Shown piece after piece: positions 1 to 32,702 of a stretch of DNA of 32,702 bases. The position numbers and the translations under genes are program-made. Each line of letters opens with the position of its first letter. Position 1 is the stretch's first letter. Source of the DNA: Clostridiaceae bacterium (GTDB lineage Bacteria; Bacillota; Clostridia; Oscillospirales; Acutalibacteraceae); NCBI GenBank assembly GCA_016282855.1, contig JAEELT010000065.1:1-32702 (forward strand), in the 5' to 3' direction. A model generated the notes under the pieces. That model was not told the origin of the DNA, searched no databases, and was given only the letters and a program-made list of their open reading frames with translations.

Positions 1-279
1 CGGCACGAGCTTGCCTTTGTCCTCCCCTTCCCGGAGCGCGGCGCAGCGGGAGAGAATCTCTGTATAAACAGGTGATTTTACGCTGCCGGTCCAGTGGCTC
101 ATAAGACCCGAGGTGGACATTCCGCCTACAGAATTGTTACACTCGATAAGCAGAACCTTTGCGCCGAGGCGACCTGCAGTTATTGCGGCGCACGCCCCCG
201 CGGGACCTGAGCCCGCAACTATAACATCGTATTTCCCCTCAATGGGCAGTTTCTTTGCCTTTTCGGTGTAATAATCCAT
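1..279 (-). CDS. FAD-dependent oxidoreductase, N-terminal part (runs off the window)
   Basis: Only the first 93 codons are visible; the gene continues past the left edge. The protein starts MDYYTEKAKKLPIEGKYDVI and has a Rossmann dinucleotide-binding fold, V-A-G-S-G-P-A-G at about residues 21-28. The acidic residue ending the second strand (L-L-I-E) and V-G-G-M-S-T-S-G-L follow, as in the FAD-oxidoreductase family often found beside glycoside hydrolases. The ATG at 279 has a GGGAG seven bases upstream. It lies 47 bp after the GH43 gene on the same strand, so it is probably the third gene of a GH28-GH43-oxidoreductase unit. The substrate cannot be told from this fragment. The fold assignment is firm; the role in carbohydrate metabolism is inferred from neighbours. 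Confidence 0.8.
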   Translation of the reverse strand, partial: MDYYTEKAKKLPIEGKYDVIVAGSGPAGACAAITAGRLGAKVLLIECNNSVGGMSTSGLMSHWTGSVKSPVYTEILSRCAALREGEDKGKLVP

Positions 280-326
280 ATTATTCTCCCGTTAATCAAA
301 TGATTCGTAAAGTGTGTTTACAAGCC

Positions 327-1586
327 TTAAACAGGATCGGTAATAAAATGGAAACTGTCAACAAGAAGCTCGGCACCTTTCTCCGGCTTCAAAACAAGGC
401 AAAGATCCGCAACATCATCAAGGCGCGCGTCAAAGCGGAAAAACTCATTGCGCCGGCTGTACCATTCAAGGGAGTCAGAAGGGCTTTGTGCCCGTATTAC
501 GCCGAGAAGCCGGCCACGCTCCCCTCCTGTTCTGACCTCTATATCGGCATTGCCGCCAAGGCAGAAATAATCAAGTGAAAAACCGGTTTTGTCGGCAAGG
601 TTTTTTATTTTCGGATATTGCAGCACGGCTTTTTCGCTGCAGGAAACGCAGAATCCAAACAGGCATTTATTCTCAACCTTTTTTATGTTTACGCCTTTCA
701 TATACCACTCGGCTTCAATTCTGTTCCAGTCTGAATCATACTGACCCACTCCGTATTCGGCAATCAGCTGGTCGGTAACAAGCTCACCGTTATCTTTTAT
801 GTGAACATAACACAGACCGCTCGAGCGATACATTTCGGTCTGCTCCTTGACTGTAACAGCCTGAAAAATCTGACCGTTCCACTCACAGAAACTGCTGTGA
901 TCAATAGTAGAAGCGGTATGTCCGATAAAATGATACGGGCCGTAAACACAGTCTGAAACTGCGTAAAATCCGCCGTAACTCAGATAATACCTTCCGCCGA
1001 ATTTATTGAGCGAAGCCTTGTCGTCTCCGCAGTGATCAAGTTCGATTTTTCTCGGTGTTTCGGCAAAAGAAATCATATCTTCGCTCATTCGGGCAATAAA
1101 GTACCCGCAGCCCTCACCGTAGCACCATTCGGGGCCGCCGAAAACAAGATAGTATTCCCCGTCGTCATCTTTAAAAACAGCCGGGTCGTATTCCCGAGTT
1201 GTAGTGACAGTGCCGTCAAGCAACGGCTTGCCGAGAGCATCGCGGAACGGGCCGCACGGGCTTTCGGATACGGCAACACCGATTCTTCTGCTGCCGTCTG
1301 AAAAGTAGAAATAGTATTTGCCATTTCTTTCGGCTGCATCAACAGCCCAGCAGCAATCCGAAGGACCCATAAAGAAATCCTCCGGATGAATTACCGATTC
1401 AAGAGTCCACTCAACGGCGTCCGGCGATGACCAGACATGCCAGTCATGCATACAAAAGTTACGCGAATCCGGGATAGCGTCGTGAGACGCGTAAAGATAC
1501 ATCTTATCGTCAAATATATGTATATGAGGGTCACAAACGCCCATACCGGGTATAATCGGATTCTTTTTTGAGATTAATTTTTTCAT
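327..1586 (-). CDS. Glycoside hydrolase family 43-like protein
   Basis: A 419-residue protein with no signal peptide, so probably cytoplasmic. The start ATG at 1586 has GAGAGG just upstream; longer in-frame starts would run into the GH28 gene. The N-terminus (IIPGMGVCDPHIHIF) is the first blade of a five-bladed beta-propeller typical of GH43 and carries the presumed general-base Asp. E-Y-D-P-A-V-F at about residue 140 supplies the second conserved Asp. Where most members have E-(A/G)-P before the 'NGKYYLSYS' strand, this protein reads D-D-K-A-S before GGRYYLSYGG, so the usual general-acid Glu looks replaced by Asp. The last ~120 residues look like a beta-sandwich. Likely targets would be arabinose- or xylose-containing side chains, by family analogy only. 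It follows the GH28-like gene by 28 bp. Confidence 0.82.
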   Translation of the reverse strand: MKKLISKKNPIIPGMGVCDPHIHIFDDKMYLYASHDAIPDSRNFCMHDWHVWSSPDAVEWTLESVIHPEDFFMGPSDCCWAVDAAERNGKYYFYFSDGSRRIGVAVSESPCGPFRDALGKPLLDGTVTTTREYDPAVFKDDDGEYYLVFGGPEWCYGEGCGYFIARMSEDMISFAETPRKIELDHCGDDKASLNKFGGRYYLSYGGFYAVSDCVYGPYHFIGHTASTIDHSSFCEWNGQIFQAVTVKEQTEMYRSSGLCYVHIKDNGELVTDQLIAEYGVGQYDSDWNRIEAEWYMKGVNIKKVENKCLFGFCVSCSEKAVLQYPKIKNLADKTGFSLDYFCLGGNADIEVRTGGERGRLLGVIRAQSPSDSLEWYSRRNEFFRFDARLDDVADLCLVLKPEKGAELLVDSFHFITDPV

Positions 1587-1614
1587 AATACCTCTCCGTC
1601 TCTCAGATATAATG

Positions 1615-2862
1615 TCAGGTGAAACTGATTTTAACATCTTCGTCTTTGACGCACGAAATATGTATATCTTTTTCTTTGATATTGCCGCCCTGAATAACAA
1701 TATTACAGGCAGGAGTCTCAATATCCAGAAACCGGTCAACAGGCTTGAGAATCTCTGTGTTTTCAAACCTGATATTATTTACCTGCGGAATATTGCTGCC
1801 GGGGTACCAGCTGTGCAGGTATCCATCATTATTCCTGTAAATAAGCACAGCCCGTTGCCTGGGATTATCAAGCTTAAGGCCGCGAAAAACTATATTGCGG
1901 CAACCGGCGTTGAGTGAAATCTTTTCAGGAGCGTATGCTTTGTGAGTTTTCAGCCAGAAAATACCGTCAAGCTCGCAAAAGTCTTCATCAAAACAGGGCT
2001 CTGTTTGCGAAATATATTCTTTATTGTCCGGGCGCATCACCACGCGGTACATACCGCCTTTTGTGAGCACCGCATCGGAATGACGCACTGTCATACCTTG
2101 CTTCCATTCACGAGCCGTACCGACAAGAATTCGAATAAAAAGGCCGCTGTCCGCTCCGAAAAGCTCAGTGCAGTTTTCAATCAGACCGTCGGAAACAGTT
2201 CCGAAATTGGGATTGGAAACCGAGTAATCAGCGCAGTTAATCGCAATGGCGTCATCGCCGGTGCAAAATTCACTTTCACGCAACACAAAATTCCTGCCGG
2301 GTCCGAAATGTACGCCGTCCTTCTTACCCTCTATATGAACATTCTCAATAATCACGTCTTCAAAATCAGAGACCTGTATGCCGTAGTCTTTGGATAAAAG
2401 ATCATTGATTATTATATGGTTTAACCGAAGGTTTTTAACATAAAGAAAAGATAAATGCCCTCTCAGACCCGTAACGGAATTAAGAGCAGCGCGTACAGAA
2501 TCGGCACAGTCGTCTGATGAAACTGCGGCGCTCTCAACGCCGTTCACAATTATATGCGCCCCGTCTATTGAAATATTATTATTGAAAGAGCCTGAAAACG
2601 CGCCTTCATTTACAAACAGGTTTCCTTCGTTAAGCCTGTTTTCAAGAGGCATACGTCGAAGAATGACTCCGGGTGAAAATAAAAGATGTGTATCCGAAGG
2701 CAGACGGATTGAGCCCGAAATATCATAGATACCGGGCTCATTTACAGTTACAGTTTCATATTCATTTACCGCATTCTGAAGAGCCTGCGAGTTTTCCGCG
2801 GGACCTGAGCGAGGAGAAAACCCGAATGCAGACGCGTCAGAGCGCTCTTTTTTATGTTTCAT
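1615..2862 (-). CDS. GH28/pectate-lyase-superfamily parallel beta-helix protein
   Basis: A 415-residue protein of the right-handed parallel beta-helix type. An N-terminal segment (residues about 15-55) resembles the pectate-lyase superfamily start. Repeated short strand motifs follow (VIIENVHIEG, IVFRGLKLDN, IRFENTEIL), with K-D-G-V-H-F and T-G-D-D-A-I-A-I. These match the GH28 polygalacturonase Asp motifs (NTD and GDD). The GHG and RIK motifs of classical polygalacturonases are not evident, so the exact chemistry is uncertain. There is no signal peptide, suggesting action on imported oligosaccharides. The ATG at 2862 has AGGAG five bases upstream; a TTG 21 bases further up lacks an SD. First gene of the GH28-GH43-oxidoreductase set, 59 bp after the ceramidase-like gene. 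Confidence 0.8.
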   Translation of the reverse strand: MKHKKERSDASAFGFSPRSGPAENSQALQNAVNEYETVTVNEPGIYDISGSIRLPSDTHLLFSPGVILRRMPLENRLNEGNLFVNEGAFSGSFNNNISIDGAHIIVNGVESAAVSSDDCADSVRAALNSVTGLRGHLSFLYVKNLRLNHIIINDLLSKDYGIQVSDFEDVIIENVHIEGKKDGVHFGPGRNFVLRESEFCTGDDAIAINCADYSVSNPNFGTVSDGLIENCTELFGADSGLFIRILVGTAREWKQGMTVRHSDAVLTKGGMYRVVMRPDNKEYISQTEPCFDEDFCELDGIFWLKTHKAYAPEKISLNAGCRNIVFRGLKLDNPRQRAVLIYRNNDGYLHSWYPGSNIPQVNNIRFENTEILKPVDRFLDIETPACNIVIQGGNIKEKDIHISCVKDEDVKISFT

Positions 2863-2921
2863 CTGTGCTCCTGAGAATAACAAAAAGCAATGTCATTTAT
2901 AAATATTAAAATGTATACAGG

Positions 2922-4763
2922 TTACTGTTTATCGGGATTTACTTTCAGGAAATCTCCGAAAGCTTTAACAATATCGGATGCGCTTTCATCAGATACGGTC
3001 AGAAGCATAGAGTTTGAAATCTCGTTGCCGCCCTCCCCGTTATAAATAATAAGCGGGGTGAGTATACCTTTGGTGGTGATTGTATCGGGAAGATTATAGC
3101 CAATAGCGTCGTTGGTTATGCCCATCACGAGAAGCTGCTTGTCATCATCGCCTGAAGCCTCTCTGACCATGTCCTCGATTGTCCTGTATTTCCAGTCCTT
3201 GCCGCTCCAGGACTGCGGTCCGGTCCACTTGGTTTTGCCGTCATAGCCCTCTTTTGAGCCGTAAACACAAGCGGGAGACAATTCACCGGGAACAGTTATG
3301 AAGGCCACATCATCGCCAAGCTCAATATATCCGATTTCAGCCATAATACCGTAGCCGCTTTCGGCGGTTGCGGAACGCACGGCATTAAAGCCCATAATAC
3401 CGGTCGCGGCTCCGACTTCAAGCAAACCGAAATCGCAATCTATCAGAATTTCGGTTGCCTTTATGTTTACAACCGGAGCAACCGCGCGTTTACTGCCGAG
3501 CGAATCGATTACAAAATGAGCCAGGGAATAACCTTTTTTGTACATATCCCCGAAGCCGGGCTCACAGCCTTCAAACATCTCGGAGGCTGTTTTTTCGCCG
3601 TATCTGCCGACCCATTCATCTCTTGTGAGCGCCTTTGAAGCGGCCCATTCCTCAGCCTTTTTGCCGATTTCAACATCAGCAGTGGATACGCCCGCCTGAC
3701 TTCCCTGAATAAACAGAAAATCATAGCCGGCATCCTTCATAGCAAGCTTCATATAGTACGGATAGTCGCAGTCTGTCATATGAGTTTCCTGCGCGTTGGC
3801 CGACACGGGATGAGCGCCTATGTTGGAAACTATGGTCTTCTTTCCCGTAACAGATTCGAAGATGAAGGATGAAAACCTGTTCTGAGTTTTTGCGCCGCTG
3901 TTGAATTTATCTCTCACGCCGTCCGCTTCACCGGTGTTGAAAAATGAAAGGGTGCCATTTTCCATGCCGGCAAACGCCCTGGCGACGGCATCGGATGACT
4001 TTTCGACAAGCGTATCGTGCATATCCTTTTCAAGGGTCAGCATATACTGACCGGGTATAAAGCGCTTGAAAAGGTTTACGGCAAGAACACTTATAATTCT
4101 CTTCCAGTACATTCCCTGAATATCGAGCCCCGCGTGGCAATGGGTTGCGCTGACAGAGCAGGAAAGTATATCGCCGGGTGTGATACCGCAGCGGCTGAGT
4201 TTCTCTTCAATTCCCTTTCTGATATCGCGGCAGGTACGGTTTGTTATGCCAACGCCGTCAACGCTGACCATAATAATAACATCGCTCTTGCCGTTTGAGT
4301 TTAAGTCACAGTTGTTGCTCAGCACAAGAACATTTACATTCTGCCCCGAATAAATCTTATCTATTTCGGCCTGATAACCGCCGCCGCTGTGCTTTCTGTC
4401 AAGGCAGTAGCCGGCGGGGTCGGGATTACCCTCGGCGTCACAGCGCCATTTTTCGGGAATAATGCTGTTATCGGCAAATCCCGCCTTCCAGCCCGTGCCC
4501 CTGACTTTACCATCTGTACCGGGGTAGAAACCATCGCTCTCCCCGACTTTATAATTCTTTGCGTTTTTCAGACCGAACCGGATATTAACTGCGGTGAGCG
4601 CCGCAAAAATACCATCCTGAACTACGCCGAACACATTGTCCACAGCGTGCTCAAAAAAGCCGTAGCCTTCTTTGTTTCCGTTTGCGGCAAAGGCATTGAC
4701 GCTCGCTGATACAATCACAGCGGCTGAAAGAACAAGAGCGGCAGCTTTTTTTAGAGTTTTCAT
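2922..4763 (-). CDS. Secreted neutral/alkaline ceramidase-like hydrolase
   Basis: A 613-residue exported protein. MKTLKKAAALVLSAAVIVSA, ending near AFA-AN, is a clear signal peptide. Family features of the neutral ceramidase N-terminal domain (PF04734 type) are visible: VMVSVDGVGIT, S-A-T-H-C-H-A-G at about residue 207 (family ATHTHSGP, zinc ligands), S-N-I-G-A-H-P-V (zinc-ligand His region) and F-I-T-V-P-G-E near residue 490. Characterised members hydrolyse the N-acyl bond of ceramide with a catalytic zinc; the substrate here is not shown and could be another acyl amide or ester. It is shorter than animal enzymes and seems to lack the C-terminal Ig-like domain. The start at 4763 has GGGGGAG eight bases upstream. 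It lies 50 bp after the MBL-fold gene. Confidence 0.78.
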   Translation of the reverse strand: MKTLKKAAALVLSAAVIVSASVNAFAANGNKEGYGFFEHAVDNVFGVVQDGIFAALTAVNIRFGLKNAKNYKVGESDGFYPGTDGKVRGTGWKAGFADNSIIPEKWRCDAEGNPDPAGYCLDRKHSGGGYQAEIDKIYSGQNVNVLVLSNNCDLNSNGKSDVIIMVSVDGVGITNRTCRDIRKGIEEKLSRCGITPGDILSCSVSATHCHAGLDIQGMYWKRIISVLAVNLFKRFIPGQYMLTLEKDMHDTLVEKSSDAVARAFAGMENGTLSFFNTGEADGVRDKFNSGAKTQNRFSSFIFESVTGKKTIVSNIGAHPVSANAQETHMTDCDYPYYMKLAMKDAGYDFLFIQGSQAGVSTADVEIGKKAEEWAASKALTRDEWVGRYGEKTASEMFEGCEPGFGDMYKKGYSLAHFVIDSLGSKRAVAPVVNIKATEILIDCDFGLLEVGAATGIMGFNAVRSATAESGYGIMAEIGYIELGDDVAFITVPGELSPACVYGSKEGYDGKTKWTGPQSWSGKDWKYRTIEDMVREASGDDDKQLLVMGITNDAIGYNLPDTITTKGILTPLIIYNGEGGNEISNSMLLTVSDESASDIVKAFGDFLKVNPDKQ

Positions 4764-4813
4764 TTTTTTCTCCCCCGTATTATTTATTACAGTTTATAAA
4801 AATATTTACAGGA

Positions 4814-5776
4814 CTACTGTATTTTACCGTAAAATGATATTTCGCCGTTGTCACCGATTACGGCTAAAACACCGCTCTCGATGCCGGTGACATAGATTTT
4901 ATTGTGACCGCAGGTTTTTATTATCATCGCGAACTTCTTAAGAAGGCTGAAATTTCTTGAATTAGTCACAACACAGGAATCGGGATGCAGTGTTTTAACA
5001 AAGCCTTCTGTGGTTGAGCCGTCATAACCGTGATGCGCGATTTTCAGAAGATTCACCTTTCCGATTTCGGGAGCAAGACGGGTTTCATCACCCGAATAGT
5101 CATTCATATCCCCGGCGAGGAAAACTCTTGTGCCGTTCTTTTCGAGCAGCACTCCGAGAGACTGGTCATTCTCACCGACTTTCTCATCAGAAACGGGGTC
5201 ATCGGTATTAAACAGAGTAACGGTAAAATTACCAAAAGCAAACGGTGTGCCGTCAGGCTCAGAAATAACAGGAACATTTTTGCTTTCAAGAGCGTTGACC
5301 ATCTGGTCGTAAACTTCCTGATTATCCCAGTCTGTTATTTCACCCTCTGCGATTTTACTGCTGTCATAAACCTTGAGATAGGCACGGTCAATCACAACAT
5401 CCGGGTCAAGAATTACTGTGTCAAACCCTCCGATATGGTCAGAGTGAGCGTGAGTGCCGAGAACGAAGTCCAGATGTACCTTTCCGTCTTCGCCGGCAGC
5501 GTGTGACTTAAGATAGGCAAGCACTTCCTGCTCGTGCCCGCTGAAAGCAAGCGCGTCAAATCCGCGCGGATTATCGGAATCCTCACCCGCGTCAACCATT
5601 GCAAAACGGCCGTTGCTCTCAAGCAGTATGGCATCACCTGAACCGACATTGAGAAAATGAATTCTGTCGGAAGATTCGGGTGACTGCGGAGCAGCGCGCA
5701 AAGCGGGAAACATAAGGATAATAAGAGCAAACAATCCTGAAAAAAGTTTGAATACAGCATCGGAACCGAAATTCAT
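4814..5776 (-). CDS. ComEC/Rec2-like metallo-beta-lactamase-fold hydrolase, membrane-anchored or secreted
   Basis: A 320-residue protein with an N-terminal hydrophobic segment (about residues 9-27), either a signal peptide or an anchor. The MBL fold follows: HFLNVGSGDAILL, VDAGED, the metal-binding T-H-A-H-S-D-H-I-G-G at about residue 108, FLAGDM, and IAHHGYDGST with a late metal-ligand His. This order matches the soluble C-terminal domain of ComEC and the free-standing 'ComEC/Rec2 family competence protein' hydrolases. ComEC itself is a DNA-uptake channel, but this protein has no channel domain, so a competence role should not be assumed; nuclease or phosphodiesterase activity is plausible. 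The ATG at 5776 has GAGGGG nearby. It lies 15 bp after the azoreductase-like gene, so the two are probably co-transcribed. Confidence 0.85.
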   Translation of the reverse strand: MNFGSDAVFKLFSGLFALIILMFPALRAAPQSPESSDRIHFLNVGSGDAILLESNGRFAMVDAGEDSDNPRGFDALAFSGHEQEVLAYLKSHAAGEDGKVHLDFVLGTHAHSDHIGGFDTVILDPDVVIDRAYLKVYDSSKIAEGEITDWDNQEVYDQMVNALESKNVPVISEPDGTPFAFGNFTVTLFNTDDPVSDEKVGENDQSLGVLLEKNGTRVFLAGDMNDYSGDETRLAPEIGKVNLLKIAHHGYDGSTTEGFVKTLHPDSCVVTNSRNFSLLKKFAMIIKTCGHNKIYVTGIESGVLAVIGDNGEISFYGKIQ

Positions 5777-5791
5777 AAAAACACCCCTCTG

Positions 5792-6367
5792 TTATTCTTT
5801 TGCAGGCCCGAACCTGCTTATAATATCTTTTTCACATTCTGTAAGAATGTTTTCAACGGGCGCTCCGTATATATCAAGCCCCGTTGCTTTGATAAGCTCA
5901 ATATCTTCAATGCCGTAAAAGCTCTTTGCAAGCGCCTCAACATAACCAAATCCGAAGCTATCCGGAAGAAAATCGCCGCCTGCGGTGGTAACATAGTAAA
6001 GCTTTTTTGCGCGGCAAAGGCCTTCTGCCTTTCCGTCGGATGTGTAACGGAAGGTTATGCCCGTCACGTTTATCTGCTCAAGATAAGACTTCAGCATTGA
6101 CGGAAATGACAAATCCCAGAAGGGAGCGGCAATAACAATCTCTTCGGCCTGCGAAAACCCGACGGCATATTCAAACATCGGATTTGTAAAATCGCCTTTG
6201 CTTATCAGCAAATCTCTTTCGTTGAGAAATGCCTCGTCCGCTTTCGGAAAGCTGCAGGCAGATAGACACAGATGCTCATAAGGCGCACCGAGCGTGTCAA
6301 GAAGGCACTGTGCGAGCCGCCTTGTGCGGGACTGCGTGCGCACACAGGCATCAACAAACAATATCAT
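5792..6367 (-). CDS. FMN-dependent NADH-azoreductase-like flavodoxin-fold oxidoreductase
   Basis: A 191-residue cytoplasmic protein of the flavodoxin-like fold. The AzoR/AcpD family signatures are the N-terminal strand ending V-D-A-C-V-R-T-Q-S-R-T (FMN phosphate loop), A-P-F-W-D-L-S-F-P-S-M-L-K-S-Y-L-E-Q at about residue 80, G-I-T-F-R-Y, and the T-T-A-G-G-D loop near residue 127. Family members are homodimers that use NAD(P)H and FMN to reduce quinones, azo dyes or nitro compounds. The physiological substrate here is unknown. The start at 6367 is preceded by AAAGGA at about nine bases. It is upstream of, and probably co-transcribed with, the MBL-fold gene. Confidence 0.85.
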   Translation of the reverse strand: MILFVDACVRTQSRTRRLAQCLLDTLGAPYEHLCLSACSFPKADEAFLNERDLLISKGDFTNPMFEYAVGFSQAEEIVIAAPFWDLSFPSMLKSYLEQINVTGITFRYTSDGKAEGLCRAKKLYYVTTAGGDFLPDSFGFGYVEALAKSFYGIEDIELIKATGLDIYGAPVENILTECEKDIISRFGPAKE

Positions 6368-6411
6368 ATATGCTGTCCTTTCATCAAAGCCGGATAAGCC
6401 GGCAAAAATAA

Positions 6412-7023
6412 TTATATATCGTCATCGGGAGCCTGCCCGGTATGAGCTGCCCATTTGCAGTCTGTCAGCTGCGCGTGAGTGAAGACTGCCTTAAAGGATG
6501 AATCCTCCGGGCTGCAGGCATATATTCCGAAAGAAACTTCGCCGGATACATTAAACATATGGCAAACGCGCATTTGTTTGAAATCAATTCCGTCAAAGGA
6601 GCTCTCTATACAGAAATCATCCTCTCTGCGGCTCAGGCGATACCAGATTGATTTTTGAGATGAATCAATATCCGCACAAGCCCAATCTGAATAGCCGTTA
6701 TTTGTGACAACACTTCCGAGTCTCTGAATTTTATCATTTTCATATTCAGCCGAGGCTTTAAGCCAGTTGCCGCTGTCAAGATACATCACAATACCGCACT
6801 GGTCGTAACGGACCGCGGTATTGAACTCCGTTTTTACGGTAAATGAAAAGAAATTCTCCGGAGTTTTCATCATAAGCATAGGCGCATTGTCATTTCTGAA
6901 ATGATAGTATGTCCTCTGCCACAAATCCGTATGCGGTGCGGTGGTTATTTCGACCCTGTCGGGCTGAATTGAGAATTCCTCCGGTTTACACTTCCAGATC
7001 CACTTTTCTTTTTCAAATATCAT
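6412..7023 (-). CDS. DUF1349 domain protein (concanavalin-like beta-sandwich)
   Basis: A 203-residue protein of the DUF1349 family. Typical signs are the early W-x-W (KEKWIWKCKPEEF), T-A-P-H-T-D-L-W-Q-R-T-Y-Y at about residue 30, F-S-F-T-V-K-T-E-F, Y-D-Q-C-G-I-V-M-Y and S-F-G-I-Y-A-C-S-P near the end. The fold is a concanavalin/laminin-G-like jelly roll. The biochemical role of the family is not established, although it often occurs near glycoside hydrolases, as it does here with GH32. There is no signal peptide. The ATG at 7023 has GGAG nine bases upstream; a longer in-frame start would overlap the YjbR gene. It follows that gene by 34 bp. Confidence 0.83.
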   Translation of the reverse strand: MIFEKEKWIWKCKPEEFSIQPDRVEITTAPHTDLWQRTYYHFRNDNAPMLMMKTPENFFSFTVKTEFNTAVRYDQCGIVMYLDSGNWLKASAEYENDKIQRLGSVVTNNGYSDWACADIDSSQKSIWYRLSRREDDFCIESSFDGIDFKQMRVCHMFNVSGEVSFGIYACSPEDSSFKAVFTHAQLTDCKWAAHTGQAPDDDI

Positions 7024-7057
7024 ATACTGAAGCTCCAAAATGCAAATATTCGGTAAA

Positions 7058-7423
7058 CTATTTTTTACTCTTATCAATCAGTTCATAGCTCAGATGAATA
7101 AGACTCATTATCTCTTCATCGGGAACGCTGCCGTCTAGGAGAATGGATATCCATTTATCCTTGCTCATATGGTAAGCGGGAAAGAATCCGGGTTTAAGAC
7201 GAAGCGAACCGGTAAGAATCGGGTCACACTTGAGATTAATAACATCAACCGTTTCGTCGCCGTCCAATCCGAGTTTGCATTTGCGGACATCTGCAACAAT
7301 CGCAAACCATTTCCTGTTCTTTTTGTTGCGGAAAACAGCGTACCCCGGGAAGCTGAGCCACAGATACTCTCCGCTGACTTCAAACTCACTTTTTATATAA
7401 TCAAAAACATCCTGTCTGTTCAT
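7058..7423 (-). CDS. MmcQ/YjbR family protein
   Basis: A 121-residue protein recognised as MmcQ/YjbR (CyaY-like fold) from MNRQDVFDYIKSEF, W-F-A-I-V-A-D-V, INLKCDP and the C-terminal G-F-F-P-A-Y-H-M-S-K-D-K-W-I-S-I. The family is commonly annotated as DNA-binding because of its fold, but its function is not firmly known. The ATG at 7423 gives the standard family N-terminus. Its SD (GAGG about 12 bases away) is weak, so an earlier ATG at 7441 cannot be excluded. It sits between GH32 and DUF1349 in the same run of minus-strand genes. Confidence 0.83.
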   Translation of the reverse strand: MNRQDVFDYIKSEFEVSGEYLWLSFPGYAVFRNKKNRKWFAIVADVRKCKLGLDGDETVDVINLKCDPILTGSLRLKPGFFPAYHMSKDKWISILLDGSVPDEEIMSLIHLSYELIDKSKK

Positions 7424-7466
7424 AACTGTCTGCAGCCTCATTCTGAATGGAACGGTGAAAAAAGAA

Positions 7467-8585
7467 TTAAAGAAGAACGGTAAAAACCTCTTCACCGCCG
7501 TTTACAAACACCTCTAGAGTATAGGCGTCACGTAGGCAATGAAGGCTCTTGATTTCTCCGTTATATACTACATCTTCACGCCCTGAGCGTTTTATGGAAA
7601 ACCCGCCGTCGGTGCGCATTAACGCGCTGTCACTCCCGGAAAGGAATTTCCTTACCTCCGATGCGGGAAAAGCGCGCAGCTTGCCGCCCTCAAAAGTTAT
7701 TTCGCGTGGCACGGACATTACGCCTATATCCCGCTCTTTGAAGCCGGCATATTGCCACCCGGGAATCCAGGAAACAAGAAGAGCTCTGCCCTGTGAATCA
7801 CGGAAAATCTGCCCGGCATACTGATCGGGCCCTTTATCGATTTCGCTCTCGTACCGGGCGGTAAAAATCCCGTTTTCAAAAGAACCGACAGCCAATGAGA
7901 AGCTGTGGCCTTCTTCTCTGCATACAGACGCGGAAAGCAAATACTCATCACCGAACTTTATAAAAGAAGGGCATTCGGCAAATTTCGCGTTGTTCCACTC
8001 CCTCATAACACCGTTATAGCGCCAGTTCAGAAGGTCATCGCTTTCATACAGCAGCAAAACCGCGGTGTGCCTGCCGGGATTGCCGGAAGCCATAACACAC
8101 CGGTATTTACCGTCGGCAAAGCACACGGCAGGGTCCCTGAAATCGGAGGAGCCTTCGGGAGGATATGATGATATAACGGGATTGCCCGCATACTTTACAA
8201 AACTTATTCCGTCGGATGAATATGCCACACCGACAGTCTGCTCACCGTCTCGCACGCAGGCATAAAAGAGATAAAGAATATCATCTTTAACTATTGCCGT
8301 ACCCGACCAGCACCCATCACTGTCATATTCTCTGTCGGGGCAAAGAGCCACAGGAAGCTCTTCAAAGTGTATAAAATCCTTGGTTATCGCGTGACCCCAG
8401 TGCATACTTTCGTGCCACGGGGTTTCAAAATGCGGAGCGTGCTGATAAAAAATATGGTAATACCCTTTGAAATAAGCAAGCCCGTTAGGGTCGTTTATCC
8501 ACCCCTTCGCCGGTCTGTAATGGTAAACGGGAGTGCCGTATTCGGGTAAAGTATCTTCGCCTGTATCTTCAGTAAACATATCCAC
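7467..8585 (-). CDS. Glycoside hydrolase family 32 (fructosidase/sucrose hydrolase), compact form
   Basis: A 372-residue protein with the GH32 five-bladed propeller. W-I-N-D-P-N-G near residue 30 carries the nucleophile Asp, F-R-D-P-A-V gives the transition-state-stabilising RDP motif near residue 150, and A-E-C-P-S gives the acid/base Glu near residue 205. The family hydrolyses beta-fructosides such as sucrose, fructooligosaccharides, inulin or levan. No signal peptide is seen, so it probably acts on imported sugar. After the propeller only about 70 residues remain, although the terminal LEVFVNGGEEVFT strand of the beta-sandwich is present, so that module is shortened. A GTG at 8585 lies eight bases after GGAGG and is preferred; an ATG at 8579 is also possible, while the GTG at 8594 lies inside the SD. 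A TATAAT-like element is at 8615-8620 but no good -35 was found. Confidence 0.9.
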   Translation of the reverse strand: MDMFTEDTGEDTLPEYGTPVYHYRPAKGWINDPNGLAYFKGYYHIFYQHAPHFETPWHESMHWGHAITKDFIHFEELPVALCPDREYDSDGCWSGTAIVKDDILYLFYACVRDGEQTVGVAYSSDGISFVKYAGNPVISSYPPEGSSDFRDPAVCFADGKYRCVMASGNPGRHTAVLLLYESDDLLNWRYNGVMREWNNAKFAECPSFIKFGDEYLLSASVCREEGHSFSLAVGSFENGIFTARYESEIDKGPDQYAGQIFRDSQGRALLVSWIPGWQYAGFKERDIGVMSVPREITFEGGKLRAFPASEVRKFLSGSDSALMRTDGGFSIKRSGREDVVYNGEIKSLHCLRDAYTLEVFVNGGEEVFTVLL

Positions 8586-8637
8586 GCTCAGCACCTCCGT
8601 TAAAAGCTCAAAAAATTATAAATTATCGAATGACAAA

Positions 8638-9147
8638 TCATAGTCTGCCGTTGTAAACCTTTTTTTCGAGGGCCAGAAGCGCTGCCTTTTTGTCAATTCC
8701 GCCTGCATAGCCCGTCAGACTGCCGTTTGCGCCTACAACACGATGGCAAGGAATAATAATGGAAATCGGATTATGCGCTACCGCGCCGCCGACAGCCTGT
8801 GCCGACATAACGGGAATGTTGAATTGTTTTGATATTCTTTTTGCTATATCCCCGTAAGCGACGGTCTCGCCGTACGGTATAGTAAGCAAAATATCCAGCA
8901 CAGCCTTGCGAAACGGAGTTGTATTCAATATGAAAGGCGGAGTAAAGTCAGGCTCCGTGCCGCTGAAATAAATATCAAGCCACTTATCTGCCAGGTCAAA
9001 TACAGGCCGGTCTTTTTCTTCACAAATGCCGCACGATGCGGCGGCAAAATACTTCTGAGCGTCAAACCACAATCCTGTAAGCTCTTCTCCGCTGCAGGCC
9101 ATGGTAATACCTCCGAGCGGAGAATCGTAATGGTGAATGTATTCCAT
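8638..9147 (-). CDS. ogt: Methylated-DNA--[protein]-cysteine S-methyltransferase
   Basis: A 169-residue suicide DNA-repair enzyme that moves the methyl group of O6-methylguanine or O4-methylthymine to its own cysteine. The active-site motif I-I-P-C-H-R-V-V at about residue 133 is intact. IPYGETVAYGDIA (helix-turn-helix/recognition region) precedes it, and G-G-A-V-A-H-N-P and GYAGGIDKKAALLALE complete the C-terminal domain. The N-terminal ribonuclease-like domain begins YDSPLGGITM. The ATG at 9147 has AGGGG six bases upstream and gives the usual family start; a TTG at 9183 is less likely. It is 32 bp downstream of the CAT-like gene. Confidence 0.93.
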   Translation of the reverse strand: MEYIHHYDSPLGGITMACSGEELTGLWFDAQKYFAAASCGICEEKDRPVFDLADKWLDIYFSGTEPDFTPPFILNTTPFRKAVLDILLTIPYGETVAYGDIAKRISKQFNIPVMSAQAVGGAVAHNPISIIIPCHRVVGANGSLTGYAGGIDKKAALLALEKKVYNGRL

Positions 9148-9179
9148 ATGCTGCCCCTTACTGAAAGATTGAGCTGAAA

Positions 9180-9848
9180 TCAATCGGCCTGCTTTCGCTG
9201 CCGTGTTACAAATTGCTTTATTTCATCCTGCAAAAGGACAAAAACTTTCGACACAAGATATCCGTCGGCAACGGCGTGATTGAGACGTACCGTAACGGGC
9301 ATAATAAGTCTGCCGTTTTTCTCAGTGTATTTACCCCAGTTTATTATCGGAGCGAAATAAAGATAGCCGTCCGGCAGCTCAATATTGAGAGAATCGTAAG
9401 AAATCCAGGGAATATAGGACGCGTCAAACCAATTCGGGTGATTGGCCGTGTCAAGGCCGTATTCCCGGGTTTCTTTCGCGCGGTTTATATCGCGCAGAGC
9501 GCCTGCATAAAACTTATCATAATCCCCGGAATATTCCGAGTATACCGGGGTACAGGTCTCCGTCTCTTCAAAAAACACGTAATGAGCGGGGTTAATGACA
9601 TCATAACAGATAAACTCGTCCGTCTGCCATAAATAACCCATTCTGTAGTCCTCACGCGAATTGAGAACCTTTGAAAGAATATAGAGAAAATTTATATAAA
9701 ACTTAGTGCCTGAATTTGCTGAGTATGCCGAAAGCTCTGTAACATCAATTCCGGCAGTCATGGAAACAGAGCACTTGCAGTCCTGCGTAAAATGGCGGAA
9801 CACGCCTTTTCTGTAGTAAGACTCTTTATCAATAACTTTGTAATTCAT
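9180..9848 (-). CDS. Chloramphenicol acetyltransferase (CatA)-like protein
   Basis: A 222-residue protein, the normal length for a CAT trimer subunit, aligning along its length with the classical CAT fold. It shows IPWISYDSLNIEL (the region holding the active-site Ser of CAT), Y-F-A-P-I-I-N-W-G-K-Y, and L-N-H-A-V-A-D-G-Y near residue 189. Classical enzymes read H-H-A-V-C-D-G: the catalytic second His and the structural Asp are kept, but the first His is Asn and the Cys is Ala. Acetyl-CoA-dependent acetylation is plausible. Chloramphenicol resistance cannot be assumed, because many chromosomal CAT-like proteins in Clostridia are of unknown specificity. The ATG at 9848 has GAGGT eight bases upstream, and part of that SD lies in a small predicted hairpin. 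Confidence 0.85.
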   Translation of the reverse strand: MNYKVIDKESYYRKGVFRHFTQDCKCSVSMTAGIDVTELSAYSANSGTKFYINFLYILSKVLNSREDYRMGYLWQTDEFICYDVINPAHYVFFEETETCTPVYSEYSGDYDKFYAGALRDINRAKETREYGLDTANHPNWFDASYIPWISYDSLNIELPDGYLYFAPIINWGKYTEKNGRLIMPVTVRLNHAVADGYLVSKVFVLLQDEIKQFVTRQRKQAD

Positions 9849-9856
9849 TCATAAGG

Positions 9857-9873
9857 ACCTCGTTTTAATCGAG
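9857..9873 (-). promoter_or_regulatory. Small hairpin overlapping the SD of the CAT-like gene
   Basis: On the minus strand CTCG (9873-9870) can pair with CGAG (9862-9859) across a seven-base AT-rich loop. The 3' arm covers part of the GAGGT ribosome binding site (9861-9857) of the CAT-like gene. Inducible cat genes of Gram-positive bacteria are known to use SD-masking hairpins with a leader peptide. Here the stem is only four pairs and no convincing leader peptide was found, so this is weak. Confidence 0.25.
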
Positions 9874-9901
9874 TTAAGCAAAACCGTTATTTACAAAACT
9901 A

Positions 9902-11266
9902 TCATGAAAGTGAAATGTCGGCGCTTAGTGCTTCGCCCTCGCCGAGCCAGACATTGAGCGGAGTAACCTTTACGGTATAATCGCCTGCGGCGGGCGCTTC
10001 AACTGTGCACGAAAGCGTTTCGGGCATAGGTTCGAAATAATACTCAGAATATATTTCCTTTTCGAGAACGGCCTTTTTTGAATCCGATTTATCAAAGAAG
10101 GATATACGATAGCCGTAAACACATATATCGTCCTTGGCCTGGTCGAATGTAACCCTGATTTTGCCCTCATCGGTTTTTTCGGCAGTGATATTTGCGTCCT
10201 TTTCAAAATAAGGGATAGATGCTGTCTTTTTGCGCGCCGATGTATATGCGTATGCGGAAGTATCAAAAACATCATCAATCTGCCACATAAGCTGCTTTTC
10301 GGGGTCATCGGTGTTTGAGGGAGTCCTGAAGAAATCATCTGTAAGAATGTTATAAGGCTGAATACGGACTCTGTTTTCGGCGTCAACCTCAACAATAAGA
10401 TACTGAGCCGCGTTTCTGCTGCCTTCGGGAACGGTATTGTCACCTATATCGCGCTCCATCTCAAAGTAATTGAGAGTGCCGGTGCCGAGCTGAGTGTAGC
10501 TGTTTTGCCAGATTTCAAGAGGATTGTTTACGGGGCCGTGAGAATGGCCGGAGAAATTTATCACCTGCGGATACTGAGCATATACGAGATGAAGAGGAAC
10601 TGACATCTGGGTATACCAGCTTCTTGAAACATATACGGTATTCCAGATATGACCGTGCTGCATTGTAAAAATCGGCTTGTCGGGCGCATCCTTTTCGGCC
10701 TTTCCGAGCTCTCTTGCCATCCAGAAAAGCTGATCGGGAGTATGCCAGGTATCTTTGGGATTAGGCGACATTCCGATAATGTGAAAACCGTTTACAACCA
10801 CGTGCTTGTTTCGCGGCTCGCCCATCATCTTTTCATATCCGTCAAGTCCGGTAGTGCCGAACTCATGATTGCCCATTATAGTAACCAGCTGTGTGCTCTC
10901 ACGGATGTTTTCTTTAATAACTCTGTTGAGTATTTCATACTCAGCTTCCGAGCCGGTGTCACAGTTATCGCCTGCGAGCAAAACAGCGTCAAGCTTATTA
11001 TATGATGGGTGGCTGTCGCTGTAACGGTAGGCGGTTTCAAAAAGTTTCGCAAGGCGCTCAGCGGTGGTGCTGTCACTTGCGGAAATATGTACATCCGAAG
11101 CAATTGCAAAACGGAATACGGGAACAAAATCACTTTTCAGCTCCTGCTCAAGATTTGCTTCAAGCGTTTCCTGCTTTGAGCCGGAAACAAAAGACAGGCC
11201 GGAAACAAGCGTAATAAGAGCAAGAGGGAGAGCAAGAAAAGTTGAAAACTTACGGATAACAGACAT
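9902..11266 (-). CDS. Exported calcineurin-like metallophosphoesterase
   Basis: A 454-residue protein with an N-terminal signal sequence (MSVIRKFSTFLALPLALITL, likely cleaved or anchoring before residue 32). All calcineurin-like metal-binding blocks are visible: A-S-D-V-H-I-S near residue 56, L-L-A-G-D-N, I-M-G-N-H-E-F near residue 130, M-Q-H-G-H and F-S-G-H-S-H-G. This fold uses two metals to hydrolyse phosphomono- or diesters. The last ~100 residues (from about 350) form a fibronectin-III-like domain (ITAEKTDEGKIRVTF...YTVKVTPLNVW). The ATG at 11266 has GGAGG seven bases upstream. A good promoter lies about 80 bp upstream. It probably heads the long minus-strand gene run. Confidence 0.88.
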   Translation of the reverse strand: MSVIRKFSTFLALPLALITLVSGLSFVSGSKQETLEANLEQELKSDFVPVFRFAIASDVHISASDSTTAERLAKLFETAYRYSDSHPSYNKLDAVLLAGDNCDTGSEAEYEILNRVIKENIRESTQLVTIMGNHEFGTTGLDGYEKMMGEPRNKHVVVNGFHIIGMSPNPKDTWHTPDQLFWMARELGKAEKDAPDKPIFTMQHGHIWNTVYVSRSWYTQMSVPLHLVYAQYPQVINFSGHSHGPVNNPLEIWQNSYTQLGTGTLNYFEMERDIGDNTVPEGSRNAAQYLIVEVDAENRVRIQPYNILTDDFFRTPSNTDDPEKQLMWQIDDVFDTSAYAYTSARKKTASIPYFEKDANITAEKTDEGKIRVTFDQAKDDICVYGYRISFFDKSDSKKAVLEKEIYSEYYFEPMPETLSCTVEAPAAGDYTVKVTPLNVWLGEGEALSADISLS

Positions 11267-11347
11267 AATCAAACCTCCGGAATAAAACAAACGAATTCTC
11301 TGAAACGCAACGGGAATCATTTCAATAACCGCTGCTCAGTTGTTTTA

Positions 11348-11376
11348 ATTATACTATTATAAATTTAGATTTTCAA
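11348..11376 (-). promoter_or_regulatory. Sigma-A type promoter for the metallophosphoesterase gene
   Basis: Read on the minus strand, TTGAAA (11376-11371) is followed by 17 bases and TATAAT (11353-11348). This predicts a transcript start near 11341 and a 5' leader of about 75 bases before the ATG at 11266. It is divergent from the promoter at 11434-11463. Confidence 0.8.
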
Positions 11377-11433
11377 TAAAAAAGATAGCGTTAAAGCAAT
11401 CATTAACCAAATGTTAAATCATAACGCATTTTA

Positions 11434-11463
11434 TTGACATCGGAACCGAAAAAGGGATATAAT
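11434..11463 (+). promoter_or_regulatory. Perfect-consensus sigma-A promoter of the small secreted protein gene
   Basis: TTGACA (11434-11439) and TATAAT (11458-11463) are both exact consensus hexamers, separated by 18 bases. The SD of the next gene starts only about 10 bases after the -10 box, so the 5' leader must be very short (roughly 15-20 bases). The sequence predicts strong constitutive initiation. Confidence 0.85.
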
Positions 11464-11485
11464 TTTAAAAAAAGGAGTGATTACC

Positions 11486-12022
11486 ATGCTGAAAAAGATT
11501 GTATCCGCTGTGCTGGCGGCCCTAATTATATGCCTTTGCATGTTACCTGCTCTTGCCGCAGAAATAAAGCCGGATATTATATCCATAAAACTGAGCAGCG
11601 ATGTAAACGGCTATTCCGAAAATGACTTCGAGAAATTCATTGAAATCAAGTCGGACAATGTTGTTTTCAGCTCAAGGCACAATCCGCCCATATCCGTGAG
11701 CGATTATGCCGGCACAACCTATAACGGAAAGGTAAAATCAGGCAGGTCATATTATATAAGCTATTACCTTGATGCTGCGGAAGGATTCACGTTGCCCGAA
11801 AAACTTGATGACAGCAACATCAGCATTGAATGCGGCAAAGGCGCAGATGTTTTTTCAAAGCAGATTGTGACCGGCACGATAAAGGATGACGACGGCACAA
11901 GCACCACAGTCAAAGGAATAATGATTCAGGCTAAGGTCACTGTTGACGGGAATCTGATTCAAAGGATTATCGGCCTAATTTCAGACCTTTATCTCAAGGC
12001 CAGAGCCTGGTCGCTTTATTAA
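11486..12022 (+). CDS. Small secreted protein of unknown function
   Basis: I do not recognise the family. The 178-residue product begins with a clear signal peptide (MLKKIVSAVLAALIICLCML, cleavage likely after ALA-A near residue 25). The mature part is beta-rich and polar, with a central S-Y-Y-I-S-Y-Y-L-D-A-A-E-G-F strand region and a D-D-D-G-T-S-T-T turn. It ends in a more hydrophobic stretch, IIGLISDLYLKARAW. No catalytic motif is seen. The ATG at 11486 lies eight bases after AAAGGAG; a GTG at 11477 falls inside the SD and is rejected. It is a single-gene transcript with a perfect-consensus promoter and a hairpin terminator shared with the convergent SGNH gene. Probably an abundant cell-wall or secreted protein; this is inference. 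Confidence 0.75.
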   Translation: MLKKIVSAVLAALIICLCMLPALAAEIKPDIISIKLSSDVNGYSENDFEKFIEIKSDNVVFSSRHNPPISVSDYAGTTYNGKVKSGRSYYISYYLDAAEGFTLPEKLDDSNISIECGKGADVFSKQIVTGTIKDDDGTSTTVKGIMIQAKVTVDGNLIQRIIGLISDLYLKARAWSLY

Positions 12023-12030
12023 GAAAAAAC

Positions 12031-12062
12031 ACGGAGGCTTCCGGTGATGCGGAAGCCTCCGT
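12031..12062. terminator. Bidirectional intrinsic terminator between convergent genes
   Basis: ACGGAGGCTTCC (12031-12042) pairs perfectly with GGAAGCCTCCGT (12051-12062) across an eight-base loop, a 12-bp stem. On the minus strand it is followed by GTTTTTTCTT, an excellent U-tract for the SGNH gene. On the plus strand the tail is TAATATATA, weaker, for the small secreted protein. Confidence 0.9.
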
Positions 12063-12078
12063 TAATATATACAGTTAT

Positions 12079-13470
12079 TCAGTTTCCGGCAATTTTTTCA
12101 CGTATCAGGTTAAATATCCTTAAAATAAGATGTATCGGCCTGAGAAAAATGCCGAGAGCATCGCTGTTGCCGTAAATACGGCAGGCCTTATATGTGCCGT
12201 CGGTATTACGCACTATCTGATAAGTTCTGATGGTTATTTTGCCGTTTTCATTTTCAGCGCCGATTGTGAGATTTACGGCAAGCGGTGAGCAGGGCACAAT
12301 AAGTATTTTGCCGTCAAGTGTGTAATTATTAACCTTTACTCCGTTTACAAGCACAAAATCGACTTTATCAAGAGTGCCTATATCAAGGGCAAGCCCTTCG
12401 TATGTTTCCGTTTCGGGAAGCACGGAAAGAATCCGCCTTGTGATATAATTATAGCCGTTCTGGCTCGGATGAGTGCCGGCAAACGAATTATCCTTGAAAT
12501 CGCCGAGCAGTGACCACCCTTTTTCGGTAGCGAGAGTTTCGGCGTTGCTTATATCAGCAAAAAGAACATCATACTCTTCCTGCCACTTTCTCATACAGTT
12601 ATTCATGGAAACAGTAATGGCCGACATCAGAGAGCCGAGCGGAGCGATTGTCTCATCGGCAAGCGTTAAATCAGAAACAAGGTTGAACGCGCCAACCATA
12701 ACTATATCTGCGTCGGGGTTGCGCTCCCTGAGTGTTTTAATCAGCAGAGGATAATATGTCTTCCAGTATTCCTCCCCTGCTTTCAGCTCTTTAATTGCAG
12801 TCGAAACAAGCTCTTTTATTGCGTCTGTGCTTCTTAAATCGAAGCTCAGTCCGCCGGCAAGGCTGTTTCCGTTTGTGGCTATGCGATAAGCGCGGTAAAA
12901 CACGTCCGCCATACCGAGCTGAACCGTTATAAGGCTTGCTCTGTCAATAAGCTCATAAATGTTCCCGCACTGTGCGCACTCGCCTTCAGCATAAGATTCA
13001 CCGTGAGTTCCATTAAATGACTGCTCACAGCCGAAATACTTAAGCATATCTTTATAGTACATATAATCAAGCTCGGTATCGGTAAAATTATCCTCAACGC
13101 CGAGCAGGTCAAGCATCATTGCCACAGTCATTCCGGGATAAGCGCAGGGCCAATATGTGCCGCTGCTGTCCGTAATATCCGACGGTGTTTCACACCCCAC
13201 TGCCTGAGCGATAAGATAAGGGAAAGCGCCCTCAACATTGCGCAGTTCAAACAGGTCATACTGCCCGCCCTCCGCTTTATCGGTGTCAATATAAAATCCG
13301 TCTGCGCCGCAGCCTCTCGATATGCTGTCACCTATTGCGAGATAACCGCCCCGGCTGCCGTATTGCCTTACCGTTTCGGCGGTTGCGGCAAAGGATGTTA
13401 AAGCACAGGCCGATAAGATAACCGCCAGGGCAAGAAAAACCGACAGAGTTTTCACAAAGTTCCTTTTCAA
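12079..13470 (-). CDS. Secreted SGNH/GDSL-family hydrolase
   Basis: A 463-residue exported esterase/lipase-like protein. The signal peptide (KRNFVKTLSVFLALAVILSA, cleaved near SFA-A) is followed by block I L-A-I-G-D-S-I-S-R-G at about residue 45 with the nucleophile Ser. Block III is near VTVQLGMADVF (usual GxND; the Asn is replaced here, reading G-M-A-D). Block V G-T-H-P-S-Q-N-G-Y near residue 340 carries the catalytic His. Cysteines at C-E-Q and C-A-Q-C-G near residues 165-190 may bind metal or form disulfides. Likely an esterase acting on extracellular acyl or acetyl esters. The start is a TTG at 13470, seven bases after GGAGGG, which gives the signal peptide directly. Its own promoter is at 13505-13533. 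Confidence 0.82.
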   Translation of the reverse strand: MKRNFVKTLSVFLALAVILSACALTSFAATAETVRQYGSRGGYLAIGDSISRGCGADGFYIDTDKAEGGQYDLFELRNVEGAFPYLIAQAVGCETPSDITDSSGTYWPCAYPGMTVAMMLDLLGVEDNFTDTELDYMYYKDMLKYFGCEQSFNGTHGESYAEGECAQCGNIYELIDRASLITVQLGMADVFYRAYRIATNGNSLAGGLSFDLRSTDAIKELVSTAIKELKAGEEYWKTYYPLLIKTLRERNPDADIVMVGAFNLVSDLTLADETIAPLGSLMSAITVSMNNCMRKWQEEYDVLFADISNAETLATEKGWSLLGDFKDNSFAGTHPSQNGYNYITRRILSVLPETETYEGLALDIGTLDKVDFVLVNGVKVNNYTLDGKILIVPCSPLAVNLTIGAENENGKITIRTYQIVRNTDGTYKACRIYGNSDALGIFLRPIHLILRIFNLIREKIAGN

Positions 13471-13504
13471 AACAAATCCCTCCGTAAAGCTGTTTCCGAA
13501 AAAA

Positions 13505-13533
13505 ATAATATCACAGAAAGAGCTTTTTTTCAA
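13505..13533 (-). promoter_or_regulatory. Sigma-A type promoter of the SGNH hydrolase gene
   Basis: On the minus strand, TTGAAA (13533-13528), a 17-base spacer and TATTAT (13510-13505) precede the GGAGGG and TTG start of the hydrolase gene by a short leader. Confidence 0.7.
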
Positions 13534-13553
13534 CACTCCCGTTAAAAGAATAA

Positions 13554-13581
13554 CCGGCAGCTGAATAAACCGGGCTGCCGG
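13554..13581 (-). terminator. Intrinsic terminator after the STAS gene
   Basis: CCGGCAGC (13554-13561) pairs with GCTGCCGG (13574-13581), an 8-bp GC-rich stem with a 12-base loop. On the minus strand it is followed by TTATTCTTTTAAC. It lies 27 bp after the STAS stop codon and just before the SGNH promoter. Confidence 0.75.
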
Positions 13582-13608
13582 CAAAACAGAGCAAAACTAT
13601 GAATCAAA

Positions 13609-13905
13609 TCAGATAATTGTGAGGATATCCGAAAATCCGGTAACATCGAATATTTCTCTTACAACATCATTGGGATTGGCTACTGTTACATTGCCCTTAC
13701 CCATAATCGACTTCTGAGCGGAAAGAAGCACTCTGAGACCGGCGGAAGAAATATACTCAAGACCGGAGAAATCAAATGTGATATCGGTTAATTCATCAAT
13801 ATCTTCCTTAACAGCTTTTTCAAGATCGGGCGCGGTTGCTGTTTCAAGCCTGCCTTCAATTATGTAGTCGGCTTTTGTTCCGTTTTTTGTTTTGCTGATT
13901 GTCAT
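13609..13905 (-). CDS. STAS-domain anti-sigma factor antagonist (SpoIIAA/RsbV-like)
   Basis: A 98-residue single STAS domain. The diagnostic segment T-F-D-F-S-G-L-E-Y-I-S-S-A-G-L-R-V-L-L at about residues 45-63 contains the serine that an anti-sigma kinase phosphorylates in this family. The C-terminal helix-strand (NPNDVVREIFDVTGFSDIL) is typical too. Family members switch partners with a serine kinase/anti-sigma factor. No such kinase or sigma gene is next to it, so its partner must be encoded elsewhere. The ATG at 13905 has GGGAG eight bases upstream. It is monocistronic, with promoter 13946-13974 and terminator 13554-13581. It may not act in sporulation; this family also controls stress and signalling modules. 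Confidence 0.9.
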   Translation of the reverse strand: MTISKTKNGTKADYIIEGRLETATAPDLEKAVKEDIDELTDITFDFSGLEYISSAGLRVLLSAQKSIMGKGNVTVANPNDVVREIFDVTGFSDILTII

Positions 13906-13945
13906 TGTAATCTCTCCCTGAATAAAATATCCATACGGCGCAGAA

Positions 13946-13974
13946 ATAATAACACAAAAAATTAAAAATATCAA
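13946..13974 (-). promoter_or_regulatory. Sigma-A type promoter of the STAS gene
   Basis: On the minus strand, TTGATA (13974-13969), 17 bases and TATTAT (13951-13946), about 40 bases upstream of the STAS start codon. Confidence 0.7.
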
Positions 13975-14049
13975 GCCGAAACAGTTTAAAAATCTCCTGC
14001 CCTGTTTTACAGTCAGATTGCTTCAAACGTCTGAACAAGCAAAAAAATA

Positions 14050-14078
14050 TTGACATCAGCGCAATAAAGTGATAAAGT
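14050..14078 (+). promoter_or_regulatory. Promoter of the aromatic amino acid operon
   Basis: TTGACA (14050-14055), 17-base spacer, TAAAGT (14073-14078; 4 of 6 consensus). The predicted start near 14085 is about 25 bases before the leader-peptide ATG and over 210 bases before pheA. This is the only good plus-strand promoter seen upstream of the operon. Confidence 0.75.
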
Positions 14079-14110
14079 TTAAGAAATCAAACGAAAGGAG
14101 TTCCCGTTTT

Positions 14111-14209
14111 ATGACAAACAATAAAGAAACCCGTACAAGCGGGAATTCATATTATTACGCTTACGTTCGCTTTTTTGCGGGCTTTTATTTCCGTACACAA
14201 AAATCATAA
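14111..14209 (+). CDS. Tyr/Phe-rich leader peptide (pheL-like)
   Basis: A 32-codon ORF with ATG at 14111, stop TAA at 14207-14209 and a strong SD (AAAGGAG) ten bases upstream. Residues 14-27 read YYYAYVRFFAGFYF: five Tyr and four Phe in 14 codons. The rest (MTNNKETRTSGNS and RTQKS) is polar and contains no other aromatics. Such clustering of the operon's end-product amino acids is the hallmark of an attenuation leader peptide, and the downstream operon makes exactly Phe and Tyr. A short CCCG-TACAAG-CGGG hairpin (14130-14143) in the early codons could act as a pause site. The peptide itself is probably not functional; its translation is the signal. It is too short for usual gene callers. Confidence 0.85.
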   Translation: MTNNKETRTSGNSYYYAYVRFFAGFYFRTQKS

Positions 14210-14246
14210 AGCAAGCCATACGTAAGCAGAAATATTTAGTTACCAT

Positions 14247-14277
14247 GCGGTTCTGTTTCGTACGGAGCCGCTTTTTT
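14247..14277 (+). terminator. Attenuator terminator before pheA
   Basis: GCGGTTCTGT (14247-14256) can pair with ACGGAGCCGC (14262-14271), ten pairs including two G-U, around a five-base loop, directly followed by TTTTTT (14272-14277). It lies between the leader-peptide stop and the pheA SD, 21 bases before the pheA ATG, where it can only control readthrough into the operon. Confidence 0.85.
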
Positions 14278-14298
14278 AATTGACGAGGAGAGAAAAAA

Positions 14299-15405
14299 AT
14301 GAACGAAGACATCAGCGTTGCAAGAAAAGAGATAGAAGAGGCCGACAGGCAGATTGCCAGATATTTTGAAATACGTATGAACGCCTGCGCAAAAGTTGCG
14401 CAGTACAAAAAAGAATTCGGCATACCTATTGAAGATAAGGCTCAGGAAGAGAGAGTAATTGAGCGGAACATCGGATTTATAGAAGACGAAAAGCTCAAAA
14501 ACTATTTCTACTCCGTTACCCGTTGCCTTATATCGGAAAGCAAGAAGTATCAGTTCCGCCTCAATGAAGGTATGAAAATCGCGTATAACGGCACTCAGGG
14601 AGCCTTTGCTTATATAGCGGCAAAAAGAGTTTTCCCCAAATCACTTCTTATACCATACAGCTCTTTTGAAGACGCGTACAATTCCGTAATCAGCGGCGAA
14701 TGCGACACGGCAATACTCCCCATTGAAAACAGCTCCGCAGGAGAGGTCGGGCAGGTAATAGACCTTATGTATTCCGGTCCTCTCAATGTAAACGGCGTTT
14801 ATTCACTGCCTGTTACACATAATCTTATAGGCACAGAGGAATCATCGCTTGAAAGCATTGATGTGGTTATAAGCCATCCGCAGGCTCTTGCCCAGTGCGA
14901 CACTTTTATTAAAAATCACAAAATACAGACTCTCACCGCAAGCAGCACAGCAGAAGCGGTAAAATATGTGGCAAGAGAAAACAACTCGCATCTCGCGGCA
15001 ATCGGCAGCGAGGAATCAGCTGACCTTAACGGACTTAAAATCATAAAAAGCAATATAAACGAAAGCCGTGAAAACACCACAAGATTCGCCGTCTTTTCAA
15101 GAGCGGGAGCTGACAGCCCAAATATCCGGAAAGACAACAGGTTCATTTTAATGTTTACCGTTAATGACGAGGCGGGCGCTCTGGTGAAAGCTCTGAATGT
15201 TATCGGCGACTGCGGTTTCAATATGCAGGTGCTCAGAAGCCGTCCCGTTAAGAACAAAGCGTGGCAATACTATTTTTACACGGAAATCGAGGGCGATTAC
15301 TCAACACCGGAAGGCGCCGAAATGATTAAAAAGCTTTCCGAGCGCTGCGAAACAATCAAAATCGCAGGTCACTACAGTGAAAGCGGTGAAAAAAATGATA
15401 ATTAA
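14299..15405 (+). CDS. pheA: Bifunctional chorismate mutase / prephenate dehydratase
   Basis: A 368-residue P-protein. Residues 1-85 are an AroQ-type chorismate mutase helix bundle (EIEEADRQIARYFEIRMNACAKVA). Residues about 92-270 are prephenate dehydratase, beginning K-I-A-Y-N-G-T-Q-G-A-F and containing the catalytic N-T-T-R-F motif near 260. Residues about 280-355 are an ACT domain (FTVNDEAGALVKALNVIGDCGFNM, then L-R-S-R-P-V-K, like the ESRP motif) that binds Phe for feedback inhibition in the family. It converts chorismate to prephenate and then phenylpyruvate. The ATG at 14299 has GAGGAG eight bases upstream. First structural gene of the operon and directly under the attenuator; aroB overlaps its end by 11 bp. 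Confidence 0.96.
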   Translation: MNEDISVARKEIEEADRQIARYFEIRMNACAKVAQYKKEFGIPIEDKAQEERVIERNIGFIEDEKLKNYFYSVTRCLISESKKYQFRLNEGMKIAYNGTQGAFAYIAAKRVFPKSLLIPYSSFEDAYNSVISGECDTAILPIENSSAGEVGQVIDLMYSGPLNVNGVYSLPVTHNLIGTEESSLESIDVVISHPQALAQCDTFIKNHKIQTLTASSTAEAVKYVARENNSHLAAIGSEESADLNGLKIIKSNINESRENTTRFAVFSRAGADSPNIRKDNRFILMFTVNDEAGALVKALNVIGDCGFNMQVLRSRPVKNKAWQYYFYTEIEGDYSTPEGAEMIKKLSERCETIKIAGHYSESGEKNDN

Positions 15406-16402
15406 AGCACAGGGATATGATATCCTGATAGAAAAAGGTTCTCTGTCAAAAGCGGGAGAGTATCTTGACCTGAACAGAAGAGTAATAATAGTTACCGATG
15501 ACGGAGTACCCGGAAAATACGCGCAAGCCGTGCTCGCCTTCTGCGGCGGTGGTTCCTTTATCAAGACCGTGCCTCAGGGAGAGGGCAGCAAAAGTTTCGG
15601 TACTCTGCAGGATATACTTAAGGCAATGACAGAAGCAGGCCTCACAAGAAGTGACTGCGCCGTTGCTGTCGGCGGAGGCGTAGTCGGTGACCTAACCGGC
15701 TTTGCAGCATCGATATATATGAGAGGCATCGATTTTTACAATATACCAACAACAATGCTCTCACAGATTGATTCGTCTGTCGGCGGAAAGACAGCAATAA
15801 ACTTTCTCGGTCTGAAAAACATAATCGGAGCTTTTTACAGGCCGAAAAAAGTAATGATTGACGAAAACACTCTTTCAACCCTCACCCTGCGCCAGATAAA
15901 CAACGGCCTTGCAGAATCAATCAAAATGGCTACTACAAGCGACCCGGAGCTTTTTGATTTGTTTGAAAGCGGCAATCCTTATGATGTTCCCGGCACAGTA
16001 ATAGAAAAGTCGCTCAGAATCAAAAACGAAGTGGTAAGCAAGGACGAAAAAGAAAAGGGACTTCGCAGAGTGCTCAACTTCGGCCATACGATAGGTCACG
16101 GAATAGAAGCAAACTGCGAAGGGAAGCTTTACCACGGCGAATGCGTGGCAATCGGTATGCTGCCTATGTGCTCCGACTCGCTGAGAGCAAGGCTCAGCGC
16201 AGTGCTTGAAAAATACAATCTGCCGACATCCTGCGACATAGATGCCGCCAAGATATCGGAAGCCGTGCTGCACGATAAGAAATCAAACGGGGATTCAATA
16301 ACAGCCGTTTGCGCGGATGAGCCCGGCAAATTCAGATTCATATCAATGAAGCCTGATGATTTCAGAGAAAAAATAAACTCAATTACGGAGAACAGAAAAT
16401 GA
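15395..16402 (+). CDS. aroB: 3-dehydroquinate synthase
   Basis: A 335-residue NAD- and Zn/Co-dependent enzyme converting DAHP to 3-dehydroquinate, the second shikimate step. It shows V-A-V-G-G-G-V-V-G-D-L-T-G-F-A-A-S near residue 90, IPTTMLSQIDSSVGGKTAIN, the metal-ligand region LAESIK, and R-V-L-N-F-G-H-T-I-G-H-G-I-E near residue 225, with Glu/His metal ligands. The ATG at 15395 gives the usual family start (MIIKAQGYDILIEKG); its SD is weak (GGTGA), consistent with translational coupling to pheA, which it overlaps by 11 bp. An upstream GTG at 15377 is less likely. It overlaps aroC by 4 bp (ATGA). Confidence 0.95.
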   Translation: MIIKAQGYDILIEKGSLSKAGEYLDLNRRVIIVTDDGVPGKYAQAVLAFCGGGSFIKTVPQGEGSKSFGTLQDILKAMTEAGLTRSDCAVAVGGGVVGDLTGFAASIYMRGIDFYNIPTTMLSQIDSSVGGKTAINFLGLKNIIGAFYRPKKVMIDENTLSTLTLRQINNGLAESIKMATTSDPELFDLFESGNPYDVPGTVIEKSLRIKNEVVSKDEKEKGLRRVLNFGHTIGHGIEANCEGKLYHGECVAIGMLPMCSDSLRARLSAVLEKYNLPTSCDIDAAKISEAVLHDKKSNGDSITAVCADEPGKFRFISMKPDDFREKINSITENRK

Positions 16403-17490
16403 AAAACACATTCGGAAACAGCGTTTCTCTCACGTTATTCGGAGAAAGCCACGGCGAATATACGGGAGCCGTGATTGACGGACTTGCTCCGGGTATAACA
16501 GTTGACGAAAAATATATCGCAAACAGGCTGTCGCTGCGCAGGCCGTCCGGCAAAACCGGCACAAAGCGCATTGAGAAAGATAATTTCAGAATAATCAGCG
16601 GAGTTTTCCGCGGCAAAACCACAGGCACGCCGCTTTGCGTTATTATCCCCAACGAAAATGTGAAAAGCGAGGATTATGCCCGTGAATCGATTATTCCCAG
16701 ACCGGGTCACGCCGATTATACCGCCAACTGCAAATATCACGGCTTTGAAGATTACAGAGGCTCGGGGCATTTCAGCGGCAGGCTGACCGCTCCGCTTGTA
16801 GCGGCAGGTGCAATAATGCAATATGCCCTTGAAAACAAAGGAATATATATCGGAACTCATATTGCAAGGTGCGCCAAAATCAATGACAGGCCGTTCAAAA
16901 ACATTAATGAAGATATAAAAACTCTCGGCAAAAAGAAGTTTGCCGTTCTCGATGAAGCAAAAAGCAAAAAGATGCAGGAAGCAATTATCCTTGCAGCAAA
17001 AGACGGCGACAGCGTAGGCGGAATACTCGAAACAGCCGTTACCGGTATACCCGCAGGAACGGGAGAGCCGTGGTTTGACACTATGGAGAGCATGCTTTCA
17101 CATGCTTTGTTTTCGATACCCGCCGTTAAAGGTGTGCAGTTCGGAAACGCATTTAAAAATGTTGACCTGCCCGGCAGCAAATACAATGATGAATTCGCAG
17201 TAAGCGCGGGCAGCATTATCACCAGAACAAATCACAACGGCGGAATAAACGGCGGTATAACAAACGGAATGCCCGTTATTTTCAGCTGCGCCGTAAAACC
17301 GACGCCCTCTATTTTCAAACAGCAAAACAGCGTAGACCTGACAGAAATGGAAAACACCGTTATTCAGACCTCCGGCAGGCACGACCCCGCAGTGATTCAC
17401 AGAGCCAGAGCGGTAGTTGATGCAGTAACAGCTCTTGTAATCTGCGATATGCTTGCTTTGAGGTACGGCACTGATTTTCTCGGAGAATGA
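16399..17490 (+). CDS. aroC: Chorismate synthase
   Basis: A 363-residue enzyme that removes phosphate from EPSP to form chorismate using reduced FMN. The three family signatures are seen: G-E-S-H-G-E-Y-T-G-A-V-I-D-G at residues 15-28, the G-R-x-T-A-like segment F-S-G-R-L-T-A-P-L-V-A-A-G-A near 130, and R-H-D-P-A-V-I-H-R-A near 330. Overlap with aroB is the 4-bp ATGA, with a GGAG SD inside the aroB end. aroA starts one base after its stop codon. Confidence 0.96.
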   Translation: MKNTFGNSVSLTLFGESHGEYTGAVIDGLAPGITVDEKYIANRLSLRRPSGKTGTKRIEKDNFRIISGVFRGKTTGTPLCVIIPNENVKSEDYARESIIPRPGHADYTANCKYHGFEDYRGSGHFSGRLTAPLVAAGAIMQYALENKGIYIGTHIARCAKINDRPFKNINEDIKTLGKKKFAVLDEAKSKKMQEAIILAAKDGDSVGGILETAVTGIPAGTGEPWFDTMESMLSHALFSIPAVKGVQFGNAFKNVDLPGSKYNDEFAVSAGSIITRTNHNGGINGGITNGMPVIFSCAVKPTPSIFKQQNSVDLTEMENTVIQTSGRHDPAVIHRARAVVDAVTALVICDMLALRYGTDFLGE

Positions 17491-17491
17491 T

Positions 17492-18700
17492 ATGAAAGCT
17501 GAAATCTTCCCATCTGTCGCGCACGGCACCTTAACCGCTCCTCCTTCAAAGAGCGATGCTCACAGAGCTCTGATTTGCGCCTGCCTTGCCGACGGGATAA
17601 GCACAATAGAAAATATTGACTATTCTCAGGATATTCTCGCTACCCTTGACTGTCTTGAAGCCCTGGGAGCTGAGATTGAAAGAGGGAGCGGCTTTGTTAA
17701 AGTCCTCTCCCCTGTCAGAAAAACGGACAGCGCAGTTCTGAACTGCAGAGAAAGCGGAAGCACTCTCAGGTTTATAATACCGCTTGCTCTTTTTTATTGC
17801 GGTGAATGCACCTTCACCGGCAGTGAAAAGCTTATGTCAAGACCTCTTTCGGTTTATTCTGATTTATTTAATCAAAACGGTATAATATGCAATCCGGAAA
17901 AAGACAGGTTAAAACTCAAAGGTACAATCAGCCCCGGCAGATTCATTATTCCCGGCAATATAAGCAGTCAGTTTATAAGCGGTTTGCTTTTTGCACTGCC
18001 TTTGGCAAACGGTAACAGTGAAATTGAAATAATTCGTCCTTTTGAAAGCAGGCCGTATGTTGATATGACCGTTTCAGCACTCAGGAGATTCGGCATTAAA
18101 ATCGATTGCCATAATGATAACCGTTTCACAGTTTGCGGCTCTCAGTCTTACAGGCATACCGACTGCTCAGTTGAAGGTGACTGGTCAAACTCAGCCTTTT
18201 TTGACGCTCTGAATTATCTCGGTGGAAATATCAATATGGAAGGGCTTGACCCGGAAAGCGCTCAGGGAGACAAAGTTTATAAAACCGTTTTTGAAAAACT
18301 CAGTCAAAAAAATCAGGTTATCGATTTATCGAACTGTCCGGATCTCGGCCCGATATGTATGGCTCTGGCATATAAAAACGGCGCATTGTTTACCGGCACC
18401 GACCGCCTTAAAGCTAAAGAAAGCGACCGCTGTTCTTCAATGAGCGAAGAACTTGCAAAGTTCGGCATAAAAAGCAAAGAAGGCAGCAACAGTTTTAAGG
18501 TTTATCCCTCAGAAATACACAGGCCGTGCGAAGCTCTTAACGGACATAACGACCACAGAATTGTAATGGCTCTCTCTGTTTTATGCACAATAACCGGAGG
18601 CATAATAGACGGCGCTCAGGCTGTATCAAAAAGCCTGCCGGATTATTTCAAAATGCTGAAAAGACTCGGAATTAAGGTGAATCTATATGAAACTGCTTAA
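17492..18700 (+). CDS. aroA: 3-phosphoshikimate 1-carboxyvinyltransferase (EPSP synthase)
   Basis: A 402-residue enzyme joining PEP and shikimate-3-phosphate. Seen are P-P-S-K-S-D-A-H-R-A near residue 18, the PEP-loop motif R-E-S-G-S-T-L-R-F near 92, ISSQFISGLLFALP, D-R-L-K-A-K-E-S-D-R near 310 and N-D-H-R-I-V-M-A-L near 355. The PEP loop differs from the class I type (N-A-G-T-A-M-R-P): Ser replaces the Thr and Phe replaces the Pro, as in Clostridia-type enzymes. The length is a little below the usual ~425. ATG 17492 is one base after the aroC stop, with GGAG six bases upstream. tyrA overlaps its end by 14 bp. Confidence 0.95.
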   Translation: MKAEIFPSVAHGTLTAPPSKSDAHRALICACLADGISTIENIDYSQDILATLDCLEALGAEIERGSGFVKVLSPVRKTDSAVLNCRESGSTLRFIIPLALFYCGECTFTGSEKLMSRPLSVYSDLFNQNGIICNPEKDRLKLKGTISPGRFIIPGNISSQFISGLLFALPLANGNSEIEIIRPFESRPYVDMTVSALRRFGIKIDCHNDNRFTVCGSQSYRHTDCSVEGDWSNSAFFDALNYLGGNINMEGLDPESAQGDKVYKTVFEKLSQKNQVIDLSNCPDLGPICMALAYKNGALFTGTDRLKAKESDRCSSMSEELAKFGIKSKEGSNSFKVYPSEIHRPCEALNGHNDHRIVMALSVLCTITGGIIDGAQAVSKSLPDYFKMLKRLGIKVNLYETA

Positions 18701-19547
18701 TAATCAGAACATACTCATCGTCGGACTTGGCCTTATGGGCGGCAGCTATGCCAAAGCTCTCAAGCGCCTTGACTTTCATATTGAAGCCATTGACACAAAC
18801 AGGGAATCTGTTGATTACGCTCTTGAAAACGGCATTATAGACCGCGGATATACATCTCCCGATGCCGAAGCAATCGGCAGGGCTGATGTTGTGGTGTTCG
18901 GCCTTTACCCCGCTGTGTTTAAAAAGTGGATAGCGGATTATCAGCATTATTTCAAAAGCGGGGCTGTAATAACCGATGTAACCGGTGTCAAAGGCTGCAT
19001 TGTATATGATATCCAGGCAATGCTCCGTGATGATGTTGAATTTATCGCCGCTCACCCTATGGCGGGGCGTGAGGTTTACGGAGTAAAGAACAGCACCGAA
19101 AAAATGTTCAGAGACGCAAACTTTCTTGTGGTCCCGACAGAAAAGAATACAGAGGAATCCATTGAATGGTGCAAGGAACTCGGAAGGCTTCTCGGCTTTA
19201 TAAATGTAACGGTTCTGTCCCCTGAAGAACACGACAGGATGATAGGCTTCGTTTCTCAGCTTACCCACTGCATTGCGGTAGCGCTTATGACCTGCTCCGA
19301 TAACACTCATCTTGCGGACTATACCGCCGATTCTTTCAGGGATCTTACGAGAATAGCGAATATAAACGAAGTGATGTGGAGCGAACTGTTCCTGCTCAAT
19401 AAAGAAGCTCTGCTCAATGATATTGACAGGTTTACAGAAGAATTGACCGAAATCCGAGGTCTGCTTGAAAAAGACGACAGAGAAGGCCTTAAAGATAAAA
19501 TGCGCCTTTCCACTCAGAGAAGAGCCGCATTCAACAAAAAGAATTAA
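18687..19547 (+). CDS. tyrA: Prephenate dehydrogenase
   Basis: A 286-residue enzyme that oxidises prephenate to 4-hydroxyphenylpyruvate, the Tyr branch. The NAD-binding Rossmann motif I-V-G-L-G-L-M-G-G-S-Y-A is at residues 10-21 and ends at the Asp of A-I-D-T-N, which suggests NAD preference. The substrate His is in A-H-P-M-A-G-R-E near 127, with S-Q-L-T-H-C-I-A near 190. No ACT or chorismate mutase domain is fused, so Tyr feedback on this enzyme is not evident. The ATG at 18687 has AAGGTG seven bases upstream, and the start overlaps aroA by 14 bp. Confidence 0.94.
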   Translation: MKLLNNQNILIVGLGLMGGSYAKALKRLDFHIEAIDTNRESVDYALENGIIDRGYTSPDAEAIGRADVVVFGLYPAVFKKWIADYQHYFKSGAVITDVTGVKGCIVYDIQAMLRDDVEFIAAHPMAGREVYGVKNSTEKMFRDANFLVVPTEKNTEESIEWCKELGRLLGFINVTVLSPEEHDRMIGFVSQLTHCIAVALMTCSDNTHLADYTADSFRDLTRIANINEVMWSELFLLNKEALLNDIDRFTEELTEIRGLLEKDDREGLKDKMRLSTQRRAAFNKKN

Positions 19548-19566
19548 AAGAAAAGAGGAAAATAAA

Positions 19567-20598
19567 ATGAGTATGAATATGGACTTTGAGAAAAAGCTCG
19601 CTATACCGATGGAAGTTAAAGAAATGTTCCCTGTATCCATACAGGTTGAACAGACCGTTCAGAAAAAAGGGGCGGAATTAAAAAACATTTTCAGCGGAAA
19701 GGATAACAGATTCCTTCTGATTATAGGGCCCTGCTCCGCCGACAAAGAAGACAGCGTGATGGAGTATATCTACCGCCTTGTTCCGGTGCAGGAAAAGGTA
19801 AAAGACAAGATAATGATTATACCGCGTATTTACACAAACAAACCGAGAACCACCGGCTCCGGATACAAGGGAATGCTCCATCAGCCCGATCCCGAGGCAA
19901 AGCCCAACCTCTTTGAAGGTATTACCGCAATACGTCAGCTTCATATGAGAGCTGTAAGCGAAACCGGTTTTATCTGCGCGGACGAAATGCTTTACCCGAG
20001 CAATCACAAGTATCTTGATGATATTCTGGGCTATGTTGCCGTTGGAGCAAGAAGCGTTGAAAATCAGGAACACCGGCTCACTGCAAGCGGTATTGATGTG
20101 CCCGTAGGTATGAAAAACCCCACAAGCGGTGATATTGATGTAATGATGAACGCGATTACCGCAGCGCAGCATCCACATCATTTTATATACAGGGGCTGGC
20201 AGGCACATTCACACGGCAACCCCTACGCTCACGCGATTCTGCGCGGATATGTAAATAAGCACGGCAATTCGCTGCCCAACTATCATTATGAGGACCTTTC
20301 ATTTGTAAATGAAAAATACCTTGCCTCCGGTCTTGAAAACCCCGCCGTTATTGTTGACTGCAATCACGCAAATTCAGGAAAACATTTTATTGAGCAGATA
20401 AGAATATCAAAGGAAGTTTTAAGCAGCAGAAAGTATAACAGCGATATCAAAAAGCTTGTAAAAGGTTTTATGATTGAAAGCTACCTTGAAGACGGCAACC
20501 AGAGCGCGGGCGGCATTTACGGCAAATCAATCACCGACCCATGCCTCGGCTGGGAGAAGACAGAAAGGCTGATTTACGATATGGCTGAAATTCTCTGA
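19567..20598 (+). CDS. aroF: 3-deoxy-7-phosphoheptulonate (DAHP) synthase, type I alpha
   Basis: A 343-residue enzyme condensing PEP and erythrose-4-phosphate, the first shikimate step. It matches the E. coli AroF/G/H class: I-I-G-P-C-S-A-D near residue 55, P-R-I-Y-T-N-K-P-R-T-T-G-S-G-Y-K-G near 90, VGARSVENQEHR, V-D-C-N-H-A-N-S-G-K near 265 (metal-ligand region), and an E-D-G-N-Q loop near 310. The N-terminal extension found in feedback-regulated enzymes is present, but the effector (Phe, Tyr or Trp) cannot be read from the sequence; the letter F is a convenience. The ATG at 19567 has GAGG eight bases upstream and lies 19 bp after tyrA; a second ATG at 19573 is possible. Confidence 0.93.
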   Translation: MSMNMDFEKKLAIPMEVKEMFPVSIQVEQTVQKKGAELKNIFSGKDNRFLLIIGPCSADKEDSVMEYIYRLVPVQEKVKDKIMIIPRIYTNKPRTTGSGYKGMLHQPDPEAKPNLFEGITAIRQLHMRAVSETGFICADEMLYPSNHKYLDDILGYVAVGARSVENQEHRLTASGIDVPVGMKNPTSGDIDVMMNAITAAQHPHHFIYRGWQAHSHGNPYAHAILRGYVNKHGNSLPNYHYEDLSFVNEKYLASGLENPAVIVDCNHANSGKHFIEQIRISKEVLSSRKYNSDIKKLVKGFMIESYLEDGNQSAGGIYGKSITDPCLGWEKTERLIYDMAEIL

Positions 20599-20612
20599 TA
20601 AGGATGATTAAT

Positions 20613-21833
20613 ATGTACGGACTGCTCGGAAAAAGCCTGTCACATTCTCTCTCTCCGCAGATTCATTCATATTTCGGCGATTATGAATATGAGCTTTTCT
20701 GCCGCAAAGAGAATGAGCTTGACACATTCTTTTCGGATAACTCAATCAATGCATTCAATGTTACAATACCGTATAAGGTGGAAGCATTTAAAAGATGTGA
20801 TTTCCTCAGCGATACAGCTTTAAAAACCGGGAGCGTCAATACCGTTGTGCGCAGCTCGGGAAAGCTGTACGGCTATAACACGGATTATTACGGCTTCGCT
20901 TATATGACGGGCAAACTCGGAGTTGATTTCAAAGATAAAAAGGTTGTGATTCTCGGCACAGGCGGTGCCTGCCGCACGGTAAAAACCGCCTGCGCGGATT
21001 TCGGCGCTGAAAGCACCGTGATTATCGGCAGAAAAAGTGAATTCAACTATGATAACCTTTATCTCAATTACGATGCCGATATTATCATAAATACCACTCC
21101 GGTCGGAATGTATCCGAATAACGGCGAAGCGGCTGTTAATATCAGTGATTTCAGCAAGCCGGAAGCCGTTATTGATTTGATATACAACCCCGCAAAAACC
21201 CGCCTGCTCATTGAGGCTGAAAAGCTTGGAATTCCGTGCATCAACGGCTTATCCATGCTCGTAGCTCAGGGGCTCAGATCATCGGAATTATTTTTCGGCA
21301 AGACATATGATAAAGGTTTAATTGAAAAAGCGCTTGCCGATATTTCACTGAGAAATGCGAATATTGTGATTATCGGTATGCCGGGATGCGGTAAATCAAG
21401 CGTCGGCAAAGCTGTTGCCGAAAAGCTCGGCAGAGAGTTTACCGACACAGACAGCCTGATTGAAGCGTCAAGCGGAAAAAGCATACCGGAAATATTTGCA
21501 AATGAGGGTGAAGAAGTTTTCAGGGACATTGAAACGAGAGAAATAAGAGAATGCTCAAAGAAACTCGGCAATGTAACAGCAACCGGAGGAGGCGCTGTCC
21601 TCAGAGAAATCAACAGAAACTGCCTTAAACAAAACGGAATTATCGTATATCTGAGAAGACCCATTGAACACCTTTCGCAAAACGGAAGACCCCTCTCATC
21701 AGGCTTTGATGCAGTAAAAAAGCTGTATGAGGAAAGAAAGCATATATACGAAACCTTTGCCGACTTTACGGTTGACGCAGGCAAAAGCCCTCAGGAGACA
21801 GCCGAAACAATAATAGAACGCATAGGCTTATAA
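20613..21833 (+). CDS. aroE/aroK: Shikimate dehydrogenase / shikimate kinase fusion
   Basis: A 406-residue two-domain enzyme for two consecutive shikimate steps. Residues 1-245 are AroE: S-L-S-H-S-L-S-P at 8-15, F-N-V-T-I-P-Y-K with the catalytic Lys near 58, Y-N-T-D-Y-Y-G-F near 89, the NADP loop G-T-G-G-A-C near 117, N-T-T-P-V-G-M and N-G-L-S-M-L-V-A-Q-G. After a short linker, residues about 248-406 are AroK: P-loop G-M-P-G-C-G-K-S-S-V-G near 254, D-T-D-S-L-I, F-R-D-I-E, T-G-G-G-A-V-L and the lid N-G-R-P-L. Both active sites look complete. The ATG at 20613 lies eight bases after AAGGA; the ATG at 20604 overlaps that SD. Last gene of the operon, followed by a terminator. Confidence 0.94.
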   Translation: MYGLLGKSLSHSLSPQIHSYFGDYEYELFCRKENELDTFFSDNSINAFNVTIPYKVEAFKRCDFLSDTALKTGSVNTVVRSSGKLYGYNTDYYGFAYMTGKLGVDFKDKKVVILGTGGACRTVKTACADFGAESTVIIGRKSEFNYDNLYLNYDADIIINTTPVGMYPNNGEAAVNISDFSKPEAVIDLIYNPAKTRLLIEAEKLGIPCINGLSMLVAQGLRSSELFFGKTYDKGLIEKALADISLRNANIVIIGMPGCGKSSVGKAVAEKLGREFTDTDSLIEASSGKSIPEIFANEGEEVFRDIETREIRECSKKLGNVTATGGGAVLREINRNCLKQNGIIVYLRRPIEHLSQNGRPLSSGFDAVKKLYEERKHIYETFADFTVDAGKSPQETAETIIERIGL

Positions 21834-21839
21834 ATTAAA

Positions 21840-21890
21840 AGGACTGAAGCAAATGATAAATCATCTGTTTCAGTCCTATTTTATTATATT
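21840..21890. terminator. Intrinsic terminator of the aromatic operon
   Basis: AGGACTGAA (21840-21848) pairs with TTCAGTCCT (21869-21877), nine pairs, with a further weak ATGAT/ATCAT dyad in the loop. ATTTTATTATATT follows on the plus strand. On the minus strand a CCTTTTAATTT tail could also serve the DUF4358 gene, whose stop is at 21896. Confidence 0.8.
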
Positions 21891-21895
21891 CTTTT

Positions 21896-22399
21896 TTATC
21901 CGAAAAACTCATCCGCCATACTCTCGGCATCCGATGAATTCTCACAAATGCAATAAACAAGCACTCTGTTGTTATAGCCTGCAACACACGCGTTATCGAT
22001 TTTGGGTACCTGAGCGGGGCCGTAATCGGAGTATCCGTCTCTGAGGTAATCAATTCTCGCCGCGATTGCGTCTTTAACCGCAGTGTAAGTGCTGTCATCC
22101 GCACACTTGATTACAGCAAGCTCGTCAGCGGCAGCTCCGGAGCCGACATACCAGGCAATTTCGGAAACTCCGGCGGTATCAACATCATATTTCTCAAGTG
22201 TAATAAAAGGATTCTCGGAAAGCTCGAGATCTCCTTCAAAACTCAGCTTTGAAACCATAAGCGAAGCCGCTTCTGAAGCGGACAGCTGCTGAGTGGATGT
22301 TTCTGCGGTTTCGGAAGGTGCTCCGGTCTCAGAGCCTGTGCAGGAAAAAAGGGTAAATGCTAAGGAAAATATCATTAAAACAGTTATAATTTTTTTCAT
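21896..22399 (-). CDS. DUF4358 lipoprotein
   Basis: A 167-residue lipoprotein. The signal MKKIITVLMIFSLAFTLFSC ends in a lipobox with the lipidated Cys at residue 20, followed by a Ser/Thr/Glu-rich tether. The mature part matches DUF4358: K-Y-D-V-D-T-A-G-V-S-E-I-A-W-Y-V-G-S-G-A-A-A-D-E-L-A-V-I, then D-A-I-A-A-R-I-D-Y-L-R-D and YGPAQVPKIDNACVAGYNNRV. The biochemical role is unknown. Members are often found near acyl-transfer genes (MBOAT, SGNH), and here it follows the SGNH lipoprotein gene by only 10 bp. The ATG at 22399 has AGGGG six bases upstream. Confidence 0.85.
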   Translation of the reverse strand: MKKIITVLMIFSLAFTLFSCTGSETGAPSETAETSTQQLSASEAASLMVSKLSFEGDLELSENPFITLEKYDVDTAGVSEIAWYVGSGAAADELAVIKCADDSTYTAVKDAIAARIDYLRDGYSDYGPAQVPKIDNACVAGYNNRVLVYCICENSSDAESMADEFFG

Positions 22400-22409
22400 T
22401 CGTTTCCCC

Positions 22410-23477
22410 TTACTCGTACTTGGCAACATACGCAAGCCACTTGCGTGTGTACTCTTTTCCCAGATGACAGCCGTCGGTGGATGCTTCATCGGGTAGATAG
22501 CCCTTGCTGTTGACGATTGCCGAGGCGGCATCAATATAGGTGAGCCCCTCATCGGAAGCAAGCTTCTTGATAAGCTTATTTACATTGTTGATTGCTCCCT
22601 GATTATAGCCGTATTCATTTTTCGCGCTGGTGGACTCTGAAATAGGCAATACAGAAATCAGATAGATAGTTGCGCCGGGAACTCTTTCGCGCACAGCGTC
22701 TATCACTTTTTTATAATGCTTCACAAAAACATCCATACTGCCCCAGCCGCACTCGTTGTCGCCGAACATTATGTAGATATTCTTGAAATCTTTACCTTTG
22801 AGCTCATCAATAACCGGCACGGACGAGCCTTCGCAGTTTTCGGTGAATACCGTGTCAACATTAAGGCCGACTTTGCCGTAAACATTCTTTGCGAAGCCGT
22901 AATTTTCAATGGAAAGCACTCTGGAATTTCCGAGGAAAGCGCTCTTTGAAAAATCAAGTTTCTCGTCTGAAGATGTTTTTGATGTAGTCTTAGCGGCAGA
23001 GGTTGAAGGCGCGGTAACCTCAACGGGAACAGCTTCGGCAGTTTCGGAGCTGCGCTCCGGAATCAATCTTGAAATCGCGTTGCTCACTCTGTCGGTAATG
23101 GGAATGCGTGACGAGGCCGAAGAAGACGAAACGGAGGAAGAGCTCTGAGATGAAGAAGACGGCGCCGCAGAAGCGGACGATGTCTTGGCAGAAGTGCTGC
23201 TCTTCTTTTCGGTGTGAGTAAGCGTTTCAGTATCAGGTGAAGCAGATGAAGAAGTTGTCGGGGGTTGAGGCAAAGCGGTGGTCTCAGTTGTAGTCTGAGC
23301 TACCGTCGCAGACTCCTCTCTCTGCGTTAACGACACAGATTTTTCAGTTATGTTATTGCCTTCTTCAGCGTATGTTCTGTTTGAACTGAAAGCGCAGGAA
23401 GTCAAGCAAAAAACACCGATAAATAAAATTATCAGTAAAGAAATAACCCGGCAAGCCGGGATTTTATTGAATTTCAT
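22410..23477 (-). CDS. SGNH-hydrolase-type lipoprotein with Ser/Thr-rich linker
   Basis: A 355-residue lipoprotein. The N-terminal hydrophobic segment ends in L-T-S-C with the lipid Cys at residue 28. Residues about 35-175 are a low-complexity Ser/Thr/Ala/Glu linker, including a run of mostly Ser, that would span the cell wall. The C-terminal ~175 residues are an SGNH domain: F-L-G-N-S-R near 182 (nucleophile Ser), I-M-F-G-D-N-E-C-G-W near 238 (block III, Asn) and D-G-C-H-L-G near 337 (Asp/His). It probably removes or transfers acyl groups on wall polymers, by analogy with SGNH proteins paired with MBOATs. The ATG at 23477 follows AAGGA. A CCCGGC-TT-GCCGGG palindrome lies in codons 6-10. Confidence 0.83.
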   Translation of the reverse strand: MKFNKIPACRVISLLIILFIGVFCLTSCAFSSNRTYAEEGNNITEKSVSLTQREESATVAQTTTETTALPQPPTTSSSASPDTETLTHTEKKSSTSAKTSSASAAPSSSSQSSSSVSSSSASSRIPITDRVSNAISRLIPERSSETAEAVPVEVTAPSTSAAKTTSKTSSDEKLDFSKSAFLGNSRVLSIENYGFAKNVYGKVGLNVDTVFTENCEGSSVPVIDELKGKDFKNIYIMFGDNECGWGSMDVFVKHYKKVIDAVRERVPGATIYLISVLPISESTSAKNEYGYNQGAINNVNKLIKKLASDEGLTYIDAASAIVNSKGYLPDEASTDGCHLGKEYTRKWLAYVAKYE

Positions 23478-23531
23478 TTTTACCATCCTTATAGTAACAG
23501 GGATAAACCCTGATGAAAACTCAAAAAATGC

Positions 23532-23569
23532 AGGCGGAAAACCGGCTGATATCAAGGACCGGACCGCCT
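23532..23569. promoter_or_regulatory. Terminator-like hairpin in the 5' leader of the SGNH lipoprotein gene
   Basis: AGGCGG (23532-23537) pairs with CCGCCT (23564-23569), and inner CCGG (23542-23545) with CCGG (23559-23562). Runs flank both sides: TTTTTTT after it on the plus strand, and GCATTTTTT after it on the minus strand. It lies between the predicted minus-strand start (about 23580) and the lipoprotein ATG (23477). It could therefore be a 5'-UTR attenuator, or a boundary terminator insulating the two-component operon. Confidence 0.6.
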
Positions 23570-23586
23570 ATTTTTTTATCGATATT

Positions 23587-23615
23587 ACAATACAACACTT
23601 TTTGTCTTTTTTCAA
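23587..23615 (-). promoter_or_regulatory. Predicted promoter of the SGNH-DUF4358 lipoprotein pair
   Basis: On the minus strand, TTGAAA (23615-23610), 17 bases and TATTGT (23592-23587). It sits in the 268-bp gap between the sensor kinase stop (23746) and the lipoprotein start (23477). The leader would be about 100 bases and would contain the hairpin at 23532-23569. Confidence 0.6.
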
Positions 23616-23683
23616 TTAGAAATTAATTACAATTTAGTTACAAATATGCCTGATAAATTGTTTAAAGTTACCTTTAAATATAA

Positions 23684-23716
23684 GCACCCGCTTTTCTTTT
23701 GCAAAAAAGCAGGTGC
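23684..23716 (-). terminator. Probable terminator after the two-component operon
   Basis: On the minus strand GCACC-T-GCTTTT pairs with AAAAGC-G-GGTGC, one mismatch, about 30 bp after the kinase stop codon, followed by TTATATTT. The U-tract is imperfect. Confidence 0.6.
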
Positions 23717-23745
23717 CTTGAATTATCTATAAAGCAGTCTCAGCC

Positions 23746-26472
23746 TCAGCCGTCCGTTTTAGCAAACGAAACATAAACCTTGAACATATCGCCGTCAAGC
23801 TCAATTCTGAATTTTCCGCCCTGCAAAGTGCATAGATCCTTTGCAATGGAAAGGCCCAGACCGCTTCCCTCGCCTGTTCTTGAAGAATCTCCTCTGTAAA
23901 ATCTTTCGGTAAGCCTGCGCGAGTCAATATTCAAAGGCGAAGCGGAGATGTTTTTGAACACTATCGTACCGTATTTTTCATCGGCGGAAACCGTCAGGAA
24001 AGCTCTCGTGCCCTGCATTGCGTACTTTTTGATATTGCCGATAAGGTTTTCAAAGACTCTGCTGACAAGAGAGGGGTCCGCGAAAACATGCACCGGTATT
24101 TCGGGCGTATTCACTACAATTGCAATGCTTGATTTTTTAAGCTCCTCTTTGTATTCTCCGGTTATCTGCATGGCAAATTCGCAAAGGTCAAGATTTTGAA
24201 GGTTGACCTCCATTGCGCCGCTGGATGCTTTGGATGCCTGAACGAGGTCGTTTATAAGTGTTTTCAGTTTCTGAGACTTTTCATCAATCACATTGAGATA
24301 TTCACCGGCGTTTTCGCTGCCGAGACCTTCTTTTCGGAGCAAATCAACATAAGTGATAATTGAGGTAAGAGGAGTTTTGAGGTCGTGGGTAACGTTTGTG
24401 ATAAGCTCGGTTTTCATATTCTGGTCCTTGAGCGCCTGATTGACCGCAGACTGTATGCCGTCACGCACACAGGTTATATCCTCAGCAACTGCGCGCATAT
24501 AAGGCGGCATAAGCTTTGTTGCTATTACGGTGTCAAACCTGCCTTCCTTTATTTTGCTTACACCGGAAGCGATTCTGTGAAATGACACAGCAAGAAGCGC
24601 GGCATAAGCTCCGAGAAGAAGCGCAAGCAGCATTCCGAAAGCGATTCCTGCTCTGTGCTCGCCGCAAAGCACAAAAACAATAAGAGCCGCAAGCTCAAAC
24701 GCCGCTATTGAGAGCGCCGAAAAGGCAAGGAATTTTCTGCCCTTTTTGTTTGTGTAATCCTCGGAGTAAAGGCGTGTTACCCTGTCCTTGATTTTGTAAT
24801 GAAAGCCCTTGATTTTTCTGATAATCGCTCTGAAAAGCCTGAAAACTGAATAAGAGAGCGTATATCTGAAAAATGATTTGTTTCTTATGTTTCTAACGCA
24901 TCCGGCAATAAGCAATGCAAGCACAAGCAGGCACACAGCGGCAAAAAGAGCGCAGATAACGCTTGTCAGCGGGGCGGCAGAGTAAGCGAGCGAATAAGGA
25001 AAGTAGTTATCCGCAAAGATTCTTACAAACATAAATTCATAATAATGAATCACAAACACAAGCAGGCCCAGGGCAAACACCAATCCGCCGCATATAACCA
25101 GACGGATAAGCAGAGGTATTTTGTCAAAGAGTCTTATTTTGATTTCGCCGTCATCGTTTATTCCGCATTTTGCAAAGTAAACCATCAAAGCAGCAACTGC
25201 AATCACAAAAGAAACTATAAGCGCGGCAATCTGACCTTTCGCAGACCGGGCGCCGCGATTTGCTGTGCTGTTGTACGCAATTTTGCCCGCGAGGAAAGCA
25301 CCCGAATCCGTATCGGTAAAGCCGAAATATGCTCTGTCTATTTCTTCTCTGTTATCAAGTGATTTCAGCGGAGACTCAAGCCCTCCCGTGAGAGCGTTGA
25401 AGTATTCATTATCGGAAGCGGGAATACCGTCGCGCGACGAAACATAGCTGACGCCGTCATTGTATTCAAAGAAATAATCCGCTCCGAGTTTCTTAAGCAC
25501 TGCCTTTGTGTCGTCGGTATATTCGGCTGCGCAGTTTGTGTAAACCTTGCCTGTTGTGTTGCAGAAAACGGCAAATCTCAGACCGGGTATGCTTTCAAAG
25601 TTGCTGAAATCATCAATCGCTCCGTAATCGGTTTCTTTAAGCTCTCTGTAATAGTCAATCACTTCATCGGTTGACATTTCTCCGTAATTTACCGCGTAAC
25701 CCGAATCCGGGTCAAAAGTCATATTCCAGATAAGTCCGATTGCCTCGGCGATTTCATATTCGGCCGGGCCGTTAAAGCGGGCGGGCAGAGTAAGCGCTGT
25801 TTCTTTTGGCAAATCCGCCTGCGTTGCAGGCTCCGCTTCTCCGGTTTCATTCAGTGCTGTGCTGCCGTGAGCGTCTGCCTCAGGTATGGAAGTTTCGCCG
25901 ACCGCGGAAACATCCTCATAATATGAGGTTGTGTAGCTTTCGTAGCCGGATTCTTCATAGTCCCTTTCATTTTCGGGGTCATTACCGAAATAGTATTCTC
26001 TTTCCGAAATAAAATTGCCTTCGTAATCGTAGTAATAATCAGCGCCGTCTTTATCCTCATAATGATAGCGGTATAAGTTACCGTTGAGGCCGTCATTTTG
26101 CACATTGATGTCAAGAGTGTCAATGCCGTCAAGATAACCGCAAGCCGCCCGCAGCTCTTCGCAGCCTTTGCTTATGCTCGCGCTGTGCGCTCTGCCGTTG
26201 GCAGTCTTGCTGAAATCATCCTCATTTTCGCAGGAAGCGTTTTCGCTGATACCGAGCAGATTATATTCGCAGGTGTTCAGATTCTCCCTGAAAGTATTGG
26301 TGTCGCAGAATTCCGGATAAAGCCCTGTGCTTTGTGAACGGTTGTAATAGAATAAATCACGAATGAGATAACAGGATTCGAGCGAAAAGAAGAAGAACAT
26401 TATCACTGAAGCGGCAAGAGCGATTATTCTTATAACGGTGTTTTTATTCGTATTTTTCGATTTTGTAGCCAA
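23746..26472 (-). CDS. Large membrane sensor histidine kinase
   Basis: A 908-residue sensor kinase. A first membrane helix (about 13-33) is followed by an unusually large extracytoplasmic region (about 36-410), acidic and rich in Tyr, Ser, Glu and Asp, with a low-complexity stretch near 180-240. Five further helices follow (about 413-437, 451-480, 496-524, 579-604 and 605-630). The cytoplasmic part has a dimerisation/phosphoacceptor H-box T-H-D-L-K-T-P-L-T-S with His at 696, an N-box N-L-I-G-N near 807 and a G-box G-E-G-S-G-L-G-L-S near 866. The ligand is unknown. The TTG at 26472 lies nine bases after AGGTGG and overlaps the response regulator end by 29 bp, indicating translational coupling. 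No known sensor domain was recognised outside the membrane. Confidence 0.9.
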   Translation of the reverse strand: MATKSKNTNKNTVIRIIALAASVIMFFFFSLESCYLIRDLFYYNRSQSTGLYPEFCDTNTFRENLNTCEYNLLGISENASCENEDDFSKTANGRAHSASISKGCEELRAACGYLDGIDTLDINVQNDGLNGNLYRYHYEDKDGADYYYDYEGNFISEREYYFGNDPENERDYEESGYESYTTSYYEDVSAVGETSIPEADAHGSTALNETGEAEPATQADLPKETALTLPARFNGPAEYEIAEAIGLIWNMTFDPDSGYAVNYGEMSTDEVIDYYRELKETDYGAIDDFSNFESIPGLRFAVFCNTTGKVYTNCAAEYTDDTKAVLKKLGADYFFEYNDGVSYVSSRDGIPASDNEYFNALTGGLESPLKSLDNREEIDRAYFGFTDTDSGAFLAGKIAYNSTANRGARSAKGQIAALIVSFVIAVAALMVYFAKCGINDDGEIKIRLFDKIPLLIRLVICGGLVFALGLLVFVIHYYEFMFVRIFADNYFPYSLAYSAAPLTSVICALFAAVCLLVLALLIAGCVRNIRNKSFFRYTLSYSVFRLFRAIIRKIKGFHYKIKDRVTRLYSEDYTNKKGRKFLAFSALSIAAFELAALIVFVLCGEHRAGIAFGMLLALLLGAYAALLAVSFHRIASGVSKIKEGRFDTVIATKLMPPYMRAVAEDITCVRDGIQSAVNQALKDQNMKTELITNVTHDLKTPLTSIITYVDLLRKEGLGSENAGEYLNVIDEKSQKLKTLINDLVQASKASSGAMEVNLQNLDLCEFAMQITGEYKEELKKSSIAIVVNTPEIPVHVFADPSLVSRVFENLIGNIKKYAMQGTRAFLTVSADEKYGTIVFKNISASPLNIDSRRLTERFYRGDSSRTGEGSGLGLSIAKDLCTLQGGKFRIELDGDMFKVYVSFAKTDG

Positions 26473-27139
26473 TTCCCCACACCACCTGTAAGTATTTCGG
26501 TTCTTTGGGATTGATTTCAATCTTTTCCCTTATTCTTCTGATATGTACGGTAACCGTTTTATCATCAGAATAGATTGCCGGCTCGTTCCACACCTTCTCA
26601 TAAATCTGTGAAGCTGAAAGAACTCTGCCTAAATTTTCCATAAGCACCTCGAGTATACCGAGCTCTGTTGCAGTCAGCTTAACCGGCTCGCCGTCAACCG
26701 TAACCGTTTTTGAAAGAGTATCCATCGAAAGACCTCCGGTGGTTATAACCCCCTCTTTTGGCTTTATTGAGCCGAGCATCGTATAGCGGCGTATCTGCGA
26801 TTTGACTCTTGCGATGAGTTCAAGCGGGTTGAACGGCTTTGTGACATAATCATCAGCGCCGAAAGACAGACCGGCAATCTTGTCGGTATCTTCGCTCTTG
26901 GCCGAGAGGAAGATAATCGGAAACTGACTGCTCTCCCTTATTTTAAGAGTGGCGGCAATTCCGTCCATAACCGGCATCATAACATCCATAACGCAGCAGT
27001 GTATTTCGTTTTCTGCGGCAATACGGACCGCCTCAGCTCCGTTCTCCGCCTTAAGCACATTATAGCCCTCATGCTTAAGATAGATTTCAATTGAATTGAG
27101 TATCGCTTTGTCATCATCGCAAATAAGTACCGTATACAT
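26444..27139 (-). CDS. OmpR/PhoB-family response regulator
   Basis: A 231-residue DNA-binding regulator. The receiver domain (1-120) has the acidic pocket C-D-D-D at 7-10, the phosphoacceptor Asp52 in V-M-D-V-M-M-P, S-A-K with conserved Ser/Lys near 79-81, and K-P-F near 101-103. The winged helix (about 130-230) has L-T-A-T-E-L-G-I-L-E-V-L, V-T-V-H-I-R-R-I-R-E-K-I and V-W-G-I-G-Y-K-I. It is the partner of the overlapping sensor kinase. The ATG at 27139 has GGAGGG five bases upstream. A perfect 15-bp palindrome just upstream could be its own operator. Targets are unknown; the adjacent lipoprotein pair is a candidate. Confidence 0.95.
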   Translation of the reverse strand: MYTVLICDDDKAILNSIEIYLKHEGYNVLKAENGAEAVRIAAENEIHCCVMDVMMPVMDGIAATLKIRESSQFPIIFLSAKSEDTDKIAGLSFGADDYVTKPFNPLELIARVKSQIRRYTMLGSIKPKEGVITTGGLSMDTLSKTVTVDGEPVKLTATELGILEVLMENLGRVLSASQIYEKVWNEPAIYSDDKTVTVHIRRIREKIEINPKEPKYLQVVWGIGYKIEKYE

Positions 27140-27166
27140 AACAGCCCTCCGAAAAACGGTATACAG

Positions 27167-27195
27167 GGAACAGACTGTTCCTTGAACCGATTATA
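27167..27195 (-). promoter_or_regulatory. -10 element and palindromic operator candidate upstream of the response regulator
   Basis: On the minus strand a TATAAT (27195-27190) is seen; a matching -35 is weak. Directly downstream, at the expected transcript start, lies the perfect palindrome GGAACAGACTGTTCC (27167-27181). A repressor or the regulator itself could bind there. It is not an exact LexA box, because the spacing between GAAC and GTTC is five bases, not four. Confidence 0.5.
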
Positions 27196-27253
27196 CTGTA
27201 GCACATAATTTCTAACATTAAAGACCCGAATTATTACAAAAGTTCAAAGAAAA

Positions 27254-27275
27254 GGCAAGTATATTTCAACTTGCC
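27254..27275 (-). terminator. Intrinsic terminator after the FemX-like gene
   Basis: GGCAAGT (27254-27260) pairs with ACTTGCC (27269-27275) around an eight-base loop. On the minus strand it is followed by TTTTCTTTGAACTTTT. It is 15 bp past the FemX-like stop codon. Confidence 0.8.
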
Positions 27276-27290
27276 GTATTTCTGTTATTA

Positions 27291-28334
27291 TTATTTTCTT
27301 AACTTCGCTCTTAATTTATACACCGATTTACGCGCGGCAGTTGCTTTTTCCACAAAGGCATAGCCGGCTTTGTTCATTATCATATCCGCCTCGCCCATAA
27401 ACTCGGTATATTCTGGGCAGAAGCCCTGTTTGAAACGGAAAATGCCGTGAAGGGGATTGTTTTCATCGGGATATCCGCCTCTGAAATCATACCAGCTGCA
27501 GCCCTCTTCAATAGCCCATTTTATCATAGACCACTGCACAAGATAGGTCGGCATAAGATTTCTGTGCGAATTGGATGAAGCGCCGTAAACATACCATATT
27601 TTGTCGCCTACGTGAACATCGAGAGCTCCCGCAAGAAGTTCATCTTCATAATAAGCGAAGTAAATTCTCGCGTCATCACCGAAAGCGTCCATTATTCTTT
27701 CAAAGTAAGAGGTGTCTCTTGTGGCAAAATTGTCTCTCGCTCCGGTAATAAGCATAAGGTCGTGAAAATCCTTGCAGGCCTCTTTGCCCTTTATCTCTAT
27801 TCTTACTCCCTTACGCTCGGACAGGCCGATATTATACCTTGTTTTGGAATGAAAGCCCGCCTTCACCTCATCGGGAGTTTTGCCGGCCACATCAAGGCGG
27901 AAAATATATCTCGCCTGTATTGTGTCAAAGCCCGCTCCCCTCTCCTTGAAGCTGAAACCAATGGACTTGAGAAGCTCAATATAAGCCGTATTGTCATATG
28001 GAGTGTCGGTGTCAATCTTGAATGTATATGCGCCGTTCTTTTTGCCGTACTGAGCTGCGCTCGTAAGCAGTTCCCTAACCGTGTCGGAGTCTGAAAGGTC
28101 ACAGACGGGGCCTCTGGGCGCATACATCATTTTGAAAGGTGTCATAGGAATTTTACGGATAAGCACAGCGCACACGCCTTTGATTGCTCCGCTTACATCC
28201 CTGCAGATAAATCCGGTCCAGTCCCATTCCTTTTTGACTTTACCCCAGGCGGAGGTCTGCATCATATGCCCTTTGGGGTGAGAATACACAAATCTGTCAA
28301 ACTCTTCCGCGTTGCTTATTTTAACTGTTTCCAT
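27291..28334 (-). CDS. FemABX-type peptidyltransferase (lipid II interpeptide bridge aminoacyltransferase)
   Basis: A 347-residue cytoplasmic protein of the FemX/MurM family, which adds amino acids from aminoacyl-tRNA to the lipid II stem peptide to build the cross-bridge. Recognised by Q-T-S-A-W-G-K-V-K near residue 25, M-M-Y-A-P-R-G-P-V near 70, H-S-K-T-R-Y-N-I near 165, Y-G-A-S-S-N-S-H-R-N-L-M-P near 255, Y-D-F-R-G-G-Y near 290 and F-R-F-K-Q-G-F near 307. These form the two GNAT-like subdomains; the tRNA-binding coiled coil of long Fem proteins is not evident. The start is ambiguous: the ATG at 28334 is ten bases after AAAGGAG and is preferred over the one at 28340, four bases away. It overlaps the end of cca by 14 bp. 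Confidence 0.88.
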   Translation of the reverse strand: METVKISNAEEFDRFVYSHPKGHMMQTSAWGKVKKEWDWTGFICRDVSGAIKGVCAVLIRKIPMTPFKMMYAPRGPVCDLSDSDTVRELLTSAAQYGKKNGAYTFKIDTDTPYDNTAYIELLKSIGFSFKERGAGFDTIQARYIFRLDVAGKTPDEVKAGFHSKTRYNIGLSERKGVRIEIKGKEACKDFHDLMLITGARDNFATRDTSYFERIMDAFGDDARIYFAYYEDELLAGALDVHVGDKIWYVYGASSNSHRNLMPTYLVQWSMIKWAIEEGCSWYDFRGGYPDENNPLHGIFRFKQGFCPEYTEFMGEADMIMNKAGYAFVEKATAARKSVYKLRAKLRK

Positions 28335-29667
28335 TGTCATACAGCTCCTTTGCTCTTTTTGACAGAGCGTCCTTATTATTGGGCAGTTTATCGGATATGA
28401 CCTCATCAAACAGCGATGACAGGATTTTGCCGATTACAGCGCCCTGCTGAATACCAAGCCCGATAAGCTCGGTGCCGTTAATATTAAGATCGCTTATTTT
28501 AAAGCACTTTTCCTGCGAGAGCAAACTGAGAAATTTATCATATCCCGCTTTGTTAAGCTTCAGGCTTTCTTCATGAAAAGCGGGGCTTTGCGCTCTTATA
28601 TCCGCCTCACGCAAAGCAAACAGATCCTTTATTGTTTCCTCTCCGAGGGTGCCGATATACTTTCTGAATGTTTTATCCGTAAAACCTTCCGGAGTGAAAC
28701 CGTGGTACTTTACAAGGGTAATAATATGGTTTTTCATCCGGTTTGAAACTTTCAGGCGGTTCATAACATCACGGGTGATTTCCGCTCCTGTGTCGGCATG
28801 GCCGTAAAAATGGTCAACTCCGTTTTCATCCGTGGTTTTACAGGCCGGTTTGCCTATATCATGCAGAAGCGCCGCAAAACGGATTTCGGCATCGGAAGGC
28901 GAATTTTCAACTGCCTTGCAGGAATGCATCCACACATCGTAAATGTGTCTGATATGATTCTGTCTGCAGCCTTTCTCCGCCTTGAGCTCAGGTATTATCT
29001 CAAAGATAATATCAGAGTATTCATCAAGGAAGTCAGCGCCGGCAAAAGGCAGAAGCTTGCACATCTCCGCCACTGTTCTTTCACTGCTTATGTTTTTAAG
29101 CAAGCCGGCATTTTCATGAATTGCGTCGGCAGTAAGCGGGTCAATGTCAAACCCGAGCGTGCGCGAAAACCTGAGCGCTCTGAGAATTCTGAGACCGTCC
29201 TCCCTGAATCGGGTGCCGGGGTCTCCGACGCATCTTATGATTTTTTTGTTTATATCTTCAAGCCCGCCGAACGGGTCAATAAAGCCTGCCGATGGTGAGT
29301 AAGCAACGGCATTGCAGGTGAAATCGCGCCTTGATAAATCTTTTGTGATATCATCTGTAAAACTGACGCTGTCAGGTCTCCTGTTGTCGCTGTAATCCCC
29401 GTCAATTCTGAACGTTGTAATCTCAATATGAAAACCGTTTATGATTACGGTAACCGTGCCGTGCTTCATGCCTGTTTCAATCACTTTGAAGCTTTCAAAA
29501 GCTTTTTCCGTTTGCGCGGGCAATGATGACGCGGCAATATCCCAGTCATTTACTTTTCTGCCCATGACTGCATCGCGCACCGCTCCCCCGACAACATAGG
29601 CTTCAAACCCGGCCGATGAGAGAATATCAAGCGCGTTATTGACTTGTAAAGGAATATCAATTATCAT
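28321..29667 (-). CDS. cca: CCA tRNA nucleotidyltransferase
   Basis: A 448-residue class II nucleotidyltransferase that adds or repairs the 3' CCA of tRNAs. Y-V-V-G-G-A-V-R-D-A-V near residue 24 and V-N-D-W-D-I-A (metal-binding DxD) form the catalytic head. R-R-D-F-T-C-N-A (base-flipping neck), R-F-R-E-D-G-L-R-I-L-R-A-L-R-F and an HD domain, A-L-L-H-D-I-G-K-P near 245, follow. The HD fusion is common in clostridial enzymes and suggests added phosphohydrolase activity. The ATG at 29667 has no clear SD; only 20 bp separate it from the divergent ArsC-like gene, and an upstream TTG would lie inside that gene. It is co-transcribed with the FemX-like gene by overlap. Confidence 0.92.
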   Translation of the reverse strand: MIIDIPLQVNNALDILSSAGFEAYVVGGAVRDAVMGRKVNDWDIAASSLPAQTEKAFESFKVIETGMKHGTVTVIINGFHIEITTFRIDGDYSDNRRPDSVSFTDDITKDLSRRDFTCNAVAYSPSAGFIDPFGGLEDINKKIIRCVGDPGTRFREDGLRILRALRFSRTLGFDIDPLTADAIHENAGLLKNISSERTVAEMCKLLPFAGADFLDEYSDIIFEIIPELKAEKGCRQNHIRHIYDVWMHSCKAVENSPSDAEIRFAALLHDIGKPACKTTDENGVDHFYGHADTGAEITRDVMNRLKVSNRMKNHIITLVKYHGFTPEGFTDKTFRKYIGTLGEETIKDLFALREADIRAQSPAFHEESLKLNKAGYDKFLSLLSQEKCFKISDLNINGTELIGLGIQQGAVIGKILSSLFDEVISDKLPNNKDALSKRAKELYDNGNS

Positions 29668-29687
29668 ATGGTAAAGGAGTTGAAATA

Positions 29688-30032
29688 ATGAACATTCAGA
29701 TTTTCGGCACAAACAAGTGCTTTGATACAAAAAAAGCTCAGAGGTATTTCAAAGAAAGAAATATCAGATTTCAGTTTATTGACCTTACTCAGAAATCGCT
29801 GAGCAAGGGTGAACTCAGCAGCGTGCGCGCGGCACTCGGCTGCCCTCTTGAGGATATGATAAACGAGAAATCAAAAATGTATGACAAAAGCTATATAAAA
29901 TACCTTGCCGGAGAGGAAGCCAAAATTGAGAAGCTGCTTGAATACGGGGAACTGTTTAAAACTCCCATTGTAAGAAACGGCAGGCAGGCAACCATAGGCT
30001 ACTGCCCCGAAATATGGAAAACCTGGGAGTAA
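29688..30032 (+). CDS. ArsC/Spx-family thioredoxin-fold protein
   Basis: A 114-residue protein of the arsenate reductase-like family. G-T-N-K-C-F-D-T-K-K-A-Q at residues 7-18 carries a single catalytic-type Cys (residue 11). T-P-I-V-R-N-G-R-Q-A-T-I-G-Y holds the conserved cis-Pro and Arg near 94. There is no CxxC pair, so it is closer to ArsC/YffB than to redox-sensing Spx. Neither arsenate reduction nor RNA-polymerase binding can be concluded. The ATG at 29688 has GGAG eight bases upstream. It is divergent from cca, and its stop codon is only 3 bp from the convergent fucosidase stop. Confidence 0.87.
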   Translation: MNIQIFGTNKCFDTKKAQRYFKERNIRFQFIDLTQKSLSKGELSSVRAALGCPLEDMINEKSKMYDKSYIKYLAGEEAKIEKLLEYGELFKTPIVRNGRQATIGYCPEIWKTWE

Positions 30033-30035
30033 CTG

Positions 30036-31457
30036 TCAATAGCATTCAAACTTGCTTATTGTGGCAAAGCATCTTGCCTGCTCAATAACGAGCCTGAAAT
30101 ATCTGACCCTGATTTCTTTAAACCTGCAGATATGCTTATAACCGATTACCGTGCCCTTCTCGAGCTTTTTCCATTTGCCGTTAAGCTTGGCATAGAGAGT
30201 AAATTCCTCTATCTGCTGCCCTGTGGCAATGTGTTCGCCGAGAACGACCTTATCAATGTCATACTCATCGCCCAGGTCAAGAATCAGCTCACTGCCCTCA
30301 GGCTCCGGTCCGCTGTGCCAGAAGCTGTCGGGGTCATTGTCAAGAATGTGCTGACCCGTGTGCTCATCGTCAAGCCTGCGGTTATCGGTCATCACCGAAT
30401 CCTCGGCGAGATTTTCGTTGAAATCTATTTCAAGCTGAGCGCCCATACTCAGGAGCGTTTCAATATCCCTCTCATTTATCTTGCCCGAAGGCATGGGCGG
30501 AATATTAAGCAAAAGATTTGAATTTGCTCCGACAGAGTTATAATAGATATCCATCAGTTTTGACAGCGTCTTGACCGAATAATCGTCACCGCTGTGATAA
30601 AACCAGCCTTTTCTTATGGAAACATCAACTTCAGACGGATACCATATAAGCTTATTGCAGTTTTTTATTGCTTTCCTGCTGCCTAAATCAAGGGCGGTGG
30701 GATTTATTTTTTTCGGCGGTTTCGTGACATCCTTCCGGCTCTGCGCCGCCACAGCCAAATTGGAGCAGTGGTAATAAGGCACAACGCTCCACTCGCTGCT
30801 TCTGCCGACACCGGCCTCATTGCCGCACCAGCGCACATCGGGGCCGGAAATGCTTATAACGGCTTCCGGCTGATACATTCTTATAAGATTATAATAACCG
30901 TTCCAGTCATACTCCTGCTTTCTGCCGTTTGCTCCTTCGCCGCAGGCGCCGTCAAACCAGACACAGAAAAGCTTGCCGTAACCGGTCAGCAGTTCTTTAA
31001 GCTGGTTTTTAAAAAATGTATTATAAGCGTCGCCCGTGCCGTAGGTTTCCTCGTGCCTGTCCCAGGGTGAAACATAAATACCGAATTTGATTCCGTATTC
31101 CGCGCAGGCCCTTGCACACTCGGCAACAACATCTCCCCTGCCGCCGCGCCACTTTGATGACTTAACGCTGTGGTCGGTATATTCAGTCTGCCAGAGGCAG
31201 AAGCCATCGTGATGTTTCGCGGTGAGAATCAGCCCTTTCATACCGGAAAGCTTGCAGAGCTTTGCCCACTGACGGCAGTCAAGCTCTTCGGGATTGAAAA
31301 GCTCGGGATCTTCATTACCGCTGCCCCACTCACTGTCGGTAAAGGTGTTCATACCGAAATGAATAAAGGCATAAAACTCTGTTTCCTGCCAGCGCAACTG
31401 CCTTTCGCTCGGAACTATTGATGCCGCGTATTTAACATAATCAGGAGTATTTGACAA
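30036..31457 (-). CDS. GH29 alpha-L-fucosidase with C-terminal discoidin-like module
   Basis: A 473-residue enzyme that releases alpha-linked L-fucose. The (beta/alpha)8 domain shows F-Y-A-F-I-H-F-G-M-N-T-F near residue 28, T-A-K-H-H-D-G-F-C-L-W near 80, GIYVSPWDRHE, and the nucleophile Asp in V-W-F-D-G-A-C-G-E-G near 170. LLLNIPPMPSGKI closes the domain. Residues about 345-473 are an F5/8 type C (discoidin) sandwich (DDEHTGQHILDNDPDSFWHS...LILDLG). There is no signal peptide, so it is probably intracellular. Start: a TTG at 31457, seven bases after GGAGGG, is preferred; the ATG at 31481 has no SD and is almost at the predicted transcript start. Likely substrates are fucosylated plant or mucin glycans (inference). 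Confidence 0.92.
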   Translation of the reverse strand: MSNTPDYVKYAASIVPSERQLRWQETEFYAFIHFGMNTFTDSEWGSGNEDPELFNPEELDCRQWAKLCKLSGMKGLILTAKHHDGFCLWQTEYTDHSVKSSKWRGGRGDVVAECARACAEYGIKFGIYVSPWDRHEETYGTGDAYNTFFKNQLKELLTGYGKLFCVWFDGACGEGANGRKQEYDWNGYYNLIRMYQPEAVISISGPDVRWCGNEAGVGRSSEWSVVPYYHCSNLAVAAQSRKDVTKPPKKINPTALDLGSRKAIKNCNKLIWYPSEVDVSIRKGWFYHSGDDYSVKTLSKLMDIYYNSVGANSNLLLNIPPMPSGKINERDIETLLSMGAQLEIDFNENLAEDSVMTDNRRLDDEHTGQHILDNDPDSFWHSGPEPEGSELILDLGDEYDIDKVVLGEHIATGQQIEEFTLYAKLNGKWKKLEKGTVIGYKHICRFKEIRVRYFRLVIEQARCFATISKFECY

Positions 31458-31489
31458 AGTATAACCCTCCCGTAAATTCATCTTTTATT

Positions 31490-31518
31490 ATTTTATCACT
31501 ATACACAACTTATTTCAA
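31490..31518 (-). promoter_or_regulatory. Sigma-A type promoter of the fucosidase gene
   Basis: On the minus strand, TTGAAA (31518-31513), a 17-base spacer and TAAAAT (31495-31490). The predicted transcript start near 31483 favours the TTG start at 31457 and shows that the fucosidase unit is complete at its 5' end. It overlaps the open frame of the polyvalent-protein fragment on the other strand. Confidence 0.75.
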
Positions 31519-31589
31519 GAAATAATAATATAACAGAAAAACACTGCGTCAAAACACACTCCGCAGTGCATACGGGATTTTTTGAAGCA

Positions 31590-32702
31590 ATGCCGCAGAG
31601 AGCTGTAGGTTTTGACGAAATCAATTCTGTAATCATACCGTCAGGAACAAATGAAAACCTCCGCAATCTTCTTAATGAAAGCGGAGTAAAGGTTGTTGAA
31701 TATGAGGCCAACGACGAAGCGGACCGTCTCGAAAAGCTGAACAGTCTCGAAAGTGCTAAATTCTCAACGCCGCGTGGGGAAGAGGTTAATATATCCGAAG
31801 AAGATGTAAAGGAATTGCAGAACATTAAAAGAAAAGATGTGACGCGGTTTACATCAGAGGATATAAAAAAATCTGAAAAGTGGGCGCGGTATTATGAAAC
31901 TTCTTTAGGAAAAAACAAAACAAAATCACCGTTCTTCAGAGCGGCGATGGGCGACTGGCGCGCAATTGACACCAGCCTAATCAAAACCGCTTATGTTCCA
32001 ATTATAAATGGCAGCGAAGAGTTCCAAGACCGATTGACAAAGCAACGGACAAAAACAGGAAAGCCGGGAGTTACCAACAGCGATACTGGATGGGATATTG
32101 TTATTTCGAGTGATGGCGAAAGAAGCACACGGTCACATTCAGGGAAAAAAGCTCGTTCGTTTAAAGGCTTAACCGGGATAAAAGAGATGGTTGCTAATGC
32201 TATATTGCTAAATTCTGAAGTCCATGAGCATCATGATAACAGTTCAAAATCCCCTGAAACAGATTTTATAGCATTCGACCACAAATTTTATGCTTTAGGC
32301 GGAACAGACGACGGAGATATAAACCTTTACAAAATAACTATAGAAGAAAGATTCCAAGACTGGAAACATCCGCACGAAAAGTCTTTTCACAATTTAAGAT
32401 ACATAGAACAAATTGATACTACAAAAAGAAATACAAACGATAGAGTCGGCGGGCGCCAACAGGGTTCAAAGACCGAGCAGCGTATCCACAAAGACATACT
32501 ATCGTTCGCTGTTTATACAGTAGCAGATTTGTTTGCGGTTGTCAATGCCAAAGATAAACAATTTAACCCCGGCAAAGAAGTAAACACAAAACTCCTTAAC
32601 GCCGACGGTACGCCGAGAATCTTCTATCACGGCACAGCAAACGACTTTGATGTATTCAATATGAACGAAGGCGCTTACGGAAAAGGCGCATACTTTACGA
32701 CC
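31590..32702 (+). CDS. Phage/mobile-element polyvalent protein fragment (LPD3-like plus ADP-ribosyltransferase-like), 3' end cut by window
   Basis: An open frame with no stop from 31476 to the window edge. Its only early ATG (31590) has no SD, and family-like sequence (THSAVHTGFFEAMPQRAVGF) already begins before it, so the real N-terminus seems lost. Visible parts: a MuF/polyvalent-type tract (AVGFDEINSVIIPSG...YEANDEADRLEKLNSLES) at about 31600-31760; an LPD3-like domain (DTGWDIVISSDGERSTRSHSGK, ending near 32430); and the start of an ART-PolyVal-like domain (LLNADGTPRIFYHGTANDF, G-K-G-A-Y-F-T) from about 32590. Such proteins travel in prophages and conjugative elements. No other phage gene is visible here. 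It is probably a truncated remnant or the edge of an integrated element; a misjoined contig is also possible. Confidence 0.7.
   Translation, partial: MPQRAVGFDEINSVIIPSGTNENLRNLLNESGVKVVEYEANDEADRLEKLNSLESAKFSTPRGEEVNISEEDVKELQNIKRKDVTRFTSEDIKKSEKWARYYETSLGKNKTKSPFFRAAMGDWRAIDTSLIKTAYVPIINGSEEFQDRLTKQRTKTGKPGVTNSDTGWDIVISSDGERSTRSHSGKKARSFKGLTGIKEMVANAILLNSEVHEHHDNSSKSPETDFIAFDHKFYALGGTDDGDINLYKITIEERFQDWKHPHEKSFHNLRYIEQIDTTKRNTNDRVGGRQQGSKTEQRIHKDILSFAVYTVADLFAVVNAKDKQFNPGKEVNTKLLNADGTPRIFYHGTANDFDVFNMNEGAYGKGAYFTT

Follow-up and report, generated by a model that had tools for sequence, protein, structure and literature searches.

A predicted leader-peptide attenuator rich in tyrosine and phenylalanine codons ahead of an aromatic amino acid operon in a Clostridia lineage

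Introduction

T-boxes are the usual tRNA sensors in Bacillota, and the leader-peptide attenuators of the trp, his and pheA operons are a long-known class, classical in enteric bacteria and with few descriptions from Clostridia. The locus studied here, from a Clostridia genome of 2.3 Mb in 140 contigs, places a short reading frame dense in tyrosine and phenylalanine codons directly ahead of an aromatic amino acid operon, and raises the question of what kind of sensor, if any, stands before these genes. The initial annotation, made from the letters of this DNA, had read the region as a Phe/Tyr leader-peptide attenuator. Comparison across relatives supports that reading, and we consider it very probable that the leader is a ribosome-mediated attenuator of transcription, responding to how much charged tRNA-Tyr and tRNA-Phe is available. 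Throughout, the window denotes the whole stretch of DNA analysed (32,702 nucleotides).

The leader and its operon

The window contains a predicted leader open reading frame (ORF) that has a Shine–Dalgarno (SD) sequence and is rich in codons for the end products of the operon behind it (Table 1). The 32-codon ORF with nine Tyr or Phe residues among the 14 of its run, the strong SD, the promoter-like site and the terminator, which ends 21 bases before the pheA ATG (14299), were all found as the initial annotation had described them. The gene content (pheA, tyrA and shared pathway genes) bears out its further statement that the operon makes Phe and Tyr, together with the shared precursor chorismate. 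A promoter-like site resembling that of the window is seen in alignment in the relatives L032–L034. The predicted fold of the whole leader (−54.4 kcal/mol) is more stable than the folds of 200 shuffled sequences (−36.5 ± 4.1 kcal/mol), none of which was as good.

As listed, the DAHP synthase ORF overlaps tyrA (19465–19547); its start probably lies nearer 19550, because the alignments of many homologues begin only at about residue 22–36. On the other strand, a STAS-domain anti-sigma-antagonist-like protein (13609–13974) and a GDSL lipase (12079–13584) are encoded by genes that point away from the aromatic operon.

Table 1. Positions of the predicted leader elements and of the operon in the window
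Feature	Position	Strand	Description
Promoter-like site	14050–14078	+	TTGACA at 14050, 17 nt, TAAAGT to 14078; TG preceding the −10
SD of the leader ORF	14094–14100	+	AAAGGAG
SD-closing hairpin	14098–14148	+	14098–14113 (part of SD and ATG) with 14132–14148; MFE fold
Leader peptide ORF	14111–14209	+	32 codons and stop; MTNNKETRTSGNSYYYAYVRFFAGFYFRTQKS
Regulatory codon run	14150–14191	+	YYYAYVRFFAGFYF; 5 Tyr and 4 Phe among 14 codons
1:2 (anti-antiterminator) stem	14159–14166 / 14220–14227	+	GCTTACGT/ACGTAAGC; MFE fold; 5′ arm inside the aromatic codons
ORF hairpin	14165–14182	+	GTTCGC – TTTTTT (two Phe codons) – GCGGGC
Region 2	14216–14231	+	CCATACGTAAGCAGAA; antiterminator 5′ half
Intrinsic terminator	14247–14277	+	10 bp stem (14247–14271), 5-nt loop, T6 tail
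Region 3	14251–14265	+	TTCTGTTTCGTACGG; terminator upper 5′ arm, loop and first four 3′-arm bases; pairs with region 2
pheA	14299–15405	+	Fused chorismate mutase–prephenate dehydratase (PF01817, PF00800)
Operon remainder	15377–21833	+	aroB, aroC, aroA, tyrA (prephenate dehydrogenase), DAHP synthase, aroE–aroK fusion

Leaders in related genomes

The fetched loci that have a PheA match, 756,390 bases in total with some genomes included twice, were scanned on both strands with fixed criteria (an SD, at least 6 F, Y or W in 12 residues, and a terminator at most 95 nt from the stop codon). Of the leader units returned, 22 lie no more than 420 nt upstream of pheA and one, in L107, lies elsewhere, at 616 nt from its PheA match on the upstream side; the reverse strand gave none. 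The 22 include pairs from two collections (L032/L038, L033/L039 and L034/L040), and L053 and L054 share one peptide. Look-alike leaders that fall outside these criteria were seen in L011, L036, L017, L026 and L069/L070. In L069/L070, the leader upstream of pheA has 15 residues (MFKKRYYFIFSNVME), a strong SD and a terminator (CACCACTT/AAGTGGTG), and may be a minimal fourth layout. Six named relatives were found, all Clostridia or Bacillota assemblies and three of them labelled as from rumen.

Long-type PheA (E up to 1e−70) occurs in 73 of 398 family genomes, and PheA of some kind was matched in 41 of 45 genus genomes. An aromatic leader ORF lies upstream of long-type pheA in 16 of the 22 genus genomes inspected, of which 4 are represented by fragments, one of these (L188) matching weakly, at 41%. 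Of the six without a leader, at least three (L043, L045 and L047) have pheA close behind another reading frame. At 10 further genus loci with distant PheA (about 27–30% identity) no aromatic leader was found; L057 has no upstream sequence. Likewise, none was found within about 1.5 kb on each side of 30 genus DAHP synthase loci, and 18 of these 30 showed no Rfam family. A covariance model (R1) built from nine type A leaders gave three matches in the 398 family genomes, all from its own training set, and the wider collection of leaders was therefore made through PheA. A DNA pattern combining part of the ORF hairpin with the terminator matched 76 of 394 order genomes and was rejected: judged from the matches listed, these are probably due to chance, the site of the window excepted.

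The leaders fall into three layouts, for which the letters are our own. Type A (the window, L038–L042, L186, L051, L053, L004, L035 and L036) has CGGTTCTG terminators, type B (L011, L013, L048 and L085) has TCACTTG terminators, and type C (L049, L050, L052, L187, L101, L107 and L108) has GCGGCTTC in five of seven. Leader length is 26–62 residues among the 23 leaders analysed. If the leader is an attenuator, its aromatic codons should be kept in relatives while other residues drift, as the initial annotation had pointed out. The aromatic run, the terminator and the competing antiterminator recur in relatives; the seven closest type A leaders keep the run, the ORF hairpin and the terminator but vary in their first and last codons. 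Across leaders Tyr, Phe and Trp interchange (SYYYAY, SYSYAY, SYFYAY, SYWFTY, SYFALF), with Trp codons in L004, L050–L053 and L107.

Other arrangements were observed around pheA in the family. L088 carries a leader-like ORF (MFSSCYYYFFMMDCPCSAAAR) with an SD at about 7644–7707, which we place ahead of some other gene since it lies about 1.3 kb upstream of pheA. L020 has a type C-like terminator (GGGCGGCTTC...GAAGCCGC) immediately 5′ of pheA and no leader ORF, either a decayed attenuator or an assembly join. GTTAAC-type imperfect palindromes near the pheA start in L008, L071 and L188 suggest repressor control of pheA elsewhere in the family.

The terminator and the antiterminator

A stable terminator hairpin was assigned in all 23 leaders, in 19 by script and in four by hand (L011, L107, L186 and L187). 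Region 2 can pair with region 3 in all 23 (−14.0 to −23.8 kcal/mol), and the core of this pairing has 10 of 10 pairs in each of the seven close leaders. Thus, an antiterminator predicted to be exclusive with the terminator is kept in relatives, in varied sequence: CCCGG and AAGCAGA pair with CCGGG and UCUGCCUU in L036, GUCCGAGCAG pairs with CUGUUUUCGGAC in L051 and GCGAAGCUGC with GCGGCUUCGC in L187, and the pairing in L085 includes 14 consecutive pairs.

The specificity of the pairing was assessed by permuting partners among 15 representatives, obtained by dropping eight near-duplicate or same-type rows; L017, L026, L069/L070 and L088 and the copies L032–L034, L054 and L185 were omitted from the pairing tests. 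The sum for own partners was −278.2 kcal/mol, compared with −202.3 ± 13.6 kcal/mol for permuted partners (p about 1 × 10−5), and −243.5 ± 9.7 kcal/mol when permutation was confined within types (p = 2.1 × 10−4); the stretch used in this test was widened to 75 nt after a narrower one had given little and the type B and C sequences had been read by eye, so that the test is not blind. A control stretch upstream of the leader start gave p = 0.20. In a first cross-test of five type A representatives, the own pairing ranked 2 of 120 permutations. Shuffling region 2 of each sequence, in the narrower stretch, which truncated this region in types B and C, gave p ≤ 0.05 in 3 of 20 leaders for the 2:3 pairing and in 2 of 20 for 1:2. 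The pairing of ORF-tail codons with region 3 exceeded that of synonymous recodings in 9 of 11 type B and C leaders (p ≤ 0.05); for the type A leader L004, p = 0.17.

The 1:2 stem that the initial annotation had anchored in the Tyr codons is present in the window, and permutation gives it no support (p = 0.16 in the wider test, 0.59 within types). Among the seven close leaders the stem is invariant and hence uninformative.

Hairpins in the leader reading frame

In types A and C, codons of the leader ORF form a predicted hairpin whose arms encode V-R and A-G or similar residues and whose 6-nt loop consists of two codons (CGC-TTTTTT-GCG in the window), both of them aromatic in 15 of 19 leaders. 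In 16 of 19 leaders this ORF hairpin exceeded synonymous recodings in stability (p ≤ 0.05), in a test that used the codon usage of the window operon for all, in which several rows are near-identical and L035 is in another register. Among 13 distinct arm pairs, 97 of 117 cells are paired, compared with 41–58 when the arms are slid. Changes on both sides occur at 3 of nine positions, compared with 2, 3 and 5 in the slid registers, so that these changes do not demonstrate covariation and the case for the hairpin lies in the share of paired cells and the recoding test. By analogy with the trp model as outlined in PMC1183508, we propose that it is an RNA polymerase pause hairpin.

A further hairpin would close the SD. 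For most leaders of types A and C, pairing is possible between the SD, in some with the start codon as well, and codons that precede the aromatic run, as in the window (GGAGTTCCCG/CGGGAATTC), in L036 (GGAGTCC/GGACTCC) and in L050 (GGTATTG/CAATACC). The 3′ arm ends one base ahead of the first Tyr codon in the window and usually lies 0–11 nt before the densest aromatic stretch, farther in L101 and L108. None of 50,000 partner permutations among 16 representatives was as good as the own pairing; by type, p = 0.0004 for A, p = 0.0062 for C and p = 0.50 for B. Against synonymous recoding, p ≤ 0.05 was reached in 9 of 17 leaders, and values above 0.05 were obtained for L051, L035, L004, L107 and all four type B leaders. 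This hairpin probably admits one ribosome on new RNA and then shuts the leader.

Modelled ribosome positions

Folding was modelled for the transcript just as region 3 becomes available, and a 32-nt mask represented the ribosome at each codon in turn; the model is one of equilibrium, not kinetic, and its antiterminator value is the 2:3 pairing as a share of the best-duplex pairs, which may slightly exceed 1. For the window, the value was 0.02 without a ribosome, 0.71 on average across the aromatic run and 0.39–0.75 with a ribosome at the stop codon. With no ribosome, 10 of the 11 type B and C leaders had a high value (0.00 in L048), and in all 11 the value fell below half of its maximum 0–3 codons past the last aromatic codon; over three assumed footprints (right edges 10–16 nt), this switch point ranged from −1 to +4 codons. 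With a ribosome at the stop codon, the value recovered to 0.51 in L013, 0.61 in L050 and 0.75 in L108. Type A switches less cleanly: the value was low on the aromatic codons of L035, L053 and L040, and high without a ribosome in L186, L051, L036 and L004. For types B and C, a drop so soon after the aromatic codons implies that a ribosome beyond the last of them may itself be the off-switch; as region 2 there lies within the last leader codons, an advancing ribosome would mask it directly, and in the model these types appear to rely on such masking.

Alternative explanations

The peptide rather than its codons could be the sensor, if the VRFFAG core stalled the ribosome on binding free Phe or Tyr or another ligand; TnaC and SpeFL are examples of nascent-peptide arrest by a ligand. 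Such arrest would suit the VR[FY][FY]AG core, which 10 of the 12 type A leaders retain. However, RNA can explain this conservation, because the core codons form the ORF hairpin that exceeds synonymous recodings and remain paired in L101, L107 and L108, where the residues differ; with Tyr, Phe and Trp swapping positions and the flanks drifting as well, we regard peptide arrest as improbable. Even less credence can be given to a conserved small protein with a function of its own, followed by an ordinary terminator. The good SD, the promoter-like site and the conserved middle would be expected of such a gene, but its termini drift, its length varies from the range given above to 15 residues in L069/L070, all but one of the scan matches lie at most 420 nt from pheA, and the pairing between leader and terminator is leader-specific.

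An RNA switch or a protein-bound leader (T-box, riboswitch or TRAP-like) might happen to contain an ORF, and T-box matches are indeed found in 45 of 45 genus genomes (44 above the cut-off), including nine at E ≤ 0.001 in the genome of the window; the initial annotation's remark that no T-box is seen here is thus correct for the leader and does not extend to the genome. No Rfam family reached its gathering score in the window, T-box (RF00230) included. Within 14030–14310, a search to E 10 gave no T-box and only weak, chance-like matches, the best being a microRNA model on the other strand (E 0.72), and Phe_leader (RF01859, gathering score 55) scored 14.9 bits (E 5.6) on the opposite strand. At 16 family loci around pheA there was no T-box at the gathering score, and only one SAM riboswitch and three tRNAs were found. 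Moreover, the modelled switch point of types B and C follows the end of the aromatic codons, and an RNA switch of this kind seems very unlikely; the T-box matches and the aromatic leader together indicate that the lineage has both devices. Within the attenuator reading, the antiterminator could have the geometry originally proposed, in which TCCGTAC (14190–14196) captures GTACGGA in the terminator 3′ arm. This pairing exists, with a perfect 7 bp in the window, and permutation of leader tails and 3′ arms gives p = 0.0013 overall. Within types, however, p = 0.053, and among the seven close leaders the pairing is perfect in three (L002, L039 and L040), reduced by one mismatch to 6 of 7 pairs in three (L038, L042 and L186) and lost in L041, whereas the 2:3 core is complete in all seven. 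It is therefore unlikely to be the operative antiterminator, for which region 2 with the terminator 5′ arm and loop is the better candidate.

Discussion

Sequence comparison argues for the predicted ORF, its aromatic codons, the terminator and the antiterminator, and in types A and C for the ORF and SD hairpins as well. From this arrangement we infer ribosome stalling, polymerase pausing, premature 3′ ends, the role of the 1:2 stem and the physiological signal. Transcription would start a few bases past 14078, and a ribosome would load on the leader while RNA polymerase is probably held near the 14165–14182 hairpin until the ribosome comes. With Tyr or Phe in short supply, the ribosome would stall within 14150–14191 and cover 14159–14166, leaving region 2 free to capture region 3 as it emerges; the terminator would not form, and pheA–aroK would be transcribed. 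With Tyr and Phe plentiful, the ribosome would finish and leave, the 1:2 stem would sequester region 2, and transcription would stop at about 14277.

T-box leaders (RF00230) do the same physiological job, the sensing of tRNA charging; unlike in these, the sensor here is a predicted translated ORF. As in the enterobacterial pheL–pheA, trp and his attenuators, a leader ORF rich in codons for the product is combined with a terminator, an exclusive antiterminator and a hairpin over the control codons (PMC1183508, where the trp layout is given). Unlike pheL–pheA, the leader of the window would read Tyr and Phe, and some of its relatives Trp too; it occurs in Clostridia and has no sequence match to RF01859; its SD would be closed by codons before the control run, and the ORF tail contains region 2 in types B and C. 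Outside Proteobacteria, uORFC-13-1 of Acholeplasma is described as a predicted uORF with Phe codons before an apparent intrinsic terminator upstream of aroF, and is thus similar in combining these with an aromatic gene; it differs in requiring at least one Phe codon, in preceding only aroF and in its 24 representatives (Acholeplasma and environmental), and its description, as far as it concerns us here, names no antiterminator (PMC8632094). The leucine-rich attenuator peptide reported for S. aureus ilv–leu (PMC5794164) and the His leaders described in bacilli (PMC2965389) are likewise cases of leader-peptide attenuation in Bacillota where a T-box serves elsewhere, but they concern other amino acids and operons, and Bacilli.

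A search of titles and the beginnings of abstracts found no Phe/Tyr leader peptide in Clostridia, and could have missed earlier comparative-genomics predictions, which do exist. The mechanism being classical, what appears new is the lineage, the mixed reading of Phe and Tyr (in some, Trp), and the proposed SD lock. Taken together, these findings make an attenuator device in Clostridia well supported in silico. They suggest that one operon answers to two end products via one peptide, and the hairpin over the SD hints at a way in which a sensor of this kind could be restricted to one ribosome. A stronger version, which we put forward tentatively and hold to be possible rather than probable, is a one-shot, ribosome-counted aromatic sensor: the SD would be open only on new RNA, one ribosome would enter, the hairpin with the aromatic loop would hold the polymerase, and the last aromatic codon would be the trip point.

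Leader-peptide attenuation requires that a ribosome follow RNA polymerase closely. PMC13323073 classes the phylum Bacillota as having runaway transcription. Attenuators in Clostridia, in at least three RNA layouts, ahead of an aromatic operon imply that transcription and translation should be coupled here, if not elsewhere, and the one-shot sensor, if true, would require tight transcription–translation coupling in a phylum so classed. The leader locus thus offers a ready reporter for testing transcription–translation coupling.
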